Below, piece by piece: positions 1-64,000 of a DNA stretch of 64,000 nucleotides. A program made the translations under genes and the position numbers. The notes under the pieces were generated by a model. That model had not been told where the DNA came from. It was given only the letters and a program-made list of their open reading frames with translations, and made no database searches. Source of the DNA: a methanogenic archaeon ISO4-H5 (GTDB lineage: Archaea; Thermoplasmatota; Thermoplasmata; Methanomassiliicoccales; Methanomethylophilaceae); assembly GCA_001560915.1 (NCBI GenBank), contig CP014214.1, forward strand, positions 1,240,001 to 1,304,000, in the 5' to 3' direction. How positions within the stretch are numbered: position 1 is the first letter of the stretch; every line of letters begins with the position of its first letter.

Positions 1-13
1 CGCCCGTAAAACC

Positions 14-364
14 TCAGTGATCTGGGTCTTTAGGGAATTTTTCGGGATCGAGCATCTTGATGACCTTGGCGGGACTGCCGACGACCACTCCGTAATCTGG
101 TACGTCCTTGGTCACTACGGCTGCCGCTCCGACCACCGCATATCTGCCTATGCGCACACCGGGCAGGATAGTGGCACCGGCTCCGATCCATGCACCTTCC
201 GCGATGACGGAAGAGAATCGGTAGCCGAACTGGTAAGACTGTTCGAAGAAGCATACCGCGGATACGGAGGGCCGCTGTGAGCCCGGGATCGGTATTCTGG
301 CACATGTAAATTTGCCGGTGAATGGTGCCGCTGCATCTCGACCTTTGCAGATCCAATCGCCGAT
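14..364 (-). pseudogene. 5'-truncated hexapeptide-repeat acetyltransferase remnant
   Basis: The minus strand is open from a TAA at 365-367 down to a TGA at 14-16, with no ATG, GTG or TTG start that would give a whole protein. The C-terminal part is a canonical left-handed beta-helix acyltransferase end: GAWIGAGATILPGVRIG, then VVTKDVP and GSPAKVIKM. The N-terminal part (GDWICKGRDAA) is recognisable, but the expected upstream coils are missing. O-acetyltransferases of this class (Vat/maltose/polysaccharide type) use acetyl-CoA and normally have about 180-220 residues; about 116 codons remain here. I read it as a decayed gene whose 5' part was lost next to purA. A sequencing frameshift could also produce this. 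The substrate is unknown. Confidence 0.6.
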
Positions 365-427
365 TTACGAAGAAAAAACGTCAGGCGAAACCTATAAAGT
401 AATAGACGCATCCACATGCGATTACTT

Positions 428-1732
428 ATGCCCAGCCTAGCAGTCATCGGTGCCCAATGGGGCGACGAAGGTAAAGGAAAGATTATCGACTACCTCGACG
501 AGAAGGCAGATCTCATCGTCCGTTTCCAGGGAGGGAACAACGCCGGACACACTATCGTGGTCGGCGACAAGGTGTTCAAACTCCACGGACTCCCCTCCGG
601 TGTCGTGAGGCCCGGCAAACTCGCAGTCATCGGAAACGGCACTGTCGTCAACATCGAAGAACTCCTCGGAGAGATCGAAGAGGTTGAGAAGCAGGGCGGA
701 AGCGTGGACGGCCTGAGGATCTCCGACAGGGCCGCCCTCATCATGAACTATCACAAGAAGCTCGACGGCGCCGAGGAGAAATACCGCGGCAACAAGCCCG
801 TCGGAACCACCAAGAAGGGAATCGGACCCTGCTACCAGGACAAGATCGCCAGGATCGGATTCAGGGCCGGCGACCTGCTGGAGAAGGAGACCCTCGAGGA
901 GAAGATCTCCCTGCTCCTCCCCTACAAGAAAGACCTCATGAACATGCTCGATGCCGAGGGATGCAGCTGCACCGTTGAATCCCTGCTCGACAAGATGACC
1001 GGCTGGGGAGAGAAACTCGGAAAGTACATCGTGGACACCGGCGTTCTCATCAACGAATCCCTCGACGAGGGCAAGAACGTCATGCTCGAGGGTGCCCAGG
1101 GTGCCATGCTCGACATCGACCACGGAACCTACCCCTTCGTAACATCCTCTTCCACCACCGGCGGAGGAATCTGCACCGGATCCGGAATCGCCCCCAACAG
1201 GCTCAACCACTGCATGGGTGTCGTGAAAGCATACACCACCCGTGTCGGAGAGGGCCCCTTCGTGACCGAACTCAGCGGCGAGGCGGAGGAGATCCTCCAG
1301 AAGAAGGGCGGAGAGTTCGGTGTCACCACCGGCAGGGGAAGGAGATGCGGATGGCTCGACCTGGTCGTCGTCAACCACGCCAAGACCCTCTGCGGATTCG
1401 ACTCCATGGCCGTCACCAAGCTCGATGTCCTGAACGACTACGATGAGCTTCCTGTCTGTATCGGTTACGACATCGACGGAAAGGTCACCAAGCACTTCCC
1501 CGCATCCATCAGGAAGCTCGAAAGCGCCAAACCCGTCTACAAGACCCTCAAGGGATGGAAGGGCTGGAACGACACCGAGGCCCTGGTCAAGGGCGGATAC
1601 GACGCACTGCCCTCCGAGATGAAGGATTACATTGCCTTCATGGAGAAGGAGACAGGCATCCCCGCCGACATCATCTCCGTTGGCCCCAAGAGGGACCAGA
1701 CCATCGCCCGCAAGAGCGACTGGTGGAACTGA
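428..1732 (+). CDS. purA: Adenylosuccinate synthetase
   Basis: Cytoplasmic enzyme that condenses IMP and aspartate with GTP hydrolysis to adenylosuccinate, the first step from IMP to AMP. The N-terminus carries the GTP-binding signature QWGDEGKGK and the chain has 434 residues, normal for the family. Other family motifs visible are QGGNNAGHT, GTTKKGIGPCY, LEGAQG and TTGRGRRCGWLD. I start it at the ATG at 428 (MPSLAVIGAQWG), because PurA proteins begin a few residues before the GTP loop; an in-frame ATG at 416 would add MRLL. It appears monocistronic: a strong hairpin follows the stop. Identification is secure. Confidence 0.97.
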   Translation: MPSLAVIGAQWGDEGKGKIIDYLDEKADLIVRFQGGNNAGHTIVVGDKVFKLHGLPSGVVRPGKLAVIGNGTVVNIEELLGEIEEVEKQGGSVDGLRISDRAALIMNYHKKLDGAEEKYRGNKPVGTTKKGIGPCYQDKIARIGFRAGDLLEKETLEEKISLLLPYKKDLMNMLDAEGCSCTVESLLDKMTGWGEKLGKYIVDTGVLINESLDEGKNVMLEGAQGAMLDIDHGTYPFVTSSSTTGGGICTGSGIAPNRLNHCMGVVKAYTTRVGEGPFVTELSGEAEEILQKKGGEFGVTTGRGRRCGWLDLVVVNHAKTLCGFDSMAVTKLDVLNDYDELPVCIGYDIDGKVTKHFPASIRKLESAKPVYKTLKGWKGWNDTEALVKGGYDALPSEMKDYIAFMEKETGIPADIISVGPKRDQTIARKSDWWN

Positions 1733-1750
1733 GTTCCACCGATCAAACAA

Positions 1751-1772
1751 CTCCGTCCGGAAACGGACGGAG
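1751..1772 (+). terminator. Hairpin after purA
   Basis: A perfect 9-bp stem (CTCCGTCCG / CGGACGGAG) with a GAAA loop lies 18 nt after the purA stop. There is no long T run, so it could be a terminator or an mRNA-end stabiliser. It separates purA from the kinase pair that starts 23 nt later. Confidence 0.55.
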
Positions 1773-1794
1773 ATCTTCTCAGAGATGGCGGTAA

Positions 1795-3162
1795 ATGAGG
1801 AAATCGATTGCAACAGGATTGGTTACTTTCATTCTACTCATTGCGATTCTGTTCATCTCCATCAACACAGTATTCTTTTCCGGGACCGAGGACCTCAGCA
1901 ACGTCCTGATGGGCAACATCATTTCCGATCTCATCAGCATCCTCCTCTGCATCATCATCTTCATGGTGGTTTTCCTCGATCTCAGAGATAACAGATCGAC
2001 ACGCATATTCCTGCTGCTCCTTTTCATCGAAACCGTCCTGCTGTTCGCAGACATCCATTGCTGGGTCTGGGACGGCGACCAGACTCTTGTCACCGCGGCA
2101 ATAGTGGCGAACATCGTTTCGTACCTGTGTGTCCTGCTGCTCCTCACTTTCTACTGGGCCCTCCTCCTGGAACTGTACAAACCCTTCCACAAGAGGATGG
2201 CGAAGTTCACCAAGGTGATCATAGCCCTGGCCGTTACCGACGTAATACTGATTGTCACCAATCCCCTGACCGGATTGTTCTTCGTGATGGACGGCAACGC
2301 ATTGTACGTCCGTTCCGACACCTTCCTGCTTTCACTGCTGGCACCCAACTTCATCGGACTGATAGAGGTGTACTGCATCCTGAAATTCGAGACCAAGAGC
2401 CGCCGCAAGATTGTGTTCATCGGGTACATCCTGTTCTCCTGGATCGCCATGTTCATCCAGCTGTTCAACTACGGAATCTCCCTGCAGTACGTCTCGTTCA
2501 TGTTCTCCTTCGTCCTGATGTACGCCAACATCTACCTTGACCGCGGCACGGAACTGATATTCAACGAGAGCAGGATGAACGAACAGAATGCTGCCATCAT
2601 GGTCTCCCAGATCCAGCCCCACTTCCTCTATAACTCCCTAACATCGATCATGAACATCAAAGGCAACCCCCCACAGACCAGGGATGCCATCGCGGAATTC
2701 GGAGGCTATCTCCGTGCCAACCTGGATTCCATGACCACCACCAATCCGATCCCCGTGCAGAGGGAGATCGAGCATGTCGAGAGCTACATCTACCTCAGGA
2801 AACTGAAATTCGGGGACCGTCTGAACATTATCTACAACATCGAGGACACATCATTCTTCCTGCCCCCGGAGACCATCAAGACCATCGTCAGTTCCGTCAT
2901 AGAATACAATCTGGTAAGGGACGAACAACCCCTCACTATCACCCTCTCCACGGAGAACACCGAGAAATATCACGTCGTCAGGATCTACAACGATTCCGTC
3001 ACTCCTCTGGCCCGCGGGTTCATCCGCGACAAGAACAACATCGAGATCGCGGCCATGGTTAACCGCCTCAATACCATGGTCGGAGGCACTCTGAAGAACA
3101 TAGAAGATTCCCGCGGGGGGAACACGGTGGAGATACGCATCCCGCACAGTTCGAGGTACTGA
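1795..3162 (+). CDS. LytS-type membrane histidine kinase homologue, His kept, ATP site lost
   Basis: A 455-residue protein with about seven hydrophobic segments in residues 8-250, followed by a cytoplasmic His_kinase (LytS/YehU-type) module. The phospho-acceptor box QIQPHFLYNSL is intact, with His276, and the following helix region (YLRANLDS, EIEHVESYIYLRKLKFGDRL) matches the family. The ATP-binding half is degenerate: the N box that should read VENAIKHG is VSSVIEYNL, and the glycine box DDGVGF is replaced by YNDSVTP. It should be able to accept phosphate but not to bind ATP well. The next gene starts 1 nt after its stop and shows the opposite defect, so the two probably form one heteromeric sensor. 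The signal is unknown, and no response regulator lies nearby. Confidence 0.85.
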   Translation: MRKSIATGLVTFILLIAILFISINTVFFSGTEDLSNVLMGNIISDLISILLCIIIFMVVFLDLRDNRSTRIFLLLLFIETVLLFADIHCWVWDGDQTLVTAAIVANIVSYLCVLLLLTFYWALLLELYKPFHKRMAKFTKVIIALAVTDVILIVTNPLTGLFFVMDGNALYVRSDTFLLSLLAPNFIGLIEVYCILKFETKSRRKIVFIGYILFSWIAMFIQLFNYGISLQYVSFMFSFVLMYANIYLDRGTELIFNESRMNEQNAAIMVSQIQPHFLYNSLTSIMNIKGNPPQTRDAIAEFGGYLRANLDSMTTTNPIPVQREIEHVESYIYLRKLKFGDRLNIIYNIEDTSFFLPPETIKTIVSSVIEYNLVRDEQPLTITLSTENTEKYHVVRIYNDSVTPLARGFIRDKNNIEIAAMVNRLNTMVGGTLKNIEDSRGGNTVEIRIPHSSRY

Positions 3163-3163
3163 G

Positions 3164-4543
3164 ATGTACAGCAGACTCTGGCATGCAATCTGTCTCCTTA
3201 TCATCGCGGGGATGTCCGTCATCACCCTGGTGAGCGCCGCCATCATAATGCCCTACGACAACTCGTGGGACCGCCAGGCCATCATCTTCCTCACGGGACT
3301 CATCATCGGCATGATCCTGTGCCTCATCCTCTTCGCGTCCGTGTACTTCGACAAAAAGATCAGTCTGGATATGCTGTTCTTCATGTGCCTGATCTCCATC
3401 GAGTTCCTGCTCCTTCAGATTGAATTCCAGCGTTACTACATAGAATGCACCGACCCTTCCAGCGACCTGATATGGCTCGCCTATCTCCTGGGCAACAGCG
3501 TGTTCCCGGTACTCGTCTGGGTCTTCGGAAACTACGAACGCATCGTGATGGGGGTCACCAAGGAGCAGTACCGCCCGTACTACATGGCGCTCAATATCCT
3601 GCTGATAACCATCACGGCCATGAACCTCCTGCAGGGAGCGACCAGCTGCCTGTTCACCATCGAGAACGGAGTGTATACGGTTACGGAACTGGATTACATA
3701 CATGATGCACTGACGATGCTCCAGGGCATCGTGTGTATCGTCCTCGCCCTGAGATACGGGGTCTCCATCATCCAGAAACTGATTTTCGTGACCTATCTCT
3801 CGATACCTCTGATCCTGCTCCTCACCCAGGTCCCGTCCTACAACCCCTCGCTCATGTATCTCACGAACCTGCTGATGTTCCTGTTCATGTACGGCTCTGT
3901 GTACATGTCGCGCGGTATCACCATCGCCCGCAACAAGGCGGAGATGACCAACCGCAAGATCGCCATGATGGTGTCCAGGATAGAACCCAATTTCCTCAAC
4001 GAGGCTCTCCAGTCGATCGAATCGATTGAGGGCAATCCTGAGGAGACCCGCAAGGCCCTGTCCATGTTCGCCAAGTATCTCCACGAGAACGTCAACACCA
4101 TATCCCAGATCAGACCAATCGCATTCTCGGACGAACTGGAACATGTCCTCATCTACACCTATCTGGAAAAACTCCGTTTCAAGGACCACATCAACGTGAT
4201 TTACGACATAAGGGCCGATAACTTCAGGATTCCAGCGATGACCGTTCAGATGATGGTGGAGAACGCCATCAAACACGGCATCACGCAGCGCGAGGAAGGC
4301 GGAACAGTCACTGTGACCTCGGAGGAACTTCCCGATGCGTTCCGTATAACCGTCGCGGACGACGGAGTGGGATTCGATGTGAATGCCCCCCGGGACCCCA
4401 ACCGCAGCCACATCGGACTAGAGAATCTGGAGGCCCGCCTGAAGAACACCCTGGGCGGTACCTTCGAGATATCCAGTACACCCGGCGTGGGAACGACGGC
4501 GGTCGTCACCATCCCCAAATCGGCCAACCGCTCCGATGCCTGA
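3164..4543 (+). CDS. LytS-type membrane histidine kinase homologue, ATP site kept, His replaced by Asn
   Basis: A 459-residue paralogue of the preceding gene, separated from it by 1 nt and so translationally coupled. It has the same layout: several membrane segments, then the His_kinase module. Here the acceptor box reads RIEPNFLNEAL, with Asn at residue 276, exactly the position of the His in its partner. The ATPase domain is complete: N box VENAIKHG (Asn367), G1 box ADDGVGFD, G2 region HIGLENLEARL. It should bind and hydrolyse ATP but cannot autophosphorylate on the usual His. The inference is trans-phosphorylation of His276 in the partner within a heterodimer. Confidence 0.87.
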   Translation: MYSRLWHAICLLIIAGMSVITLVSAAIIMPYDNSWDRQAIIFLTGLIIGMILCLILFASVYFDKKISLDMLFFMCLISIEFLLLQIEFQRYYIECTDPSSDLIWLAYLLGNSVFPVLVWVFGNYERIVMGVTKEQYRPYYMALNILLITITAMNLLQGATSCLFTIENGVYTVTELDYIHDALTMLQGIVCIVLALRYGVSIIQKLIFVTYLSIPLILLLTQVPSYNPSLMYLTNLLMFLFMYGSVYMSRGITIARNKAEMTNRKIAMMVSRIEPNFLNEALQSIESIEGNPEETRKALSMFAKYLHENVNTISQIRPIAFSDELEHVLIYTYLEKLRFKDHINVIYDIRADNFRIPAMTVQMMVENAIKHGITQREEGGTVTVTSEELPDAFRITVADDGVGFDVNAPRDPNRSHIGLENLEARLKNTLGGTFEISSTPGVGTTAVVTIPKSANRSDA

Positions 4544-4545
4544 GA

Positions 4546-5385
4546 TCAGACTTTCGGCGAGAGATAAGCCTTTATGAAATTCTGAATGCTGGTCAGCATG
4601 ACCTTGCTTGCCATCTTGGCCATGAATTTACGTCCGGAAGACACTGCCTGCGACATCTGGTATGCCTGAAGGAGGTGTCCGACGTAGACATCGGTCTTGT
4701 GGTCCAGCCAGTATTCCTCAATACGCTCGAGCTGGTCCGGAGGACAGGTCTCCACGGCGGTGGACATGGCTGCCACCAGTTCATCGACGAAGGTCTGGTC
4801 GGCATCCAGGAACTCGGCTTCCTTGGGTTCGCAGGTAAGTTTGAGCTCCTCCGCCACAGCCTTGAGCTTCCCGAAGAATCCGATGAAGATCGGAAGTTCC
4901 ACATATGCACGGAACGAGGTGATGCAGGTAGCCTTGTACAGAAGGTAGGTGATGATGCGGTTCACGGGAGCAGTCTCCTTCAGAAGACCCAAGCCCCTGT
5001 CGAAGATGGCGTTCACCATGAACTCGTCCTCACTCTCGGGAAGCTTGTCATTGACCGCGTTCAGGAATCCTGCCACAGATGTGAAATCCAGCTGGGCACC
5101 CGCGTCTATGCGCAGGTAGCATTTGGAAAGGCAGTCCGCCATGCGGTCGGCGAGGTCGGCCATGACGTTCTCGTCCTCCACCTTCTCCGCACATTCCTTG
5201 AGGTTCTTCACGCTGCTGTTGAGGTCGCCCTCCAACGCGAAGGCGCATCCGCGGATGAAAAGACCGTACCAGTTGTCAGCCTCTACCGAAAGTATCCTGT
5301 CGCCCAGTCTGTGCAGATCCTCTACGGATTGTTTAGCGAACAGGTCGTTTCCTTCCTGGATGAGTTCTTCTGTTACGGTTGCCAT
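4546..5385 (-). CDS. Hypothetical helical-repeat (TPR-like) protein
   Basis: A 279-residue soluble, acidic, helix-rich protein with no signal peptide or membrane segment. The N-terminal 100 residues read like tetratricopeptide helices (LHRLGDRILSVEADNWYGLF, then GDLNSSVKNLKECAEK). The rest is helical and unrecognised. Start at MATVTEELIQ: a TATA-like TTTTTATC at 5405-5413 lies about 26 nt upstream, which gives a leaderless start. It converges on the kinase pair, with only 2 nt between stop codons. No function can be assigned. Confidence 0.7.
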   Translation of the reverse strand: MATVTEELIQEGNDLFAKQSVEDLHRLGDRILSVEADNWYGLFIRGCAFALEGDLNSSVKNLKECAEKVEDENVMADLADRMADCLSKCYLRIDAGAQLDFTSVAGFLNAVNDKLPESEDEFMVNAIFDRGLGLLKETAPVNRIITYLLYKATCITSFRAYVELPIFIGFFGKLKAVAEELKLTCEPKEAEFLDADQTFVDELVAAMSTAVETCPPDQLERIEEYWLDHKTDVYVGHLLQAYQMSQAVSSGRKFMAKMASKVMLTSIQNFIKAYLSPKV

Positions 5386-5429
5386 GCGGGCCGAATCGGT
5401 TTTCTCGATAAAAATTCTTGTTGGAGAAG

Positions 5430-5448
5430 TCCCGGGCAATGCCCGGGA
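5430..5448 (-). terminator. Terminator of the UbiD-family gene
   Basis: A perfect 8-bp stem TCCCGGGC / GCCCGGGA with a 3-nt loop lies 8 nt past the stop of the minus-strand decarboxylase. On that strand it is followed by a run of five T residues. The T-rich stretch also holds the TATA box of the next minus-strand gene. Confidence 0.7.
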
Positions 5449-5455
5449 AGATGTT

Positions 5456-6718
5456 TCACTCCTTCGGAGGCAGGGTGGCCTTCACGAAGGGTGCACGGTC
5501 GGCTCCCACGGGGATGGTGGCATCGTAACCGACCTTCCAAGTGGTACCGTGAGCGGAGGGGTCCAGAGAGGAACCGGCCGCACCGGGGATCTTGATGATT
5601 TTGTCAGCCTGCATCCTGGTGGCGACGGCCCACTCGACCTCGCGGTCGTCGAAGATGTCGATGTCGTCATCCACGATGATGACGCTCTTCATGGAGGGGT
5701 GTCCGGTGAAGGCAGCCATGATGGCGTTGACCGCGTCTCCCTCCTTGTTCTTGGAGATGGAAACCACTCCGTTCAACCAGCAGCATCCTCCCTCGGTGAG
5801 ACGTACGTTCTTCACCTTGGGTACGGCCTGCCTGACGGTCTTGAAGATGACGGGTTCCCTGGGGACTCCCATCAGCAGGAAATGCTCGTATCCTCCGGGG
5901 AGGAGAAGCTGAAACACAGGGTCCTTCTTGGCCCAGATCTTGTCGATCTTGATGACTGGCTGGTCCCTGACCTCATCATATGTGCCAGCAATGTCTACGA
6001 AGGGTCCTTCGGTGCAGGTCTCGGCGGTGATCCTTCCCTCGAAGACATACTCGCAGTCTGCGGGAACGAAGAGTCCGTTGTCGCACTTGGATACCTTCAG
6101 GGGTGTGCCGTGTCCTTTCTTGTGCATGGCGGATGCGATGGTCAGTTCGTCGGTACCGAAATCGACGGACAGGGCTGCGGAGACCATGGCCTCCACGGGA
6201 GCTCCGATACAGATAGAGATTTTCAGTTCCTTGCCGTCCTTCTTGGCCTCGTTGAAGAGGGTGAAGGTGTGGCGGGGGACGAGACGGATGACGATGGTGT
6301 CCTTGTCCTTGATGAGCATCCTGTGGAAGGATACGTTCCTCTTGCCGTTGTACTCGGAAACAACGATGCCTGCGGAGATGTACCTTCCGGCATCCTTGGG
6401 GAAGTACTTGACGATGGGCAGTTTGGTCAGGTCCAGTTCAAGTTCCTGCTGTTTGAACTGCGCATCGGAGACCTCCTCGGTCGCGCAGGGAGCGGACATG
6501 GCATCCATGACATGGGTGACGATCTCATCCTTGCCGATGCCCATGGCCTTGGCGATCTTAGCCCTGGTGGAGAATACGTTGCCTGCCGCCTTTCCGCCAT
6601 TCAGGTCGGTGAATAGGAAGGTCGTGTCCTGATCATCCTGCATGTATCTGGTGGCGGCATAGTTGTCGGGATCCACGGTCTCGCTGATTACCTTGGCTCC
6701 TGCGGTGTCGATTGTCAT
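5456..6718 (-). CDS. UbiD-family decarboxylase, probable anhydromevalonate phosphate decarboxylase
   Basis: A 420-residue member of the UbiD family of prenylated-FMN-dependent decarboxylases. Recognisable parts are NVSFHRMLIKDKDT (residues about 150-165), the central GAPVEAMVSAA, and the C-terminal VIIVDDDIDIFDDREVEWA stretch that carries conserved acidic residues. Archaea with the modified mevalonate pathway use a UbiD protein of this length to decarboxylate trans-anhydromevalonate 5-phosphate to isopentenyl phosphate. That role is inferred from family and host, not from neighbours. A different aromatic-acid substrate is possible. I start at MTIDTAG (6718) because the TATA box at 6742-6749 places the mRNA start there; the ATG at 6736 would lie upstream of transcription. 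Confidence 0.82.
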   Translation of the reverse strand: MTIDTAGAKVISETVDPDNYAATRYMQDDQDTTFLFTDLNGGKAAGNVFSTRAKIAKAMGIGKDEIVTHVMDAMSAPCATEEVSDAQFKQQELELDLTKLPIVKYFPKDAGRYISAGIVVSEYNGKRNVSFHRMLIKDKDTIVIRLVPRHTFTLFNEAKKDGKELKISICIGAPVEAMVSAALSVDFGTDELTIASAMHKKGHGTPLKVSKCDNGLFVPADCEYVFEGRITAETCTEGPFVDIAGTYDEVRDQPVIKIDKIWAKKDPVFQLLLPGGYEHFLLMGVPREPVIFKTVRQAVPKVKNVRLTEGGCCWLNGVVSISKNKEGDAVNAIMAAFTGHPSMKSVIIVDDDIDIFDDREVEWAVATRMQADKIIKIPGAAGSSLDPSAHGTTWKVGYDATIPVGADRAPFVKATLPPKE

Positions 6719-6741
6719 TGAATCCCAATCGCGCATACACG

Positions 6742-6749
6742 ATATAAAC
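6742..6749 (-). promoter_or_regulatory. TATA box of the UbiD-family gene
   Basis: On the minus strand the sequence reads AGTTTATATCG, centred about 26-28 nt before the ATG at 6718. This is the archaeal TATA-to-start spacing and implies a leaderless mRNA. Confidence 0.5.
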
Positions 6750-6754
6750 TGTGA

Positions 6755-6783
6755 GGGACTGGGGAGGATTTCCCCTCAGTCCC
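6755..6783 (-). terminator. Hairpin after the surface-protein gene
   Basis: Inverted arms GGGACTG...CAGTCCC flank a G/C-rich inner part with one mismatch. It lies about 22 nt past the stop of the minus-strand gene that ends at 6806, just before the promoter of the UbiD gene. Confidence 0.45.
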
Positions 6784-6805
6784 ATGAAAAACAGGGTTTG
6801 GACCT

Positions 6806-7996
6806 TCAGGCGGCTCTCTTCTTCAGGAAGATGAGGATTCCGAGGACTGCGACGACAGCAATAGCCGCACCTATTCCGCCGTACAGCAGGAGGTTGGATC
6901 CCTTCGAAGGCGCTTTGCAGAGACTGTCGGATCCGGATTCGACACCGCTGTAGGTGTCCGTGACCGTTCCGACCTTCTGCAGGAATGCCTTCATGGCTCC
7001 GTTATCCTTGAGTTCGGCATCGGAGACCTTCGACGGAGTAAACAGAGCACTCGATGCACCGTAGTACTGGTACTCCTCCGCTACGAGGTCCTCGGTCTCG
7101 ATGGTGACCGGACAGATAGGTTTTTCAGGACTGTCCACCAGATACATCATCTCATACATCTCCTTTCCCTCGCTAACATCTATCTTGGAAGAATGGCTGT
7201 TGGCAGTGGCCTTTGACCACATCCTGCCGGACAGGTCATCGATGGTCCTTTTCTGCTCACAGTAATCAGAAGCGGTGAGATCCTTCACATCCTTGCCGTT
7301 GAAGTCGATGTTCAGGGTACTCTTGACATACGTGTACTGCCCGTAGTCATAAGTGAGTTTGAGGGTCTTCTCACTTCCTCCCGCAATGTACGTATAGGTC
7401 GCATCGACCTTGGTGGCGATGTCCTCCATCTCCGTACTGATGGATTTCGTCAGAACGAAATTGCCCGATGAGTTGGCAGTGTATTCGTTGACCATTTTCT
7501 CATAGGATACTGACTTTACCTCTGCGTTCACCGTGAAATATGCATCGGTCTGGGTCTTATTGACCATTCCGAGTTCCTTGATGGCATTTACATTGTATTC
7601 GGTATTCTCGAAGAGGTCTACGCTGCCGGTAATCACAGTGGCTTTGAAAGATATCTTGTAAGTCTGGGAATCTGCTTGGATGGCGGTCACGGTAGTACCT
7701 GCCACCTTCTGACCGAGGTAGGAGGATTCGGACATTCCCGTTACGGCAATGTCTTCGATCTTGTAGGCTGAGGTAGATTTTACTATCCTGTCCAATACCT
7801 CGGTTGCCATGCTGGTCTTTTTGGTGTCACCGTATAGCTTAGTAAAATCGGCATCTGGCAGATTATTGAAGGAAAATCCCACACCGCGCTCCCCATCGGT
7901 AGCGGTGTATGCCTCGGAACCGTCCGCAAAAACATACGGCACCGCCGAGAACATCATGAAGCCCAGAATAACTGCCGTGAATACTTTGGAATTCAT
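6806..7996 (-). CDS. Secreted, C-terminally membrane-anchored surface protein
   Basis: A 396-residue protein with an N-terminal signal peptide (FTAVILGFMMFSAVPYVFA, cleavage likely after VFA), a roughly 340-residue Thr/Ser/Asp-rich beta-type ectodomain, and a C-terminal anchor: SNLLLYGGIGAAIAVVAVLG followed by basic residues KKRAA. No enzymatic motif is seen. Start: the ATG at 7996, with GTGAG 4 nt upstream. A GTG at 8035 is the alternative and would be nearly leaderless, because the TATA box (TTAAATATA, 8060-8068) places the mRNA start near 8038. Just upstream lies a decayed copy of the 3' end of this gene. The function is unknown. Confidence 0.75.
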   Translation of the reverse strand: MNSKVFTAVILGFMMFSAVPYVFADGSEAYTATDGERGVGFSFNNLPDADFTKLYGDTKKTSMATEVLDRIVKSTSAYKIEDIAVTGMSESSYLGQKVAGTTVTAIQADSQTYKISFKATVITGSVDLFENTEYNVNAIKELGMVNKTQTDAYFTVNAEVKSVSYEKMVNEYTANSSGNFVLTKSISTEMEDIATKVDATYTYIAGGSEKTLKLTYDYGQYTYVKSTLNIDFNGKDVKDLTASDYCEQKRTIDDLSGRMWSKATANSHSSKIDVSEGKEMYEMMYLVDSPEKPICPVTIETEDLVAEEYQYYGASSALFTPSKVSDAELKDNGAMKAFLQKVGTVTDTYSGVESGSDSLCKAPSKGSNLLLYGGIGAAIAVVAVLGILIFLKKRAA

Positions 7997-8086
7997 AGTC
8001 TCACGCTTCTTCCGTGGGCGGGCATCCCACCCCACGTTGGAAATTAAAACGGCGTTTAGTATATTTAAGGCGTGTTAATCGAATCG

Positions 8087-8182
8087 TTAACCGGCAATCG
8101 CCGCACCTATTCCACCGTACAGGAGGAGATTGTATCCAGATTCGACGCAGCGTAAGCATCGGTGAACATCCTAACCTTCCAA
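8087..8182 (-). pseudogene. Decayed duplicate of the 3' end of the adjacent surface-protein gene
   Basis: The minus strand encodes VESGYNLLLYGGIGAAIAG and then TAA, matching VESG...SNLLLYGGIGAAIAV at the C-terminus of the neighbouring gene. About eleven residues between VESG and NLLLY are deleted. Upstream, TDAYA matches TDTYS of the parent in a different frame, so a single-base deletion also separates the two parts. Nothing of the ectodomain is left. It is the scar of a tandem duplication. Confidence 0.75.
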
Positions 8183-8194
8183 CGCCATGAACAC

Positions 8195-9034
8195 TCAGAT
8201 GAAACGAATCCTATCAATGGTCGATGTGAACAGTTCCGGAGACCAGTTCTGCAGCTTCCGCTTTTCGAGCGCAAAAGGAGCCACATCAGATACTGCATCG
8301 AGATAATCGACAGAGGCGTACCTCTTCTTCAGCAACTCCTTTATCTCCTCCTCTCCGGAGACCTCGATTCCCGATAGTGCCAGACGTTCCATAAGATGCT
8401 TGGTGTTAACCGGGATATTGTTAGCAGAGTAGAACAAAATGTCGTAATAATCGCGTCCCTTGACACGGTTCCCCCATCCGCGACAAAGTATCGCGTGTAA
8501 CTTGCAGGAATGTAGGGTGGGGAGATCATACATCCGGACCTTGTGCGGAAACGGGAGAAGGGGGTATGCCCATTCGGTTCCGTAATCCTCCGGGGGCCTT
8601 ACATCCACCTCCAGCTTGACGGAGATACGCTGGTTGTCCTGTATACCGGGAACGACTTCGCCGAAGGAGAGGTATATCTCTCTGCAGATTCCTTTTACGA
8701 ACGCAGTCTTCATTTTGCTCCGATGCGTCTTTTCCTTCTCTGTTACTTCTACCTGCAAATCCAAAGACTCGAAAAATGACTCCAAGGCTCCGATATACGG
8801 TCCAAATGTAAAATCTGGATCAGGCTCCAGAAGAGTGAAATCCAAGTCCTCCGAAGAACGGTCGAGTCCGTGGAAGAGGCTCAGTGCTGTTCCCCCGACG
8901 AAAGCTACTTTATCGAAGAATCCTGAATCCGATAGTGAATTGAGAGTGATGCGCTGCATGGCCTCCCTTACCCTGCTGTGAGTGTCCATCAACGGGTTGC
9001 TCTGCTTCATCAACTGTTCCAACACACTGTTCAT
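8195..9034 (-). CDS. AbiEii-type nucleotidyltransferase toxin
   Basis: A 279-residue protein of the nucleotidyltransferase AbiEii/AbiGii family. The polymerase-beta-like motif is clear: FVGGTALSLFHGLDRSSEDLDF (residues about 45-66) supplies the GG and the D-x-D metal ligands. A downstream LHSCKLHAILCRGWGNRVKGRDYYDI matches the K...R..KGRD.YD block of the family. Type IV toxins of this kind transfer nucleotides to RNA targets such as tRNA and cause growth arrest or abortive phage defence. It overlaps the 3' end of the antitoxin-like gene by 4 nt (ATGA), the usual antitoxin-then-toxin order. The actual target is unknown. Confidence 0.88.
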   Translation of the reverse strand: MNSVLEQLMKQSNPLMDTHSRVREAMQRITLNSLSDSGFFDKVAFVGGTALSLFHGLDRSSEDLDFTLLEPDPDFTFGPYIGALESFFESLDLQVEVTEKEKTHRSKMKTAFVKGICREIYLSFGEVVPGIQDNQRISVKLEVDVRPPEDYGTEWAYPLLPFPHKVRMYDLPTLHSCKLHAILCRGWGNRVKGRDYYDILFYSANNIPVNTKHLMERLALSGIEVSGEEEIKELLKKRYASVDYLDAVSDVAPFALEKRKLQNWSPELFTSTIDRIRFI

Positions 9035-9615
9035 TGATCTCCCTCCCGGACTTTCCTAAGCAGCCTGACGTTCGTGGAACCGTATCTCCCAGAAAGGTCG
9101 TCAATCAAAGCCGCATCCGTCTCAAAGAATGAATCCTCGTCAATACGCAGATCTTCGAAAAGCAATGTTCTCATGGATTTCACCGAATGCACGGGGTGCA
9201 ATGCATACACTTTGTCGCAGAGGGCTTTCTCCGGTCCGGCAATCCAATATCCTCCGCGATCTGTGTCGATATACCTTAACCCGTAAGGAAAAGCCTTCTC
9301 CGGCACATCCTGATAGGTGAAGGTTCCAAAGGCTGTGCTATACTCCTTAGTACGGCGCTTTCTCACTGTAGCTGAGGTAAATGAGAATACCGTTTCTGGA
9401 ATCAATCCGTGTCTGGCTAATGCGAAATCAAAGGAAAGATACGACGGCGAATAGATAGCCTGGGCCAAGAATTCACCGGGCGTATTCGGATCGGTCTCAT
9501 ACAAACCGCGGATGACCCGATGATACTTCCCATCCCTGACTAAGCGCCCTACCTTACATGGCACATTGGAGTAGTCTTTCAGACAATCCTGAATCATGCA
9601 AGACGTAAGTATCAT
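9031..9615 (-). CDS. AbiEi-type antitoxin / transcriptional regulator
   Basis: A 194-residue protein resembling AbiEi antitoxins: a winged-helix start (VPCKVGRLVRDGKYHRVIRGLYET) followed by SPSYLSFDFALARHGLIPE and a PEKALCDKVYAL segment typical of the family. Known AbiEi proteins repress their own operon and neutralise the toxin without stable complex formation. Start chosen at the ATG at 9615: a TATA-like TATTAAATAA at 9637-9646 predicts transcription from about 9616, hence a leaderless mRNA. A GTG at 9627 is in frame but would lie upstream of that start. Confidence 0.83.
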   Translation of the reverse strand: MILTSCMIQDCLKDYSNVPCKVGRLVRDGKYHRVIRGLYETDPNTPGEFLAQAIYSPSYLSFDFALARHGLIPETVFSFTSATVRKRRTKEYSTAFGTFTYQDVPEKAFPYGLRYIDTDRGGYWIAGPEKALCDKVYALHPVHSVKSMRTLLFEDLRIDEDSFFETDAALIDDLSGRYGSTNVRLLRKVREGDQ

Positions 9616-9728
9616 GATATTCTCCACTAATTATCATTATTTAATAGTTTCTGGAGAAAATCGTGCTTTTCCCAAATTCGACAGGCCCATACGGCAGATA
9701 ATCTCGCAATAATGGGCTGACCGACCGT

Positions 9729-9754
9729 CAAAACAATCGAATGGTCCTGTTTTG
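9729..9754 (-). terminator. Inverted repeat between tetR-like and abiE-like genes
   Basis: CAAAACA and TGTTTTG form 7-bp arms around 12 nt. It lies downstream of the TetR-family gene and upstream of the AbiE-like operon, so it could end the former or bind the AbiEi-like protein. The rest of 9628-9789 shows no ORF. Confidence 0.3.
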
Positions 9755-9789
9755 TCAAGGTAGCAGGGAACGGAAAATACCGGAAACCA

Positions 9790-10473
9790 TCACTCGGTTA
9801 AACCTTCGCTGAGCTTATGACCCAGGAAGTTCAATTCTCCGGATTCCAATAGATTGAAAACGATGTCGAGAGTCTCCGATAGATTCACCACGGGAACACC
9901 AAGAGTGGTGGCAATAGCGAGCACATGGTGCTTGGATGCGTCCTTATAATCAGCTTTCCCTCCGTTCGCATAGTATCCGACCATGTTACCTATCGAACCG
10001 ATGAGCGCTGATAGAATCATCCTGCTCTTGTCAGAATCGATAGAGGCGAAGTTGAACTCCTTAACGAACTGGGTCCACCAGTCCCCGAAGATGTTGATGA
10101 AAATATTGACTGCCTCCCAGCGGCAGTGAACAACGTAGATTAGCTTCGCAATACCGACTGAGCGGCTTGCCACATACAACTGGAGGATTCCAGGGAAGGA
10201 GAGTGCAGCCATGAAATTCTTGCTCTTACGGAAGATCTCCTCCGATTCGCGCATGATGTCCGCGATGGCGTCCTTCAGGATGCTGATGAGGATCTCATCC
10301 TTATTCTTGAAACGGTTATAGAGGCTGCCGTTGAGGATGCCAGCCTTCGCTATGATATCGCGGGTGGTGGTCTCCTCGAATCCCTTCTTCAGGAAAAGCT
10401 CCAGCGATACGTCCATGATCTGACGGCGAGCTATGTCGCGCTTCTCCTGGACGCTCATTTTGCCTCTAGCCAT
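9790..10473 (-). CDS. TetR-family transcriptional repressor
   Basis: A 227-residue regulator. The N-terminal helix-turn-helix is typical: FLKKGFEETTTRDIIAKAG then LYNRFKNKDEIL (residues about 28-65). The C-terminal ligand-binding half is unrecognised. It diverges from the MMPL/RND exporter 213 nt away, a standard arrangement for a drug- or lipid-responsive repressor of an efflux pump. The TATA box (TATATAT, 10496-10502) sits 26 nt before the ATG, so the mRNA is probably leaderless. A palindrome between TATA and start suggests autoregulation. The inducer is unknown. Confidence 0.9.
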   Translation of the reverse strand: MARGKMSVQEKRDIARRQIMDVSLELFLKKGFEETTTRDIIAKAGILNGSLYNRFKNKDEILISILKDAIADIMRESEEIFRKSKNFMAALSFPGILQLYVASRSVGIAKLIYVVHCRWEAVNIFINIFGDWWTQFVKEFNFASIDSDKSRMILSALIGSIGNMVGYYANGGKADYKDASKHHVLAIATTLGVPVVNLSETLDIVFNLLESGELNFLGHKLSEGLTE

Positions 10474-10475
10474 TA

Positions 10476-10493
10476 CTAATCCATCATGATTAG
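10476..10493. promoter_or_regulatory. Palindrome at the tetR-like transcription start
   Basis: CTAATC-N6-GATTAG lies between the TATA box and the ATG of the TetR-family gene. A repressor bound here would block its own transcription. The inference rests on position and symmetry only. Confidence 0.45.
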
Positions 10494-10518
10494 GGTATAT
10501 ATCAGTATCTGAAATTTT

Positions 10519-10532
10519 TTGAATCTAATCAA
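10519..10532. promoter_or_regulatory. TTGA-N6-TCAA site 1 in the tetR/RND intergenic region
   Basis: TTGAATCTAATCAA, an imperfect dyad that shares TAATCAAAA with a second copy 109 nt away. It lies upstream of the TetR-family promoter. Confidence 0.4.
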
Positions 10533-10627
10533 AATTGATGTCATGTCTTTTGCATGTTCGTGAAGGTTCTGAATAAGCCAGATTTACGACTCATTATTAA
10601 TTTTCCTAACTGAGTTTAATATAAATT

Positions 10628-10654
10628 TTGAGCTTAATCAAAAATTTATAAATA
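10628..10654 (+). promoter_or_regulatory. TTGA-N6-TCAA site 2 and TATA box of the RND exporter
   Basis: TTGAGCTTAATCAA at 10628-10641 directly precedes the TATA box TTTATAAATA at 10645-10654. Transcription should start near 10675, 12 nt before the exporter ATG. The dyad abuts the TATA/BRE region, so bound repressor would exclude TBP/TFB. Confidence 0.5.
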
Positions 10655-10686
10655 TCCGTTTACTTTGAGCATGTTCAAGAATTATC

Positions 10687-13638
10687 ATGTTCGCCAAACT
10701 AGCAGATACAGTTATGAAGCACTCCAAGGCGATAATCGCCATATGGGTCGTGATTTTCATCTGCTGCGTTCCCTTCATGCTCAAGGCCGACAGCGTCCTC
10801 GAGTACGAACTCACTAAAATGACCGGGAGCGACAGCGAATCAGCCCAGGGCAACGCCTACATGGATGCCAACTTCTCCAATGCCGTCGACATGGATGAAG
10901 TGTTAGTCATCAAATATGACTCCTCAGACAGCACTCAGACCTCCAACGTAACCGTCCTCGCCAACAAGATAGGCGAGCTCCTCGGAACCAAATACAATTC
11001 CAAAGTATCGATAACCGATGTCGGTTCCTACAAGGGCGATGCGGATAACATCGCAGTAGAGATCTTCTCGGTAAAAACAACCGATACTTCAATCAAATTC
11101 TCCGATGAGACCGGCAACATCAGGAACATCGTGTCCCAGGCCAAAACCGACAGCGGTGTGTCCCTGACCACCTACGTCACCGGAAACGCCGCCCTCACCT
11201 ATGACACCATGACCGCCGCCAACAGCGACGTCAGCAAGATCCACGTGCTCAGCATCGCACTCATCTTCATCCTGCTGGTACTGTTCTTCGGTGCACTCGT
11301 CACCGCCGTCGTACCTCCTCTGGGATTCGGTGTCGCATACGGAGTCGCCATGGTAGGACTCTACTTCTTCGCAAGCTCCACCAGCGTCTTCTACCTGACA
11401 TCGACCCTCATGGTCGTTACCATGCTGGGAGCGGGATGCGATTACGGAATCTTCATCATAACCAGGTACAGGGAGGAGCTCAAGAACGGCGCCGCCCACC
11501 ACGACGCACTCTCCACCGCCATCCAATGGGCCGGAGAATCCGTCTTCACATCAGGTCTTTCCGTCATCATCGGATTCGCCTGCCTCGCAATCTGCGACTT
11601 CCAGATGGTCCGCAACATGGGACTCATGCTCGCCCTCGGAATCGTGTTCGCACTCATCGCAGCCCTCACCTTCGTGCCCGCGATCGTCAACCTCCTCGGA
11701 GAGAAGACCTTCTGGCCCAACTCCATCGCCAAGTACAAAGCCGCTGAGGATGGAACCCATCGCTCCGCATACGGAAAGGCCTCCCATGTGTTCCACAGGT
11801 ACTTCCAGTGGGTCGCCAGGGCCACCAGGAACCATGCCAAGCCCATCGTCATCGCGGCCATCATCATCTCCGTTCCCTCCATCTATGTGTACGCAACCTC
11901 CCACAGTTCCTACGACATGATCGCTGTCGAACCCGACGGCGAAGCCAAAGAAGGACTGTACGCCATCATGGACGAGACCTACGGCGGAACCCTCATGCCC
12001 ACCTATGTCGTGGTGCAGTTCCCCGACAGCGCAGTAGACAAGGACAAAACAACCACACTGACACTCAGCGATACATCCTACGGCCAGTTCAATACAATGG
12101 TCAAAGGAATCTACAGCAACCAGGTCCGCACCAACGTGTATCAGCAGGCCATCGACAGCGGTGCAAGCGAAAGCGATGCGAACACTGCCGCGGATGCATA
12201 CATGACCGCTCACGCATCTGAGATCGATGCTGCTGCAACCCAGTATGCCAACGCCAACACGCCCAAAGCACTTCCCTATCTCACCTGGAGTGCCCACGGA
12301 CTTACCGCTTCCGGAACCACCTTCACAGGATATGTCCCAGCAGTCATGACCATTGCCAATGACATCAAGACCAAGAATACAGACATCGTCGCACAGGACT
12401 CCAGCGGAGTCAACGGTCTGACATCTTGGGCTGTGCTCTACTACTCTCAGGGAGTTCCGGCTGCAACCCAGAAACTGATTGCCGGCTACACTGACGGTGT
12501 CCGTGCTACGGTATACAGCACCGCATACAGCACCGCAATCGGCGGAGGTGCGACTGAGGAACAGGCTAAGGCTATAGCTGAAGAACAGGCAAAAACCTAT
12601 ATGGAGGCCAACAAGGACACCATCGCATCCGATGCGAACACCTATGCGACTGCCCACATCAATGATGCATCTGTAGTCAACCAGATTAACAGCGGCATCG
12701 TCGAACTGATGCCCTCCGCAGTGAAGGGCTATGTTGAGAAATATGTTGCAATCGGTGCCGCATATGCCGCTGCAACCTCGCAGACCGCTGTCCCCAGCCT
12801 TTCCATCAACGTTACCGATACTGACGGAAATCCTGCTACCATCCAGCTTGCAAACCTGATCGACTACGTCCTCAATGCCGGAACCGGACTCATCTCCAAC
12901 GACGGAACCGCCGCATCTCTCATGATCGTCACCAATGAAAAACCCATGTCCGACAAGACCATGGACTTCCAGGGTGCACTTCAGAATGCATTCCACGGAA
13001 AGGGCGGTTACGACGAGACCTACTCGTCTGCGATCTCCAAGTCCCAGGTGTGCGGAACCAACGCCGTCATGTACGACATCTCCGGAACCGTTACCAACCA
13101 GTTCAACTACATCCAGATCATCGTGGTCATCCTCCTGCTGATCATGCTGTTCCTGATCCTCGGAAGCTACGTGACCCCCATCCGTGCCATCCTCTGCATC
13201 ATCCTGAGCGTCACCTGGACCCTGGCTCTCACCTTCCTGGTCTTCCAGGAGTTCCTGGCCATACCGGTGTGCTGGATCGTGCCCATCGTGCTCTTCGTGG
13301 TCCTACTGGGACTCGGTCTCGATTACGAGATCTTCGTCACCACCAGGGTCAGGGAGAACAGGATCCGCGGAATGTCCAACGACGATGCCATCGATGCCGC
13401 CATCACAAGTGCCAGCGGTACCATCAGCCTCTGCGCCCTCATCATGGGAGGTACCTTCTGCACCCTGCTCATCGGAAGCTCTTCGATGCTTCAGGAGTTC
13501 GGTTTCGCACTCGGTATCGGAATCTTCATCGACGGACTGTTCATGGTCACCTATGTCGGTCCCGCCCTCATGCACCTCCTCGGAGACTGGAGCTGGAAAG
13601 GCCCCGCCTTCCTCCAGAGGAAGCATAAGGAAGAGTAA
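10687..13638 (+). CDS. MMPL/HAE3-type RND exporter
   Basis: A 983-residue inner-membrane transporter with the duplicated RND fold: TM1, a periplasmic-side loop, TM2-6, then TM7, a second loop, TM8-12. Both halves carry the D-Y motif in the fourth helix of the repeat (GAGCDYGIFIITRYREEL and LGLGLDYEIFVTTRVREN), as in archaeal and MMPL-type pumps driven by ion gradients. The second extracytoplasmic loop is long (roughly residues 420-780) and contains two Ala-rich helical segments rich in AxxxA patterns. The substrate may be lipids, sterol-like compounds or drugs. Probable control by the divergent TetR-family gene. A strong hairpin follows the stop. Confidence 0.92.
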   Translation: MFAKLADTVMKHSKAIIAIWVVIFICCVPFMLKADSVLEYELTKMTGSDSESAQGNAYMDANFSNAVDMDEVLVIKYDSSDSTQTSNVTVLANKIGELLGTKYNSKVSITDVGSYKGDADNIAVEIFSVKTTDTSIKFSDETGNIRNIVSQAKTDSGVSLTTYVTGNAALTYDTMTAANSDVSKIHVLSIALIFILLVLFFGALVTAVVPPLGFGVAYGVAMVGLYFFASSTSVFYLTSTLMVVTMLGAGCDYGIFIITRYREELKNGAAHHDALSTAIQWAGESVFTSGLSVIIGFACLAICDFQMVRNMGLMLALGIVFALIAALTFVPAIVNLLGEKTFWPNSIAKYKAAEDGTHRSAYGKASHVFHRYFQWVARATRNHAKPIVIAAIIISVPSIYVYATSHSSYDMIAVEPDGEAKEGLYAIMDETYGGTLMPTYVVVQFPDSAVDKDKTTTLTLSDTSYGQFNTMVKGIYSNQVRTNVYQQAIDSGASESDANTAADAYMTAHASEIDAAATQYANANTPKALPYLTWSAHGLTASGTTFTGYVPAVMTIANDIKTKNTDIVAQDSSGVNGLTSWAVLYYSQGVPAATQKLIAGYTDGVRATVYSTAYSTAIGGGATEEQAKAIAEEQAKTYMEANKDTIASDANTYATAHINDASVVNQINSGIVELMPSAVKGYVEKYVAIGAAYAAATSQTAVPSLSINVTDTDGNPATIQLANLIDYVLNAGTGLISNDGTAASLMIVTNEKPMSDKTMDFQGALQNAFHGKGGYDETYSSAISKSQVCGTNAVMYDISGTVTNQFNYIQIIVVILLLIMLFLILGSYVTPIRAILCIILSVTWTLALTFLVFQEFLAIPVCWIVPIVLFVVLLGLGLDYEIFVTTRVRENRIRGMSNDDAIDAAITSASGTISLCALIMGGTFCTLLIGSSSMLQEFGFALGIGIFIDGLFMVTYVGPALMHLLGDWSWKGPAFLQRKHKEE

Positions 13639-13646
13639 TTCAGAAC

Positions 13647-13666
13647 GCCCGTCCTCCGGGACGGGC
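13647..13666 (+). terminator. Hairpin after the RND exporter
   Basis: An 8-bp stem GCCCGTCC / GGACGGGC with a TCCG loop, 8 nt after the stop, followed by a second G/C hairpin (CCCGGG...CCCGGG, about 13673-13692) and a T-rich stretch. Confidence 0.6.
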
Positions 13667-13738
13667 CCCTTACCCGGGAGAAATCCCCGGGGTTAATTTC
13701 TTATCCTAATTTCTGTGATTACTCCCCAGAGTGATCGG

Positions 13739-14332
13739 ATGAGTATCGTATACCGCTACGGAAGCAACCTCTACATCAACCTCACGAACAGGTGTCCCTG
13801 CAGCTGTGTTTTCTGCATCAGGGACAGCACCCCCAGACTCGGGGATGCGGACAGCCTGTGGCTAAAGGAAGAGCCCACATCCGATCAGATCATGGCCGCC
13901 CTCAGGGAAGCCGATGCCGATAACGCGGGACAGATCGTGTTCTGCGGATACGGCGAGCCTACCGAGCGTCTCGAGACGATCCTGGAAACCGCTCCGCGCA
14001 TCCGTTCAGAACTGAAGAAGACCGTCCGTCTCGATACCAACGGACTCGGGAATCTCATCAACGGAAGAGACATCGTACCGGATCTGGCACAGGCGGTCGA
14101 CTCGATATCGATCAGCCTCAACGCACCCGATGCGGAATCCTACAAGAAGATCACCCGCTGCAGATTCGACGCACATGAAGCCTACGATTCGCTGATGGAT
14201 TTCATCCGCGAGTGCAAGGAGAAGATCGGTGCGGTCACCGTGTCCATCGTCGGAGGATACCAGTCTCCGGAGGACGAGGAGAGATGCAGACTAATCGCCG
14301 AGGAGCTCGGTGTCAGGTTCAGGGTCCGCTGA
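13739..14332 (+). CDS. Short radical SAM protein of the TatD-associated type
   Basis: A 197-residue radical SAM enzyme consisting of little more than the partial TIM barrel. The cluster-binding motif is C-x3-C-x2-C in NRCPCSCVFCIR (residues about 18-29). The SAM-binding GE motif appears as CGYGEPTERLE, and later strands show SISLNAPDAESY. Such short proteins are often encoded beside tatD nuclease genes; none is seen here, and the reaction is unknown. Start at the ATG at 13739, preceded by the ribosome-binding-like AGAGTGATCGG. An in-frame GTG at 13715 is an alternative. Confidence 0.82.
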   Translation: MSIVYRYGSNLYINLTNRCPCSCVFCIRDSTPRLGDADSLWLKEEPTSDQIMAALREADADNAGQIVFCGYGEPTERLETILETAPRIRSELKKTVRLDTNGLGNLINGRDIVPDLAQAVDSISISLNAPDAESYKKITRCRFDAHEAYDSLMDFIRECKEKIGAVTVSIVGGYQSPEDEERCRLIAEELGVRFRVR

Positions 14333-14353
14333 CCCAGCAATCGTTTTCTGTGT

Positions 14354-15025
14354 TCAGTCGGACATCATGTCGATGAACACATAGGATGCCATCTTCATGT
14401 CGATGGCGACAGAACTGCCTGCCACACCGAGGGTCACGATTCCCTTCTCGTCATCGTGTCCGGTGACGGTTACCTCCTTGCCGGGGATGATTCCCATGGC
14501 CAGGAGTTTCTCCATAACCCTGCTCTCATCGGACTTGATGTAAGCGACGGTGCCGCTGTGGCCGACCTCGGCATCACACAGCTGGGAGGTGATGGAGATT
14601 CCGAAACCGGATACGGACTTGCAGGGATTCACACAGCTCTGGCAGTCGCAGTCGGGAGGATTGCCGAGGATGTCGCAGATCCTCTGAGCGGCGGAATCGG
14701 AGATGGTGTGCTCGATGCGGTGCGCCTCCTGATGGGCGATTTCCGGCTCGAGTCCGAGGACGTCGATGAAGAACTTCTCGACGATGTGGTGCCTCTTGCG
14801 GGTGAGCCTGGCATCGGTATAGCCCTTTTCGGTGAGCTTCACGCCCCTGTATTTGGCATACTCGACGAGACCGTCCTTGGAGAGTATCTTCAGCATCTCG
14901 CTCACACTGGCGGGAGATACTCCCATATGCTCCGCAAGCTCGGTGGTCTTGGCTGCAGAGCCCCCTTCTGTGAGTCTGAGGATGGCGATAAGATAGTCTT
15001 CACGGTTTCCGGTCGTCACTGGCAT
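14354..15025 (-). CDS. DtxR/MntR-family metal-dependent repressor with FeoA-like domain
   Basis: A 223-residue regulator: N-terminal winged helix (ELAEHMGVSPASVSEMLKIL), a metal-binding dimerisation domain (HHIVEKFFIDVLGL, then HQEAHRIEHTIS) and a C-terminal SH3-like FeoA domain (MEKLLAMGIIPGKEVTVTG). Residues about 121-133 hold an unusual Cys group, C-x-C-x2-C-x3-C (CDCQSCVNPC), where many relatives have CPHGNP. It may bind iron, manganese or a cluster. A dyad TTAGGTATATCTAA overlaps its TATA region, and the same motif occurs at the feo operon in this window, so it is the likely iron repressor. Start: ATG at 15025, about 25 nt from the TATA-like GATATAC. Confidence 0.92.
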   Translation of the reverse strand: MPVTTGNREDYLIAILRLTEGGSAAKTTELAEHMGVSPASVSEMLKILSKDGLVEYAKYRGVKLTEKGYTDARLTRKRHHIVEKFFIDVLGLEPEIAHQEAHRIEHTISDSAAQRICDILGNPPDCDCQSCVNPCKSVSGFGISITSQLCDAEVGHSGTVAYIKSDESRVMEKLLAMGIIPGKEVTVTGHDDEKGIVTLGVAGSSVAIDMKMASYVFIDMMSD

Positions 15026-15042
15026 ACACCTCTAAAGGAGAT

Positions 15043-15056
15043 TTAGGTATATCTAA
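15043..15056. promoter_or_regulatory. DtxR-type operator overlapping the regulator's own promoter
   Basis: TTAGGTATATCTAA lies 18-31 nt before the regulator ATG and includes its TATA-like core. Two sites of the same form, TTAGGTATGACTAA and TTAGGAATGACTAA, stand at the start of the feo operon (59002 and 58938). Shared consensus TTAGGWATRWCTAA. Confidence 0.65.
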
Positions 15057-15151
15057 TATTCCGAAATCTCATTTCAAATTGTTTTGAAATAGCATCTCCC
15101 ATATTTAATTGTCAGGCTCGGTTTTCAGGGGATCGGGGGGTCTCAGCAAAT

Positions 15152-15169
15152 CTACTTATTTTTTTGTAG
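15152..15169. promoter_or_regulatory. Dyad upstream of the riboflavin operon
   Basis: CTAC-N10-GTAG with a T-rich centre lies 53 nt before ribB. It could bind a riboflavin regulator of the archaeal RbkR kind, but only position supports this. No FMN riboswitch-like structure is seen in 15057-15221. Confidence 0.25.
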
Positions 15170-15221
15170 TACCCCACAGATTATTTTAAGTTCTGACATA
15201 ACGAGGTCCTGAGGAAGACAA

Positions 15222-15935
15222 ATGAGCATCGAAAAGGCACTGGAAGCGGTCAGGAAAGGCCAGATTATCCTTATCTATGACTTCGACGACCGCGAGAGGG
15301 AATCGGATATGACGATAGCATCCGAATTCGTAACCTACGACAAAATCACTCAGATGAGAGAGGACGCCGGAGGTCTGCTCTGCACCACCACCCCCTTCAA
15401 GCTCGCCATGGACATCGGACTGCCCTTCCTCTCGGATATCTTCTGGTACGCAGGCGAGAGCTATCCCCTCCTCAGGAAGATGGCTCCCAGCGACATACCC
15501 TACGACCGTACCAAATCGTCGTTCGGTGTCACCATCAACCACAGGGACACCTACACCGGTATCCCCGATAGGGACCGCGCCCTCACCATCAAGAGGTACG
15601 CCGAGGTCATCTTCCAGGACAAGCCCGCAGACGAGATCGCGGAGGACATGGGAAGGGAGTTCAGGGCACCCGGACACGTCCACCTGCTGAACACTTCGGA
15701 TAAAATCCTTACCAACAGGCACGGCCACACCGAGCTCGCCACAGCCATGATGTACATGGCCGGCGTGAAGCCCTCCGCCACCATCTGCGAGATGATGGGT
15801 CACGACGGACACTCCCGTTCCAAGGAGTCGTGCTACCAGTACGCCAAGGACCACGACATGCCCATCGTCACCGGCGACGAGGTCATCGCGGCCTGGAACG
15901 AATACAAGAAGGACCACCCGGAACTGGATGTGTGA
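15222..15935 (+). CDS. ribB: 3,4-dihydroxy-2-butanone 4-phosphate synthase
   Basis: Converts ribulose 5-phosphate to 3,4-dihydroxy-2-butanone 4-phosphate and formate, giving the four-carbon unit of riboflavin. 237 residues. The family block DFDDRERESDMTIASEFV (residues about 20-37) carries the acidic metal-binding loop. Further motifs are TPFKLAMDIGLPF, RTKSSFGVTINHRDT, then GHVHLL and GHTELATAMMYMAG with catalytic His and Glu. It is a stand-alone protein without the GTP cyclohydrolase II fusion seen in bacteria, as is usual in archaea. First gene of a four-gene operon; GAGGAAGACAA precedes the ATG. Confidence 0.96.
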   Translation: MSIEKALEAVRKGQIILIYDFDDRERESDMTIASEFVTYDKITQMREDAGGLLCTTTPFKLAMDIGLPFLSDIFWYAGESYPLLRKMAPSDIPYDRTKSSFGVTINHRDTYTGIPDRDRALTIKRYAEVIFQDKPADEIAEDMGREFRAPGHVHLLNTSDKILTNRHGHTELATAMMYMAGVKPSATICEMMGHDGHSRSKESCYQYAKDHDMPIVTGDEVIAAWNEYKKDHPELDV

Positions 15936-15938
15936 GAC

Positions 15939-16834
<896 letters not shown>

Positions 16835-16862
16835 GAAACAGTAACCATAGGAGGAAAGAACA

Positions 16863-17279
16863 ATGGCAAAATACAGACTCGGAGCAGTAGTAGCGGAATT
16901 CAACTATGAGGTCACCAGCCTCATGCTCGAGAGGGCGAAGGCGGAAGCCGAGTTCCTCGGAGTAGAGATCAACCACATCATCAAGGTGCCCGGCGTGTTC
17001 GACATGCCCCTCGCCATCAAGAAGCTCATCTCCAGGGACGATGTCGACGCGGTCATCACCCTCGGTGCCGTCATCACCGGCGAGACCAAACACGACGAGG
17101 TCATTGCCGCACAGGCCGCAAGGAAGATCACCGACCTCGCACTCGACTACGACAAGCCCGTCGCCTACGGCGTTACCGGACCCGGCATGTCCGAGCTCCA
17201 GGCCATGGACAGGATCGAGAAGGGCCGCGACGTCGTCGACACCGCTGTCAAGATGCTCGACAGGCTCAAGAAAATCTGA
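16863..17279 (+). CDS. ribH: 6,7-dimethyl-8-ribityllumazine synthase
   Basis: 138-residue lumazine synthase that joins the ribB product with 5-amino-6-ribitylaminouracil. Typical blocks: VAEFNYEVTSLMLERAKAEA, VPGVFDMPLAIKKLI, VITLGAVITGETKHDEV (the loop with the catalytic His), and a C-terminal PVAYGVTGPGMSELQAMDR. It assembles as a 60-mer or pentamer in relatives. Last gene of the rib operon; a hairpin follows 10 nt after the stop. GTP cyclohydrolase and the deaminase steps are not encoded in the window. Confidence 0.96.
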   Translation: MAKYRLGAVVAEFNYEVTSLMLERAKAEAEFLGVEINHIIKVPGVFDMPLAIKKLISRDDVDAVITLGAVITGETKHDEVIAAQAARKITDLALDYDKPVAYGVTGPGMSELQAMDRIEKGRDVVDTAVKMLDRLKKI

Positions 17280-17288
17280 TTCCAAACG

Positions 17289-17304
17289 GCCCCTCAGGGG
17301 GCCA
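17289..17304 (+). terminator. Terminator of the riboflavin operon
   Basis: GGCCCC / GGGGCC stem with a short TCA loop, followed after 7 nt by a run of five T residues. Confidence 0.65.
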
Positions 17305-17370
17305 TTACCATTTTTAACATTGCCTAAATCAACAACGTCCTTATAGCACTCCGTTCATCCATTTTCCAGC

Positions 17371-18027
17371 ATGACCGGAGACCACTATCTCAAATGTTTC
17401 ATCAGGGCCATCCTCGCCGGAATGGCTATCAGTATCGGATGCTGCGTATACCTCGGAGTTTGGAGTTTCAACCCTGCGGAGAGGTGGATCGGAGCCATTT
17501 TATTCAGCATCGGTCTCTTCACGGTTTTCACCTTCGGTCTCGACCTCTACACCGGTAAGGTCGGGTACCTTTTCGACAACAAACCCGCTTTCGCCCTCGA
17601 TCTCCTGATCATCATCCTCGGTAACTTCGTCGGATGCGCCATCTGCGGATTCATGATGCCCGCGGATGCTTTCTCTACTGGTGTAGACCCCAACGTCCTC
17701 ACAGCAATGGTGGACAAGAAACTCGCCATGACCGATTACTTCAGGATCTTCAGTAAGGGTGTGTTCTGCGGTGTGCTGATGTTCATCGCCGCCGATTACT
17801 ACAAACAGAAGCAGAAGTACCTCGGTGCCATCCTCGCAGTCCCCGTCTTCATCCTCGCGGGATTCGAGCACAGTATCGCTGATATGTTCTACTTCTGCTC
17901 CGCCGGAGCCTACAACATGGAGGCTCTGATCTTCATCATCATCGTCGCCTTCGGCAACCTGGTGGGCGGAGTCATCATCCCCCTCTGCAGAAAATACATG
18001 TACGAAACGCCTGCAACCAAGGCTTAA
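17371..18027 (+). CDS. Formate/nitrite transporter (FNT) family channel
   Basis: 218-residue integral membrane protein with six hydrophobic helices. FNT hallmarks: LYTGKVGYL (the omega-loop region of helix 2) and GFEHSIADMFYF (helix 5, with the central His of the pore). Family members are pentameric channels for formate, nitrite or hydrosulfide. It is shorter than the usual 260-290 residues, mostly at the termini. Which anion it carries cannot be told. The fhs gene elsewhere in the window shows that formate is a metabolite of this organism. Confidence 0.87.
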   Translation: MTGDHYLKCFIRAILAGMAISIGCCVYLGVWSFNPAERWIGAILFSIGLFTVFTFGLDLYTGKVGYLFDNKPAFALDLLIIILGNFVGCAICGFMMPADAFSTGVDPNVLTAMVDKKLAMTDYFRIFSKGVFCGVLMFIAADYYKQKQKYLGAILAVPVFILAGFEHSIADMFYFCSAGAYNMEALIFIIIVAFGNLVGGVIIPLCRKYMYETPATKA

Positions 18028-18160
18028 GGACATTTCCTCCCCCTCATCTGAAGAGAAATGTATCCAATGTATATGTTCGTGTTAATTTATATTTGAATTT
18101 CTAGTGGTGTTTAAATATCGACGGTTTTTCGTGGTAGAAAACCGGCGTAGGGGGAATATA

Positions 18161-18574
18161 ATGTCTATAGGTAGTTCGCAACAGATACGCAGCGAGCGGT
18201 ATTCCTGCTTGATCTGCGGCGCCAGTTGGAAACCAAAAAAGAAGGTAGGGCTGCCCCATAGATGTCCCCGTTGCAAGAGCAAGATGTGGAACAACAGCTT
18301 CAAGCACCACTGCAACAGATGCCAATACGATTGGGTCTCCGCCTTCCACTCCCCCGACAGGTGTCCGGGATGCCAGTCCCGCAAGTGGAGGCAGGACGAG
18401 TCTGTGGATGTGAGTGTGCAGTCCTACCTCCCCAAGGAGGCTAAGATTCCTATCCTGCTGAGGTACGACGCGGGCATGGGATGCGTGAAGATCGCCATAG
18501 ATCTCAACCACACCTTCAGCACAGTATACGACGTCATCAAGGAAACCTATCCCAACGATAACGTCCGCCTTTGA
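18161..18574 (+). CDS. Multi-zinc-ribbon protein
   Basis: 137 residues with four CxxC knuckles in order: CLICGASW, CPRCKSKMW, CNRCQYDW and CPGCQSRKW, that is two zinc ribbons in tandem, each with a trailing W. The C-terminal 60 residues form a small, unrecognised globular part. It could bind nucleic acid or act as an adaptor. Start at the ATG at 18161, with TAGGGGG 5' of it and a TATA-like GTTTAAATATC at about 18108-18118. An earlier in-frame ATG (18104) lies upstream of the predicted mRNA start. Confidence 0.7.
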   Translation: MSIGSSQQIRSERYSCLICGASWKPKKKVGLPHRCPRCKSKMWNNSFKHHCNRCQYDWVSAFHSPDRCPGCQSRKWRQDESVDVSVQSYLPKEAKIPILLRYDAGMGCVKIAIDLNHTFSTVYDVIKETYPNDNVRL

Positions 18575-18585
18575 TTTTTAACCAA

Positions 18586-18605
18586 CCTCCGGGAAACCCC
18601 GGAGG
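18586..18605 (+). terminator. Terminator after the zinc-ribbon gene
   Basis: Perfect 8-bp stem CCTCCGGG / CCCGGAGG with an AAAC loop, 12 nt after the stop; TGTTTT follows 7-12 nt later. Confidence 0.6.
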
Positions 18606-18642
18606 AACTACTGTTTTACGTATAATTTTTTATTTATACTGC

Positions 18643-18669
18643 GTATTTCGTAGTATTTTTACGAAATAC
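18643..18669. promoter_or_regulatory. Perfect 10-bp inverted repeat in an AT-rich region
   Basis: GTATTTCGTA and TACGAAATAC flank 7 nt. It sits within the strongly AT-rich stretch 18610-18797 upstream of a small membrane-protein gene. A tandem GTAGACAAAAC / GTAGACAACAC repeat follows at about 18723-18744. A regulator site is likely; an origin-like or attachment role cannot be excluded. Confidence 0.45.
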
Positions 18670-18797
18670 CTGTATTTTATCATTTTTCAATCGATATATT
18701 TATATTATTTTGCGAATTTCATGTAGACAAAACGTAGACAACACACCTAAACAGAAAAAATTCCGATTAAAAATCAAATTTAAAACAAGGTCGTATA

Positions 18798-19103
18798 ATG
18801 TCCGTTAACATAAACAACCACGATAAGCTGTGGTCCGACTATATTTACCTCGGAACACTGGCTTTCACACTCTGTGTTCTGATTTTCTCATATTCGTACG
18901 CAGCGTCTATCGAAGTACCTTCAGGAGATAACAATCCCATCCGTACGGATATATCTGATAAGATACCGATTTCGCTACCGCAGATCGATATTCAGACTGA
19001 AACATCGCATCCCGAACCGCTGGTTGCAGCCGGCAGTGTCTCTGATGAAATAGTCAAAAATGACACTCTGAAAGCTGCACCCGGCGGTGGTATCGATGGA
19101 TAA
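18798..19103 (+). CDS. Small single-span membrane protein
   Basis: 101 residues: short hydrophilic N-terminus, one hydrophobic segment (YLGTLAFTLCVLIFSYSYAA, residues about 17-36), then a polar tail rich in Ser/Pro/Asp. No family recognised. The 195 nt upstream are AT-rich with possible operator repeats. Its stop overlaps the start of another tiny membrane ORF by 8 nt, which suggests the two are made together. Not certain to be expressed. Confidence 0.5.
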   Translation: MSVNINNHDKLWSDYIYLGTLAFTLCVLIFSYSYAASIEVPSGDNNPIRTDISDKIPISLPQIDIQTETSHPEPLVAAGSVSDEIVKNDTLKAAPGGGIDG

Positions 19104-19209
19104 ATACCGTAGCGGCGAGGCGATCTACAGAGGCCCTGCGCCCTTGTTCGGAGCGCTGACCGTATTCGGTATAGATCTCCTGGTCCTTTCGATCCTGGGT
19201 CTGCTCTGA
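19096..19209 (+). CDS. Very small hydrophobic protein (37 residues)
   Basis: The ORF starts within the last codons of the preceding gene (ATGGATAA overlap) and encodes MDKYRSGEAIYRGPAPLFGA followed by a hydrophobic end LTVFGIDLLVLSILGLL. The overlap and the plausible membrane tail argue for a real coupled gene; its size argues for caution. It converges on the next gene, with 2 nt between stops. Confidence 0.4.
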   Translation: MDKYRSGEAIYRGPAPLFGALTVFGIDLLVLSILGLL

Positions 19210-19211
19210 AC

Positions 19212-19682
19212 TCACTTCGAGCTGAACAGCTTGGCGTTGGCATACACCAGGAAGGAGACGAAGAACGAGAACACCAGCAGGATGATCTGCAGGGTGGCGG
19301 CCCCGCTCACCAGGACGACGATGCTTGCGATGAAGTAATGCTCGCGAAGACGGATAAGATAGAATGCGAAGCAGGACAATGCACCGGATACGAGAAGACC
19401 CAGAGCCTGCATCCATGAACCGACAGCGAGGTTGTACACCCCTCCGACGATGGCGAGAATTGCCCATACGAGAGTCAGTACGAAGACGAGCTTGTAGGTG
19501 AATCCCGTATCGCTCTTCTTCCTTGCGGTGGGGAATACGACACGCTTCTTGGGTTTCTCCTGAACGGCTTCTCCCGAAGGCTCGGCAGGCTTCTCCCTGC
19601 GTACGAGTTCGAAACCGCAGTGGGGACATACCTCTGTGCCGGGTTCGAGTTTCTCCCAGCAGCGCGGACACTGTTTCGCCAT
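19212..19682 (-). CDS. Zinc-ribbon membrane protein
   Basis: 156 residues. The N-terminal zinc ribbon (CPRCWEKLEPGTEVCPHCGF, residues 5-24) is followed by a basic linker and four hydrophobic segments (residues about 65-150). Proteins of this zinc-ribbon-plus-TM layout are common in archaea and mostly uncharacterised. Start at MAKQCPRC: TATA-like TTATAAA at about 19702-19710 puts transcription at the ATG (leaderless). Confidence 0.7.
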   Translation of the reverse strand: MAKQCPRCWEKLEPGTEVCPHCGFELVRREKPAEPSGEAVQEKPKKRVVFPTARKKSDTGFTYKLVFVLTLVWAILAIVGGVYNLAVGSWMQALGLLVSGALSCFAFYLIRLREHYFIASIVVLVSGAATLQIILLVFSFFVSFLVYANAKLFSSK

Positions 19683-19746
19683 ATTGGGACGATAGGACGT
19701 GCGTTTATAATGATTCCTAGGCCGACGGATGCCGGCCGAGGGATTT

Positions 19747-20304
19747 TCACTTGAGCTGTTTGCCGTCGCTGAAGGCCTTGCCGACCTTCTCTCCGATACC
19801 GTAGTAACCGTGTCCGGAGGTGTCATACATGATGGGTTTCAGTTTGGTGATGTCCACCTTTCCGTCGGTGAGGATCGACTCGTCGGCAACGGCGTTGACG
19901 ATCTGTCCGATCATGATTTCGGTCTCGTTGTCATAGCTGATGAGCTTGCACTCAAGTGCCAGAGGGAGTTCCTTGATGAGGGGTGCGTCGACGTTCTCGC
20001 TCTTCTCGACGTGGAATCCGGCCTTGGCGAACTTGTCGGGAACGGTGTTGGCGGATGCGATTCCCACATAGTCGCAGGGGACGACGGTGGATTCGGTTGC
20101 GAAGCTCACGGTGAATGCCTTGCGCTCGCAGACGTTGGCGGTGGTCTTGTGGGACCTGTCCACGCAGATGGACACCTTGTCCTCTCCGCAGATACCTCCC
20201 CAGGCCGCGTTCATGGCGTTGGGAACACCGTCCTTGTCGTAGGATGCGATGATGTACACGGGCATAGGAAATGCCAAAGGTTTAGCTCCGAAATTCTTCC
20301 TCAT
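19747..20304 (-). CDS. Flavin reductase-like FMN-binding protein
   Basis: 185-residue split-barrel flavoprotein of the flavin reductase-like family. The block PMPVYIIASYDKDGVPNAMNAAW and the HKTTANVCERKAFTVSFA segment are characteristic of FMN-binding members. Such proteins reduce free flavin or act as small redox partners in methanogens. The electron donor and acceptor are unknown. Start at MRKNFGAKP: the TATA-like AGTATATC at about 20328-20337 lies 26 nt upstream, a leaderless arrangement. Confidence 0.85.
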   Translation of the reverse strand: MRKNFGAKPLAFPMPVYIIASYDKDGVPNAMNAAWGGICGEDKVSICVDRSHKTTANVCERKAFTVSFATESTVVPCDYVGIASANTVPDKFAKAGFHVEKSENVDAPLIKELPLALECKLISYDNETEIMIGQIVNAVADESILTDGKVDITKLKPIMYDTSGHGYYGIGEKVGKAFSDGKQLK

Positions 20305-20351
20305 GGTCTCCCGAATCCTCTCTGAGAGATATACTGTTTTCGGGTGCTGGG

Positions 20352-20801
20352 TCATTCCGATGCGGAGGTATCCGTGAACCGTGCCAGGAACCTCCCGGCG
20401 GGCCCCGGAGGAAGGCATTGCGTATCCTCCGCGAAATCGATTATACCCTTCAGCATGGGCATCAGTCCCTCCGGACAGCACCCGTCGCCGGAGGAATAGA
20501 ACCATGCTCCGTCGGTGAGGATGCTGAGCCTCCACGACATGCAGTGCGGATCCGGTCCGGAAGAATATCTCTTCGCCCATTTCCAGAATCCCGAATATGC
20601 CACGGGGTTGATGAGCTTCCACCAGCTGTCGTCGTCCAAACGGAACTCGATCCTGCGCCTGATACCCGATGAGAACACCGTCACCTTGCATATGCGGGTG
20701 CTGCGCCAGGCCTCCACCGAGATTGATCCCTGGTTGGTGAAGAACTCGAAAAGAACGTTCCCAATACGGTCCTGCCTGAACGGTACCTGCTCCGCTGCCA
20801 T
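20352..20801 (-). CDS. Hypothetical protein
   Basis: 149 residues, no membrane segment. A Trp/aromatic-rich core (SWWKLINPVAYSGFWKWAKRY) and a segment with DGAWFYSSGDGCCPEG stand out. No family recognised. TATATA at about 20837-20845 and GGAAGG just before the ATG support the start. It lies between the flavin reductase-like gene and cysS on the same strand, each with its own promoter. Confidence 0.6.
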   Translation of the reverse strand: MAAEQVPFRQDRIGNVLFEFFTNQGSISVEAWRSTRICKVTVFSSGIRRRIEFRLDDDSWWKLINPVAYSGFWKWAKRYSSGPDPHCMSWRLSILTDGAWFYSSGDGCCPEGLMPMLKGIIDFAEDTQCLPPGPAGRFLARFTDTSASE

Positions 20802-20881
20802 GCCTTCCTATCCTCTAAGAAGGTTAGGTTGCAGGCGATATATAACCGCCAGCAAGTTATTTTTTCAGGACGGTCCGGAAC

Positions 20882-22306
20882 TCAAATCTTCTTCCACTTG
20901 ACGCCGTCGGAGGTATCCTCGAGGACATATCCCGCATCCTTCAGACGATCGCGGATCATGTCAGCGTACTGATACTGCTTGCCGGCCCTGAGCTCCTTCC
21001 TGAGGTCGATCAGGATGGACATGACCGCATCGAATGCGCCGTTGTCCTCCTGTGCCTCGTCCTCGGGCAGGATACCGAGCACGGAATCCACGTCAGCCAG
21101 GAATGCGAGGACGGTCTCAGCGCCTGCTTTGGTGAGGGTCTTCTCGCCCATCATCTTGTTGGTGCTGCGTGCGAGTGCGAAGAGAGCCTCGATGGCGGCA
21201 CGGGTATTGAAATCGTCGTCCATTGCTTCGGTGAAGTCCTTCCTTGCGGTCTCTGCGAGGGCGGCAGCCTCTCCGGCTTCCCCTGCGGGACCGTCGCGGG
21301 CGCATGCCTGCAGGTCGCGGAAGTTGTTCCACAGCCTCTTCAGGGCGGCCTGGGCCTCGAGCATGTTCTCCTCACCGTAGGTGAGGGGGCTCCTGTAGTG
21401 GGTGTTGAGATAGTAGAAGCGGATGGTGTACTTGTCGAATTTGGCAGCGACATCCTCCACCTTGAAGAAGTTCTTCAGGGACTTGGACATCTTGACGGTC
21501 TTTCCGTCGGCACCCTTGGTCTCCAGCATACCGTTGTGCATCCAGTAGTTGGCGAGCTTGCATCCGCAGGCCGCCTCGGTCTGTGCGATCTCGTTCTCGT
21601 GGTGGGGGAAGACCAAATCATTTCCTCCGCCGTGGATGTCGATGGTGTCGCCGAGATAATGCCTGATCATGGCCGAGCACTCGATGTGCCAGCCGGGCCT
21701 TCCCTTGCCCCAGGGAGAGTCCCAGAAAACCTCTCCGGGCTTGACTCCTTTCCATACGGCGAAGTCGAGGGGATCCTCCTTGTTGGGATCGAGGTCGACA
21801 CGTCCGGCGGACCTCATCTCCTCGATGGTGCGGTTGGACAATGCACCGAAGTCGGAGATCTTCCTGACCCTGAAGTAAACACTGCCGTCGGCGGTGGCGT
21901 ACCCGTAGCCCTTGTCGATGATGTCCTTGACCATGTCGATGATGTAGGGCATGCTGGTGCTCGCCTGCGGGTAGATGTCAGCTTTCCTCACTCCGAGCTT
22001 GGCAACGTCCTCGAAGTACTTCTTGATGTAATCGGAGGACAGCTGCAGAGGATCGATGCCTCTCTCGTTGGCACGGTTGATGATCTTGTCGTCGACATCG
22101 GTGAAATTGGTGACGTAGGTGACGTCGTATCCAAGGTACTGGAGGTAGCGCCTCACGACATCGAAGGTGATGATGCTCCTGGCGTGGCCCATATGGATGT
22201 CGTCGTATACGGTTACACCGCAGACGTACATCTTGACCTTCCCCTTCTCGATAGGGACGAATTCCTCTTTCTTGTTGGTTAGCGTGTTGGATATCTTCAG
22301 ACTCAT
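20882..22306 (-). CDS. cysS: Cysteinyl-tRNA synthetase
   Basis: 474-residue class I aminoacyl-tRNA synthetase that charges tRNA-Cys. The HIGH-type motif is HMGHARS (residues about 40-46), the KMSKS loop reads KMSKSLKN, and the zinc-binding residues are seen as [37 protein letters not shown]. It overlaps the upstream cysE by 4 nt, so serine acetylation and Cys-tRNA charging are co-expressed. Presence of this enzyme means the cell does not depend only on the SepRS/SepCysS route for Cys-tRNA. Confidence 0.97.
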
Positions 22307-22971
22307 TCCCTGTCGCCCCTGAGCTTGCTGTTCTCGTCGCGCAGTGCGAGTACGGTGTTGTTGAGAGCCTCGATCTGCGCCTCGAGCTTGGCTATGCGCT
22401 CCTCCATGACATCCGGGAGCTTGTTGTGGTCAAGCGCATCCTTCATGTCGACGCGGACCCCTCCGCATTTGATTATCTGTCCGGGTACTCCCACCACGGT
22501 GCAGTCCGGAGGAACGTCCTTGACGACGACGGATCCCGCGCCGATCCTCACGTCGTCACCGATGGTTATGTCCCCGAGTACGATGGCTCCCGCACCGACC
22601 ACGATACGGTTGCCGAGGGTGGGGTGCCTTTTGCCCTTGCTGGTGGAGACTCCACCGAGGGTCACTCCCTGGTAGATGCTGACGTCGTCGCCGATGATGG
22701 TAGTCTCGCCGATGACCACGCCGGTGGCGTGGTCGATGAAGAACCTCTTTCCGATGGTCGCTCCGGGATGGATGTCGCACCCGGTCATCTGGTGGGCCTT
22801 GTAATTGATCTCCCTGGCCTTCTTGAAGTCGCCCTTGAGCCACAGCTTGTGGCTCTCCCTATACATGGAAACCGCCTGGAATCCGGGGTGGAACTTTATG
22901 GCGTCTTCTTCGTCGATGATGGCTGGGTCGCGGTCCATCACCGCCTTGAGGTCCTCGGGCTCGTAGTACAT
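22303..22971 (-). CDS. cysE: Serine O-acetyltransferase with C-terminal coiled coil
   Basis: 222 residues. Serine acetyltransferase of the short type: helical start ([17 protein letters not shown]), then left-handed beta-helix with [36 protein letters not shown] and [14 protein letters not shown]. It makes O-acetylserine from serine and acetyl-CoA for cysteine synthesis. An unusual extension of about 35 residues at the C-terminus ([20 protein letters not shown]) has clear heptads and should trimerise. Start at the ATG at 22971, with a TATA box AATATAAAAA at about 22997-23006 just 26-30 nt upstream. The open frame continues upstream but that part is not coding. Confidence 0.93.
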
Positions 22972-23024
22972 AGGAACTGCAATCTGTCCCCGCTTTTTAT
23001 ATTCTCGTACGCGGGAACGAAGTG

Positions 23025-24977
23025 TCAGTCCTCGAATCCCTTCTCCTCGGTCTTGGCCGCAGGGGCGAAGTTGACCGCGGGGCAGGGACCGTAGCACTTC
23101 ATGCAGAAGATGCAGTCGTCGCCGTGGATGTGCACTTTGCCGCCCTCCATGTACAGGGCGTGCTCCTCGCACCTGGCGGCACAGAGTCCGCATCCGACGC
23201 AGTTGAAGGCACGTGCGATGAGCTGCACCGCATGGTCTATGTTCTGCTTGGCATCCTCCTGCGTGAACGCTTTGGTGGTGATAGACCCAGCACCGTAGAA
23301 AGTGGTGTAATTGGCGTAGATCACATCCTCGTCGCGGTCGTACTTGATGACCCACCCGAGGGCGTGGGTGAAGGGCTCCAGGACAGAGAGGTCGATGGGC
23401 CTCGAGAGGGCCGCCTCGATGCTGTATCCCATGGTGCAAGGGGAATATCCGTCCTGCACTTTGACCGCCACAGGGCCGTCCTCGGCAGGATCGAGTGCGC
23501 GGGACGCTTTCATGGGAGGTACCTCCTTGCCGGTGACCCTCTTGATCTCCTCTTTCACGGATTGGGGAGCGCTCTTCCACCTCCAGAGACCGTACTTCTT
23601 CCATTCCTCGGGAAGACCGATCTTCTGACTGTAATCGGTGAGGTAGCTGTCCCAGCGCGAATACTGTGAGCTGGCACTGCGGATCGTGTCGAGGTCCGCC
23701 ATGTCGGAGGCGGGGCACATGAGGCATCCGATACGGTCGAGACCGTGCGCATACCAGTAGTTGAAGGGCTCCTTCTTGTAGAAGATGTAAAGCCACACAT
23801 GTATGGCCGACCAGCTTTGAATGGGGGAAGCACCGATCTGTCCGGGGGTCCAGGGGTTCTGCCACACCCTGGGCTTCTCGTGCCTTGCTTCGGATTCGTA
23901 TTTCCTCTGTCCGATGAAGGAGAGGACGCCGTTGGGATAGTTCTTGGTAATGGCTGCCACGGTAGGGCCGAGCTTGTTGGTCTTGCAGCACCAGCGGTAG
24001 TCCTTGGCGGGCGGGCCGAAGTACACAAGGTTGCCGTAGAAGGCATCCTTGGGCGGTTCCTGTTCGACCAGTTTCACGTTGTGTCTCTCGGCGAAATCGT
24101 GCACATAACGGACGGTCTCGTCGAGTTCCAGACCGGTGTTGATGAACATCGGGGGCACGTCGACCCCCGCGTCCATGGTGAGCAGCATGGAGGCAAGGGA
24201 ATCCTTACCTCCGGAGAACGAGACCACGGTGGGGAGGTCCTTGTACTTCTCCATGGTCTTGTGAATGAATGAGATGGCCTCGTCGCGCCTCTTGACGATG
24301 ACTCCCTCATTGGCTTTGACGACGTCATCCCAAGTGTGGGCGATATCTGATGTGACAGGAGTCTCCTCCTTGTGCCAGCGGGTCTTGACCGCAACACCGC
24401 GGTTCTGTTCCACCATGTCCTTTCCGGACATCTTGGCGACACCGGTACCGATGACGGTACGGTCGGCAAGGACCATGATGACCTCGTCGTCTACCTGAAT
24501 GTTGGGATCGGCATCGCAGACTCCCGGTGCCATGAGGTTCTTGTTCTCCCTGACGAAGGGGGCTGCATCCGGGTTGAGGATGACATATCCCTTGCTCATG
24601 ACCTTGGCGATGCGCAGGGCGCCCTGCATACGGATGATGAACCTCCATCCCACGCCGAGGTCGAACCTCTCGGTGGCGACGATGGTACCGTCGCTGAGGA
24701 TCTCCTCCATCCTGTCGATGGCGGGGCACTTGTTCATGACGGCGACGTGCCCCTCGGGCAGCATCGCATAACCGCATCCCTCTCCGAAGCACTCGTCAGC
24801 CATCTTCCTTGCTTTGTCGAGATCGTAATCGAAGGCGGGCCTGGAATCCGCGGGAGGGGTCAGTTCGGTCTCCGCCGTGGCGGAACCGCATACCGGACAC
24901 TGTTTGGATTCCATGATCGGGAGGTTGCACTGGAAGCACCACCTCAGATGGTTCCTTCCCAGTTTCGTCATTGCCAT
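23025..24977 (-). CDS. PAPS reductase-like protein with PUA and ferredoxin domains
   Basis: 650 residues, multi-domain. N-terminal zinc ribbon (WCFQCNLP...CPVCGS); a PUA-like RNA-binding domain (residues about 120-180, [22 protein letters not shown]-like block); an adenine-nucleotide alpha-hydrolase (PAPS reductase/CysH) domain with PP-loop [13 protein letters not shown] (about 254-266), RWCCK and [12 protein letters not shown]; and a C-terminal 2x[4Fe-4S] ferredoxin ([24 protein letters not shown]). Related fused proteins are common in methanogens; reaction and substrate are unsettled. Being directly upstream of cysE-cysS, it probably works in sulfur assimilation or tRNA/cofactor thiolation. 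Leaderless start at [13 protein letters not shown] at about 24998-25006. Confidence 0.83.
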
Positions 24978-25159
24978 AAATCTGCGATATCTGTTACGTA
25001 TAAATACGGTTGCGCACGCGAGACATGTTAAGATATGCTTCCACAAGCAGAGTTCTCGTGTAAAATGTCGTTATAAATCTAGAAATAATACATTTTAAAA
25101 ATTGTTTGAATGTTTAAATATTCTGAATTATTACTTTGACAAAACAGGTGCTTTGTAAA

Positions 25160-26326
25160 ATGGTCTACGATCCCGATGATCCCTCCGGATTTTCCATAGT
25201 ATCGAAGAAAGATGATACAGTAGCACGTATGATGGCATATTGGGACAGACGCGCCAGAGGCTACAATCTGCTCACACGCCTCCAACTCCATGATACGAAG
25301 CACTATGAACATATCATAGAAGCATTGGTTCCCCTCGGACGTAAAGCATCTGTATGCGATATGGGCACTGCCTGCGGATTCATGGCCCTGGTTGCGGCAA
25401 GAATGGGTCATTCCGTTGTAGGAATAGACTGTCTCCCGAAGATGATTTACTACGCCCGTAAGAACGCTGATGAACTCGGCATCAAAGCCGATTTCAGAGT
25501 AGGAAATGTCTCCAATCTCAAATTTCCCAAAGGCTCTTTCGACCTCATAATAGCCAAGAGCACGATATGGTGTCTTGACGATCCTGTCAGCACCCTCAGG
25601 CACTGGATGGCCCTTTTGAAACCCGGAGGTCACCTGCTGATCATCGACGGAAACTACTATCTTGACAATTTCGAGAAGGACTACGGAGCCAAACACCAGC
25701 TTGACAAGATCAAAAAGAGCGAGGAATCCGGCCTACATGGTAAAACGAACATGGATTCCGTCGATTTCGAGGAGATAAGAAACATCGCCATGGATCTCCC
25801 GGCCTGCAGCATGCGCCGTCCCAGCTGGGATATGTCAGTCCTTTTGGGTCTGGGTATGGACAACATATTCGTCAATCTCGAGGATCAGAACCCTTACACG
25901 GTAAGTGCTGCCTCAGGATACATGATCCTCCCAGGATCGTTCGTAGTGACTGCAAGGAAGCCTTTCGAGAAAGGGGAAACGACCGTAGACGAGAGGGATG
26001 CAGACCACATGCAGGAACTCGATTACGAGAAAGGGGTCATGGAAGAATCGGCGACACGTTTCAAAGCCTTGGCCGATGCCAATCGCGTGGAGATACTGCA
26101 GATCCTTCTGAAAGGAAGCAGGAACGTGAAGGATCTTTCAGAGATTTTGAGCTGTTCTGTATCGCTGACCTCGCACAATCTCAAAATACTCGAATCTGCA
26201 GGATTGATCCATTCGGTCAGAGTCGGGAAAGAGGTATTCTACGGAATCAATGACTCGAAAGCCCTATTTGAGATACTATATTACATGAAAAAGGGGTTCG
26301 AACAAAAGAAACTCGGGGAGAACTGA
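25160..26326 (+). CDS. SAM-dependent methyltransferase fused to an ArsR-type regulator domain
   Basis: 388 residues. Residues about 1-265 form a class I methyltransferase: CDMGTACGFMALVAARMG is motif I, VVGIDCLPKMI motif II, LLKPGGHLLIIDGNYY motif VI. Residues about 300-372 are a winged helix of the ArsR type (RFKALADANRVEILQILLKG, then SCSVSLTSHNLKILESAGLI). The enzyme part is a paralogue of the methyltransferase inside the ABC-importer operon 1.6 kb downstream. A regulator that also binds or modifies the imported ligand is a reasonable inference. Start at the ATG at 25160, 9 nt after AGGTG; TATA at about 25111-25120. Confidence 0.83.
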   Translation: MVYDPDDPSGFSIVSKKDDTVARMMAYWDRRARGYNLLTRLQLHDTKHYEHIIEALVPLGRKASVCDMGTACGFMALVAARMGHSVVGIDCLPKMIYYARKNADELGIKADFRVGNVSNLKFPKGSFDLIIAKSTIWCLDDPVSTLRHWMALLKPGGHLLIIDGNYYLDNFEKDYGAKHQLDKIKKSEESGLHGKTNMDSVDFEEIRNIAMDLPACSMRRPSWDMSVLLGLGMDNIFVNLEDQNPYTVSAASGYMILPGSFVVTARKPFEKGETTVDERDADHMQELDYEKGVMEESATRFKALADANRVEILQILLKGSRNVKDLSEILSCSVSLTSHNLKILESAGLIHSVRVGKEVFYGINDSKALFEILYYMKKGFEQKKLGEN

Positions 26327-26359
26327 AGCCGACATCCAGTGTTCTTTTCCAACGTATCC

Positions 26360-26373
26360 TTTTCGTTCGAAAA
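26360..26373. promoter_or_regulatory. Dyad upstream of the ABC-importer operon
   Basis: TTTTCG-TT-CGAAAA lies 34 nt after the ArsR-fusion stop and 118 nt before the binding-protein gene. It may end the first transcript or bind the ArsR-type domain. Confidence 0.3.
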
Positions 26374-26439
26374 CTGCCTCCTAAACCCCGCATAACAATC
26401 AAATTATTTTTTGAATGAAAATTTTTCTCTTAACAAAGT

Positions 26440-26449
26440 TTATATACAA
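26440..26449 (+). promoter_or_regulatory. TATA box of the ABC-importer operon
   Basis: TTTATATAC in an AT-rich region, 42-51 nt before the binding-protein ATG; predicted transcription start near 26469 with a 22-nt leader. Confidence 0.55.
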
Positions 26450-26490
26450 TCACACTTAGAAACGCTTGGATAAAACATCCAACTGATAAC

Positions 26491-27885
26491 ATGAATACAA
26501 AAGCAATCATCGCCATACTGGCAGTTGTAGTTGTTGTGGCTGCTGGTGCAGGAGTTGTCGTGCTCACCCATAACAACTCTCACCATGAGACCCTCCGCAA
26601 CAGTAACAACCTGGATGGACGTCTGACTGTCTTCGGAAACGCCAACAACGACGATTTCCTTGACAGTAGGGACGTTGATTTTGTGAAAAAAGTCATCGCA
26701 GGCGAGGAAAAAGCAACTTACTACACCTGCTACAAGACCTTCGGCGGTTCCACGGTCCAGAGGTCCTTCTGTGATGCCAACGTCGACGGAAAGATCGACC
26801 AGGCAGACGTGGACTGGATCCAGAACATGGTCGACCGTAAAAACAACATGCTGCTCTACTTCTATGACGTCGATGGAGTCATCGGCTCCTGCACCTATCC
26901 TCTGACCACCAGCGCGGTAGGATACAAGTCCAACTATGAAGCGCTACTCGTCCTTGGAGAAGCTGACCTCTGCAAGTACTCCTGCAATCAGGTCGGAAAC
27001 GACGGTGCCTATTCCAAATGGTACTCCGCATTCTCCGATGCCAAGTGCTACGGTTCCAGATTCACCCCTGACTACGAGACCTTCGTCGGTGCCGAGCCCA
27101 GTTACATCCTCTCCGGAACCAGGAACTGGTTCGACCCGGAGATGGAAGAGAAATGCGGACCTATGGGAATCGATGTCGTCCGTCTCCCATTCTATGAGGA
27201 CAACTGGACCGTTCCTGCTATCATCACCCTCGGATATCTGACCGCCCATGAGGATGCGGCATACAAATATGCCGAGAAGTGTGACAAAGTCTACGACACC
27301 ATATCCACTGCACTCAAGGACACCAAAGCCGAGGACAGACCCTTCGTCTTCGCATCTTACGCAGGAAACAGCATCTCCAAGATGCATGAGGGAGTCCACG
27401 AGCTTGTCACCCTCGCAGGCGGAATAAATCCTTTCGATAAGGGTTACACCAACGGAAGCATCGATGCAGAGGGAGTCATGACCATGAATCCCGACTGGAT
27501 CATCCTCGACCAGAGCGGACCATACTACGGATTCCTCGAGACATTCACCACCCATGATGAAACCAAGTACAAGGAGGCATACGCACTCTACAACACCGAT
27601 GCCAAGTTCATCAAGGCGGTCAACCTCGCCGACGCTTACGATAACGGCAAGGTTCTGTTCCTCGAGCAGGGTATCTACATGGGTGTCGCAAGCTACATCG
27701 CATGCGCCTATGTCGCCAACCACATCTGGGGAGATAAGTTCCACTTCGATGTTGATGCACTCCTGAAAGATTATATCGAGTCCTATCACCCCGACTTCAA
27801 GTATGAGGACTTCAAGGATATCGAATTCTTCACTCTAGAAGAGCTCCAGAAGTACGCGACCGAACAGGGAATCATCCCCGCCTGA
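26491..27885 (+). CDS. Membrane-anchored ABC substrate-binding protein with an N-terminal dockerin-type domain
   Basis: 464 residues. An N-terminal membrane anchor (residues 5-25) is followed by two calcium-loop repeats typical of dockerin type I: GNANNDDFLDSRDVDFVKK (residues 49-67) and CDANVDGKIDQADVDWI (94-110). From about 120 on comes a helical-backbone binding protein of the FepB/BtuF class (SNYEALLVLGEADL, FASYAGNSISKMHEG, LEQGIYMGVASYIACAYVAN). There is no lipobox. The ligand may be an iron chelate, heme or corrinoid. The following genes encode the permease and ATPase. Dockerin modules on binding proteins are unusual. Confidence 0.86.
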   Translation: MNTKAIIAILAVVVVVAAGAGVVVLTHNNSHHETLRNSNNLDGRLTVFGNANNDDFLDSRDVDFVKKVIAGEEKATYYTCYKTFGGSTVQRSFCDANVDGKIDQADVDWIQNMVDRKNNMLLYFYDVDGVIGSCTYPLTTSAVGYKSNYEALLVLGEADLCKYSCNQVGNDGAYSKWYSAFSDAKCYGSRFTPDYETFVGAEPSYILSGTRNWFDPEMEEKCGPMGIDVVRLPFYEDNWTVPAIITLGYLTAHEDAAYKYAEKCDKVYDTISTALKDTKAEDRPFVFASYAGNSISKMHEGVHELVTLAGGINPFDKGYTNGSIDAEGVMTMNPDWIILDQSGPYYGFLETFTTHDETKYKEAYALYNTDAKFIKAVNLADAYDNGKVLFLEQGIYMGVASYIACAYVANHIWGDKFHFDVDALLKDYIESYHPDFKYEDFKDIEFFTLEELQKYATEQGIIPA

Positions 27886-27893
27886 AACCTCTT

Positions 27894-27910
27894 GGGGTGC
27901 ACTGCACCCC
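27894..27910 (+). terminator. Intercistronic hairpin
   Basis: Near-perfect palindrome GGGGTGCA-C-TGCACCCC, 8 nt after the binding-protein stop. It probably protects the upstream mRNA or partly terminates transcription, so that more binding protein than permease is made. No T run. Confidence 0.5.
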
Positions 27911-27929
27911 ACCACTTTACGTGATCCCC

Positions 27930-28670
27930 ATGACATTATTGGAAGAGATCGAGAACTACTGGGACATGCGCAGCAATGGATTTTCGTCCGCTGTCATGGA
28001 GGAAATGACCGACAGGGGCGAGAAGATTGCCGTCGGACTCATGAAAGACCTCGATATCGGTCCTGGTAGCCATGTCCTCGACTTAGGCTGCGGACCTGGT
28101 CTGTTCTCCATACTTCTGGCAAAGAACGGTGTAAAGGTCACCGGCATAGACTATTCGGCAGCCATGATCAAGAAGGCAGAAGACAATGCCTCAGAAGAAG
28201 GTGTATTCTGCAAATTCATGAAGATGGATGCTCAAAAACTTACCTTCCCTGACTGCGAATTCGATGCAGTTATCTCGAGGAGCGTCCTATGGGCGCTCGA
28301 AAGACCCAGAGACTGTTATGGAGAGATTCTGAGAGTGCTAAAACCCGGATACAAAGCCGAGATAATAGATGGTAACTACTACCTGCACCTGTTCAACGAA
28401 GACTATCGGTGGAAACCACCTGCGGGAGAACGTGCCCCGGGCAAGGATTATCACAGCCGTCACAACACTGACAATGTCGATTTCAAGATTATCGAGGAAC
28501 TGGCCAAGAACCTCCCTCTCAGTCGCGAGGAGAGACCCGCATGGGACGTCAGCACCCTCGCTAAACTTGGCTGCAATGACATACATATCCAATTCCCAAA
28601 GGACAGCGGGCGCTTTGACCGTTCCAAAACCGTCCCGTCATTCAAGATTATTTTCAAAAAGGAGCAATGA
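27930..28670 (+). CDS. SAM-dependent methyltransferase in the ABC-importer operon
   Basis: 246 residues, class I fold: VLDLGCGPGLFSILLAKNG (motif I, residues about 49-67), VTGIDYSAAMIKKAE (motif II), VLKPGYKAEIIDGNYYLHLF. It shares IIDGNYYL-x2-F-x2-DY, DNVDF-x2-I and RPxWD with the ArsR-fused enzyme upstream, so the two are paralogues along their whole length. GTGATC ends 3 nt before the ATG. Its stop overlaps the permease start. The methyl acceptor is unknown, but co-translation with an importer points to the imported compound or its metal. Confidence 0.85.
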   Translation: MTLLEEIENYWDMRSNGFSSAVMEEMTDRGEKIAVGLMKDLDIGPGSHVLDLGCGPGLFSILLAKNGVKVTGIDYSAAMIKKAEDNASEEGVFCKFMKMDAQKLTFPDCEFDAVISRSVLWALERPRDCYGEILRVLKPGYKAEIIDGNYYLHLFNEDYRWKPPAGERAPGKDYHSRHNTDNVDFKIIEELAKNLPLSREERPAWDVSTLAKLGCNDIHIQFPKDSGRFDRSKTVPSFKIIFKKEQ

Positions 28671-29743
28671 CTATGACAGAACTAGCAGACGCTTCTGAAA
28701 TGGTGACAAAATACCGTAAATACATTGTTTTCAAACTGATGTTCATCGTTGCCTGCATCATAGCTATGATCATTGTCATGGGTTATGCAGCAACCATTGG
28801 GTCCGCTAATTATTCCGCATGGGATGTCTACCGCGATATCTGGTACCACTTCACGGATCCAGCACAGAACAACGCAAAGATGGACCACGTCATATTCAAC
28901 ATCCGTCTTCCCCGCATCATGACAGGACTGGTGGCAGGTATGTCACTGGGTGTGGCAGGAGCCGCCATGCAGAGCATGATGAAGAACCCGCTGGCAGACC
29001 CGTACACCACCGGAATCTCCTCTGGAGCATCCTTCGGTGCCACACTCGCATTGGGCATGGGGTTCACCGTTACCGGTGTAGGAGGGACCGTTGGTCTCGT
29101 CACCACAGCATTCGTGTTCTCGCTCATCCCCGCTGCAGTCATCATCCTGGTCTCCTCTCTGAGAAATACCTCTGCGGCTACGATGATCCTTGCGGGTATC
29201 GCGGTGATGTATCTGTTCAACGCGATGACCACTCTCATCAAGCTATCGGTCAGCGAACAGACTCTTTCCGCCGTATTCCAGTGGTCTATCGGAGATCTGA
29301 GCACTGTCACCTGGGATTCGTTCAGAGTCATCCTGATATTCACGGTAGTGGGAACCCTGATCCTCTTCGCCATGTCGAAGAAACTCAACATCCTTATCAC
29401 CGGAGACCAGAACTCTACCGCCCTGGGTCTTAATGCCCACCAGCTCAGGATTGCTCTCCTGATCATCATATCCCTCATGGCCGCATCCGTCGTGTGCTTC
29501 ACCGGAATCATCGGTTTCATCGGTCTCGTGGCCCCTCACATCGTAAGGATCTTCCTCGGTTCCGACAACCGTTATCTGATCCCCGCATCAGCCGCCTTCG
29601 GTGCGGTGTTGCTAATGGTATCTGATCTGATCTCGAGAGTTATCATCGCCCCGACCTTCCTGCCGGTCGGTGTCATCACTGCATTCATCGGATGCCCCAT
29701 GTTCCTGTATCTGCTCATCAAGCAGAGGAAATCCATGTGGTGA
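28667..29743 (+). CDS. FecCD/BtuC-type ABC permease
   Basis: 358 residues with about ten membrane helices. The typical start of the conserved part, HVIFNIRLPRIMTGLVAGMS, is followed by GAAMQSMMKNPLADPYTTGIS (the loop contacting the ATPase) and, near the C-terminus, GFIGLVAPHIVRIFLGSDNR. This is the family that imports iron siderophores, heme and cobalamin. The start codon overlaps the methyltransferase stop (ATGA); an in-frame ATG at 28673 could also be used. Confidence 0.93.
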   Translation: MTMTELADASEMVTKYRKYIVFKLMFIVACIIAMIIVMGYAATIGSANYSAWDVYRDIWYHFTDPAQNNAKMDHVIFNIRLPRIMTGLVAGMSLGVAGAAMQSMMKNPLADPYTTGISSGASFGATLALGMGFTVTGVGGTVGLVTTAFVFSLIPAAVIILVSSLRNTSAATMILAGIAVMYLFNAMTTLIKLSVSEQTLSAVFQWSIGDLSTVTWDSFRVILIFTVVGTLILFAMSKKLNILITGDQNSTALGLNAHQLRIALLIIISLMAASVVCFTGIIGFIGLVAPHIVRIFLGSDNRYLIPASAAFGAVLLMVSDLISRVIIAPTFLPVGVITAFIGCPMFLYLLIKQRKSMW

Positions 29744-29747
29744 TATC

Positions 29748-30530
29748 ATGCCGGAAATCAAATTGGAGAACATCGAATTCGGATACGATCCGAAGATTCC
29801 CGTCATCAAAGGAATCTCCTACACCCTGGACAAACCGGAGTTCATCTGCATAATGGGACCCAACGGTGTCGGAAAATCCACACTCATCCACTGTCTGAAC
29901 AAGATCCTCAAACCTACAGCAGGGGTCGTCTATCTGGATGGCCGCGACGTACAGGAGATGAAACTCAAGGAACTTGCTTCCCACATGGGTTATGTCCCCG
30001 CTTCCAGCCAGGATTCGTTCCCGCTTACGGTGGTGGATACAGTGATGGTGGGTCTGCAGAACGATTTCAAATTCGGTACCAACGCCAGCGACCTCCAGAA
30101 GGTGTATGATGTCCTGAAGCTCATGAAGGTGGAGCATCTCGCTATGAAGAACTTCAACGAGCTGTCGGCAGGACAGCACCAGAAGGTCATGCTCGCAAGA
30201 GGCCTGGTGAGAACTCCTGAGATCGTCCTCCTTGACGAACCCACTTCGAACCTAGACATCAAACACCAGATTCAAGTGACCAAGACACTCAGTGAACTGC
30301 CCCGCACCAAGGGCATGATGGTCATCATGATCAGCCATGACATCAACATCACCGCGAAGTATGCGGACCGTATCATCCTGATTTCTGACGGAAAGGTGTA
30401 TGCCGATGGAACCCCTCTCGAGGTGCTGACCAAAGAGAATATCCGCGACGTCTACGACGTGGAAGCGGATGTCCTGGAGATTGAGGGGAGGCCGCACATA
30501 ATCCTCAAAGATGCCATCGACGACGAATGA
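29748..30530 (+). CDS. ABC importer ATPase (FecE/BtuD type)
   Basis: 260 residues. Walker A GPNGVGKST (residues about 37-45), Q-loop around PASSQDSFPL, signature LSAGQHQKVMLARGL (Ser-Ala-Gly-Gln rather than the consensus LSGGQ), Walker B IVLLDEPTSNLD and switch His in MISHDI. GGTGATATC precedes the ATG as ribosome-binding site. It ends the importer operon; a hairpin and T-rich stretch follow. It energises the FecCD-type permease. Confidence 0.94.
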   Translation: MPEIKLENIEFGYDPKIPVIKGISYTLDKPEFICIMGPNGVGKSTLIHCLNKILKPTAGVVYLDGRDVQEMKLKELASHMGYVPASSQDSFPLTVVDTVMVGLQNDFKFGTNASDLQKVYDVLKLMKVEHLAMKNFNELSAGQHQKVMLARGLVRTPEIVLLDEPTSNLDIKHQIQVTKTLSELPRTKGMMVIMISHDINITAKYADRIILISDGKVYADGTPLEVLTKENIRDVYDVEADVLEIEGRPHIILKDAIDDE

Positions 30531-30547
30531 AAAACCTCTTCGATAAC

Positions 30548-30567
30548 CCCGGGGAATCATCCCCGGG
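30548..30567 (+). terminator. Terminator of the ABC-importer operon
   Basis: CCCGGGGA / TCCCCGGG stem with a 4-nt ATCA loop, 17 nt past the ATPase stop, followed by ATTATTCTTTT. Confidence 0.65.
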
Positions 30568-30721
30568 CCCAATTATTCTTTTCCATATAGCCAGACATAC
30601 GAATAGGATGGTCGCCGAAACATTGGCAGAGCGGACAAATGCATCCTCATCCATAACTGTCTGGGTCAGTCTTATATTATATATGCGAACCGCATCCTCT
30701 CTGAAAAAGAAGGTTAGTCCT

Positions 30722-31927
30722 ATGCAGAAGAAAATGAGAGCATCCAGGCGTGCAATGGGTATGAACTATGCGATCCGTGAGGTCACCGTCCCCGCCGCCG
30801 CTGCCGCTGCCCGTGGCATGAAGATGTACAACTTCAACATAGGCGACCCCAACAAGTGGGACTTCGAGACCCCCGAGTACTTCAAGGAGACCCTCAGGAA
30901 CGCGGTCGACAACACCGACAACGGATACGGCGACTCCCAGGGTAACCTCAACCTCAGGAAGGCCATCGTCGACAGGGAACACGACAAGAACGGAGTCAGC
31001 ATCGACGTCAAGGACGTCTACGTCACCGCAGGAGTCTCCGAATGCATCAACGTCATGATGGGCGCCATGATCGAACCCGGAGACGAGGTCCTCGTCCCCG
31101 GCCCCGGCTACCCCTCCTACGCACAGTACATCGAATTCTACGAGGGTAAGGTCGTCCCCTACAGGATGATCGAGGAGGAGGAATGGAGGCCCGACGTCGA
31201 CATGATCCGCGACAGGATCACCAACAGGACCAAGGCCATCGTCCTCATCAACCCCAACAACCCCACCGGCGCTGTCTACACCGAGAAGGACCTGAGGGCC
31301 ATCGGCGACATCGCCGCCGAATACGACATACCGGTCATATCCGACGAGATCTACGACAAGATCGTCTTCAACGGGAAGTTCTTCTCCATGTCCCGTCTGC
31401 CCGACGACATCCCCCGCGTGATCCTCAACGGATTCTCCAAGGTCAACCTCATGCCCGGCTGGAGGCAGGGATACTGCTACTTCATGGACAAGAACGGCCT
31501 GATGGACGAGATCCGCGAAGGGATGATGAAGCAGTTCAGGGCCAGGATCTGCGCCAACGTCCCCTGTCAGGAAGCCGCAAGGGCCTCCCTGCAGGGTCCC
31601 CAGGATTACATCGTCGATATGAACAGAAAGCTCAAGGAGAGGGCGGACTACACCTACAAGAGGTTCAACGAGATCCCCGGCATCTCCACCAACAGGAGCA
31701 ACGGTGCACTGTACTCCTTCCCCCGCGTCGAACTCGGCAGCACCTGGAAGAGCGACAAGGACTTCTGCCTAGACCTGATCAACGAGACCGGTATCGTCAT
31801 GGTCCACGGATCCGGGTTCTGCAGAGAGTTCGGTCAGAGCCACTTCAGGTCCATCCTGCTGCCTCCTATGGAGACCCTCGAGGAAGCCTACGGTATCCTC
31901 GAGAAGTTCATGCTCAGGCACCAGTGA
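30722..31927 (+). CDS. Class I/II aminotransferase (alanine/aspartate type)
   Basis: 401-residue fold-type I PLP enzyme. NIGDPNKWDFETP binds substrate carboxylate, NPNNPTGAVYT and VISDEIYDKI are the PLP-ring contacts, and the Schiff-base lysine lies in LNGFSKVNLMPGWRQGY (Lys after FS). The C-terminal Arg for the alpha-carboxylate is in SHFRSILLPP. Closest to archaeal alanine/pyruvate transaminases; exact amino donor uncertain. Start at the ATG at 30722 (MQKKMRASRRAMG); AAGGTTAG lies just upstream and a TATA-rich region (TATATTATATATG) at 30671-30684. Confidence 0.9.
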   Translation: MQKKMRASRRAMGMNYAIREVTVPAAAAAARGMKMYNFNIGDPNKWDFETPEYFKETLRNAVDNTDNGYGDSQGNLNLRKAIVDREHDKNGVSIDVKDVYVTAGVSECINVMMGAMIEPGDEVLVPGPGYPSYAQYIEFYEGKVVPYRMIEEEEWRPDVDMIRDRITNRTKAIVLINPNNPTGAVYTEKDLRAIGDIAAEYDIPVISDEIYDKIVFNGKFFSMSRLPDDIPRVILNGFSKVNLMPGWRQGYCYFMDKNGLMDEIREGMMKQFRARICANVPCQEAARASLQGPQDYIVDMNRKLKERADYTYKRFNEIPGISTNRSNGALYSFPRVELGSTWKSDKDFCLDLINETGIVMVHGSGFCREFGQSHFRSILLPPMETLEEAYGILEKFMLRHQ

Positions 31928-32031
31928 ACGGCCGAACCGCGCAGTATATACCGATATCCGTATTCACATCACGGATTGTCCGCATCTTGTCTCAACTCCG
32001 CTTATATAGTGCTAGTTAGATGACAATAACC

Positions 32032-32697
32032 ATGCCGAATGCCGTGCACATGCTTTCCGTCACATCGGCCCTAATACTTGCGATGGCAGCGCTATGCATA
32101 GCATTCGTACCGGAGAGCAATGCGGAAGACCCCGTGGAGAGTTATGTATACGAGAGCTCCAACGAATCGTTCCCCATCCGTGCGAACACCCTCTTCGGCA
32201 TAGATCCCGCCAGCCATGTACAGATCGTCACGATGAACGGGGCCATATCCCTCTCCTCCGATGCAATCTCGGATCTGAGAACGATATCCTCTGACGTCAC
32301 CCTCACCATGTCCGGTCTGACTACAGAGGACCTCACCCCTGCCCAGGCCGACAAAGGATGCAAGATGTTCAGCATAACCCTGCGCAACAGCGACGGAACC
32401 AATCACCCCCTGGGAGGGATGGTGACCGTATCATTACCGTATGAACCCGGGTACCTGGAGATTACGAGCGGTATCTCAGTGAAGCATGTCGCTTCGGACG
32501 GCACCCTCTCCGATATGCCCACCCATTATGAGGAAGGCTGTATCGTTTTCGAAACGGACCACTTCTCCGAGTTCATTATCGTACCGGCATACGAGACCTA
32601 TGCGGACCTGCTCCTAATCTCTCTGAGCATCCTTACCCTGCTGGCAGTAGGGGTTCTGGTGCTGTTCCTCCTGCGCATGCGCAAGATCCACACGTGA
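32032..32697 (+). CDS. Secreted, C-terminally anchored small surface protein
   Basis: 221 residues: signal peptide (SVTSALILAMAALCIAFVP), a beta-rich extracellular domain of about 150 residues ending in the CIVFETDHFSEFIIV segment seen at the end of many archaeal and bacterial surface-protein domains, then one hydrophobic helix and basic residues (RMRKIHT). Start at the ATG at 32032: the TATA box CTTATATAG at 32001-32009 puts transcription at about 32031. The ATG at 32020 would be upstream. Function unknown. Confidence 0.65.
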   Translation: MPNAVHMLSVTSALILAMAALCIAFVPESNAEDPVESYVYESSNESFPIRANTLFGIDPASHVQIVTMNGAISLSSDAISDLRTISSDVTLTMSGLTTEDLTPAQADKGCKMFSITLRNSDGTNHPLGGMVTVSLPYEPGYLEITSGISVKHVASDGTLSDMPTHYEEGCIVFETDHFSEFIIVPAYETYADLLLISLSILTLLAVGVLVLFLLRMRKIHT

Positions 32698-32730
32698 AAG
32701 TTCATATATCATTCGTATGAATTACGTATT

Positions 32731-32979
32731 ATGGGCACTCCGGGTCAGACATCCGTACAGATTTGTGTGAAGGTCAATCCTTCGCTCAAGGGGCGTATGG
32801 AAAGGGCGATGGGATTCACCGGTGGCACCACCACCGAGTTCGTCAGCGATGCGCTGAAATTCTATATCAATTACATCGAGGATCACAAACTCTACATCAC
32901 AAAGAAGGACGAGAATACTGACTTCGAGGAGCGATGGGGAAACGAATCCTCCCAGACAGAGATACTGGAAGTAAACTAA
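32731..32979 (+). CDS. Small ribbon-helix-helix-like protein
   Basis: 82 residues. The start TSVQICVKVNPSLKGRMERAMG followed by TTEFVSDALKFYINY has the beta-strand plus two-helix pattern of ribbon-helix-helix DNA-binding proteins. The acidic tail has no known motif. No toxin gene adjoins, so it may be a stand-alone regulator. TATATA at 32703-32708 is 26 nt before the ATG, giving a leaderless mRNA. A strong hairpin follows immediately. Confidence 0.6.
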   Translation: MGTPGQTSVQICVKVNPSLKGRMERAMGFTGGTTTEFVSDALKFYINYIEDHKLYITKKDENTDFEERWGNESSQTEILEVN

Positions 32980-33003
32980 CCCCGGATACTTTCGCATCCG
33001 GGG
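32980..33003 (+). terminator. Terminator of the RHH-like gene
   Basis: Perfect 8-bp stem CCCCGGAT / ATCCGGGG with an 8-nt loop, beginning directly after the stop codon. No T run follows. Confidence 0.6.
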
Positions 33004-33060
33004 AATCGTCCAACCAACAAAGGGCGATTGGGTTGTAATCCCTCTCATAGGTTATAAAGG

Positions 33061-33127
33061 GATATGGCCAGAGCTGGCCAGTGAAACAGCGGCAATCGTG
33101 GAGTTAGCAGATTACTGGCCAAATATC
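33061..33127. repeat. TGGCCA-containing inverted repeats between two genes
   Basis: Nested inverted repeats: TGGCCAG-AG-CTGGCCA at 33065-33080, and CTGGCCAGT (33074-33082) opposite ACTGGCCA (33114-33121) across 31 nt. Outer GATAT and ATATC also match. A TATA-like TTATAAAGG at about 33051-33059 lies before it on the plus strand. It may be a regulator site, or a structured RNA end for the minus-strand gene. Confidence 0.35.
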
Positions 33128-33428
33128 AGGCACCGACACGATAGATTCCGCTGCGGGTGTCGACAGTCAGCTTACCGTTCTCCATGTACATGTCCCTGAC
33201 ACGGGACCTGGAACATTCGACGGAATCCCCGGTGTACTGATAGTGCTCCATGACTGCACGGTGGCGGCTGATATCCAGCGAGAAGACATGCCTGGAACCA
33301 TCCTTCTCCCAGGTGAACTGCCTCTTTTCGTGCATGCGGAACGGCATTTTGCTGCGTACCCGCCATAAATCCAATGTTCCGATCAATACGTGATCGGCTA
33401 TATCACATCTGTATCCCACTACAGACAT
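33126..33428 (-). CDS. Small hypothetical protein
   Basis: 100 residues, soluble, beta-rich and basic, with a central segment EKRQFTWEKDGSRHVFSLDI. No family recognised. A TATA-like ATTAAATTG at about 33457-33465 lies some 30 nt before the ATG. It is flanked by a palindromic region at its 3' end and diverges from the marker protein 8 gene. Confidence 0.5.
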   Translation of the reverse strand: MSVVGYRCDIADHVLIGTLDLWRVRSKMPFRMHEKRQFTWEKDGSRHVFSLDISRHRAVMEHYQYTGDSVECSRSRVRDMYMENGKLTVDTRSGIYRVGA

Positions 33429-33555
33429 AGTGCATCCCTAGGTAATAGAGGCGAAACTACAATTTAATGGTATGCTTTTAAACGACTGTCTACGCTTTGT
33501 CAACATCCGGGAGCGGACCCTATTTAAGCAACTGATTAGATTTGAAGACGATACC

Positions 33556-34401
33556 ATGGCAGGAGAATGCCGCAGAAGAAGGACCGAGATGCAGGCACTC
33601 GGTATGTGCCGTATAGTTGTGGAGGACGGGAAAGTCACCGAGGTGGGGGAACCACGCCTGAAATACTGCCCCCTCTTCAACAAATTGCTGGGTATAGAGG
33701 AAATAGACAGCGAGACAGTCCGCAAGAACCTGGAATACCGCGTGAAGTCCTTCGGTTTCGGCACCGAGGAACGTGTGGTAAGGGCAGGGGATTACGTTAC
33801 CTTCGGAGTATCGGAGATCCTCAGCACCGCCGTGAAGGACGGGAGATTGGACGGAGCGGTCATCGCGGCGGACGGCTGCGGCTCCGCCGTACTCACAGAC
33901 CCAGAACTCATACAGGGCCTCTGCGGAAGGATCTCCGGCATGGTCAGCACCGACCCCTTGGATACTGTGCTCGATGCAGTCGGACGCGACCGCGTGGTCG
34001 ATCCCGACACCACTCCCGTGGACCAGGTCCGCGGTGCGGAACTGGCTATGAAACTCGGTCTGAAGAGATTCGCGGTCACCGTCTGCAGACCCGAGGATTC
34101 CGAGACTATACGCAGGATGTGCGGCAACCGTGCCGTGATCATAGCTGTTCACACGAGCTGCGTGTCCGAAGAGGGTGCGTAGAAGTTCTATGCGAACTGC
34201 GATTTCCTAACCTCCTGTGCTTCCCGGGTCATCAGGGAGATCGCCTACTCGAGACCTGACGTAGTCATTGCGGGCAACAAGATCCCCATCATAGCTGTGA
34301 CCGACATCGGTAAAGAACTGGTCCTCTCCAAACTCAAAGAACTGGGAAAGGAACCATGGGACAGGAAGGAGCCTACGGTGGATCCCAAACCCTGGCTCTA
34401 A
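33556..34401 (+). CDS. Methanogenesis marker protein 8 (DUF2099) with in-frame TAG at codon 209
   Basis: 281 codons if the TAG at 34180-34182 is decoded. Residues 1-208 show the family blocks ALGMCRIVVEDGKVTEVGEP, LKYCPLFNKLLG, VTFGVSEILSTAVKDG, ADGCGSAVLTDPELIQGLCG and VDPDTTPVDQV; the part before the TAG ends VHTSCVSEEGA. After the TAG the frame continues KFYANCDFLTSCASRVIREI, GNKIPIIAVTDIGKEL and stops at TAA. These are the conserved C-terminal blocks of the same family. Termination at the TAG would cut off the TSCAS Cys motif. The reading is pyrrolysine insertion or readthrough. The role in methanogenesis is unknown; the family occurs in methanogens. Start at 33556: TATA-like TATTTAAG at 33521-33528. 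Confidence 0.88.
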
Positions 34402-34414
34402 ATATACCCAGACA

Positions 34415-35335
34415 TCAGCTTTTGAGCTGAGAGGTAAGCTCTTCTTCATACTCGCAGGCCTTGCAGCGTCTGCCGTTGCAGGGCTCTCCGCATGAGCAGA
34501 ATTTATCTTCGCGGGGACCCGCATTCTGCTTCAGCAGGGGCTTTATCTTGTCGTAAGAGGACACGATACTGTACTTTGTCCCGGGGGACCTGTCCTCCAG
34601 GGCATCGACGGTGTCGCGGTACTCGTTGCGGAGTGCCTCCGTCCAATAGGGACATTCTCCGTCCCAGAACGGGATTCCAGCGACCAGTGCGTAAAGCAGC
34701 GATTCCTTCTCCGGGATCATACGGAGAGGGTAGAAACGGGGGATCAGTCCGGGCCGGATATTGGTATGTGGACCCAGACGGGCAAGACGGTCCACATCCC
34801 CTCTGACGAAGTTCATCATCACGGATTGTGCCACATCGTCGAGATTGTGGCCGGTGGCCAGGTATTTCGCGCCCACCTTGCGGGCCTCGTCGTTCATCAG
34901 TTTCCTGCGGAACACACCGCAGTATGTACAGGGACTGTTCTCCCTGGACAGCGGCGCGATGGAATCCATGGTGAGGCCTCCGAGTTCAGTGAAGGAACGC
35001 TCGTGATATTCGATCCCGTTATCCGAACAGTACTTCCTGACGATGTCAAGACTCGGGGGACGGTAGCCGGCTATGCCTTCGTCGATGGAAATGCACACCA
35101 AACGTATGCCGTTGCGTCCGTCGAAAAGAGAATGCATGATACTGAGGGTGACCATGCTGTCCTTGCCGCCGGACACAGCCACGGCGACGGTGTCGCCCTT
35201 GTAGAGGGACACCTCCTTGCGGATCTCCTTCTTTACCCTCCTCTGGAAGAACTCCATGAAGTGCAGTCCGCAGAGATGCGAACCGTTGTATTTGAGGAAG
35301 GTAACGGCATCTCTGCCGCAGAGATCGCATTTCAT
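34415..35335 (-). CDS. tRNA 2-thiolation PP-loop ATPase (NcsA/TtuA family)
   Basis: 306 residues. An N-terminal zinc finger (CDLCGRDA...CGLHF) precedes the PP-loop VAVSGGKDSM (residues about 52-61). Next come PCTYCGVFRRKLMN and ATGHNLDDVAQSVMMNF with the catalytic Cys positions, and a C-terminal zinc finger C-x-C-x3-C-x4-C-x2-C (CSCGEPCNGRRCKAC). Such enzymes adenylate and thiolate uridine in tRNA (U34 by NcsA/Ctu1, U54 by TtuA). The two cannot be told apart here. It overlaps the start of the upstream orc1/cdc6 gene's stop by 4 nt (ATGA), so they are co-transcribed. Confidence 0.9.
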   Translation of the reverse strand: MKCDLCGRDAVTFLKYNGSHLCGLHFMEFFQRRVKKEIRKEVSLYKGDTVAVAVSGGKDSMVTLSIMHSLFDGRNGIRLVCISIDEGIAGYRPPSLDIVRKYCSDNGIEYHERSFTELGGLTMDSIAPLSRENSPCTYCGVFRRKLMNDEARKVGAKYLATGHNLDDVAQSVMMNFVRGDVDRLARLGPHTNIRPGLIPRFYPLRMIPEKESLLYALVAGIPFWDGECPYWTEALRNEYRDTVDALEDRSPGTKYSIVSSYDKIKPLLKQNAGPREDKFCSCGEPCNGRRCKACEYEEELTSQLKS

Positions 35336-36513
35336 TCCAGATCTATCTCCCCGTGCGATTCCTCGTCAAGGAGATACTCCAGCTTGTTGGCCAGCTCCTT
35401 GGGAGGGATGTTGTCTATCGAGATGTAGGTGACCCTGCCGCCGTCGGGCTCTCTCTTGACCTCGGTCCTGAGAAGACCCAGCTTCTCCATGTCCATGACA
35501 TAGGTGTAGAACTGGGTATGCTTCTTGGCGGGGATGTTGTACTCCTCGCAGACCACGGCGTAGGTCTTCTCGCACTTGGTCATGCTGACTGATGCCGCGG
35601 TCTTGATGGCGCGGGAGATCGAGAGCAGGACGATCTTCTTGTTCCTGTCGAGGTTGTTGAGCTTGACCTCGGAGACATCGCTGTACACGGATGCGGAAGC
35701 GATACGGATGCAGTCGGGGGTGACTTCCGACTCCCCTTCCTTCTCGGCCACATGGGCGGCCCTCTCAAGAATTTCGAGGGCATAGCGGGCGTCGCCGTAC
35801 TCGGAGGCGGCCACGGCGATGATCTCCGCGGACTCGTCCGGAAGGGCATCATCCGAAAGTGCCAGACTCGCCCTGTACTTCACGATTGTCAGCAACTCCT
35901 CTGGAGTGTAGCGGGCGAAGGAGATCATATTGGAGCGCCTGAAGGTGGACATGGAGGCTTCGTCAATCAGGGTCGCCAGGGGATACTGGGATATCAGGAT
36001 CAGAGAGATGGAGCCTGCGGATAACTGTTCGGGCAGGCGCGATAACTGGTAGATGAGGTTCTTCTTGGGGCCCCTGAGCATCACGTCGACCTCGTCGAGG
36101 ACGATTACCAGGGCCTCCTTCTTGCTCTCGACCGACCTTGCCAGGATGCTGACGAGTTCTTCGAGGGAGAATCCCCTGTCGGGGAATGAGGGGTCGAAAT
36201 GCCTAACCGCATCAAGCATCACAGCATATTCGCTGTTCTTGATCCTGCAGTTGGAATAGACCGTGCCCATGCGGCGCCCCTTCTCCTGGAAGTAGGCACC
36301 CATGTCGAGACAGAATCTCTTGGCGATGGCGGTCTTTCCGGTACCCACCCCTCCCCAGAGGAAGGCGGTACAGGACTTCCCGTCGAATGCGAGAGGACTG
36401 AAGAGACGTTCCATCTCCCCCATGTGGGCCTCCCTGCCCACCAGCTTCTCCGGGATGTACTCGAACGACAGGGTGGCCCCGTCCCGGATGATGCGTGAAT
36501 TGCGGTCGAACAT
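35332..36513 (-). CDS. Orc1/Cdc6-type replication initiator
   Basis: 393-residue AAA+ origin-recognition protein. Walker A GGVGTGKTAIAKR (residues about 54-66), Walker B VIVLDEVDVML, sensor-1 region SLILISQYPLATLID, then a lid domain and a C-terminal winged helix (KTYAVVCEEYNIPAKKHTQFYTYV). It binds origins and loads MCM. Unlike many archaeal orc1 genes it lacks a flanking non-coding origin: both neighbours abut or overlap it (2 nt gap upstream, 4 nt overlap downstream). It may therefore be a secondary initiator. Confidence 0.93.
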   Translation of the reverse strand: MFDRNSRIIRDGATLSFEYIPEKLVGREAHMGEMERLFSPLAFDGKSCTAFLWGGVGTGKTAIAKRFCLDMGAYFQEKGRRMGTVYSNCRIKNSEYAVMLDAVRHFDPSFPDRGFSLEELVSILARSVESKKEALVIVLDEVDVMLRGPKKNLIYQLSRLPEQLSAGSISLILISQYPLATLIDEASMSTFRRSNMISFARYTPEELLTIVKYRASLALSDDALPDESAEIIAVAASEYGDARYALEILERAAHVAEKEGESEVTPDCIRIASASVYSDVSEVKLNNLDRNKKIVLLSISRAIKTAASVSMTKCEKTYAVVCEEYNIPAKKHTQFYTYVMDMEKLGLLRTEVKREPDGGRVTYISIDNIPPKELANKLEYLLDEESHGEIDLE

Positions 36514-36514
36514 G

Positions 36515-37477
36515 TCAGTTCCTGCTGAAACGAGTGAATCCCGCCGCTCCGAAGACCTCGATGCCGTGCTTCTCCCACTCGTCGCAGATCAGATTGATCC
36601 CCAGCGAATCGGAGGCCATGTGGCCGGAGATCACTACATTGAGGTTGCATTTCCTGCAGACGTCCACGCTGGACTTGGGCATGTGCATGGCGATGACGGT
36701 ACCCGCACCTGCCTTCTGCAGCTCCTCGTACATGCTGTCGGGTGCGGAGGTTCCGCCGGTCATCTTGGCAATGACTTTTCCGCAGCGTGAATCCTTCCTG
36801 CCGACGATGATGCGGGGCGGATCGTTAAGCCTGGCGGCCTGCCTGTATTCGGGCTCCTCCATGAGCATGTCCACGATGTCCTCGAGACGTCTGGGACATT
36901 TCTCTTCCACCTTATTCTCCAGGAACTCCTGCACCATGTTGTCGGCTGCGGAGTGGATGTTGAAGAAGGGGATGTTCAGGAGCCTGGCGGTGTCCGCCGC
37001 CTGGTTGTAGTTGGAACCCATGACGTTGTAGAGGACCTCGTCCATGCGGGGACCCATGAGACCTTCAGCCACGTTGATGGGGACTCCGCAGTCATAGAAT
37101 ATGTCGGCCTGCATGGACATGACCTTGGGGAAGGGATTCCTGGATTTCCCGGTGGGGTGGTGGGCGACCACCGCATCGATCCTCTGACCCTTCTCCTTCA
37201 GACGGTCCGCCAGCAGGAGCTCTCCGGGAGTGATGTCGACTCCCCACATGAAGCGCTCCGCCTCCGCGTCCTTGGCGATATCCTCGCCCCAGGAGAAACG
37301 GCAGTCGTAGTAGGGATTCCAAAGGCTCTCGGTGTCGAAGAACTCCTTCTTCTCCTCGGGAAGCGCATCATACGCCTTCTTGGCGTTGCTGAGGACGAGG
37401 TCTACCTCCTCCTTCGGACGGGGGTCGTGTTTCATTCCCGTCTCTATGGCAAGCCGGTAAGCGTCATAGATTTTCAT
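36515..37477 (-). CDS. NIF3-like (DUF34) metal-binding protein
   Basis: 320 residues. The pattern IDAVVAHHPTGKS (residues about 100-112) and the C-terminal NLNVVISGHMASDSLGINLI match the two metal-ligand regions of the NIF3/GTP cyclohydrolase I type 2 family, though the rest is divergent and longer than usual. NIF3 proteins are widespread, toroidal and bind two metal ions; their role is still debated. First gene of an operon with orc1/cdc6 and the tRNA thiolase. Confidence 0.7.
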   Translation of the reverse strand: MKIYDAYRLAIETGMKHDPRPKEEVDLVLSNAKKAYDALPEEKKEFFDTESLWNPYYDCRFSWGEDIAKDAEAERFMWGVDITPGELLLADRLKEKGQRIDAVVAHHPTGKSRNPFPKVMSMQADIFYDCGVPINVAEGLMGPRMDEVLYNVMGSNYNQAADTARLLNIPFFNIHSAADNMVQEFLENKVEEKCPRRLEDIVDMLMEEPEYRQAARLNDPPRIIVGRKDSRCGKVIAKMTGGTSAPDSMYEELQKAGAGTVIAMHMPKSSVDVCRKCNLNVVISGHMASDSLGINLICDEWEKHGIEVFGAAGFTRFSRN

Positions 37478-37568
37478 GTCCGGTGCATCGGACTCTCCCT
37501 AAAAATAAACTCGCACGCGCCCGTATCCTTTACAAATGTTATTTTATGACCGAGTGGATGCGGGAGCA

Positions 37569-38699
37569 ATGTTCAGCCTCTCGAAGACCTTCCGCATGAG
37601 TGCGGAAGAGGAGGATATCATCGACGTGAAGATGCGCCTCAGCAAGCGCACCATCACCGGCATCATGATCCTCATCGCGGTCATCATGATTTTCTACGGG
37701 ACCACCCGTCTGTACACCGTCGCCATCCTGCACGGCGAGGAGGACTGGCTGGATTCCTTCAGGATGGCATGGCTGATGGTCTTCGGAGGCGACCTCGAGC
37801 TGGGCCACGTCACCCACCTCGTCTACTGGCCCGGCCCCATCATCTTCATCATCGGAGGATTCCTGATCCTGCTGGACCACCGCAGGAACTTCGTCCGCTC
37901 GGTCGGACTCTACGCGTTCGCCATGGGAGTCGTCAGGATCGGTATGGCCCTTCCCCTGATGAGGTCCCTGGCGCCCCCCACCGTTGCCCTCGGATGGGTC
38001 ATCTTCATACTCGCCGCCAACCTCGTGTTCTCCGGGTACTCCATGCTCTCCGGGACCACCCGCGGCAGATGGGGTATGATCGGCGGTTCCCTGGGAATGA
38101 TGGCCATCTACATGGAGTACTTCGCCCTGATCATGTTCGCATACATCGGTCTCGGCGGGGACTCGATAGGCAATGTCATCATCAGGATCTTCAGGGACTA
38201 CCCCAACATCGTGGTCACCTGCATCATGTACGCCTTCCTGATCTGGCTGCTCGACACCGACGAGATCCGTTACGGCGACAAGCTGACGAGGCACATCGCC
38301 ATCCTGCAGTCCATCGACAACACCTACCGCTCGGTCGAGCTGATGACCATCAGGAGGAAGGACGCCGCGGTGCTCATGAACATGGACTCCCCCAGGTGGA
38401 GGGACCCCGCGGACGGGGGGCCGGCCGAGAAGGAGTTCAAGTTCCAGTCCAACACCAGGATGGGTACGTCCTACGTCACCGTCCAGAAATGGAAGGACAG
38501 GGACGAGCTCTTCTTCACCATGTCCGCCTGGAGGATGGGTACCTCCGTCATGGCCGAGAGGTTCGCGGTCAGCAAGATCATCCCCGACGACGAGGACCTC
38601 GAGAAGTGCACCACGCTGAACCTCATGGGACGCAACAGACAGGTGATACCGGTCACCGTCATCAACACCCACCGCGACGAGGAGGTGACCCAGAGATGA
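37569..38699 (+). CDS. Multi-span membrane protein with cytoplasmic C-terminal domain, member A of a pair
   Basis: 376 residues: five or six hydrophobic helices (residues about 28-235) and a C-terminal soluble domain of about 130 residues that contains EKEFKFQSNTRMGTSYVTVQ. It is a paralogue of the next gene: both have the same TM-then-domain order and the domains align around EKE/EKE, VTVQKW/VTVKKW and MAERFAV/GLRFEL. Genes overlap by 4 nt. No known family. Start at the ATG at 37569: TTATTTTATG at 37539-37548 supplies a TATA about 26 nt upstream. Confidence 0.7.
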   Translation: MFSLSKTFRMSAEEEDIIDVKMRLSKRTITGIMILIAVIMIFYGTTRLYTVAILHGEEDWLDSFRMAWLMVFGGDLELGHVTHLVYWPGPIIFIIGGFLILLDHRRNFVRSVGLYAFAMGVVRIGMALPLMRSLAPPTVALGWVIFILAANLVFSGYSMLSGTTRGRWGMIGGSLGMMAIYMEYFALIMFAYIGLGGDSIGNVIIRIFRDYPNIVVTCIMYAFLIWLLDTDEIRYGDKLTRHIAILQSIDNTYRSVELMTIRRKDAAVLMNMDSPRWRDPADGGPAEKEFKFQSNTRMGTSYVTVQKWKDRDELFFTMSAWRMGTSVMAERFAVSKIIPDDEDLEKCTTLNLMGRNRQVIPVTVINTHRDEEVTQR

Positions 38700-39691
38700 A
38701 CTTCGGCACCTGGGACCAGCGCGAGCTGCACCTTACTGGCGCGGCCGCGGCGATGTGCGTCTGTGTCCTGATCTACCTGCCCGGCATCGTCGAGGAAGGC
38801 ATCCACTACTTCGACGACCTAGCCGATTTCATGGCCATCGTGGTGGCCGTCATGTTCATGTTCTTCGCTGTCCTCTTCCGCCATGACAAATGGACCAGTC
38901 TGCTGATCCTCCTCGGCGGAGTGAACCTCTACTCGGCCATCCGCTGCCTGGCGGTCGACTTCACGCAGAGCATGATGTTCTTCCAGCTGGTGCTGATGGA
39001 CCTCATCTCGCTGATCGGACTGATCTCCCTCGTGTTCCTCTCGAGAGGGTTCATGCACAACGTCACCCGCCAGATCATGATCAATCTGGGACAGATCGCC
39101 TGCCTGCTCATCCCCTGGGCCATCACCAGGTACGTCATGAGGGATTATGTCGGGGCGAGGACGGTCCTCTGGGAGACCATGCCGATGATCCTCTTCTACC
39201 TGGCCGGCATCTCCTACCTCGCCAGGCCAGAGATCAGGGACGTCAGCCCCTCCGAGGAGCTGAAGGTCCGCCTGGCGAGGGTGGAATCCTCCTACACCAT
39301 GGACCCCCGCTGCTACATGCCCCTGAGGGACCTGGTCATGATTCTCGGGTTCACCGACTACGGATGGACCTACCACGAGAGCGGCCCCATCGAGAAGGAG
39401 TGCCGGGGCAAGATCATCGGAGAGACCAAGAGGCACTGGGTGGTCACCGTGAAGAAATGGCGGTCGGAGGACTTCTGTCGCGTCGTCATCTCTCCCGAGG
39501 AGCATAGCCGCGGGTCGTGGGGCCTGAGGTTCGAGCTCATGCACTATCATTTCACACAGCTCAACGACAAGGGATTCGTCAGGATATACGGCAACGACGG
39601 ATTCTTCATCGACATGTTCACCGAGGACCCCCGCATCTACGAGAACAACGCGGTCTCCATGGGACTCGACAAACTGCTTAGGAAATTCTGA
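38696..39691 (+). CDS. Multi-span membrane protein with cytoplasmic C-terminal domain, member B of a pair
   Basis: 331 residues: about six hydrophobic helices in residues 14-180 and a soluble C-terminus with PIEKECRGKIIGETKRHWVV and SWGLRFELMHYHFTQ. It follows its paralogue with an ATGA overlap and is followed 9 nt later by rfcS, so it may be read through into replication genes. Possibly a two-subunit sensor or membrane complex. Function unknown. Confidence 0.7.
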   Translation: MNFGTWDQRELHLTGAAAAMCVCVLIYLPGIVEEGIHYFDDLADFMAIVVAVMFMFFAVLFRHDKWTSLLILLGGVNLYSAIRCLAVDFTQSMMFFQLVLMDLISLIGLISLVFLSRGFMHNVTRQIMINLGQIACLLIPWAITRYVMRDYVGARTVLWETMPMILFYLAGISYLARPEIRDVSPSEELKVRLARVESSYTMDPRCYMPLRDLVMILGFTDYGWTYHESGPIEKECRGKIIGETKRHWVVTVKKWRSEDFCRVVISPEEHSRGSWGLRFELMHYHFTQLNDKGFVRIYGNDGFFIDMFTEDPRIYENNAVSMGLDKLLRKF

Positions 39692-39700
39692 GGAAGGACA

Positions 39701-40657
39701 ATGAACGAGATTTGGACGGAGAAATACAGGCCCAAGACCCTGGACGAGGTCGTGGGCCAGAAGAGCATCACCGACAGGCTGAAGGGATACGTGGAAGCTA
39801 AGAACATGTCCCACCTGATGTTCGCCGGTTCCCCCGGAACCGGTAAGACCACCTGCGCACTGGCACTCGCAAGGAGCATGTACGGTGACAGCTGGAGGGG
39901 CAACTTCATCGAGCTCAACGCCTCCGACGACAGGGGTATCGACGTAGTAAGGGGAAAGATCAAGGACTTCGCCAGGACCGCCCCCGTCGACGGTGCCGAT
40001 TTCAAGATCATCTTCCTCGACGAGTCCGATGCCCTTACCAACGATGCGCAGGGTGCCCTCAGGAGGACCATGGAGAAGTACTCCAAGACCTGCAGGTTCA
40101 TCCTCTCATGCAACTACTCCTCCAAGATCATCGACCCCATCCAGTCCAGATGCGCCGTGTTCAGGTTCAGGCCTCTCAGCAACGAGGACATCCGCGAGTA
40201 CCTCGAGAGGATCTGCAAGGAAGAATCCCTCGAGGTGGAGGAGGGCGCACTCGACGCACTCGTCTACATCTCCAGGGGAGACATGAGGAGGGCCGTCAAC
40301 ACCCTCCAGACCGCTGATTCCCTCGGCGTCCCCATCTCCGTCGACGTCATCTCCAAGGTATCCGGTTCCGCCAACGAGGACGAGATCATGGGCATCCTCA
40401 CCTCCGCCCTGGCCGGCAGATTCACCGAGGCCAGCTCGAAGCTCGACAAGGTCATGATCGACTACGGTCTGTCCGGACAGGACATCATCCGCCAGATGCA
40501 CTCCCAGATCTTCAAGCTCAGCGTGGACACCGAGTCCAAGGTCAAACTCATCGACAAGACCGGTGAGATCGAGTTCCGCATCATCGAAGGAAGCAACGAG
40601 AAGATCCAGCTCGAAGCTCTCCTTGCGTACATGGTACTCATCGGCGAGAAGAACTGA
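39701..40657 (+). CDS. rfcS: Replication factor C small subunit (clamp loader)
   Basis: 318-residue AAA+ ATPase that, with RfcL, loads the PCNA clamp on primed DNA. Motifs: EKYRPKTLDEVVGQ, Walker A GSPGTGKTT (residues about 46-54), Walker B IIFLDESDAL, and the arginine finger SRC box DPIQSRCAVFRFRPL. Full length for the family. GAGGAAGGACA precedes the ATG. No rfcL lies next to it. Confidence 0.97.
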   Translation: MNEIWTEKYRPKTLDEVVGQKSITDRLKGYVEAKNMSHLMFAGSPGTGKTTCALALARSMYGDSWRGNFIELNASDDRGIDVVRGKIKDFARTAPVDGADFKIIFLDESDALTNDAQGALRRTMEKYSKTCRFILSCNYSSKIIDPIQSRCAVFRFRPLSNEDIREYLERICKEESLEVEEGALDALVYISRGDMRRAVNTLQTADSLGVPISVDVISKVSGSANEDEIMGILTSALAGRFTEASSKLDKVMIDYGLSGQDIIRQMHSQIFKLSVDTESKVKLIDKTGEIEFRIIEGSNEKIQLEALLAYMVLIGEKN

Positions 40658-40659
40658 GC

Positions 40660-41226
40660 ATGGACAACGTCCTGCCCCTCTCCGACGCCGAATCCTTCCG
40701 CCGCTGGCTGGAGGCCAACCACGATTCCCAGAAGGAATGCTGGCTGGAGCTCCGGCGCGGGCGTCCGACCGATCCCGACGGATTCTATTATCTCGATGCG
40801 GTAGAAGTAGCACTATGCTTCGGATGGATCGACAGCACCCAGAAGATCGTCGGTGACCGCCGTCTGCAGAGATTCTCGCCCAGGACTCCCAATGGTCCCT
40901 GGAACGAACTCAACAAGGAGAGAGTGCGCCGTCTGGAACGTCTGGGTCTTATGACCGAAGCGGGCAGGAAGGTGCTCCCTCCCATGGGCCCCCGCAGTTT
41001 CAGCGTTGATCCTGAAATAGAAGCGGCACTGAAGAAGGCCCGTGTATGGTCCCGCTTCAGGCAGTTCCCTCCGCTGTATCAGCGCGTGAAGGCATACAAC
41101 ATAGCTTTCTTCAAGAAACGCGACCCCGCCGCATACGAACGCATGCTGGCACATCTCATTTCGGAGACGAAGGCAGGCAGGATGTACGGGGAATGGAACG
41201 ACTACGGAAGACTTTGCCAAGAGTGA
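40660..41226 (+). CDS. YdeI/OmdA-family protein
   Basis: 188 residues. Resembles the YdeI (OmpD-associated) family: SFRRWLEANHDSQKECWLEL, then YYLDAVEVALCFGWIDSTQK and RFSPRTPNGPWNELNKERV, an order typical of the family. Members in bacteria are linked to stress or bacteriocin protection, but no biochemical function is settled. It starts 2 nt after rfcS and converges with the PaaK-type gene, stop against stop. Confidence 0.82.
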   Translation: MDNVLPLSDAESFRRWLEANHDSQKECWLELRRGRPTDPDGFYYLDAVEVALCFGWIDSTQKIVGDRRLQRFSPRTPNGPWNELNKERVRRLERLGLMTEAGRKVLPPMGPRSFSVDPEIEAALKKARVWSRFRQFPPLYQRVKAYNIAFFKKRDPAAYERMLAHLISETKAGRMYGEWNDYGRLCQE

Positions 41227-42465
41227 TCAGCGGTACCTCATGTCGACCACGCGGGCGGTCTTCTTCTCGCTGCGGGGGAGTTCCTGCAGACCGACCGCCT
41301 TCGCGATTATGAGGGGTCCGACGACATCCTTGAAACGCTTCACCACGTCGGCCTCGATGCGGGCATAGTTCTCGGGTGCCTCACCGGATTCGAATAACAG
41401 GGTGAGCTGATCCTTCCCGTCCACGTGCTCGATGCGGATCTGGTATTCGCTGCTCGCACCGGGCACCGAAGCGAGTACCTCCTCGAACTGGGCGGGGAAC
41501 ATGTTGACTCCCTTGACCTTGATCATATCGTCGGTCCTGCCGGTGATGATATCGATACGGTTGAACCTGTTACCGCAGCGGCACTGTCCGGGGATGATAC
41601 GGGTGAGGTCGTGGGTGCGGTACCTGATGAGGGGTGCTCCCTCTTTGCGGAGAGTGGTAATGACGAGCTCCCCGACCTCTCCGTCAGGGACGTTCTTCAG
41701 GGTAACCGGATCGATGACCTCGAAATAGAGGTAGTCCTCCCAGACGTGCATCCCGGTGCCGCATCTGCAGCTGATACCGATTCCGGGACCATAGATCTCG
41801 GTGAGTCCGTAGATATCGTAGAGTTCGATTCCCAATTCCTCGGAGATCCTCCTGCGCATCTTGGCACCCCACCTCTCGGAACCGATGATTCCCTTCCTGA
41901 GGTGGATGTTGTCTTTCAGACCCTCCTTCTTGATGGCCTCCGCCAGAAGCAGTGCGTACGAGGAGGTGGAACAGAGAACGGTACTCTCAAGGTCCTGCAT
42001 CATCCTGAGCTGCTTCTCGGTGTTTCCGGGACCCATCGGAATGACCATGGCGCCGAGCCTCTCCGCTCCGGCCTGGAATCCGATTCCGGCAGTCCACAGA
42101 CCGTAACCGGGTGTGATCTGAATCCTGTCGTCCTTGGTGATACCGGCCATGCGGTAGCACCTCTCGAACATGATGGCCCAATCCTCCACATCGCGCTTCG
42201 TGTAAGGGATGACGACGGGGGTACCGGTGGTACCGGAGGATGAATGGATCCTCACGACCTCCGACTGGGGGACGGCCATGATACCGAGGGGATATGCCTC
42301 GCGCAGATCACCCTTGTCGGTGAACGGGAGCGACTCAAAAGAGGCCTGATCGGTGATCTTGGTGACATCGATGTCCTCGAATTTCTTCCTGTAAAAAGGG
42401 CTCCGGTCCTTGATTGTTCTCAGCAGGCCCTTGACGAGCTCAAGCTGTTCCTCGTTCATCCTCAT
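41227..42465 (-). CDS. paaK: Phenylacetate-CoA ligase-type AMP-forming ligase
   Basis: 412 residues of the adenylate-forming superfamily. The P-loop is SSGTTGTPVVIPYT (residues about 75-88); YDIYGLTEIYGPG is the A5 motif, YRTHDLTRIIPGQCRCG contains A7, and GRTDDMIKVKGVNMFPAQFE is A8-like. A Cys-containing zinc site (CRCG twice) is typical of archaeal PaaK. In archaea these enzymes activate aryl acetates such as phenylacetate or indoleacetate from amino-acid breakdown. GAGG lies before the second ATG (42459), which could be the real start. Confidence 0.9.
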   Translation of the reverse strand: MRMNEEQLELVKGLLRTIKDRSPFYRKKFEDIDVTKITDQASFESLPFTDKGDLREAYPLGIMAVPQSEVVRIHSSSGTTGTPVVIPYTKRDVEDWAIMFERCYRMAGITKDDRIQITPGYGLWTAGIGFQAGAERLGAMVIPMGPGNTEKQLRMMQDLESTVLCSTSSYALLLAEAIKKEGLKDNIHLRKGIIGSERWGAKMRRRISEELGIELYDIYGLTEIYGPGIGISCRCGTGMHVWEDYLYFEVIDPVTLKNVPDGEVGELVITTLRKEGAPLIRYRTHDLTRIIPGQCRCGNRFNRIDIITGRTDDMIKVKGVNMFPAQFEEVLASVPGASSEYQIRIEHVDGKDQLTLLFESGEAPENYARIEADVVKRFKDVVGPLIIAKAVGLQELPRSEKKTARVVDMRYR

Positions 42466-42537
42466 ATGATTCGGATGTCTCTATACCCGCACACAATTAA
42501 AACTATCGTTCATCAGTGTATGAAAAAGTACATTCTC

Positions 42538-43269
42538 TCAGACGAACGGAGGCCGGGACAGAAGCTCCTTGGCCTCCTCATTACCTCTTATGGATGCTTT
42601 GGAGAGCCATTTCTTGGCGTTGTTGATGCTCTTCACCATGCCTTCCCCGGAAAGGGAGAGCTTGCCAAGCCAGTACATGGCGTCGGGATCCCCTTCCTCA
42701 GCGGCCTGACTGAACAGTTTGACGGCGGCGGACACCTTCTTCTGACCGGTATCCCCGCGCAGGTACATCACACCCAGGCGGACCATCGCCTTGGTGTACT
42801 TCACCTCGGCACACCTCAGGTAGCGCTTCTCGGCGAGTGCGGGATCCTTATCAGTTCCCCTTCCCTCTTCGTAGATGACTCCCAGACGGTAGCATGCGAG
42901 GACGTTGCCTCCCTCCTCCGCCTTGGTGTACCATTCGATCGCTTTCTGCCAATCCTGCTTCACGCCGAGACCGTCCGAATACATATGTGCCAGATTGAAC
43001 ATCGCGATGACATATCCCTGCTCTGCGGAGTGGGTGTATAAGCGGATTGCCTCATCCAGATTGGCATTGGTTCCCTCGGCGTGGACGAGCATGTGGGCGG
43101 CGTTGCATTCGCCCTCCGGGTCCCCCGATTCAGCGGCGAGGTTGAACCACTGGAAAGCCTTCTCCAGGTTCTTCTCGACACCGTCCCCGCGGTAGTAGAT
43201 GTATCCGAGGGCGTTACGCGCGCGGGGGTCTCCCGCGGATGCCTTCTGGAGGACCTCCTGGAATCCCAT
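42538..43269 (-). CDS. Sel1-repeat protein
   Basis: 243 residues made up of about six Sel1-like (36-residue alpha/alpha) repeats: NALGYIYYRGDGVEKNLEKA, FNLAHMYSDGLGVKQDWQKA, YRLGVIYEEGRGTDKDPALA and so on. No signal peptide. Sel1 proteins are scaffolds for protein complexes and signalling. Last gene of a three-gene Sel1 operon: it directly follows the stop of the next upstream gene. Partner unknown. Confidence 0.85.
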   Translation of the reverse strand: MGFQEVLQKASAGDPRARNALGYIYYRGDGVEKNLEKAFQWFNLAAESGDPEGECNAAHMLVHAEGTNANLDEAIRLYTHSAEQGYVIAMFNLAHMYSDGLGVKQDWQKAIEWYTKAEEGGNVLACYRLGVIYEEGRGTDKDPALAEKRYLRCAEVKYTKAMVRLGVMYLRGDTGQKKVSAAVKLFSQAAEEGDPDAMYWLGKLSLSGEGMVKSINNAKKWLSKASIRGNEEAKELLSRPPFV

Positions 43270-44364
43270 TCATCTCACGATCCTGTAACGCTGGCGGACG
43301 AACTTCTCCGGGTGGTCCATGAACCTGCTAAGCTCGTAATATCCGATGAGGTTGCCGTTGGCGACCGCCATCGCATACATCTCCAATGCCTGGTCGAGGT
43401 CCTGCTTGCGTCCGCGGCCCTCCTCGTAGATCTTGCCCAGCTGGAGCTGTGCATCGGTAGACCCAGCAATGGCCGCACGGTCGAGGTAATCGTAGGAGAC
43501 GTCGTCGTTGCGCCTGACGATCTCTCCGTCATGGTAGAGGATGGCGAGCATGTAAAGAGCCTCGGCATTTCCGAGATCGGCTGCTTTCATGTAGCGCTCG
43601 ACAGCCTTGTCGTAATAGCCCTGCTCCATGTCGATGTCCCCTTCTTCCAGGAGCTTGTTGCGGCGCCTGACCTCCTGCACGCTGGGAAGGTCGTTGAAGC
43701 TGCGATCCCTCTCCTCGGGGGTCTCGTACCTGCCGCCCTTGGCGATCTTTTCTACTGCCAGCAGCGAGTAGTATCCGCGGTCCGAGCCCATATCCGCCGC
43801 GCACTTGTACCAATACTTCGCCCTCTCGAAATCGACACCGATGCCTGCCATGCCGAACTCGAAGTTGCGGCCGAAACGGATGAACAGATCGGCATCCCCG
43901 TGTTCGCGGGCCCTCTGGAAATAGCTCTCGGCCTGTTCGGGGTCCTTCTCCATGGTCCATCCCTGGAGATAAGCACAGCCAAGGAAAAACTCCCCGAGGG
44001 GATAGTTCTGCTCCGCGACCTTGCGGAGCCATTCCAATGCCATCGAAGGGTCCTTGAGGACCAGCATCCCGCATCTGTAGCGGACCACCAGGTCCATCAT
44101 GGCCTCCGGGATTCCGGCATCGGCCGCGGCGGTCACCCAGTGCATGAACTCGTAAGGGTTGGGTTCAACTATGTCCCCGTCGCGGTAGATCTTGGCCAGT
44201 TCCCACTTAGCGCGGGCGCATCCGCGTGAGGCGGACATCTTGTACTCCTCGATGGCCAGCTACGGATCGAACTCGGAGTCGATGCCCCTGTGGTGCATGT
44301 AGGCCATGGACAGCATGGCGTAGATGTTGCCTTCCTCCGCCGCCTTGGAAATACGTCTGTCCAT
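43270..44364 (-). CDS. Sel1-repeat protein with in-frame TAG at codon 35
   Basis: 364 residues when the TAG at 44262-44260 is read through. Codons 1-34 begin MDRRISKAAEEGNIYAMLSM after a strong ribosome-binding site (AGGAGGAAAAACC) and end GIDSEFDP. The TAG follows, then LAIEEYKMSASRGCARAKWE: exactly the middle of a Sel1 repeat, whose first helix lies before and second helix after the stop. Without readthrough the remainder would need the internal Met at 44238, which has no ribosome-binding site and would begin in mid-repeat. At least eight further repeats follow. Pyrrolysine is the likely residue. Confidence 0.82.
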
Positions 44365-44382
44365 GGTTTTTCCTCCTTTTCC

Positions 44383-45861
44383 TCACTTCTTAAGGGTCTC
44401 GAGCAGCCTCTCGGCGTCGGGATCGCCCTGCCTGGCGGCGAGGGTGAGCATCTTCTTCGCGTAGAGGATGTCCTGCTCCACGACCTCTCCTTCCAGATAG
44501 AGCTTGCCGAGGTAGAACTGTGCCTCGGGGTAGCCGCTGTCGGCCACCTTCCTGAGCATGTCGAGACCTCCCTCGACATCCTTGTCCACTCCCTTTCCGT
44601 TGATCATGAACATGGCCATGAACGACATGGCACCGGGGTGTCCCTGCTCGGCTGCCTCCTGGAACCAGGCGACGGCCTTCTTGTCGTCCTGCTGGATTCC
44701 CCTGCCCTCGTAATAGAAACATGCGAGTGCGTACTGGGCGTTGGGCTCTCCTCCCTCGGCTGCCTCCTGGAACCACTTGACTGCCTCTTCGTCGCTTTGG
44801 TCGAAGTAGTATCCGTTGCCGTACATGCATCCCAGAGCATACTGTGCGATACCGTTGTAGTGCTCCGCTGCCTTCACGAACCATTTCGCCGCGGTGGCCA
44901 TGTCCCTGGGCAGCACCTGTCCCTCGAAGCACATGTTGGCGTAGTCCACCATGGCCTGATCGTATCCGCCTTCGCATGCCGCGGTAAGGTACTTCCTCGC
45001 CTTGGGAACGCTCCTGCGGACGCCATTGCTTCCGTATGCGTACAGAAGACCCAGCTGGTGGCAGGCCTCGATCTGACCGCCGTCGGCGGCGGCGATGAGA
45101 TACTTGACGGCACGTGCCGCATTGTAGTATTTGGTGTCCTTCATCTGGAGGATGCCTGCCAGGGCATACTGTGCGTCGGGATATCCCAGGTCGGCGGCGC
45201 GCTGATACCACTGCACGGCACGATCGAGGTCGGGATCGGTGAAATCGGCACCGGTATCGTACATGACGGCGATACGGTGGGCCGCCTCTCCGCAGCCTTT
45301 CTCTGTAGCCTCCTTAAGCATCTTGAGGGCCAGGTCCCTGTCCTTGGGCACCCCTTTTCCCTTGAGGTACATGTATCCGATGGTGTTCAGGGCGTCTTTG
45401 TCGCCGGCTTCGGCACAGGGGGTGTACAGCCTGATAGCCTCGGCATGGTTCTTGAGAGCGGGACCCCTTTTGCCGGCGGAGTCCTTGCCGGTGTCGTAGA
45501 GCGGGAAAAGTGCCTTGCAGGCGACGGGATCCCTCTGCTCTGCGAGCATGCGCTGCTTCATGAGGTTTGCCTGTACGTCGGCGGGGTTCCTTCCCATCTC
45601 CTCCAGCACGATGGAGGCAGGCTCGTAACCGCCTTCGGAGGCCTTCCTGAAGGCCTCTTCCGCTTTAGGAACATCGGCATCGGTGCAGGTGCCGGTGTAA
45701 AGGAACATACCATAGAGGTATGCGGCCTCGGGACTGCGGTCGGCCCCGTCCCTGGCCTTTGAAAATGCTTTGTTCATGTCGCGCTCGCCGGAGCCGATAT
45801 CCATCCAGGAACGGATGCTGGCGGCATATTGGTCGACGACGCGAACGGTATCGTTATTCAT
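44383..45861 (-). CDS. Long Sel1-repeat protein
   Basis: 492 residues with about eleven Sel1 repeats, e.g. NTIGYMYLKGKGVPKDRDLA, YALAGILQMKDTKYYNAARA, YALGCMYGNGYYFDQSDEEA, YALACFYYEGRGIQQDDKKA. First gene of the Sel1 operon, 18 nt ahead of the TAG-containing gene. Leaderless start at the ATG at 45861: TTTTTTATA at 45885-45893 is 26 nt upstream. The GTG at 45864 would be outside the mRNA. Confidence 0.85.
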   Translation of the reverse strand: MNNDTVRVVDQYAASIRSWMDIGSGERDMNKAFSKARDGADRSPEAAYLYGMFLYTGTCTDADVPKAEEAFRKASEGGYEPASIVLEEMGRNPADVQANLMKQRMLAEQRDPVACKALFPLYDTGKDSAGKRGPALKNHAEAIRLYTPCAEAGDKDALNTIGYMYLKGKGVPKDRDLALKMLKEATEKGCGEAAHRIAVMYDTGADFTDPDLDRAVQWYQRAADLGYPDAQYALAGILQMKDTKYYNAARAVKYLIAAADGGQIEACHQLGLLYAYGSNGVRRSVPKARKYLTAACEGGYDQAMVDYANMCFEGQVLPRDMATAAKWFVKAAEHYNGIAQYALGCMYGNGYYFDQSDEEAVKWFQEAAEGGEPNAQYALACFYYEGRGIQQDDKKAVAWFQEAAEQGHPGAMSFMAMFMINGKGVDKDVEGGLDMLRKVADSGYPEAQFYLGKLYLEGEVVEQDILYAKKMLTLAARQGDPDAERLLETLKK

Positions 45862-45971
45862 CACCCTTCCTTAGATAAAAGCAGTATAAAAAAGGGGGGA
45901 TGCAAAAAATAGAGGTTTTCATGCTCTTGTATCCGGAATTCAATCGAAAAACAATGCCGCCCGATGTAATC

Positions 45972-45982
45972 CTTAAATAGTG
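45972..45982 (+). promoter_or_regulatory. TATA box of the giant TAG-containing gene
   Basis: CCTTAAATAGT upstream of the plus-strand gene, with predicted transcription near 46000-46003. The leader would be about 80 nt, unusually long for this window, and holds two hairpins (GCAAC/GTTGC near 46006-46019, and 46053-46069). Confidence 0.4.
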
Positions 45983-46052
45983 TGTACTAAGATGATTTTG
46001 CATAGCAACCGTAGTTGCCCAGCTTCTTTTCAGAGGTCATCCCGCATCCTGA

Positions 46053-46069
46053 GACGGTTGTGAACCGTC
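46053..46069 (+). promoter_or_regulatory. Leader hairpin just before the ribosome-binding site
   Basis: Perfect 7-bp stem GACGGTT / AACCGTC with a GTG loop ends 3 nt before AGGAG of the giant gene. It could modulate translation. Confidence 0.4.
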
Positions 46070-46084
46070 AAAGGAGTGCAGTCG

Positions 46085-49000
46085 ATGCAGAGATGTTTAG
46101 ATGATGTGATAGATGATGGCAGATTCCTTGACCTCATCAGGGAAAGACTGTCGGAATGGGAGGGGGATGTTGACGATGACCAGTTTGTTGCGGTTTGGTC
46201 AGCTGCTGATTACAGGTTGAAGTTTTACAATTCGTTTTCGAACGGGAACGAGAAAATCGAAAACCTGATGAAGGCTTTCGCTGAGGTCGGATTCATACCG
46301 CAATTTGACGTATGCGGCCCCCCTACGATAGAGCTGGATAATCTTGATATGTCGCCCAAAGGGGATCTGATATCTGTCAGCAGTCAGAGTTCCGATGATT
46401 ACGGATACAACAAGAAATACATCACGATAATTCTGACCGGAATCATGCTCCCATTCACGATGATACCTCTGGGGACCGGTTACCGCCAGACACATGCTTT
46501 CTCCAACGATTCCAGATTACTGGTCACGATATGCGATGAGCGCTTATCTATCTGGGACATCTTCAATCTCAGGAAAATCCTGACAGGAGTTATCGAAAGA
46601 TTGGATGAAACCCCGCTCATCACCTGGTCCGAAGACGGCTCACACATCTGTGTGCGCTCGAACGGACACATATATACCGTATCGGTCGAGAGCGGAGAGA
46701 TCCGCGAACTCTTATCTCTAGACGGCAAAATGACTAACCTGGTCCTTAATCGGGACGGGTCGATACTCATGGCCCTATACTTACAGGAGGTCAGATTCGT
46801 CGATACTCTGACAGATACCGTCATTTCATCATATCCGTTGCCGATAACATTCTCCAGAGTGGCACTGGCATACTATCTGAACAACTTCTTCCGCATTATT
46901 GCAGGAGGATATGTGATGATGACCGCACATGATAAGGCTCCCGAAATAATCAAGGATCACCGCCAGAATCTGGAGTTACTGATGGATTCCATCAACAATT
47001 CAAGCAGATACTGGTCCAAAAACGCCAAGGTATTATGGTGGGGACGCAGCGATCTTGATCATAATCGTGTAAGTTTCGAATGCGCGGAATATATTCACTC
47101 AAAAACGATAAGATGCGATATAGACACAACTGACCTCAGTTACAAAATCGCGGCAGAACCGACTAATCCGCTCATGGAAGAACCGCCTGCCCCGAAAAGA
47201 TAGGAGCGTATTAACCCCCCAGAAACAATCGATCCGATTTCAATTCTGAATGAAGGCAGGATATTAGATTTCTTCTATGAAGGCAAAATCGTAAGGATGC
47301 GTCATGTGGAAACGCGCGGAAACTTCGAGTTATTCGTCATACGGGAATACGAAACGGATGCTCCGTATCAGAAATACGAATACAGATTCATCGAACCAGG
47401 ATTCATGGAATCGTACCCCGATCTCCCAACGGAAGCGACAGGGCAGATGGTAAACCGCCGCGAGTATTACGATCTCACAGGCGATGAAAACGGCCAGCAT
47501 ATCTTCTACCTGGTAGACCCCGTCAGCAGAATAGAATCGGCAGAGATTCCCTTTGTGAAACAATTCCCCCAGAACCCTGATGCCAGGGTGTGGGAGAAGA
47601 TTGACTATGGGGCCGGTCAGAACTATTACATCTCGTTTTCCGAGAAGATCGGACCCAATTACTATGAAAAGACCAATGATTGGTTCATTTGCGACGGAGA
47701 AAGTATCAGTGAACTGCTTTTCCCCAGCTCCAAACCTATGGAATATCTTCATAGGGGGTTGTGCCATAATTCGGATGGGCTGTTCCTGATAGATCCTGTC
47801 AGAAAAACATTCAAACTCATCCTTTCCAACCAAATCATTACCGAAAACAATCTTTTGCTGGATGAGGTGTGCTATGATAACGGAAAGATCATAACCACTA
47901 AAAAAAGCGGTACTGAGAAGGTCTTGGTATCTGTAGAACCTTCTACAGGAGAGATTGTCCCGTTCAATATTACTATCCCGAAAGAAAACAGCAAATTCAT
48001 TTGTGCCAGAGGGATGGTATTCTATGCTAGGGATTACACAATAAAAGTTATCGATGGATCCGATGGTCATGAACTGTTAGACATCGATTTGTCTGATTTT
48101 AAGAAATGGCTTGTGGTCGGATGCAACGATGCGGGGGTCGTATCTCTGGCCAAACTCAAACTGAACTATACTGGAAACTATTCGACTCATGCTGAAATCG
48201 ATTTGGGAAGAATGGTACCGGATACATATGAAATTGAGAAATTCGAATCAGCCCACATCTCCCTGGACTGTATGTTCTTCGGTATGAAAGAGCTGCATCT
48301 CAGGGGGAACAAGATTGTCTACCTTAACAGAACAGCCAACCCCCTTAGGCCGTACACCATTACCTATAGCCTTATCAAAAGAAATGGGGTCAGTAAGGGC
48401 AAATCTCTGATGCCAGATATCAGCAGACTGTCTTCCAGCATAATCCAAGTTTCCGAAGACAGATATGTTTTGATTACAGACGGATTGGTCGCAAGTGAAC
48501 AGAAGAGATTACTAGATTCCGAAAACCCAGATATGCATACAACAGAAGGAAGATACAGTCTAACGCGCCCCTTGATGAGACTGATGTCTCCCGATACTGG
48601 CAGGATGGTCCGTCTGAACAAGAATCATAACACGGAGGGAATGATGTATGGCTGCAACGGCTACGACATCAAAGATTCTGTGGCAGTATCCCTAAAGGGT
48701 GGCTCATTCCTCGCGGTAGAGTTTTCTAACAATACTGATACTGTCGTATCTACACGCGACGTTTCGACTGGGAAGGAATATCCTGAAGGGGGTACGGCAA
48801 TCCGCGGAAAGATCCTCGACTGCGACGGGGATACAATCCTTGTAGGTTTGATGATCAAAAAAGATAAGCTAAGCAGGATAACCAAAGCTGTGAGATATGA
48901 TCACCATATGATTCCGATTCCCGGGACAGAGATGGAACTCCCTATCCCTCTGTGGAGAGGTGTTAAACCATGGAGATTCTCTGCCAATTGGGCAGAATTC

Positions 49001-49951
49001 AGACTGAAGCATTATTCTTTCAACGGACTGCCCCTGGAGCGGATCGGCATGCCATACAAACCGCAGACAGGCTACGGTCATTTCACGGAAGCAGACGCTT
49101 ATCTCCCGGCCATTGTTCCCGTACGCATACTGGAGACTTTCGATGAAGTCCCTGCTCCCTGCCCGATGAATAGTGGCCAATGGTGGGGAGATGTGGTCTG
49201 GTACAAGACCCAGGTAGTGATCTGTACAATACACAATGGGTTATTGATCGATGAAGTATCCACAGAACTCCTGATTCCCTCGAAAAAGATGGATGACCCT
49301 ATAGATGGAATACTGCATACTATCGACAACTATCTCTCCGTGAAGTTTGTAAAAGACGGATATCTGCTGACCGAACAGTATCGCGACGATAATCTGCCAC
49401 ATGACTTATGGCCATATCATTCGTTCCTGATTGGGTATGATGGGAAAAGGGTGGAAATAGCCTCTGACATCATCGGACCCATAGACAGCAGTAGGAAGGA
49501 GGATCGTGCGGTAAGCATACTCCATAACAAATTCGCATATGTGCATAGAAATGGGAACGTTTATGAACACGTACTTTTCGGGTCAGAACGCACCATAACT
49601 GTTCCCGGGAACAATCCATTCTCCATCTACCGCGACGAGGACTTTTCTGTTACATATCAGGAAACAGACGGCGGAGCACTCATCATAACAGATGGCTCGA
49701 CGACGGAGACGCTTCCTATGCCACGCCCCATACAGATAACGAATATGCGCAGAGATAGGAATGGAGACCTGCATCTGTTCTTCTGGGGGAAGAGCTACCG
49801 CGAAGAACTATTCATCCCCAAAGGAATCCTCGGCGCCAAGGTGTGCCTGCCGAAAACCAGCCCCAGGAGTAAAACGACCTATCTGGGCAGATACAGGCTG
49901 TATTCCTGCCACGGATTGTACGGTATCATCGACGACGGAAGGGACTCGTGA
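46085..49951 (+). CDS. Giant beta-propeller-like protein with in-frame TAG at codon 373
   Basis: 1288 residues if the TAG at 47201-47203 is decoded. Part one (codons 1-372) has a helical start and WD40-like strands (LDMSPKGDLISVSSQ, HAFSNDSRLLVTICDERLSIWD, TWSEDGSHICVRSNGHIYTV). After the TAG the same frame stays open with no further stop, and sensible coding (GRILDFFYEGKIVRMRHVET) appears 31 codons before the first Met at 47297. Part two is a long series of beta strands typical of propellers. The gene is visibly more AT-rich than its neighbours, which hints at transfer. No signal peptide. Start: the ATG at 46085, 8 nt after AGGAG. Function unknown; it lies among Sel1 genes. Confidence 0.75.
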
Positions 49952-49978
49952 ACTGAACCTTGAAACCGAAAACAAACA

Positions 49979-50022
49979 GGAGGTGGATCGAAAGTCAGTT
50001 TCGGTCACTTTCGGCCACCTCC
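49979..50022 (+). terminator. Long hairpin after the giant gene
   Basis: GGAGGTGG (49979-49986) pairs with CCACCTCC (50015-50022), and inside it CGAAAGT pairs with ACTTTCG. It follows the stop by 27 nt. The right arm overlaps the promoter module shared with the TnpB element. Confidence 0.45.
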
Positions 50023-50039
50023 CCCTGTGAACTTTATAT
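49996..50039 (+). repeat. Promoter module, copy A (upstream of a Sel1 gene)
   Basis: CAGTTTCGGTCACTTTCGG followed by C(C)ACCTCCCCCTGTGAAC and the TATA box TTTATAT. The same 43-44 nt, with a 9-nt extra ACTTTCGG unit, occur on the opposite strand at 54799-54851 before tnpB. TATA is about 27 nt before the Sel1 ATG at 50064. Confidence 0.75.
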
Positions 50040-50063
50040 GCTATTGTCAGCGATTGGTTTATC

Positions 50064-50852
50064 ATGGATAGGAAAACGCTCTCAACGACAACTCTCAGGA
50101 ATGTAGCACTCTGCAGCATCTCCTTCGGAAGGAAAGCCTTCCCGAGAAACATTAATAACGGTATCGATGATGGTCGGGACATGATCGGAGGACCCGACGG
50201 ACAGATGGAACCCCTCGAGTGGGCCAAGTTCGTCATCAGGAACAAGGCGGAGGATGATTATTCCGCGGCATTGTCCATTTTATCCTCCAAAGCAGACCAG
50301 GGCATCTCCGATGCGGAGTTCTATCTGGGACTCGTCTATGCACGCGGTCAGGGCATCGCAAGGGACTTCACCCTCGCCCGCAAGTGGCTCCAGAGAGCGG
50401 CGGACAAGGAGAACATGAACGCCGCCTACTTCCTCGCCAAGATTTACATCCGCGGCTACGGTATCGAGGCCGATCCTGCCAAGGCAGCAGCCCTCTTCGA
50501 GAGGTGTGCGGAGGACGGAGATATCAGAGCAATGTATGAGCTGGGTCTTCTGTACATGGACGGCAACGGGGTCGACAGGGACCTCGGCAAGACATTCACC
50601 CTCATGCTCGATTCCGCCAACGGCGGGCACAAAGAAGCACAGTTCGTCCTCGGACAGCTGTACAAGACCGGCGCAGGTACCGACCAGGACTCCCGCGAAG
50701 CCGTGAAATGGCTTTCTACCGCAGCAATACACGGACACAAGGGAGCTCAGATTCTCCTCGGCGACATGTATGCAACAGGCGACTCCGTGGATAAGGATGT
50801 CGATGAGGCGAACCGCTGGTACGACATGGCTGACGGCAAGATTTCGAACTGA
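50064..50852 (+). CDS. Sel1-repeat protein driven by the shared promoter module
   Basis: 262 residues. A basic N-terminal stretch of about 40 residues is followed by five to six Sel1 repeats (YLGLVYARGQGIARDFTLAR, FLAKIYIRGYGIEADPAKAA, ELGLLYMDGNGVDRDLGKTF, VLGQLYKTGAGTDQDSREAV). Leaderless start at 50064 fits the TATA at 50033-50039. An internal ATG (50181) could give a form without the basic N-terminus. A strong terminator follows. Likely scaffold; partner unknown. Confidence 0.82.
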   Translation: MDRKTLSTTTLRNVALCSISFGRKAFPRNINNGIDDGRDMIGGPDGQMEPLEWAKFVIRNKAEDDYSAALSILSSKADQGISDAEFYLGLVYARGQGIARDFTLARKWLQRAADKENMNAAYFLAKIYIRGYGIEADPAKAAALFERCAEDGDIRAMYELGLLYMDGNGVDRDLGKTFTLMLDSANGGHKEAQFVLGQLYKTGAGTDQDSREAVKWLSTAAIHGHKGAQILLGDMYATGDSVDKDVDEANRWYDMADGKISN

Positions 50853-50855
50853 ACC

Positions 50856-50892
50856 AAAACCAACGATCCGGCACGTCTGGGTCGTTGGTTTT
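50856..50892 (+). terminator. Terminator of the Sel1 gene
   Basis: Perfect 11-bp stem AAAACCAACGA / TCGTTGGTTTT with a 15-nt loop, immediately followed by TCTTTT. A textbook intrinsic-type end, 3 nt after the stop. Confidence 0.8.
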
Positions 50893-50907
50893 CTTTTACC
50901 AAATCTA

Positions 50908-50940
50908 TTTGCTAAAATGCATTTAGCAAAAATATATAAA
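50908..50940 (+). promoter_or_regulatory. Operator palindrome and TATA box without a downstream gene
   Basis: TTTGCTAAA-N5-TTTAGCAAA at 50908-50930 abuts AAATATATAAA at 50930-50940. This is a full archaeal promoter (predicted start near 50962), with a dyad where a repressor or activator would act. The following 100 nt have no convincing ORF but end in a hairpin with a T run. Confidence 0.6.
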
Positions 50941-50961
50941 CCAAGAACGCATCATATACTT

Positions 50962-51057
50962 GCAGGCAGGAAACACATCCTCCACATCCAATCCGGTTCC
51001 CTGTTTGCGTTTGACCATAGGTCAGAGGGGATGGGACCCTCACCTATGATCTATTTT
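50962..51057 (+). ncRNA. Candidate small non-coding RNA
   Basis: Transcription from the preceding promoter would give an RNA of about 96 nt. It ends in a hairpin at 51016-51048 (CATAGGT/ACCTATG, then GAGGG/CCCTC) followed by ATCTATTTTTT. The only ATG-initiated frame that spans it starts inside the operator, upstream of the predicted mRNA start. The rest of 50853-51162 holds only terminators. Size and ends are predictions; the RNA family is unknown. Confidence 0.4.
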
Positions 51058-51135
51058 TTGGAAAAGAGTCTGAGTCTGAACAGGCCCATCAGTTGTCAGA
51101 AAACCGGTAAATCCTGATAAAAACGGGACAGGAAT

Positions 51136-51153
51136 CAGGGGCCGAAGCCCCTG
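51136..51153 (-). terminator. Terminator of fhs
   Basis: On the minus strand CAGGGGC-TTCG-GCCCCTG, a 7-bp stem with the extra-stable UUCG loop, starts 9 nt after the fhs stop and is followed by a T-rich stretch. Confidence 0.75.
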
Positions 51154-51162
51154 TAAGAATTT

Positions 51163-52842
51163 TCAGTGAAGACCGATGATCTTACCGTCGTCGGTAAGGT
51201 CGATGTTCATGGCTGCGGGGACCTTTCCGAGTCCGGGCATCAGCATGATGGAACCGCAGACGGGGACGATGAATCCTGCTCCTGCGGAGAGATTGACCTC
51301 CCTGACCTGAAGCTTCCATCCCTTGGGTGCGGCCCTGAGTGCAGCGTTGTCGGAAATGGAGTACTGGGTCTTCGCGATGCAGACAGGCAGCTTACCGTAT
51401 CCCTGCTCCTCGAGGGTCTTGATGGACTTCTCTGCGAGGTCGGAGTAGACGACGTCGTCGGCACCGTAGATCTTGGTGGCTACCGCTTTGATCTTGTCCT
51501 TGACGGAACAGTCGTCGGGGTAGCAGAACTTGAAGTCGGTCTTGGTGGTGTCGCAGATCTTTACGACCTTCTCGGCAAGCTCCACGGCTCCCTTTCCTCC
51601 CTCGAGGAATCCGTCGTTCTGAGCGACCTCCACACCGAGTTTCTCGCAGTGCTTGCGGATCATGTCCATGTGGGCGGGGTCGTCGAATGCGAAGTGGTTG
51701 ATGGACACGATGACGGGTGCTCCGTAGGACCTCATGTTCTCGATGTGCTTGTCGAGGTTGGCGAATCCGCGCTCGAGTGCCTCGGTGGTGAGGGTGGCTG
51801 GGTCTTTGACATCCGCGCCTCCGTGGTGCATGAGGGCCCTGACGGTTGCCACGATCACGACGCAGTCGGGCCTGATGTCGGACTGCCTGCAGACGATATC
51901 CATGAACTTCTCGGCTCCGAGATCGGCGGCGAAACCTCCCTCGGTGACCGCATAGTCTCCGAATTTGACGGCGGCCTTGGTGGCGATGATGGAGTTGTTT
52001 CCGTGGGCGATGTTGGCGAAGGGGAATCCGTGAATGAAAACGGGCTGTCCCTCGAGGGTCTGTACGAGGTTGGGCATGAGAGCCTCCCTGAGGATGACCA
52101 TCATGGAACCGACGCAGCCGAGCTGTCCGGCGGTGACGGGCTGGTTGTCGTAGGTGTATGCGACGACAATCCTCTCGAGCCTCTTCCTCAGGTCTGCGTA
52201 GTCCTTGGCGAGTGCGAGGATGGCGGAGATCTCGGATGCGGAGGTGATGAGGTATCCGCTCTCGTGGGGGACTCCTCCGCTGAGCTTGGTGTCTCCGAGA
52301 CCGACGATGATCTTCCTGAGCTCGCGGCAGTTCATGTCGACGGTCTTCTTCCATACGATCCTGGTGGGGTCGATGTTTAGGGGGTTGTCCCTGACGAGGT
52401 TGTTCTCGAGGACTGCGGAAAGCAGGTTGTGGGCGGCTGCCACGGCGTGGATGTCCCCGGTGAACTCGAGGTCGATCTTCCACATGGGGTAGACCTGAAC
52501 GTTTCCTCCTCCGGTGGCTCCTCCCTTCACTCCGAAGGTGGGCCCCATGGAAGGCTCCCTGAGGGCTCCGACGACGTTCTTTCCGATGGCGGAGAGACCC
52601 TGGATAAGACTGATGGTGGTGACGGTCTTTCCCTCTCCTGCGGGAGTGGGGGTGACGGCGGTCACGAGGATGAGTTTTCCGTCCTTCTTATCCTTGCCTA
52701 CACGGTCAAGGACGTCGAGAGGGACTTTGGCGACATACTTTCCGAAGGGCTCGAGGTCCTCGGGGGTAAGGCCGATCTTCTTTGCAATATCGTTGATGTG
52801 CTCGACTTTCGCGCTCTGTGCGATTTCGATGTCGCTCTTCAT
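51163..52842 (-). CDS. fhs: Formate-tetrahydrofolate ligase
   Basis: 559-residue enzyme forming 10-formyltetrahydrofolate from formate, THF and ATP. Signature blocks are VTPTPAGEGKTVTTISL (P-loop, residues about 57-73), REPSMGPTFGVKGGATGGG and FIHGFPFANIAHGNNSI. Full family length. In a methanogen it supplies one-carbon units for purines and formyl-Met in place of the methanopterin pathway, and gives formate a role consistent with the FNT channel gene. It is monocistronic, flanked by a terminator and by the disrupted HAD-like gene. Confidence 0.97.
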   Translation of the reverse strand: MKSDIEIAQSAKVEHINDIAKKIGLTPEDLEPFGKYVAKVPLDVLDRVGKDKKDGKLILVTAVTPTPAGEGKTVTTISLIQGLSAIGKNVVGALREPSMGPTFGVKGGATGGGNVQVYPMWKIDLEFTGDIHAVAAAHNLLSAVLENNLVRDNPLNIDPTRIVWKKTVDMNCRELRKIIVGLGDTKLSGGVPHESGYLITSASEISAILALAKDYADLRKRLERIVVAYTYDNQPVTAGQLGCVGSMMVILREALMPNLVQTLEGQPVFIHGFPFANIAHGNNSIIATKAAVKFGDYAVTEGGFAADLGAEKFMDIVCRQSDIRPDCVVIVATVRALMHHGGADVKDPATLTTEALERGFANLDKHIENMRSYGAPVIVSINHFAFDDPAHMDMIRKHCEKLGVEVAQNDGFLEGGKGAVELAEKVVKICDTTKTDFKFCYPDDCSVKDKIKAVATKIYGADDVVYSDLAEKSIKTLEEQGYGKLPVCIAKTQYSISDNAALRAAPKGWKLQVREVNLSAGAGFIVPVCGSIMLMPGLGKVPAAMNIDLTDDGKIIGLH

Positions 52843-52985
52843 AATTCGAAAAACTTGCTCACCCTTTTTAATGATGATGTTGGATGCATTTTTTCGACCC
52901 TGTAATCCGTACGGAATACAGCCTTAACGGGGAGATTCGTCCGCGGGCAAAAATCAAAAAGGGAAAACACATCGGGAAAGATGGA

Positions 52986-53429
52986 ATGAGTTATATAGTA
53001 GAGTTTGAGGGGACTTTGACGGATGCCGACGGATGCTTCGAGAAAGTGTTCTCCGAGGCCTTCGCACAGTTCAGCATCCCCTTCGAAAGGGAACGGCTGA
53101 AGGACTACGTCTCGCTTCCCCTGGACAAACTATTCTCCAAATACTATACAGGATGCACCTGCCGTTTCCGCGATTTCATGACCATGTACATCGGACTCTT
53201 CGACAGTCATTTCGGTCTCATCACTCCCATGGAAGAGAATCTTTCGAGGGTGAGAGAACTCATCCGCTCGGGAGCGAATGTTTCGGTCATCTCCGGTTGC
53301 TATGAGATGTACGTCAGAAGGTTCCTGGAGGAACACGGTATCTCTGTACAGCCTGTTGTATCCACGGATAGGACCAACGGGGGCATCCCCGACGGAACGA
53401 TGCTCTCTATGTGCCTGTCGGACCTTCAT
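52986..53429 (+). pseudogene. HAD-like phosphatase gene, 5' part (split by mobile element)
   Basis: 148 codons up to the insertion. The start MSYIVEFEGTLTDADGCFEK matches HAD motif I, except that the nucleophile pair D-x-D is E-F-E, so catalysis is doubtful even before disruption. ANVSVISGCYEMYVRRFLEE is motif II. The element entered after the codons for LSDLH; without it the frame continues SEPGEAVLISSDTRLNGIAS in the 3' part (54925-55008) and ends with TAA. At present translation would run into the element and stop after about 31 foreign residues. Confidence 0.8.
53422..53429. repeat. Target-site duplication, left copy
   Basis: ACCTTCAT directly precedes the left terminal repeat; an identical ACCTTCAT follows the right terminal repeat at 54917-54924. 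Confidence 0.85.
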
Positions 53430-53455
53430 GGTACTATAACGAAGTGTGTGGAAAT
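53430..53455 (+). repeat. Left terminal inverted repeat
   Basis: Begins GGTACTATAACGAAGTGTGT and ends GGAAAT. It matches the right repeat at 54891-54916 in 25 of 26 positions. Confidence 0.85.
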
Positions 53456-53489
53456 GAATTCTCACACCCGTCACATTTTTTCGCACTTC

Positions 53490-53499
53490 GGCTTTCGCC
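53490..53499 (-). other. GGC-GAAA-GCC hairpin at the tnpB 3' end
   Basis: A small GNRA-loop hairpin 9 nt past the tnpB stop on the minus strand, in the 78 nt between the stop and the element end. In TnpB systems the guide RNA covers the tnpB 3' end and the element end, so this could be part of an omegaRNA scaffold. Confidence 0.3.
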
Positions 53500-53507
53500 T
53501 CGGTAAT

Positions 53508-54773
53508 TCAGGCAATCGGTGACGTGCCAAGGATGTCGAACCCCATCCCGCGTCTAAGTACGTTCTCGCATGCGTTGTCGTCACGGTGTATGGTGAAACC
53601 GCAGAATCTGCAACGGAAGGTCTCTTCGCTGAACGGATCGTTCAGCATTCCGCATTTGGTGCAGATCCTGCTCGTGTAGGCGGGATTCACTGGAACTATC
53701 TCAGACCCGGTTTCTTCCCCCTTGTATCTGAGCAGTCTCATGAACGTCCCCGCGCTCGCATCGCGGAACAGTTTCCTTGATTCTTTGTTGTCCTGTAAAT
53801 CAATAAGATCTCTGACGGAAAGGTCCTCCACGAAGATCTTCGTGCGATTCTGAGCTATCGATCTCGTAGCTTTCTGCAGAAGATCGTTCTTGCTGTCTCC
53901 GATCCTCTTAAGGAGATGATTCATATGACCCAGATACTTCCTGCGTTCCTCTGAACCCTTCTCCGTCTTCGATATCTTGCGTTGGATTCTGGCAAGTTTC
54001 TTCTCATTCTTCCTCATGGTACGGTGGTTCTCCACCACCGTACCGTCGGTGAGTGTGGCCACTCTCCTGGCACCCAGGTCAAGACCAACAGGATCAGGAG
54101 TTTCCGCATCCATGTACCATGTACGGTTATCAGGTATCTCGAGACATTCGCAGAAGATCGTGATGTACCATTTGTTGCTCTTACCCATCTTCTTCCTGGA
54201 GATGACGGCCTGTTTCATGCAATCAGTGGGAACTCTCTTGATGATGCTATTGTCAGAGGATCTGACCCAGCCTACGCCTCCGAGGAACATACGCGGTTTC
54301 TTTCCCTTGAACAATCCTTGGGTATCCAAGCGATATTTATTGTTCTCTGTATATGTGAACGAGTCGTATCTCCCGTCAGTCCTGAATCTGGGTTTTCCTG
54401 CGGAAGAATCATCTATCAAAGAATCAAACCAGCGTTGATATGCTTTGTATATCCTGCAGCCGACTTCTCTGACTGCAGAACCGTAAGCATCCCGTCTCCA
54501 GAGGTTGATCTCCCTGAACTCTCCTGCTTTTGCGGTGAGTTCGAATTCCGATGGGAACCTCGGAAGAGGGTTGGTATCCGTTTCGTACAGCGAAGCATCA
54601 TCGCCCTCTTGTACACCCATGCTCTCGCGCCATTCATCGTACCTTTTAGTGAAGTCCCTGCAGTATTCGTTGAGATCGTTATAGGTGGCTCTGCAGGCGT
54701 GCAGGGTCAGTAACATCCTCTTCTCCTGTTCGGGTTTAGGGAAGAGCTGGATCTTCACGGTACGATACGGCAT
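53508..54773 (-). CDS. tnpB: TnpB RNA-guided nuclease-family protein
   Basis: 421 residues. RuvC-I Asp232 in PVGLDLGARRVATL, RuvC-II Glu316 in KIFVEDLSVRDL and RuvC-III Asp398 in IHRDDNACENV are all present. The zinc finger has Cys371, Cys374, Cys388 and Cys391 (CTKCG, CRFCG). N-terminal RTVKIQLFPKPEQEK is typical of OrfB. Nothing suggests inactivation. TnpB proteins are ancestors of Cas12 and cut DNA using an omegaRNA made from the element end. Start at the ATG at 54773: TATA at 54796-54802 is about 26 nt upstream (leaderless); an ATG 3 nt earlier is possible. Confidence 0.93.
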   Translation of the reverse strand: MPYRTVKIQLFPKPEQEKRMLLTLHACRATYNDLNEYCRDFTKRYDEWRESMGVQEGDDASLYETDTNPLPRFPSEFELTAKAGEFREINLWRRDAYGSAVREVGCRIYKAYQRWFDSLIDDSSAGKPRFRTDGRYDSFTYTENNKYRLDTQGLFKGKKPRMFLGGVGWVRSSDNSIIKRVPTDCMKQAVISRKKMGKSNKWYITIFCECLEIPDNRTWYMDAETPDPVGLDLGARRVATLTDGTVVENHRTMRKNEKKLARIQRKISKTEKGSEERRKYLGHMNHLLKRIGDSKNDLLQKATRSIAQNRTKIFVEDLSVRDLIDLQDNKESRKLFRDASAGTFMRLLRYKGEETGSEIVPVNPAYTSRICTKCGMLNDPFSEETFRCRFCGFTIHRDDNACENVLRRGMGFDILGTSPIA

Positions 54774-54798
54774 CATTCTAGATACGTTGTTTCGTGGT

Positions 54799-54851
54799 AT
54801 ATAAAGTTCACAGGGGGAGGTCGCCGAAAGTACCGAAAGTGACCGAAACTG
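54799..54851 (-). repeat. Promoter module, copy B (upstream of tnpB)
   Basis: Opposite-strand copy of the module at 49996-50039. On the minus strand: CAGTTTCGGTCACTTTCGG, an additional TACTTTCGG unit, then CGACCTCCCCCTGTGAAC and the TATA box. The two copies point to different genes with the same spacing to the start codon. Confidence 0.75.
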
Positions 54852-54890
54852 AAATCTGATTGACCAAAAGACAACTCAATCAACCACTCG

Positions 54891-54916
54891 ATTTCCACAC
54901 ACTTCGTTATAGAACC
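54891..54916 (-). repeat. Right terminal inverted repeat
   Basis: Minus-strand reading begins GGTTCTATAACGAAGTGTGT and ends GGAAAT; one mismatch to the left repeat. Confidence 0.85.
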
Positions 54917-54924
54917 ACCTTCAT
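54917..54924. repeat. Target-site duplication, right copy
   Basis: ACCTTCAT, identical to 53422-53429, in the same orientation. Confidence 0.85.
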
Positions 54925-55008
54925 TCCGAACCCGGAGAAGCGGTACTGATCAGTTCCGATACACGTCTGAATGGCATTGCTTCAGAGATGGGAATCGGAA
55001 CCGATTAA
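54925..55008 (+). pseudogene. HAD-like phosphatase gene, 3' part
   Basis: 27 codons plus TAA that continue exactly the frame of the 5' part: SEPGEAVLISSDTRLNGIAS then EMGIGTD. AVLISSDTRLNGIASEMGI resembles HAD motif IV (usually GDSxxD...A..AG). Now separated from its start by the element and not expressed on its own. Confidence 0.78.
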
Positions 55009-55030
55009 GATCAAAAGAGGAACGTAAGAA

Positions 55031-55192
55031 TCAGTCTTCTTTCCTGAGGGAGCAGTGCTTGGTCTCTCCGCAGGTACAGTTCCTGTCGCCTCCGCAGCAC
55101 TTCTCCTCGTGGAAGTTCTTGTAGCTGCCGTAGGCGGCGCAGATTATCACGGCGACGAGAATCAGGGCCACTATGATGGTGACTGTGTTCAT
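55031..55192 (-). CDS. Small Cys-rich membrane protein near feo operon
   Basis: 53 residues: an N-terminal hydrophobic helix (TVTIIVALILVAVIICAAYG) and a short Cys-rich tail with CCGGDRNCTCGE and KHCSLR (six Cys in all, one in the helix). The layout is that of FeoB-associated Cys-rich membrane proteins, which may receive or chaperone Fe(II) or a cluster. It has its own promoter: TTTAAATATC at about 55215-55224, 26 nt before the ATG (leaderless). A degenerate iron box overlaps the TATA. Confidence 0.72.
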   Translation of the reverse strand: MNTVTIIVALILVAVIICAAYGSYKNFHEEKCCGGDRNCTCGETKHCSLRKED

Positions 55193-55218
55193 GCGTGGAT
55201 GATGTTCCCGAGAGATAT

Positions 55219-55263
55219 TTAAAGATTCCTAAATTTGCTGGATTCAAATTTAGTGAAAACTAA
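55219..55263. promoter_or_regulatory. Candidate iron-regulator sites upstream of the small Cys-rich gene
   Basis: On the minus strand TTAGGAATCTTTAA (55219-55232) overlaps the TATA box. CTAAATTTG-N7-CAAATTTAG (55229-55253) is a perfect 9-bp dyad, and TTAG-N6-CTAA occurs at 55250-55263. These resemble the TTAGGWATRWCTAA boxes at feo and the DtxR-type gene but are less exact. Confidence 0.45.
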
Positions 55264-55271
55264 AATTTCGG

Positions 55272-55297
55272 TTCAGGGGGTCCTAAAACCCCCTGAA
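55272..55297 (-). terminator. Terminator of the feo operon
   Basis: Perfect 9-bp stem TTCAGGGGG / CCCCCTGAA with an 8-nt loop, 7 nt after the last feo-operon gene. No pure T run; T-rich sequence follows on the minus strand. Confidence 0.65.
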
Positions 55298-55304
55298 AAT
55301 GGGT

Positions 55305-55484
55305 TTAATTCTGCTCGTCCTGACGGATCGTGCAGTTAATCTTGGAGCAGCCTCCGCCGCACTTTCCCGCATGGGGGCAGGCATAGCAGAGGTCGTTGTT
55401 GCGCGCCATCCTGTACACGCGGTAGGCCGCATGTGCGAGGAGGAGCACCACGAGAGCTCCGACGACGAAGGTTGCCAAGTTCAT
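55305..55484 (-). CDS. FeoB-associated Cys-rich membrane protein
   Basis: 59 residues: hydrophobic helix (ATFVVGALVVLLLAHAAYRV) then CYACPHAGKCGGGCSKINC, a five-Cys tail in the PF12669-like pattern. It begins 1 nt after the feoB stop, so it is translated with it. Family members always accompany FeoB and are thought to assist iron delivery at the inner face of the membrane. The neighbouring 53-residue protein is a related second copy. Confidence 0.82.
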   Translation of the reverse strand: MNLATFVVGALVVLLLAHAAYRVYRMARNNDLCYACPHAGKCGGGCSKINCTIRQDEQN

Positions 55485-55485
55485 A

Positions 55486-57666
55486 TCACTCAGCCTCGGC
55501 CTTGGGTGCCTTTACCTTTCCGAGAAGAGCACAGATCCTCTCGACGGAATTGGGCACTGCAATCACGTACACAGGTACGATGATGGCGATTATCGCGAAG
55601 ATAATCATCCAGCTGAATCCGCCCGTGCTTATCAGCCAGAACTGATAGAAGATGGCGGACACTCCGTATGCAGTTACACACTGGTAAAGAACCGCGACGA
55701 GGGTCTTCCTCCAGCTTCCGAGCTCCCTCCTCATGGCTCCTATGGCCGCGAAACAGGGTGCGCAGAGCAGGTTGAAGATGAGCATCGACATGGCGATTCC
55801 GGAAGTGGTGAAACTTGCGAGTGCGGCAGAGGTGATGAAATCATCGCCGTCGACAGCGGAGTTAATCAGGACCGCAACGGTTCCCAGCAGGTTCTCCTTG
55901 GCCAGCAGACCGGTGATGGTAGCTACGGAGAGCTCCCAGTGTTCGCCGAATCCGAGCGGCAGGAAGATCCAGGAGAATGCGTTACCGATGGCGGAGAGGT
56001 AGGACCCGGTGGTGGTGTTGTCACCGAGGTAGGTGAACCATTTTCCGTCGACGGTTCCGAACGATGCGAGCAGCCAGATGATGACCGCGGAGAGCAGGAT
56101 CAGGGTTCCTGCCTTCTTGACGAAGGCCCAGGACTTCTCCACGACGGAGGTGATCACGTTGCCGGGCATGGGGCAGTGGTAGACGGGCAGCTCCATGACG
56201 AAAGGCGAGGGCTTTCCGATGAATCCAGGGAACTTCTTGAGGAAGAGACCGGACAGCAGGATCATGACGATACCCAGCAGATACATTCCGAGGGTAACGG
56301 CTGCGGATGCGTGGAAGAACGCCGCGATGACGACGGTCATGATGGGCAGCTTGGCGCTGCAGGGCATGAAGGTGGTGCACATCACGGAGACGTTCCTGTT
56401 GGATTCGTCCTCGATGGTCCTGGTTCCCATGATGGCGGGAACACCGCATCCGATACCGATGACGGCGGGGATGACGGCCTTTCCGGAGAGTCCGAAGCGG
56501 TAGAAGATACGGTCGAGCAGATACGCGACACGTGCCATGTAACCGCACTCCTCCAGGATGGCGAGGCAGAAGAACAGTACGATAATCTGCGGGAGGAATC
56601 CGATGACTGCTCCCACACCTCCGATGATACCGGAAATGATCAGGTCGTGGAGGAAGGGATCGACACCCGCATTCAAGAGGGCCTTTCCGAGATTGTGGGA
56701 GACCCATGCGTCGAATCCGTCGTTGATGAAGTCCACACCCATGGTACCGATGGTCTGCACGGAGATGTAGTAGACCACGTACATGATGGCAATGAAGATG
56801 AAGATACCTGCCACCCTGTTGATGAGGATGGAGTCGATCTTGTCGGAGAGCCTACTGCCGGAGACGGCATTCTCGGACTTGGTGAGACAGGTGGCCTGAA
56901 TCCTGGACCCAGCATCATACCTGGCGGTGGCCACGATCTGGACGCCGTCGTCGTTGGCCTCCTTCTCGAAGGCGGAGACGATTTCCAGTCCTGCGTCGAC
57001 CTCGTTCTTCTCGAGGCTCTCGAGGACCATGCTGTCCCTCTCGATGAGCTTGATGGATGCCCACCTGACGAGTTCGGGCCTGAGTCCCGAACCGATGGCT
57101 TCGGATACCTTGGTGACGCAGTCTTCCAACTGGGCACCGTAATCGATCTTGTTGGGGACCTTCTTGGAATCGTAGGCACGCTGAACCGCTTCTGCGATTG
57201 CTGCGGTTCCCTGTCCTTTGGTTCCCACAGTCTCGACGACCTCGCATCCGAGAACCTCGGAGAGCTTGGCCGCATCCACTTTCATACCGCTCTTCTCGGC
57301 GACATCGGTCATGTTGAGGATGACCACCATCGGGATGGCGAGATCCGCTACCTGGGTCAGCAGGTACAGACCCCTTTCGAGGTTGGATGCGTCGAGGATG
57401 TTGATGGCCACGTCGGGATTGTCGCTGGCGGTTCCGATAAGGTAGTCGCGGGAGACTACCTCCTCGGGGGAGTAGGGGGAGAGGGAGTAGATACCGGGCA
57501 GATCGACTACAAGGATCTTGTCCTTGGAGTATCCCCTGATGAATCCTTCCTTCCTCTCGACGGTGACACCGGGCCAGTTACCGGTCTTCTGGATGGAGCC
57601 GGTGAGTTTGTTGAAAACGGTTGTCTTTCCGCTGTTGGGGTTTCCGATAAGTGCTGCTGTAATCAT
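55486..57666 (-). CDS. feoB: Ferrous iron transporter B
   Basis: 726-residue Fe(II) permease. N-terminal G domain: G1 GNPNSGKTTVFN (residues 8-19), G3 VVDLPGIYSL, G4 LNMTDVAEK. A GDI-like linker follows, then two Gate-type membrane halves with the conserved Cys-containing GIGCGVPAIMGTRT and, in the second, CAPCFAAIGAMRRE. The helix count fits eight or more. Overlaps feoA by 4 nt. It is part of a four-gene operon with a leading secreted-anchor gene, feoA and the small Cys-rich gene. Confidence 0.96.
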   Translation of the reverse strand: MITAALIGNPNSGKTTVFNKLTGSIQKTGNWPGVTVERKEGFIRGYSKDKILVVDLPGIYSLSPYSPEEVVSRDYLIGTASDNPDVAINILDASNLERGLYLLTQVADLAIPMVVILNMTDVAEKSGMKVDAAKLSEVLGCEVVETVGTKGQGTAAIAEAVQRAYDSKKVPNKIDYGAQLEDCVTKVSEAIGSGLRPELVRWASIKLIERDSMVLESLEKNEVDAGLEIVSAFEKEANDDGVQIVATARYDAGSRIQATCLTKSENAVSGSRLSDKIDSILINRVAGIFIFIAIMYVVYYISVQTIGTMGVDFINDGFDAWVSHNLGKALLNAGVDPFLHDLIISGIIGGVGAVIGFLPQIIVLFFCLAILEECGYMARVAYLLDRIFYRFGLSGKAVIPAVIGIGCGVPAIMGTRTIEDESNRNVSVMCTTFMPCSAKLPIMTVVIAAFFHASAAVTLGMYLLGIVMILLSGLFLKKFPGFIGKPSPFVMELPVYHCPMPGNVITSVVEKSWAFVKKAGTLILLSAVIIWLLASFGTVDGKWFTYLGDNTTTGSYLSAIGNAFSWIFLPLGFGEHWELSVATITGLLAKENLLGTVAVLINSAVDGDDFITSAALASFTTSGIAMSMLIFNLLCAPCFAAIGAMRRELGSWRKTLVAVLYQCVTAYGVSAIFYQFWLISTGGFSWMIIFAIIAIIVPVYVIAVPNSVERICALLGKVKAPKAEAE

Positions 57667-57914
57667 TCAGATACCTCCTTGGCGGGGGTGATGATGTCGA
57701 GTTCGACGATGTCGGCCTCGACCTTCCTGATGGTGAGCCTGAAGCCCCTGAGCTGGATCTCGATGGGATCACCCAGAGGTGCTTTCCTGATGAGTTCGAC
57801 CTTGGCTCCGCGGGTCAGTCCGAAATCGAGCATGCGCTTCCTAAGCTGTCCGCTGCCGGATACGTTGGTAACGACGGCGATGTCACCCACTGCCATGTCC
57901 TTGAAGGTGCTCAT
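57663..57914 (-). CDS. feoA: Ferrous iron transport protein A
   Basis: 83-residue SH3-like protein (VGDIAVVTNVSGSGQLRKRMLDFGLTRGAK, APLGDPIEIQLRGFRLTIRK) that supports FeoB activity. Start at MSTFKDMAVGD, 8 nt after an AGGAGG-type site; the open frame upstream is a shadow. It overlaps feoB at its end and the leading gene at its start by 4 nt each, so the whole operon is tightly coupled. Confidence 0.93.
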   Translation of the reverse strand: MSTFKDMAVGDIAVVTNVSGSGQLRKRMLDFGLTRGAKVELIRKAPLGDPIEIQLRGFRLTIRKVEADIVELDIITPAKEVSE

Positions 57915-58957
57915 GATGCATTCCTCCTCTGGACGATGCGGTATACGACAAGTCCGATACCGATTACAAACAGGATGATAACAATCGCAGAAGTGATCCA
58001 CATGTAGTAGAGTGGATAGTCTCCGAACTTGTTGCCGTCGACATCGCTCTCTGCCCAGCTGGCGGTGAGTGCGAGAGAGGAACCTGCGGTTGCAGAGACT
58101 CCGCTGTCGGCTCCGTCAACATAGATCTTTCCGTCAAGGAAGGTGATGCTGGCACAGTCGCCTGCGAACTCCTCGCTCTCTCCCTGGACCCATGCACCGA
58201 GCTCGTACCAGGGGTACTCGAAACCGCACTCGGGGAGTGCCATGGTGATGCCGGCGTAGGCGCTGAAGGACTCCATCTCCTGGTTCTGGTATTTGTCCTG
58301 GGGATAGGAGATCTCTCCCTTGGCGAAGGTGAAGGTGACACAGGGCATAGAGTCGTTGACGGCGGTGATATCCGAACCGTATCCGGTGTTGGTCGCTTTC
58401 AGAGACTCGGTGTACGCGGTGGCCTCCTCCTCGGACATCTCCTCGGAGGGTGCTGCTGCGATTAGGGTGAGTCCTGGGGGAAGGTTCTTGAAACAGTCCT
58501 TCTCGAAGTGGAACATAGAATCACAGAGAATCAGAGGTTTGGCGGCTGCAACGGAAGAATAGTTGTCCGTCACATCCTTTGCTGTCACGACGCCGGTGAT
58601 TGCGTAGGCAACCTCTTCGACGGTGACTGTATTGAGAGAGATGTAGGCCCCGGTGAAAGCGGGATCGACGCCGTATACGGCCATCTCCTCTTCGGACTCT
58701 GTCTCATTTGTTATAACATATATGATGCCGCAGTATGCGTAAGCATCGGCGGTGACCTCCTTACCCTCGAGATAGAATGTCTTCTGACCATCGAGTTTCA
58801 AAGGTGCGTCTTCCTCCGCATCCGCCACAGGGCTGGTCAGGACCAGTAAGAAACTGGCTAAAACAAGTGCAAGGATTATAGCCGTCACGTACGCCTTCTT
58901 TCTGGCGGTTTCCGCGGCGGTTTGGTCTAACCTATTTTTAGGAATGACTAAATCCAT
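57911..58957 (-). CDS. Unknown membrane-anchored extracytoplasmic protein heading the feo operon
   Basis: 348 residues. A signal/anchor segment (AYVTAIILALVLASFLLVLT, residues about 22-41), an acidic outside domain of about 260 residues, and a C-terminal helix (MWITSAIVIILFVIGIGLVV) with basic tail. The domain shows repeated Glu/Asp-rich parts (EESEEFAGD, SEEMSEEEATAYTE) and four scattered Cys. It overlaps feoA by 4 nt. Placing it ahead of feoAB under the same iron-box promoter suggests a role in capturing or sensing Fe(II) outside the cell. No family recognised. Leaderless start fits TATA TTTAATAC near 58980-58988. Confidence 0.72.
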   Translation of the reverse strand: MDLVIPKNRLDQTAAETARKKAYVTAIILALVLASFLLVLTSPVADAEEDAPLKLDGQKTFYLEGKEVTADAYAYCGIIYVITNETESEEEMAVYGVDPAFTGAYISLNTVTVEEVAYAITGVVTAKDVTDNYSSVAAAKPLILCDSMFHFEKDCFKNLPPGLTLIAAAPSEEMSEEEATAYTESLKATNTGYGSDITAVNDSMPCVTFTFAKGEISYPQDKYQNQEMESFSAYAGITMALPECGFEYPWYELGAWVQGESEEFAGDCASITFLDGKIYVDGADSGVSATAGSSLALTASWAESDVDGNKFGDYPLYYMWITSAIVIILFVIGIGLVVYRIVQRRNAS

Positions 58958-59015
58958 GCCAACTGAATTTGTTAGGTAGTATTAAACCTCTTCTGTAAAA
59001 TTTAGGTATGACTAA
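58938..59015. promoter_or_regulatory. Array of three iron-type operators at the feo promoter
   Basis: TTAGGAATGACTAA (58938-58951, inside codons 3-7 of the first gene), TTAGGTAGTATTAA (58972-58985, overlapping the TATA box) and TTAGGTATGACTAA (59002-59015). Spacing is 34 and 30 nt, about three helical turns. The outer two fit TTAGGWATRWCTAA, also found before the DtxR-type gene. Confidence 0.68.
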
Positions 59016-59041
59016 CAAAGTTTGCTGGCCAAAGAGAGGAA

Positions 59042-59992
59042 TCAATCGGTTCCGTCTATTTTGATGATCTGCGTGTTCTGACGCCTGCGCAGATTCTCCA
59101 GCAGCATGGCAGCCTCCGGATGCCCGCCTTTAGCCGCTTTGCCGATGTACTCGAATCCCTTCTGCGGATCGGCATGCACACCCTCTCCGTTCAGGTACAT
59201 CCTTCCGATCTGGAAAGCGGCATCGGCATCGCCCGAATCCGCCAGCGGGAGGTAGAGGCTGAATGCCTTCTCCTTGTCCTGGGACACACCGTCCCCGGTG
59301 AAGTACATGGTGGCAAGGTTGAATCTGGCGATGGGGATCTGTTCGGCACAGCGGGAATACCATTCGGCAGCCAGGGGCTTGCCTCCTTCGACCTTCCCCT
59401 CGTAAGCGAAGACCGCGAGACGGAACATGGCCTCCGGGACCCCGAATCTTGCAGCCTGAAGGAACAGACCCTTGGCACGCTCCTCGTCAGCATCGATACC
59501 CATGTCGCCCTCATACATGCAGGCGAGCTTGAACGCTGCGGAACCGTCGCCGGCCTGTGCACCCTTGCCGTACATCTCAGACGCTTTCGCAGCGTCCCTC
59601 TCCGTCCCGACACCGTAGAAATAGAGGTCCCCGAGATAGTTGAAGGCAGGGGTGAACCCTCCCTCGCAGCACTTGGTGAAACATTCGAAGGCCTTGCCGG
59701 GATCGAAATAGGGCCCGTCCTCGGTGGAATACATATCCCCCAATCTGAACATCGCGGGGATGTTATCCTTTTCAGCGGCCTGACGGTAGAGTTCCACCGC
59801 TTTGGCGACGTCCTTCCCGACACCCTTGCCGGCCATGTAGAGCTCGGCAAGACCGAACATGCCCTGGGAATAACCGGCATCCGCCACGCTGCGGAAGAGG
59901 TCGGCCGCACGGCGGTTCTCCTCATCGGTGCTCTCCCTGGTGATTATCTGCACCGCTTCCACGCACAGCTGTTCGGCTTCCTTGGCATCCAT
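59042..59992 (-). CDS. Sel1-repeat protein
   Basis: 316 residues with about seven Sel1 repeats (FGLAELYMAGKGVGKDVAKA, FRLGDMYSTEDGPYFDPGKA, NYLGDLYFYGVGTERDAAKA, FNLATMYFTGDGVSQDKEKA, FQIGRMYLNGEGVHADPQKG). Start at MDAKEAEQL, 6 nt after AGGAGAGA; TGATATAG at 60027-60034 serves as TATA. It diverges from the ArsR gene. One of five Sel1 genes in this window. Partner unknown. Confidence 0.85.
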   Translation of the reverse strand: MDAKEAEQLCVEAVQIITRESTDEENRRAADLFRSVADAGYSQGMFGLAELYMAGKGVGKDVAKAVELYRQAAEKDNIPAMFRLGDMYSTEDGPYFDPGKAFECFTKCCEGGFTPAFNYLGDLYFYGVGTERDAAKASEMYGKGAQAGDGSAAFKLACMYEGDMGIDADEERAKGLFLQAARFGVPEAMFRLAVFAYEGKVEGGKPLAAEWYSRCAEQIPIARFNLATMYFTGDGVSQDKEKAFSLYLPLADSGDADAAFQIGRMYLNGEGVHADPQKGFEYIGKAAKGGHPEAAMLLENLRRRQNTQIIKIDGTD

Positions 59993-60053
59993 GGACGTCT
60001 CTCCTATGCTACGTAGAATGATTGGTCCTATATCAGACCAACCGCAGGGCAAG

Positions 60054-60062
60054 TTTTATTAA
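60054..60062 (+). promoter_or_regulatory. TATA box of the ArsR/P-type ATPase operon
   Basis: TTTTATTAA, predicted transcription start near 60084, which falls within the palindromic operator at 60071-60086. Confidence 0.5.
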
Positions 60063-60070
60063 TTGAATAG

Positions 60071-60086
60071 TTGTTCAATTGAACAA
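60071..60086. promoter_or_regulatory. ArsR-type operator
   Basis: Perfect 16-bp palindrome TTGTTCAATTGAACAA that covers the predicted transcription start of the metal-ATPase operon. The 12-2-12-type sites of ArsR/SmtB repressors look like this. A half-site ATTGAA lies just 5'. Confidence 0.65.
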
Positions 60087-60097
60087 TCAATCAAACG

Positions 60098-60457
60098 ATG
60101 GCGGCCCCCATGACAGAAAAAGACTGCGAATGCTGCGAGGACTCCTTCCAGGAAAAGATCCGCGAGGAGATGCTCGACGACGACACCGTGATGGAACTCT
60201 CCGATTTCTTCAAAATCTTCGGGGACAGCACCCGCCTGCGCATACTGTGGGCACTCCACAGCGCAGAGATGTGCGTACAGGGCATCAGCCTCGCGGTCGG
60301 GATGTCCGTTTCGGCGGTCTCGCATCAGCTTAAGACCCTCAAGGATGCCCATCTCGTCAAGTCCCGCAGGGAGGGCAAGCAGATCTACTACTCCATCTGC
60401 GACCACCATATCATGGAGATCCTCGACACCGCCCTCGAACACATCCGGGAGGAGTGA
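60098..60457 (+). CDS. ArsR/SmtB-family metal-sensing repressor
   Basis: 119 residues. An N-terminal Cys group (DCECCED) and the helix-3 metal box MCVQG, together with the winged helix (DSTRLRILWALHSAEMCV, SAVSHQLKTLKDAHLV), match CadC-type sensors for Cd/Pb/Zn. It should repress its own operon and be released by metal. Stop and the start of the ATPase overlap (GTGA). ATG at 60098 is used; ATG at 60110 gives a shorter protein that keeps all Cys. Confidence 0.88.
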   Translation: MAAPMTEKDCECCEDSFQEKIREEMLDDDTVMELSDFFKIFGDSTRLRILWALHSAEMCVQGISLAVGMSVSAVSHQLKTLKDAHLVKSRREGKQIYYSICDHHIMEILDTALEHIREE

Positions 60458-62592
60458 CGGTGAGGCACGTCTACGGTATCGAGATCGACTGTGCCAACTG
60501 TGCCAGGAAGGTCGAGGAAGCCCTCAACCGGATGGAGGAGATCGACAGTGCGCAGCTCATCTACGTCGACAAGAGGATGATTGTGGAGGTCGCCGAGACC
60601 CACGAGGCCCACTTCGCCGAGATCGAATCCAGGATCAGGGAGATCGCCTGCTCGGTGGAATCCGATTTCAGGATGTGGGATTACGAAGAGGTCCCCAGCG
60701 AGGCCGAGGAGAACAGGTTCCTACCGATCCGCATTGCGCTGGGTCTTGTGTTCATCGCCTTCGGACTGATCCTCGAATACGCCCTTCCCGGTCTGGAAGC
60801 GGACCTGGGGAAGGAGGTCCTCTGCGGGGTGTTCTTCATCGGTCTGCTGGTGGTGGGATACGATGTCATCATCAACGCGGGGAAGACCCTGGTGAAAGGA
60901 GGATTCCTGGACGAGAACTTCCTCATGACGGTCGCCACCGTCGGAGCGATACTGGTCAGCCTCATAGGAGACCACGGTTACTGGACCGAATCCGTCGCGG
61001 TCATGCTGTTCTACCAGATCGGGGAGTACTTCCAGGACCGTGCGGTCGACAAGACCCGCAGTTCGGTCAAAGCTCTCATGGACCTGAAGGCTCCCTACGC
61101 CACCGTGGTCCGCCCCGACGGCATTGAGAGGGTCAGGACGGATGCCGTGGAGGTCGGCGAGATGATCATCGTCAGACCCGGCGAACTCGTGCCTCTGGAC
61201 GGCATCATCGTGAGCGGTGAGACCTACGTTGACACCAAGGCCATGACCGGCGAATCCGTCCCCCGCCATGTCAGGAAGGGGGAGGAGGTGTTCAGCGGCT
61301 ATGTCAACACCGAGAAGGCCGTGAAGATCGAGGTCACCAAGCGTTACAAGGACTCCGCGGCAGCCAAGATCCTGTCGCTCATCGAGGAATCTGCCACCAG
61401 GAAGTCCAGGTCCGAGAAGTTCATCACCAGGTTCGCAAGGGTCTACACACCTGTGGTCGTCGCCTGTGCGCTGCTCATCGCGATTATCCCCTCCGTCCTC
61501 TGGCCCGACAGATGGATCGACTTCGTCATCAAGGGACTGATCTTCCTGGTCGTCTCCTGCCCCTGCGCCCTGGTAATCTCCATCCCTCTGAGCTACTTCT
61601 GCGGAATCGGCAACGCTTCCAAGAAGGGAATCCTCATCAAGGGAAGCAACTACATCGAGGCCTGCTCCAGGATAGACACCGCGGTGTTCGACAAGACCGG
61701 TACCCTCACCAAGGGGGAGTTCACCGTCCGCAAGGTCGAACCTAACGGAATGTCCCAGGAGGATCTCCTGAGGTATGCGGGCAAGGCCGAGTCGCTCTCC
61801 ACCCACCCTATCGCGAAGTCCATCTGCGAGTATGCGGACATCCATGTTCCGGACGAGGGCAGCGAGTCCACATACATCGCAGGGAAGGGCATCTCCGCCA
61901 CCGTGGAAGGCAGGACCGTGGTGCTAGGCAACGCCTCCCTCCTGGAGGAGATGGGCATTGCATTCAATCCTTCGGAAGAACCCGGAACCCATGTGTACGC
62001 GGCCGTCGACGGCACCTATGCGGGACACATCCTCATCGCCGACACCCTGAAGGACGACGCTGTTCAGGCGATCCGCGACCTGAAGGGATTCGGCATCAGG
62101 ACCGTCATGCTCACCGGCGATTCAGAGGTCATAGCAAAGCACATGTCCGATGATCTGGGTCTTGATTCCTACGAGGCCGAGCTCCTGCCCGAGGACAAGC
62201 TCGACAGGCTGGAATCGGTCATGGAAGGGACCGACGGTACCACCGTGTTCATAGGCGACGGAATCAACGACACACCAGCCCTCGCCAGGGCCGACGTGGG
62301 TATCGCCATGGGCGGACTCGGTTCCGATTCCGCGGTGGAGGCCGCGGATATCGTGCTGGTCGACGACAAGCCCTCCAAGGTTGCGGAAACCATCCGTATT
62401 TCGAAGAAGACCCAGAGCATCGTAATCCAGAACATCGTCATGGCTCTGGGCATCAAATTCGCGGTGCTCGCCCTGACCGCCTTCACCGACCTGGTGAACA
62501 TGTGGGTGGCCATCTTCGGCGACGTCGGAGTGCTGATCATCGCCATCCTGAACTCCACCCGTGCCCTCGGCGGGCGCGGGCCGAGGGAGTGA
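60454..62592 (+). CDS. Heavy-metal-exporting P-type ATPase (Zn/Cd/Pb type)
   Basis: 712 residues, GTG start overlapping the arsR stop. A heavy-metal-associated domain (IDCANCARKV, Cys13/Cys16), six to eight helices, actuator MTGESVP, CPC metal site (SCPCALVISIP, Cys369/Cys371), phosphorylation Asp413 in FDKTGTLTKG, and hinge GDGINDTPALARADVGIAMG. The final helices end NMWVAIFGDVGVLIIAILNS with the Asp of PIB-2-type pumps. It exports Zn(II), Cd(II) or Pb(II). The preceding ArsR protein regulates it. Confidence 0.94.
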   Translation: MTVRHVYGIEIDCANCARKVEEALNRMEEIDSAQLIYVDKRMIVEVAETHEAHFAEIESRIREIACSVESDFRMWDYEEVPSEAEENRFLPIRIALGLVFIAFGLILEYALPGLEADLGKEVLCGVFFIGLLVVGYDVIINAGKTLVKGGFLDENFLMTVATVGAILVSLIGDHGYWTESVAVMLFYQIGEYFQDRAVDKTRSSVKALMDLKAPYATVVRPDGIERVRTDAVEVGEMIIVRPGELVPLDGIIVSGETYVDTKAMTGESVPRHVRKGEEVFSGYVNTEKAVKIEVTKRYKDSAAAKILSLIEESATRKSRSEKFITRFARVYTPVVVACALLIAIIPSVLWPDRWIDFVIKGLIFLVVSCPCALVISIPLSYFCGIGNASKKGILIKGSNYIEACSRIDTAVFDKTGTLTKGEFTVRKVEPNGMSQEDLLRYAGKAESLSTHPIAKSICEYADIHVPDEGSESTYIAGKGISATVEGRTVVLGNASLLEEMGIAFNPSEEPGTHVYAAVDGTYAGHILIADTLKDDAVQAIRDLKGFGIRTVMLTGDSEVIAKHMSDDLGLDSYEAELLPEDKLDRLESVMEGTDGTTVFIGDGINDTPALARADVGIAMGGLGSDSAVEAADIVLVDDKPSKVAETIRISKKTQSIVIQNIVMALGIKFAVLALTAFTDLVNMWVAIFGDVGVLIIAILNSTRALGGRGPRE

Positions 62593-62664
62593 AACCCCTT
62601 CCCGCCGTACAGGCGTCGCTATCTATTTTTAATAAGAATGGATACACCCGCATGGGATGCACAA

Positions 62665-64000
62665 ATGAGGGTCGGTATCGACCTCGGTACGACGTACTCC
62701 GCCGTTGCCAGGTATAACGCTAAAACTTCAAGGACAGACATCATCCGCAACAAATACGAGAAGGATCTCACGCCGTCCGTCATCTGCTTCATGGATGACG
62801 GGTCTGTCCTCATCGGCGATGACGCCAAGGACATGCAGAGGGGCGGAGGCGGATGCATAGCCTCGGTTTTCAAGGTCAGCATGGGGACCCATGCGGCCTG
62901 CGCCGAACTTAACGGCAGGTCGTACACCGCCGAGGAACTCTCCCGCCTGATGGTCAGGGAACTCATCAGACAGGCGGAGGCCAGTGCCGGCGAGAAGATC
63001 GAGAGCGCAGTTATCACCGTACCCGCTTACTTCGACGACCTGCAGAGGTCATCCACCAGGGCCGCGGCCGAGAGCGCCGGGGTCACTGTCACCAAAATTA
63101 TCAACGAACCGACCGCCGCTGCCATCTACTACGGCTACAAGCACTCCGAGGGCAAGAACATCCTCGTGTATGACCTCGGAGGAGGGACCTTCGACGTCAC
63201 CATCGTGAACGTCAACAACAGCACCATCGATGTCATCGCCACCTGCGGCAACCACAACCTGGGAGGCAAGGACTGGGACGAGACCCTCCTGAACACCATA
63301 TGCGACAGATTCTACGACGAGTTCGGAGAGGACCCCCGTACCGACATCAGGAAACGCTACGAACTCCTGGCGGACTGCGAGGATTACAAGAAATCCCTGG
63401 TCAACTACAGGAAAGCGACTGCCCACGTGGCCTTCGGGGACTATGTAGGCAGATACGAACTGTCCGTGGAGGATTTCGAATCCTCGACCGATTTCCTCAT
63501 CGACGCTATCAACGATGTGCTCGATGAAGTGTTCGAAGCATCCCGCATGAGGCCGGACCAGATCGACGAGGTACTGCTCTGCGGAGGATCCACCAGGCTC
63601 CCCCAGGTGCAGAGGCACCTCAAGAAGTACGGATTCAAGACCATCGTCACCCACCGCGACACCGACCTCGCCGTGGCCAAGGGTGCGGCCATCGTGGCCT
63701 CCCTGTACAGCAACGACGACAACAGGATCCGCGACCTCAGCATCTCCGACGTCAACGCACACTCGCTGGGCCTGCTCTCGATCGATCCCAACACCGGGAA
63801 GTACCGCAACGAGATCATGATCCCCTGCAATTCCAAGATCCCAATCTCGGTGACCAAACCCTTCCGTCTGGAAGAGGGCAACCTGACCGATCAGGTGGAG
63901 GTCTACATGCTCCAGGGCGAGAGCCCGGTCCCCTCCGACTGCACAGTCATCAAGCACGAGGTTATCACGGGATTCATCAACAACGGCAAAGGGGCCGTCA
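62665..64000 (+). CDS. Hsp70-family protein (partial at window end)
   Basis: The first 445 codons are present and the gene runs off the window. Hsp70 ATPase motifs: VGIDLGTTYSAV (phosphate 1), VYDLGGGTFDVTIVN (phosphate 2), NEPTAAAIYYGYK, and LCGGSTRLPQVQ (adenosine). The early substrate-binding part (HSLGLLSIDPNTGKY, IPCNSKIPISVT) follows. It differs from canonical DnaK at several places and has no grpE or dnaJ upstream, so it may be a specialised paralogue. Start at the ATG at 62665; the in-frame ATG at 62638 lies upstream of the likely mRNA start (TATA-like TTTTTAATAA at 62625-62634). Confidence 0.86.
   Translation, partial: MRVGIDLGTTYSAVARYNAKTSRTDIIRNKYEKDLTPSVICFMDDGSVLIGDDAKDMQRGGGGCIASVFKVSMGTHAACAELNGRSYTAEELSRLMVRELIRQAEASAGEKIESAVITVPAYFDDLQRSSTRAAAESAGVTVTKIINEPTAAAIYYGYKHSEGKNILVYDLGGGTFDVTIVNVNNSTIDVIATCGNHNLGGKDWDETLLNTICDRFYDEFGEDPRTDIRKRYELLADCEDYKKSLVNYRKATAHVAFGDYVGRYELSVEDFESSTDFLIDAINDVLDEVFEASRMRPDQIDEVLLCGGSTRLPQVQRHLKKYGFKTIVTHRDTDLAVAKGAAIVASLYSNDDNRIRDLSISDVNAHSLGLLSIDPNTGKYRNEIMIPCNSKIPISVTKPFRLEEGNLTDQVEVYMLQGESPVPSDCTVIKHEVITGFINNGKGAV

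Follow-up and report, generated by a model that had tools for sequence, protein, structure and literature searches.

The window analysed here comprises 64,000 nt of the genome of the methanogenic archaeon ISO4-H5, which consists of one contig of 1,937,883 bp, and spans positions 1240001 to 1304000 of that contig. As shown in Table 1, two adjacent genes of the window, A and B, encode membrane proteins resembling histidine kinases. A preliminary description, made from the sequence alone, had claimed two tandem open reading frames 1 nt apart with opposite lesions at residue 276, namely a His together with lost N and G boxes in A, and an Asn together with intact N and G boxes in B. The reading frames held exactly, and the opposite lesions held as well.

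Table 1. Features of the A/B locus, in window positions.
Feature	Position	Strand	Description
Gene A	1795..3162	+	455 aa membrane histidine kinase-like protein; phosphoacceptor half, His276 intact, ATP site degenerate
A phosphoacceptor box QIQPHFLYN, intact	2608..2634	+	His276 codon 2620-2622
A N box IVSSVIEYN, degenerate (vs xVENAIKHG)	2884..2910	+	
A G1 box IYNDSVTP, degenerate (vs VADDGVGF)	2983..3006	+	
A/B junction TGA-G-ATG, 1-nt gap	3160..3166	+	
Gene B	3164..4543	+	459 aa membrane histidine kinase-like protein; ATP-site half, Asn276 at His position
B phosphoacceptor box lost, EPNFL	3983..3997	+	Asn276 codon 3989-3991
B N box MVENAIKHG, intact	4253..4279	+	
B G1 box VADDGVGF, intact	4352..4375	+	

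His276 of A is found in QIQPHFLYNSLTSI and Asn276 of B in RIEPNFLNEALQSI, and the two share not only the residue number but also the alignment column. The phosphoaccepting His within PHF(L/I/M)xN is present in A and absent from B (EPNFLNE), whereas an ATP site made up of N box, G1 and G2 is present in B and absent from A; each of these two requirements is satisfied by the pair only. With the His and the ATP site on separate partner proteins, A and B show the division of sites that marks a split kinase of the FasBC type; the heterodimer and the trans-phosphorylation that also belong to this type are inferred. The Pfam scan returned His_kinase (PF06580) alone for A (70.9 bits), with no match to HATPase_c, and both HATPase_c (43.7 bits) and His_kinase (PF06580, 42 bits) for B. 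Both proteins pass the PF06580 gathering score of 25.2 bits and are members of this family by domain score. The label LytS-type, used in the preliminary description, held only for the kinase domain (PF06580): the Pfam scan of A and B showed no LytS sensor domain and the regulator of this family is not LytTR, so membership of the LytS/LytTR group is not met. The same scan showed no CheA-specific domains (Hpt/P1, P3, CheW-like) in A or B, which therefore do not qualify as a split CheA.

The order of the tandem locus, purA–A–B–hypothetical–ubiD, was conserved wherever the contigs permit reading, and in the relatives L036 and L039 the stop codon of A and the start codon of B overlap. Because the genes overlap or sit 1 nt apart, coupled translation and a probably equal dosage of A and B (about 1:1) are suggested, without expression data. 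The gene between B and ubiD in tandem loci (window 4546-5439, minus strand) encodes a protein of 297 aa that matches no Pfam or NCBIfam family. A GC-rich hairpin between purA and A was considered as an operator and rejected. Since the hairpins of relatives differ there and one is followed by a T run, it is probably the purA terminator.

AlphaFold models of A and B, with mean pLDDT of 84.4 and 84.7, respectively, predicted one architecture for both: about eight membrane helices, the last of which continues into a long signalling helix, and a cytoplasmic part with a short DHp hairpin followed by the CA domain. The CA domain of A was predicted to retain the histidine kinase fold, with a helix in place of the ordinary lid loop seen in B. 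The closest solved structure to both proteins was the kinase domain of GanS (PDB 6swj/6swk), with target-normalised TM-scores of.73 for B and.70 for A; it belongs to the same family (PF06580 plus HATPase_c) but is complete.

A second pair of such genes, A' and B', was identified at 836.0–840.2 kb of the genome; these genes are convergent and show the same split. To follow the division of His and ATP site, 147 genomes of the order were searched, and strong relatives were found in five other members of the genus and one member of a sister genus. The counts below cover five tandem A, six tandem B, six convergent A' and six convergent B' genes and a third pair of genome G040, and refer to related sequences, not to independent events. 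In the six kinase-bearing genomes of the genus, the His was kept in 12 of 12 A-type genes and in none of the 13 B-type genes, which have N, R, A, T, E or Y there instead. The Asn of the N box was present in all 13 B-type genes and in 1 of 12 A-type genes. The division was the same in every tandem and convergent pair of these genomes, being partial in the convergent pair of G040. Tandem A genes showed mean pairwise identities of.89,.33 and.33 in the H box, N box and lid, respectively, and tandem B genes.59,.88 and.60; the corresponding values were.83,.33 and.28 for convergent A and.57,.85 and.53 for convergent B. Regional conservation is mirrored: the half conserved in A-type proteins is the half free in B-type proteins, and vice versa. 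Because five tandem A, six tandem B and six convergent pairs divide alike, with reversed conservation of the sites, the complementary lesions are not due to chance. The test proposed in the preliminary description, that homologous pairs keep the split between His and no His, was passed in every tandem locus found, and no pair was found with both members lacking the His or both lacking the ATP site, which would have refuted it.

Between the window species (G000) and its nearest relative (G045), dN/dS was.09 in the DHp and.33 in the CA domain of A, and.22 and.19, respectively, in B. All measured regions are under purifying selection, and given these values (.09–.33) neither gene is a pseudogene. 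A possible objection is that A is decaying, that B is a remnant without His, and that the complementarity reflects coincidental decay. A does lack an essential site, and in the assembly of G045 the A gene is split across reading frames. However, conservation contradicts this explanation, which we consider very unlikely: all tandem loci of divergent species keep the pair, dN/dS is below 0.35 in DHp and CA, the complementary sites are strongly conserved, and the split is repeated in the second pair.

Two second pairs depart from the general pattern. A' of G040 still has both sites complete and A' of G042 is decayed in part only, so not all second pairs have yet become strictly dependent on the partner. 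The third pair of G040 (L050:1080-5449, plus strand) is very divergent, and a separate copy of the regulator follows it; its A-type protein has no ATP site and its B-type protein has Glu at the His position. B' of G042 (L037:6538-7986, minus strand) contains an in-frame TAG where a conserved Tyr stands (HVDT-TAG-VSLEK). Pyrrolysine is used by this order. The TAG may be read through, and an assembly error or a broken gene is also possible.

A tree was built from the cytoplasmic part after deletion of the His, N, G1 and G2 columns. Archaeal kinases formed one group against the bacterial ones. The first to branch was the tandem pair of the sister genus (G074), both copies of which are complete and adjoined by a regulator, and the A-type genes grouped with one still-complete kinase of G040 (support 96/93). 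Because the tree places the complete G074 pair earliest and G040 kinases are still complete, the loss of the His in B probably preceded that of the ATP site in A, which occurred at least two times. AU tests (p of.34,.24 and.15) rejected neither order, that is, a split before or after duplication of the pair, and one or two losses of the His in B are both admissible. The stages of a stepwise history are all found in living relatives: both copies complete (G074), one complete A' (G040), and both broken.

Searches with PF06580, HATPase_c, HisKA and HATPase_c_2 identified four histidine kinases in the genome, namely A, B, A' and B', and detected no complete histidine kinase genome-wide. The other HATPase hits over the cut-off were rejected as histidine kinases and read as GyrB, TopoVI-B, Hsp90 and an Hsp90-like protein. 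Since no further histidine kinase was found, no single protein with both catalytic halves was detected. These results bear on a further alternative, according to which A and B are pseudokinases with a regulatory role, exerted through protein contacts as by RetS on GacS or by DivL, and exchange no phosphate. Pseudokinase forms of histidine kinases exist, as shown by a ChrS variant (PMC9491836), DivL is among the fold neighbours, and in several B proteins the His is replaced by Glu or Tyr, which might even be functional. Nevertheless, the genome has no detectable complete kinase for A and B to regulate, pure scaffolds need not retain both complementary catalytic sites, and the residue at the His position of B varies freely. 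We regard this alternative as unlikely.

The genome-wide search also showed one REC domain over the cut-off and with it one full regulator of the cognate family. This response regulator at 838 kb lies between A' and B', abutting B' and beside B' only, about 400 kb from the tandem pair, and consists of a REC domain and an OmpR-like winged helix (Trans_reg_C-like). The REC residues DD, D, T/S and K were conserved in 8 of 8 regulators aligned. The regulator was present in all six kinase-bearing genomes of the genus and absent from all eight without kinases, and the tandem pair co-occurred with the second pair and the regulator in 5 of 5 genomes. No strong regulator match was found in other genomes among 293 sampled from the phylum; the other kinase-bearing genomes of the genus are not among the sampled genomes listed. 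In convergent loci, the gene between A' and the regulator (L035:4388-5119, plus strand) has no Pfam or NCBIfam match and may be a component or a target of the system. A protein of 302 aa whose receiver-like domain is weak and partial (L053:1486-2391, plus strand; 22–35 bits in relatives) was found across the genus, including genomes that lack all of these kinases.

In 31 bacterial loci, mostly from gut Clostridia, all 32 kinases were complete, and a related regulator directly followed the kinase in 27. The bacterial search pattern contained ADDGVGFD, so the G1 box was selected for there and the His was not. The single-kinase loci of Clostridia, Gordonibacter and Treponema resemble A/B in kinase family (PF06580 plus HATPase_c) and in the related REC-winged-helix regulator adjoining, but their kinases carry the His and the ATP site in one protein. 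By analogy, these neighbours point to the missing output of A and B. The earlier statement that the output is unknown is superseded: the candidate is the only regulator of the genome over the cut-off, beside the second split pair, since its family follows the complete bacterial relatives of these kinases. The distance of about 400 kb counts against this assignment.

We propose that one membrane histidine kinase gave rise by gene duplication to A and B as the two halves of an obligate heterodimer. Within this heterodimer, B would use its CA domain to bind ATP and phosphorylate His276 of A in trans. A, as the sole half with the PHFLYN phosphotransfer box, would then transfer its phosphate onto the REC domain of the 838-kb winged-helix regulator, and the phosphorylated regulator would change transcription. 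We consider it likely that B phosphorylates A within an obligate heterodimer and that A feeds a regulator, although the dimer, the direction of phosphotransfer and the 838-kb regulator as target are all inferred, without biochemical, interaction or expression data. Obligatory trans-phosphorylation in a membrane heterodimer, as the preliminary description had claimed, is supported as the best reading, given that the genome searches yielded no complete histidine kinase; it remains an inference, with no dimer or phosphotransfer data. The equal dosage favoured by overlapping or nearly abutting genes and the histidine kinase fold still predicted for the CA domain of A support the heterodimer. Phosphorylation in trans is an assumption for this kinase family; if it were strictly cis, a simple heterodimer would be unable to phosphorylate A.

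The same residue pattern would result if B were the kinase for A without an A:B dimer, with A homodimers serving as a membrane phosphotransfer protein and B homodimers standing separate, following the logic of CheA3 and CheA4. The phosphorylation of the P1 domain of CheA3 by CheA4 (PMC3591291) and the well-conserved DHp of A favour this explanation. We consider it unlikely, as the two proteins are paralogues that share their membrane architecture and DHp, their genes are neighbours with a likely 1:1 dosage, and the CA domain of A is folded according to the model and under purifying selection.

Compatible with the heterodimer is a refinement in which A, A', B and B' are exchangeable, A:B' and A':B dimers would also feed the one regulator, and A/B would give the 838-kb system an additional sensor input. 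The single response regulator over the cut-off, its position beside B' only and its co-occurrence with both pairs speak for exchange, whereas A shares a locus with B, and A' with B', the sequences have diverged, and there are no interaction data; on balance we lean slightly against it. A bolder reading, to which we give slightly less than even odds, is that with no complete histidine kinase the whole two-component system consists of four half-kinases in two reciprocally split pairs, perhaps mixing into several heterodimeric receptors that all feed one regulator, and that it arose stepwise, one duplicate first losing its His and the other then losing its ATP site repeatedly and independently.

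Textbooks describe histidine kinases as homodimers. If the obligate A:B heterodimer is true, it would be a clean case of such a dimer arising by duplication and complementary loss, and two-component signalling in this organism could run without any complete kinase. The stages in living relatives (both complete, one broken, both broken) make the origin of an enzyme heteromer directly testable, and the pair offers a natural test of trans-phosphorylation, since phosphate on A must originate from another protein. No prior report on A and B was found in the literature searched, and the genome paper of ISO4-H5 (PMC5011839) does not mention histidine kinases.

Among known systems, GacS/RetS and ChrS/HrrS are similar in that histidine kinases heterodimerise, but these are complete kinases that also form homodimers, and the heterodimer is modulatory and dispensable for basic catalysis (PMC12189002, PMC9491836). 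In CheA3 and CheA4 of Rhodobacter sphaeroides, phosphoacceptor and ATP functions likewise reside on different proteins, and neither autophosphorylates alone; however, these are chemotaxis kinases split by whole-domain loss (PMC3591291), whereas A and B are paralogous membrane sensors in which every domain is retained and active-site residues have been lost. The closest system is FasB/FasC/FasA of Streptococcus pyogenes, with two adjacent membrane kinase-like proteins and one response regulator, for which mutants and two-hybrid assays led in 2025 to the proposal of a heterodimer that takes its His from one protein and its kinase activity from the other (PMC12675982). The two-hybrid assays showed a heterodimer and no homodimer; FasC gives the His (H246), its kinase domain being dispensable, and FasB gives the active kinase domain (PMC12675982). 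FasB differs from B in keeping its DHp histidines (H241 dispensable, H284 not tested there), whereas the His is gone from every B, and the Fas regulator is ComE-like, bacterial and encoded at the same locus (PMC12675982). On the other side, the ATP site is gone from nearly every A, and the archaeal host carries two such pairs per genome. Split kinases are thus already known, and by analogy A/B resembles FasBC in logic. New relative to FasBC are a genome in which no complete kinase was detected, at least two pairs per genome, an archaeal setting, the two-sided complementary loss at the level of residues, and the surviving intermediates.

What the first reader, a model, noticed from the sequence alone, without database searches (positions are those of the whole stretch)
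53422..54924. TnpB nuclease gene inside a TIR-bounded element with an 8-bp target duplication
TnpB genes normally ride in IS200/IS605 or IS607 elements that lack terminal inverted repeats and make no target duplication. Here 26-bp TIRs (25/26 identical) and perfect 8-bp direct repeats enclose a TnpB with all RuvC acidic residues and four zinc Cys, and no transposase. It looks like a non-autonomous DDE-type element that has captured or depends on TnpB. TnpB cutting of empty sites may promote retention of the element. This architecture appears to me undescribed.
Basis: partly seen in the sequence, partly recalled or inferred. Interest (0 to 1): 0.92.

Follow-up and report, generated by a model that had tools for sequence, protein, structure and literature searches.

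The report
Archaeal transposons carrying TnpB RNA-guided scissors
In a methane-producing archaeon, the TnpB DNA-cutting enzyme (an ancestor-type relative of CRISPR-Cas12) rides in ordinary inverted-repeat transposons instead of its usual carriers, and the transposon's end appears to be built into the enzyme's predicted guide RNA, which would make such capture a prokaryotic parallel of the Fanzor nucleases of eukaryotes.

Summary
In detail: a 1,487-bp element (53430-54916) with 26-bp TIRs (25/26) and perfect 8-bp direct repeats holds one intact TnpB gene and no transposase. It is not chance. The genome has six related copies, and relatives in three other genomes share the layout. The insertion splits a HAD-phosphatase gene whose orthologue is uninterrupted in a relative. 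The expected owner of the ends was found: in another genus of the family, nearly the same TIRs with an 8-bp duplication enclose an ISL3-family DDE transposase. The genome holds 18 TnpB genes and no IS605 (Y1) transposase. Eleven others sit in elements with a different, IS1634-like end type; one of these carries DDE transposase and tnpB together. TnpB copies are under strong purifying selection (dN/dS 0.09-0.16). New here: the right-end TIR, not the left-end TIR, folds with an adjacent inner arm into a hairpin abutting the boundary (24/24 right ends, 0/20 left ends), with arm sequences that differ between subfamilies, as expected if the TIR serves as the 3' hairpin of the omega-RNA. Guide function and empty-site cutting are inferred, not shown. 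I rate it a new variant of a known kind: prokaryotic capture of TnpB by DDE transposons.

The parts
53422..53429 (.). 8-bp target-site duplication, copy 1 (ACCTTCAT)
53430..53455 (.). Terminal inverted repeat at the right end (RE), downstream of tnpB
   Evidence: 25/26 identical to the other TIR; 10 ends of this type in the genome
53435..53475 (-). RE hairpin made of the TIR plus an adjacent inner arm; predicted 3' hairpin of the omega-RNA
   Evidence: MFE -14.5, z -2.7 for this copy; present in 24/24 REs and 0/20 LEs; 92% of cells paired against at most 62% when slid
53482..53560 (-). Conserved 3' end of tnpB and following hairpin (GAGGCGAAAGCCGAAGTGC), probably the omega-RNA scaffold
   Evidence: conserved across copies; no Rfam match; role inferred
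53508..54776 (-). tnpB, 422-aa RNA-guided nuclease, intact RuvC DED and four zinc Cys
   Evidence: dN/dS 0.09-0.16
54796..54806 (-). Archaeal TATA-box-like sequence CTTTATATACC about 26 nt upstream of the tnpB ATG (probably leaderless mRNA)
   Evidence: sequence; conserved in the copies of the window group apart from its 3' edge; role inferred
54891..54916 (.). Terminal inverted repeat at the left end (LE), upstream of tnpB; forms no hairpin
54917..54924 (.). 8-bp target-site duplication, copy 2 (ACCTTCAT)
52884..53429 (+). 5' part of the HAD-like phosphatase gene split by the insertion (remainder 54925-55008)
   Evidence: PF13419 E 1.9e-6; frame restored on removal; uninterrupted orthologue, 53% identity

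Best explanation
This is a non-autonomous DDE-type insertion sequence of the ISL3 type whose internal gene is tnpB. An ISL3-family transposase supplied in trans recognises the GGTTCTaTAACGAAGTGTGTGG ends and inserts the element with 8-bp target duplications. The element keeps tnpB under its own promoter. TnpB and an omega-RNA are made from the same transcript. The omega-RNA runs through the 3' end of tnpB into the right end, where the TIR folds with an inner arm into the last scaffold hairpin; the guide is then read from the flank (duplication plus downstream DNA). TnpB cuts chromosome copies that lack the element, and repair copies the element back, so the nuclease favours persistence of an element that cannot move itself. 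Shown: anatomy, multi-copy mobility, a cognate ISL3 element in a relative, purifying selection on TnpB, and the RE-specific hairpin (as a predicted fold). Inferred: RNA expression, guide function, cutting, retention.
For: TIR plus 8-bp duplication in many copies and genomes against an empty null. ISL3 transposase inside nearly the same TIRs with an 8-bp duplication in G033. 18 TnpBs but no Y1 transposase in the genome, and Y1 in only 4 of 147 genomes of the order. A 43-bp palindrome of two fused TIRs with its own 8-bp duplication (AAATTCAT) in G090 fits TIR-directed mobilisation in trans. dN/dS 0.09-0.16. RE hairpin in 24/24 REs and 0/20 LEs; the end types of other TnpB elements show it too, while ISL3 transposase-only elements reach z<-2 at only 2 of 12 ends. 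TnpB clades follow end types: each of the three end types is one clade. The AlphaFold model matches the ISDra2 TnpB-omegaRNA-DNA complex first (E 2e-20).
Against: No ISL3 transposase with these exact ends was found in this genome; its two ISL3 copies have different TIRs, so the current source in trans is missing or lost. No clear TAM upstream of the duplication in the window group, so empty-site cutting at each locus is not assured. No RNA or cleavage data. No Rfam omega-RNA match. The RE hairpin could have another role, such as a terminator. The AlphaFold model has pTM 0.65 and low global TM-scores to the solved structures.
Confidence: 0.75

Rival explanations
1. Passive passenger: an ISL3-type element picked up tnpB, and the nuclease gives no benefit at these ends; copies only look intact because they are young.
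For: No fixed TAM at the borders of the window group; insertion sites vary freely.
Against: Copies differ by dS 0.23-0.65 yet dN/dS is 0.09-0.16; the RE hairpin is kept while its sequence changes between subfamilies; the association forms a clade across several species.
Confidence: 0.15
2. The element is an IS200/IS605 or IS607 derivative, and the TIRs and duplications are incidental.
For: TnpB is of the ISDra2 (IS605) type by sequence.
Against: TIR plus 8-bp duplication in independent copies against a null of 0/166; no Y1 transposase in the genome and 4/147 in the order; ISL3 element with nearly the same ends.
Confidence: 0.03
3. TnpB has been turned to another job (RNA-guided repression or defence) that also helps the host, and the DDE ends merely spread it.
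For: Many diverse copies per genome (18 TnpBs); purifying selection.
Against: Catalytic residues are intact, so a nuclease-dead repressor is unlikely; the window copy interrupts a host gene.
Confidence: 0.1
4. The RE hairpin is a transcription terminator or a transposase feature rather than part of an omega-RNA.
For: In the window group, read from outside, the hairpin is followed by a T run.
Against: Other subfamilies lack the T run but keep the hairpin; absent from left ends and from most transposase-only ISL3 ends.
Confidence: 0.2

Closest known systems
Fanzor1 in eukaryotic DDE transposons (Mariner, IS4, Sola, MuDr; PMC3627910) and Fanzor2 captured by TIR elements (PMC10711439)
   Same: TnpB-type nuclease inside TIR/TSD elements, often without a transposase; one IS4-type Fanzor element has 8-bp TSDs
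   Different: Here in an archaeon, with canonical TnpB of the ISDra2 type, ISL3- and IS1634-like ends, and a TIR hairpin at the right end
ISL3-family insertion sequences
   Same: TIR beginning GG, 8-bp duplication; nearly the same ends enclose an ISL3 transposase in G033
   Different: tnpB in place of the transposase; hairpin at one end only
IS200/IS605 TnpB, ISDra2
   Same: Nuclease family and domain order; RNA predicted at the right end
   Different: No Y1 TnpA; TIRs and target duplications present; no clear fixed TAM at the left border
IS607 TnpB
   Same: RNA boundary adapted to the transposase's cutting rules (PMC10711439)
   Different: No serine recombinase in the element; TIR/TSD present
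MITEs (for example in Haloquadratum, PMC3119063)
   Same: Moved in trans through ends shared with an autonomous transposon
   Different: Carries an RNA-guided nuclease under selection

Membership tests
TnpB (RNA-guided nuclease) | NCBIfam guided_TnpB over cut-off | tested here: met
   199.8 bits against a cut-off of 100
TnpB (RNA-guided nuclease) | RuvC D-E-D and CxxC zinc ribbon | tested here: met
   D233, E317, D399; C372, C375, C389, C392 invariant
TnpB (RNA-guided nuclease) | Right-end omega-RNA and guided cutting | not testable with these tools
   only a predicted hairpin
IS200/IS605 element | Y1 TnpA in the element or genome | tested here: not met
   0 PF01797 in the genome; control genomes ring
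IS200/IS605 element | No TIR and no target duplication | tested here: not met
   TIR and duplication are present
IS607 element | Serine recombinase TnpA in the element | tested here: not met
   the element holds one gene only; the rest of the genome was not searched for serine recombinases
ISL3 family | GG-starting TIR and 8-bp duplication shared with an ISL3 element | tested here: met
   L055 2918-4273, TSD CTAACCAT
ISL3 family | Encodes an ISL3 transposase | tested here: not met
   no transposase inside; hence a non-autonomous relative by its ends, not an ISL3 IS
Fanzor1 | Eukaryotic or eukaryote-virus host | tested here: not met
   archaeal chromosome with archaeal relatives; profile matches ISDra2 TnpB (E 3e-60) better than the Fanzor2 structure (E 1e-29)

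The most novel reading that the evidence does not exclude
In Methanomassiliicoccales archaea, TnpB was captured separately by at least two DDE transposon types (ISL3 and IS1634-like), and each time the transposon's terminal inverted repeat became the 3' arm of the omega-RNA hairpin. RNA-guided retention would then be a module independent of the transposase and able to serve any cut-and-paste element, a prokaryotic counterpart of how Fanzors spread.
Probability: 0.5. Interest if true: 0.85.

Novelty: new variant of a known kind. Interest (0 to 1): 0.77.

Why it matters
Prokaryotic TnpB is described as belonging to IS200/IS605 and IS607, whose odd transposition rules (no TIR, fixed target motif or dinucleotide) are tied to how TnpB is thought to work. 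A lineage kept under selection in DDE transposons shows that the nuclease can be uncoupled from those rules, makes the retention model testable with a different transposase, and gives a prokaryotic parallel to Fanzor capture. It also offers small archaeal nucleases whose RNA may end in a replaceable hairpin.

Tried and rejected
A fixed TAM upstream of the duplication: not found in the window group. A bias to A on both sides of the left duplication border ('AA' at 13/20 LEs against 3/25 REs) gave permutation p 0.004 summed over 16 positions but 0.14 for the best single position, and comes mainly from G090 (A at -1 in 8/9 LEs against 2/12 REs), so it is only suggestive. Covariation inside the window-group hairpin: no pair changed on both sides, so the support is pairing preserved across subfamilies, not base-pair covariation within the group. 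Rfam: no match. Viral contigs: none with the protein or the ends. Cognate transposase in this genome: two ISL3 copies, but with other ends. ISL3 transposase and tnpB in one element: not seen in the ISL3 loci held. An Actinomycetes hit with TIR plus a near-perfect repeat (L169) was not pursued.

Full report
Observation. The repeats and the gene are as reported. TIRs at 53430-53455 and 54891-54916 match at 25 of 26 bases and are flanked by ACCTTCAT on both sides. No shuffle of the window gave a comparable TIR. Inside is one 422-aa TnpB on the minus strand and no transposase. The three RuvC acids and four zinc cysteines are invariant across 19 homologues. By sequence and by fold the nearest solved structures include ISDra2 TnpB. 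A TATA-like box lies about 26 nt before the ATG.

Copies. The window is part of a 1.94-Mb archaeal chromosome. Relatives named in the collections are Thermoplasmata and methanogenic archaea; from memory the chromosome length recalls strain ISO4-H5, which was not verified. The chromosome has six TIR-bounded tnpB elements of this family: 269810-271297, 708544-710030, 956640-958127, 1293430-1294916 (the window), 1881527-1883010 and 1890197-1893626. Five are 88-93% alike in DNA and the sixth is 94% identical in TnpB to the window copy. Duplications in the same order: CGTATTTG, GTATCTA (7 bp), none at 956k, ACCTTCAT, GTTACTCG, GGTCACTT. The 1890k copy is interrupted by a group II intron. The 1881k copy has both ends of another type, GGTTCTTTGACGAATTGAGTGG, and the G021 copy has one end of each type, so ends appear to be exchanged as units. 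Removing the window element plus one repeat restores a HAD-like gene, and the orthologue in G022 is uninterrupted.

Relatives. TIR plus 8-bp duplication also bounds tnpB in G021, in G016 (two copies, about 35% TnpB identity) and in G090. The detector gave nothing at or above 13 in 166 mismatched pairings, whereas relatives gave 14-20. In G090 some copies show 7-bp or imperfect repeats, and a 43-bp palindrome made of two TIRs has its own duplication AAATTCAT.

The owner of the ends. In G033 the ends GGTTCTCTAACGAAGTGTGTGGA enclose a 415-aa protein of the ISL3 transposase family (NCBIfam 246 bits, cut-off 180; PF01610 E 1e-44), with duplication CTAACCAT. Other ISL3 elements of the order have ends of the same style (GGTTCTCTTTCATTTTGAGT, GGTCCTATTCTGTTTTGTGT) and 8-bp duplications. 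The window genome has two identical ISL3 copies with different ends, so its present source of transposase is unknown.

The genome as a whole. It has 18 TnpB genes and no Y1 transposase; Y1 occurs in 4 of 147 genomes of the order. Besides the six copies, one TnpB (L247) has TIRs GGCTTTGGGGAAATCATCGAATTC / GGCTTTGAGGAAATCATGGATTTC and duplication GCTTCCGT, a type also seen in G059. Eleven lie in elements with CTTGAG- or CTTAAG-type ends; several of these show direct repeats of 5-6 bp, such as TTATGA, TTAAAA, TTTTAC and TTTAAT (read by eye, without a null test). One of them, C1:352427-356071, holds a 519-aa DDE transposase (DDE_Tnp_1 E 7e-8; IS1634 family best but below NCBIfam's cut-off) followed by tnpB, bounded by imperfect inverted ends and TTCCGCAT repeats. 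DDE transposase and tnpB therefore do share one element in this genome. In the tree, each end type is one TnpB clade; how many captures that reflects depends on the root and is not settled.

Selection. dN/dS among the copies is 0.09-0.16 with dS 0.23-0.65, so the protein has been kept working through many duplications.

Right-end hairpin. In all 24 right ends of the ISL3-type group the TIR folds with an adjacent inner arm (mean z -2.67; 18 below -2), and in none of 20 left ends (mean z 0.16), although the TIRs are alike. The arm sequence differs between subfamilies and the pairing persists. The two G016 right ends show the hairpin but no significant z. The other end types behave similarly, with weaker statistics in some copies and one left end (L248) that also folds; ISL3 elements without tnpB reach z<-2 at 2 of 12 ends, only one of which pairs its TIR. 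Within the window group the structure pairs 92% of cells against at most 62% when slid, but with no double changes. The hairpin ends about 5 nt before the border, where the scaffold of IS200/IS605 reRNA ends and the guide starts (PMC10711439). I read it as the last hairpin of the omega-RNA, borrowed from the TIR. This is inference.

Target. If the guide is the flank, the TAM must lie just before the duplication on the left side. The window group shows no fixed motif. In G090 an A stands at -1 in 8 of 9 and at the first base of the duplication in 9 of 9 left ends, against 2 and 4 of 12 at right ends. This was chosen after looking and is only suggestive.

Known or new. The papers found place prokaryotic TnpB in IS200/IS605 and IS607, and TIR/DDE carriers only in eukaryotic or viral Fanzors (PMC3627910, PMC10711439, PMC9956272). 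No paper in the library joins Methanomassiliicoccales with TnpB, and the eight papers naming both TnpB and ISL3 appear from titles and abstracts to be strain, plasmid or resistance reports. Subscription papers and ISfinder were out of reach. I file it as a new variant of a known kind.

Noticed in passing
G000:C1:352427-356071 (L249): Element with an IS1634-like DDE transposase and tnpB together, imperfect inverted ends and TTCCGCAT repeats; looks like an autonomous DDE element carrying tnpB.
   Followed up: partly
L239-L246, L248, L250: Ten further tnpB elements with CTTGAG- or CTTAAG-type ends; several have 5-6 bp direct repeats; no TnpA in the genome.
   Followed up: partly
L247 2552-3843: tnpB with GGCTTTGGGGAAATCATCGAA ends and 8-bp repeat GCTTCCGT, a third end type.
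   Followed up: partly
L012 1998-5427: Group II intron reverse transcriptase (RVT_1, GIIM) inserted antisense inside one tnpB copy.
   Followed up: no
L030, L041, L045, L033: tnpB genes with in-frame TAG codons in a group known (from memory) to use pyrrolysine.
   Followed up: no
L193, L206: 43-bp palindromes made of two fused TIRs; the one in L193 has an 8-bp duplication AAATTCAT.
   Followed up: no
L169: Actinomycetes tnpB with GGTAGTGGGTCAYTTTGA inverted ends and CAAAATAG/CAAAATAA repeats, a possible independent capture.
   Followed up: no
G024 C23, C48, C51, C53: GGCTCTTTGAGAATTTGAGTGG ends at contig edges, probably an unassembled repeated element of this type.
   Followed up: no
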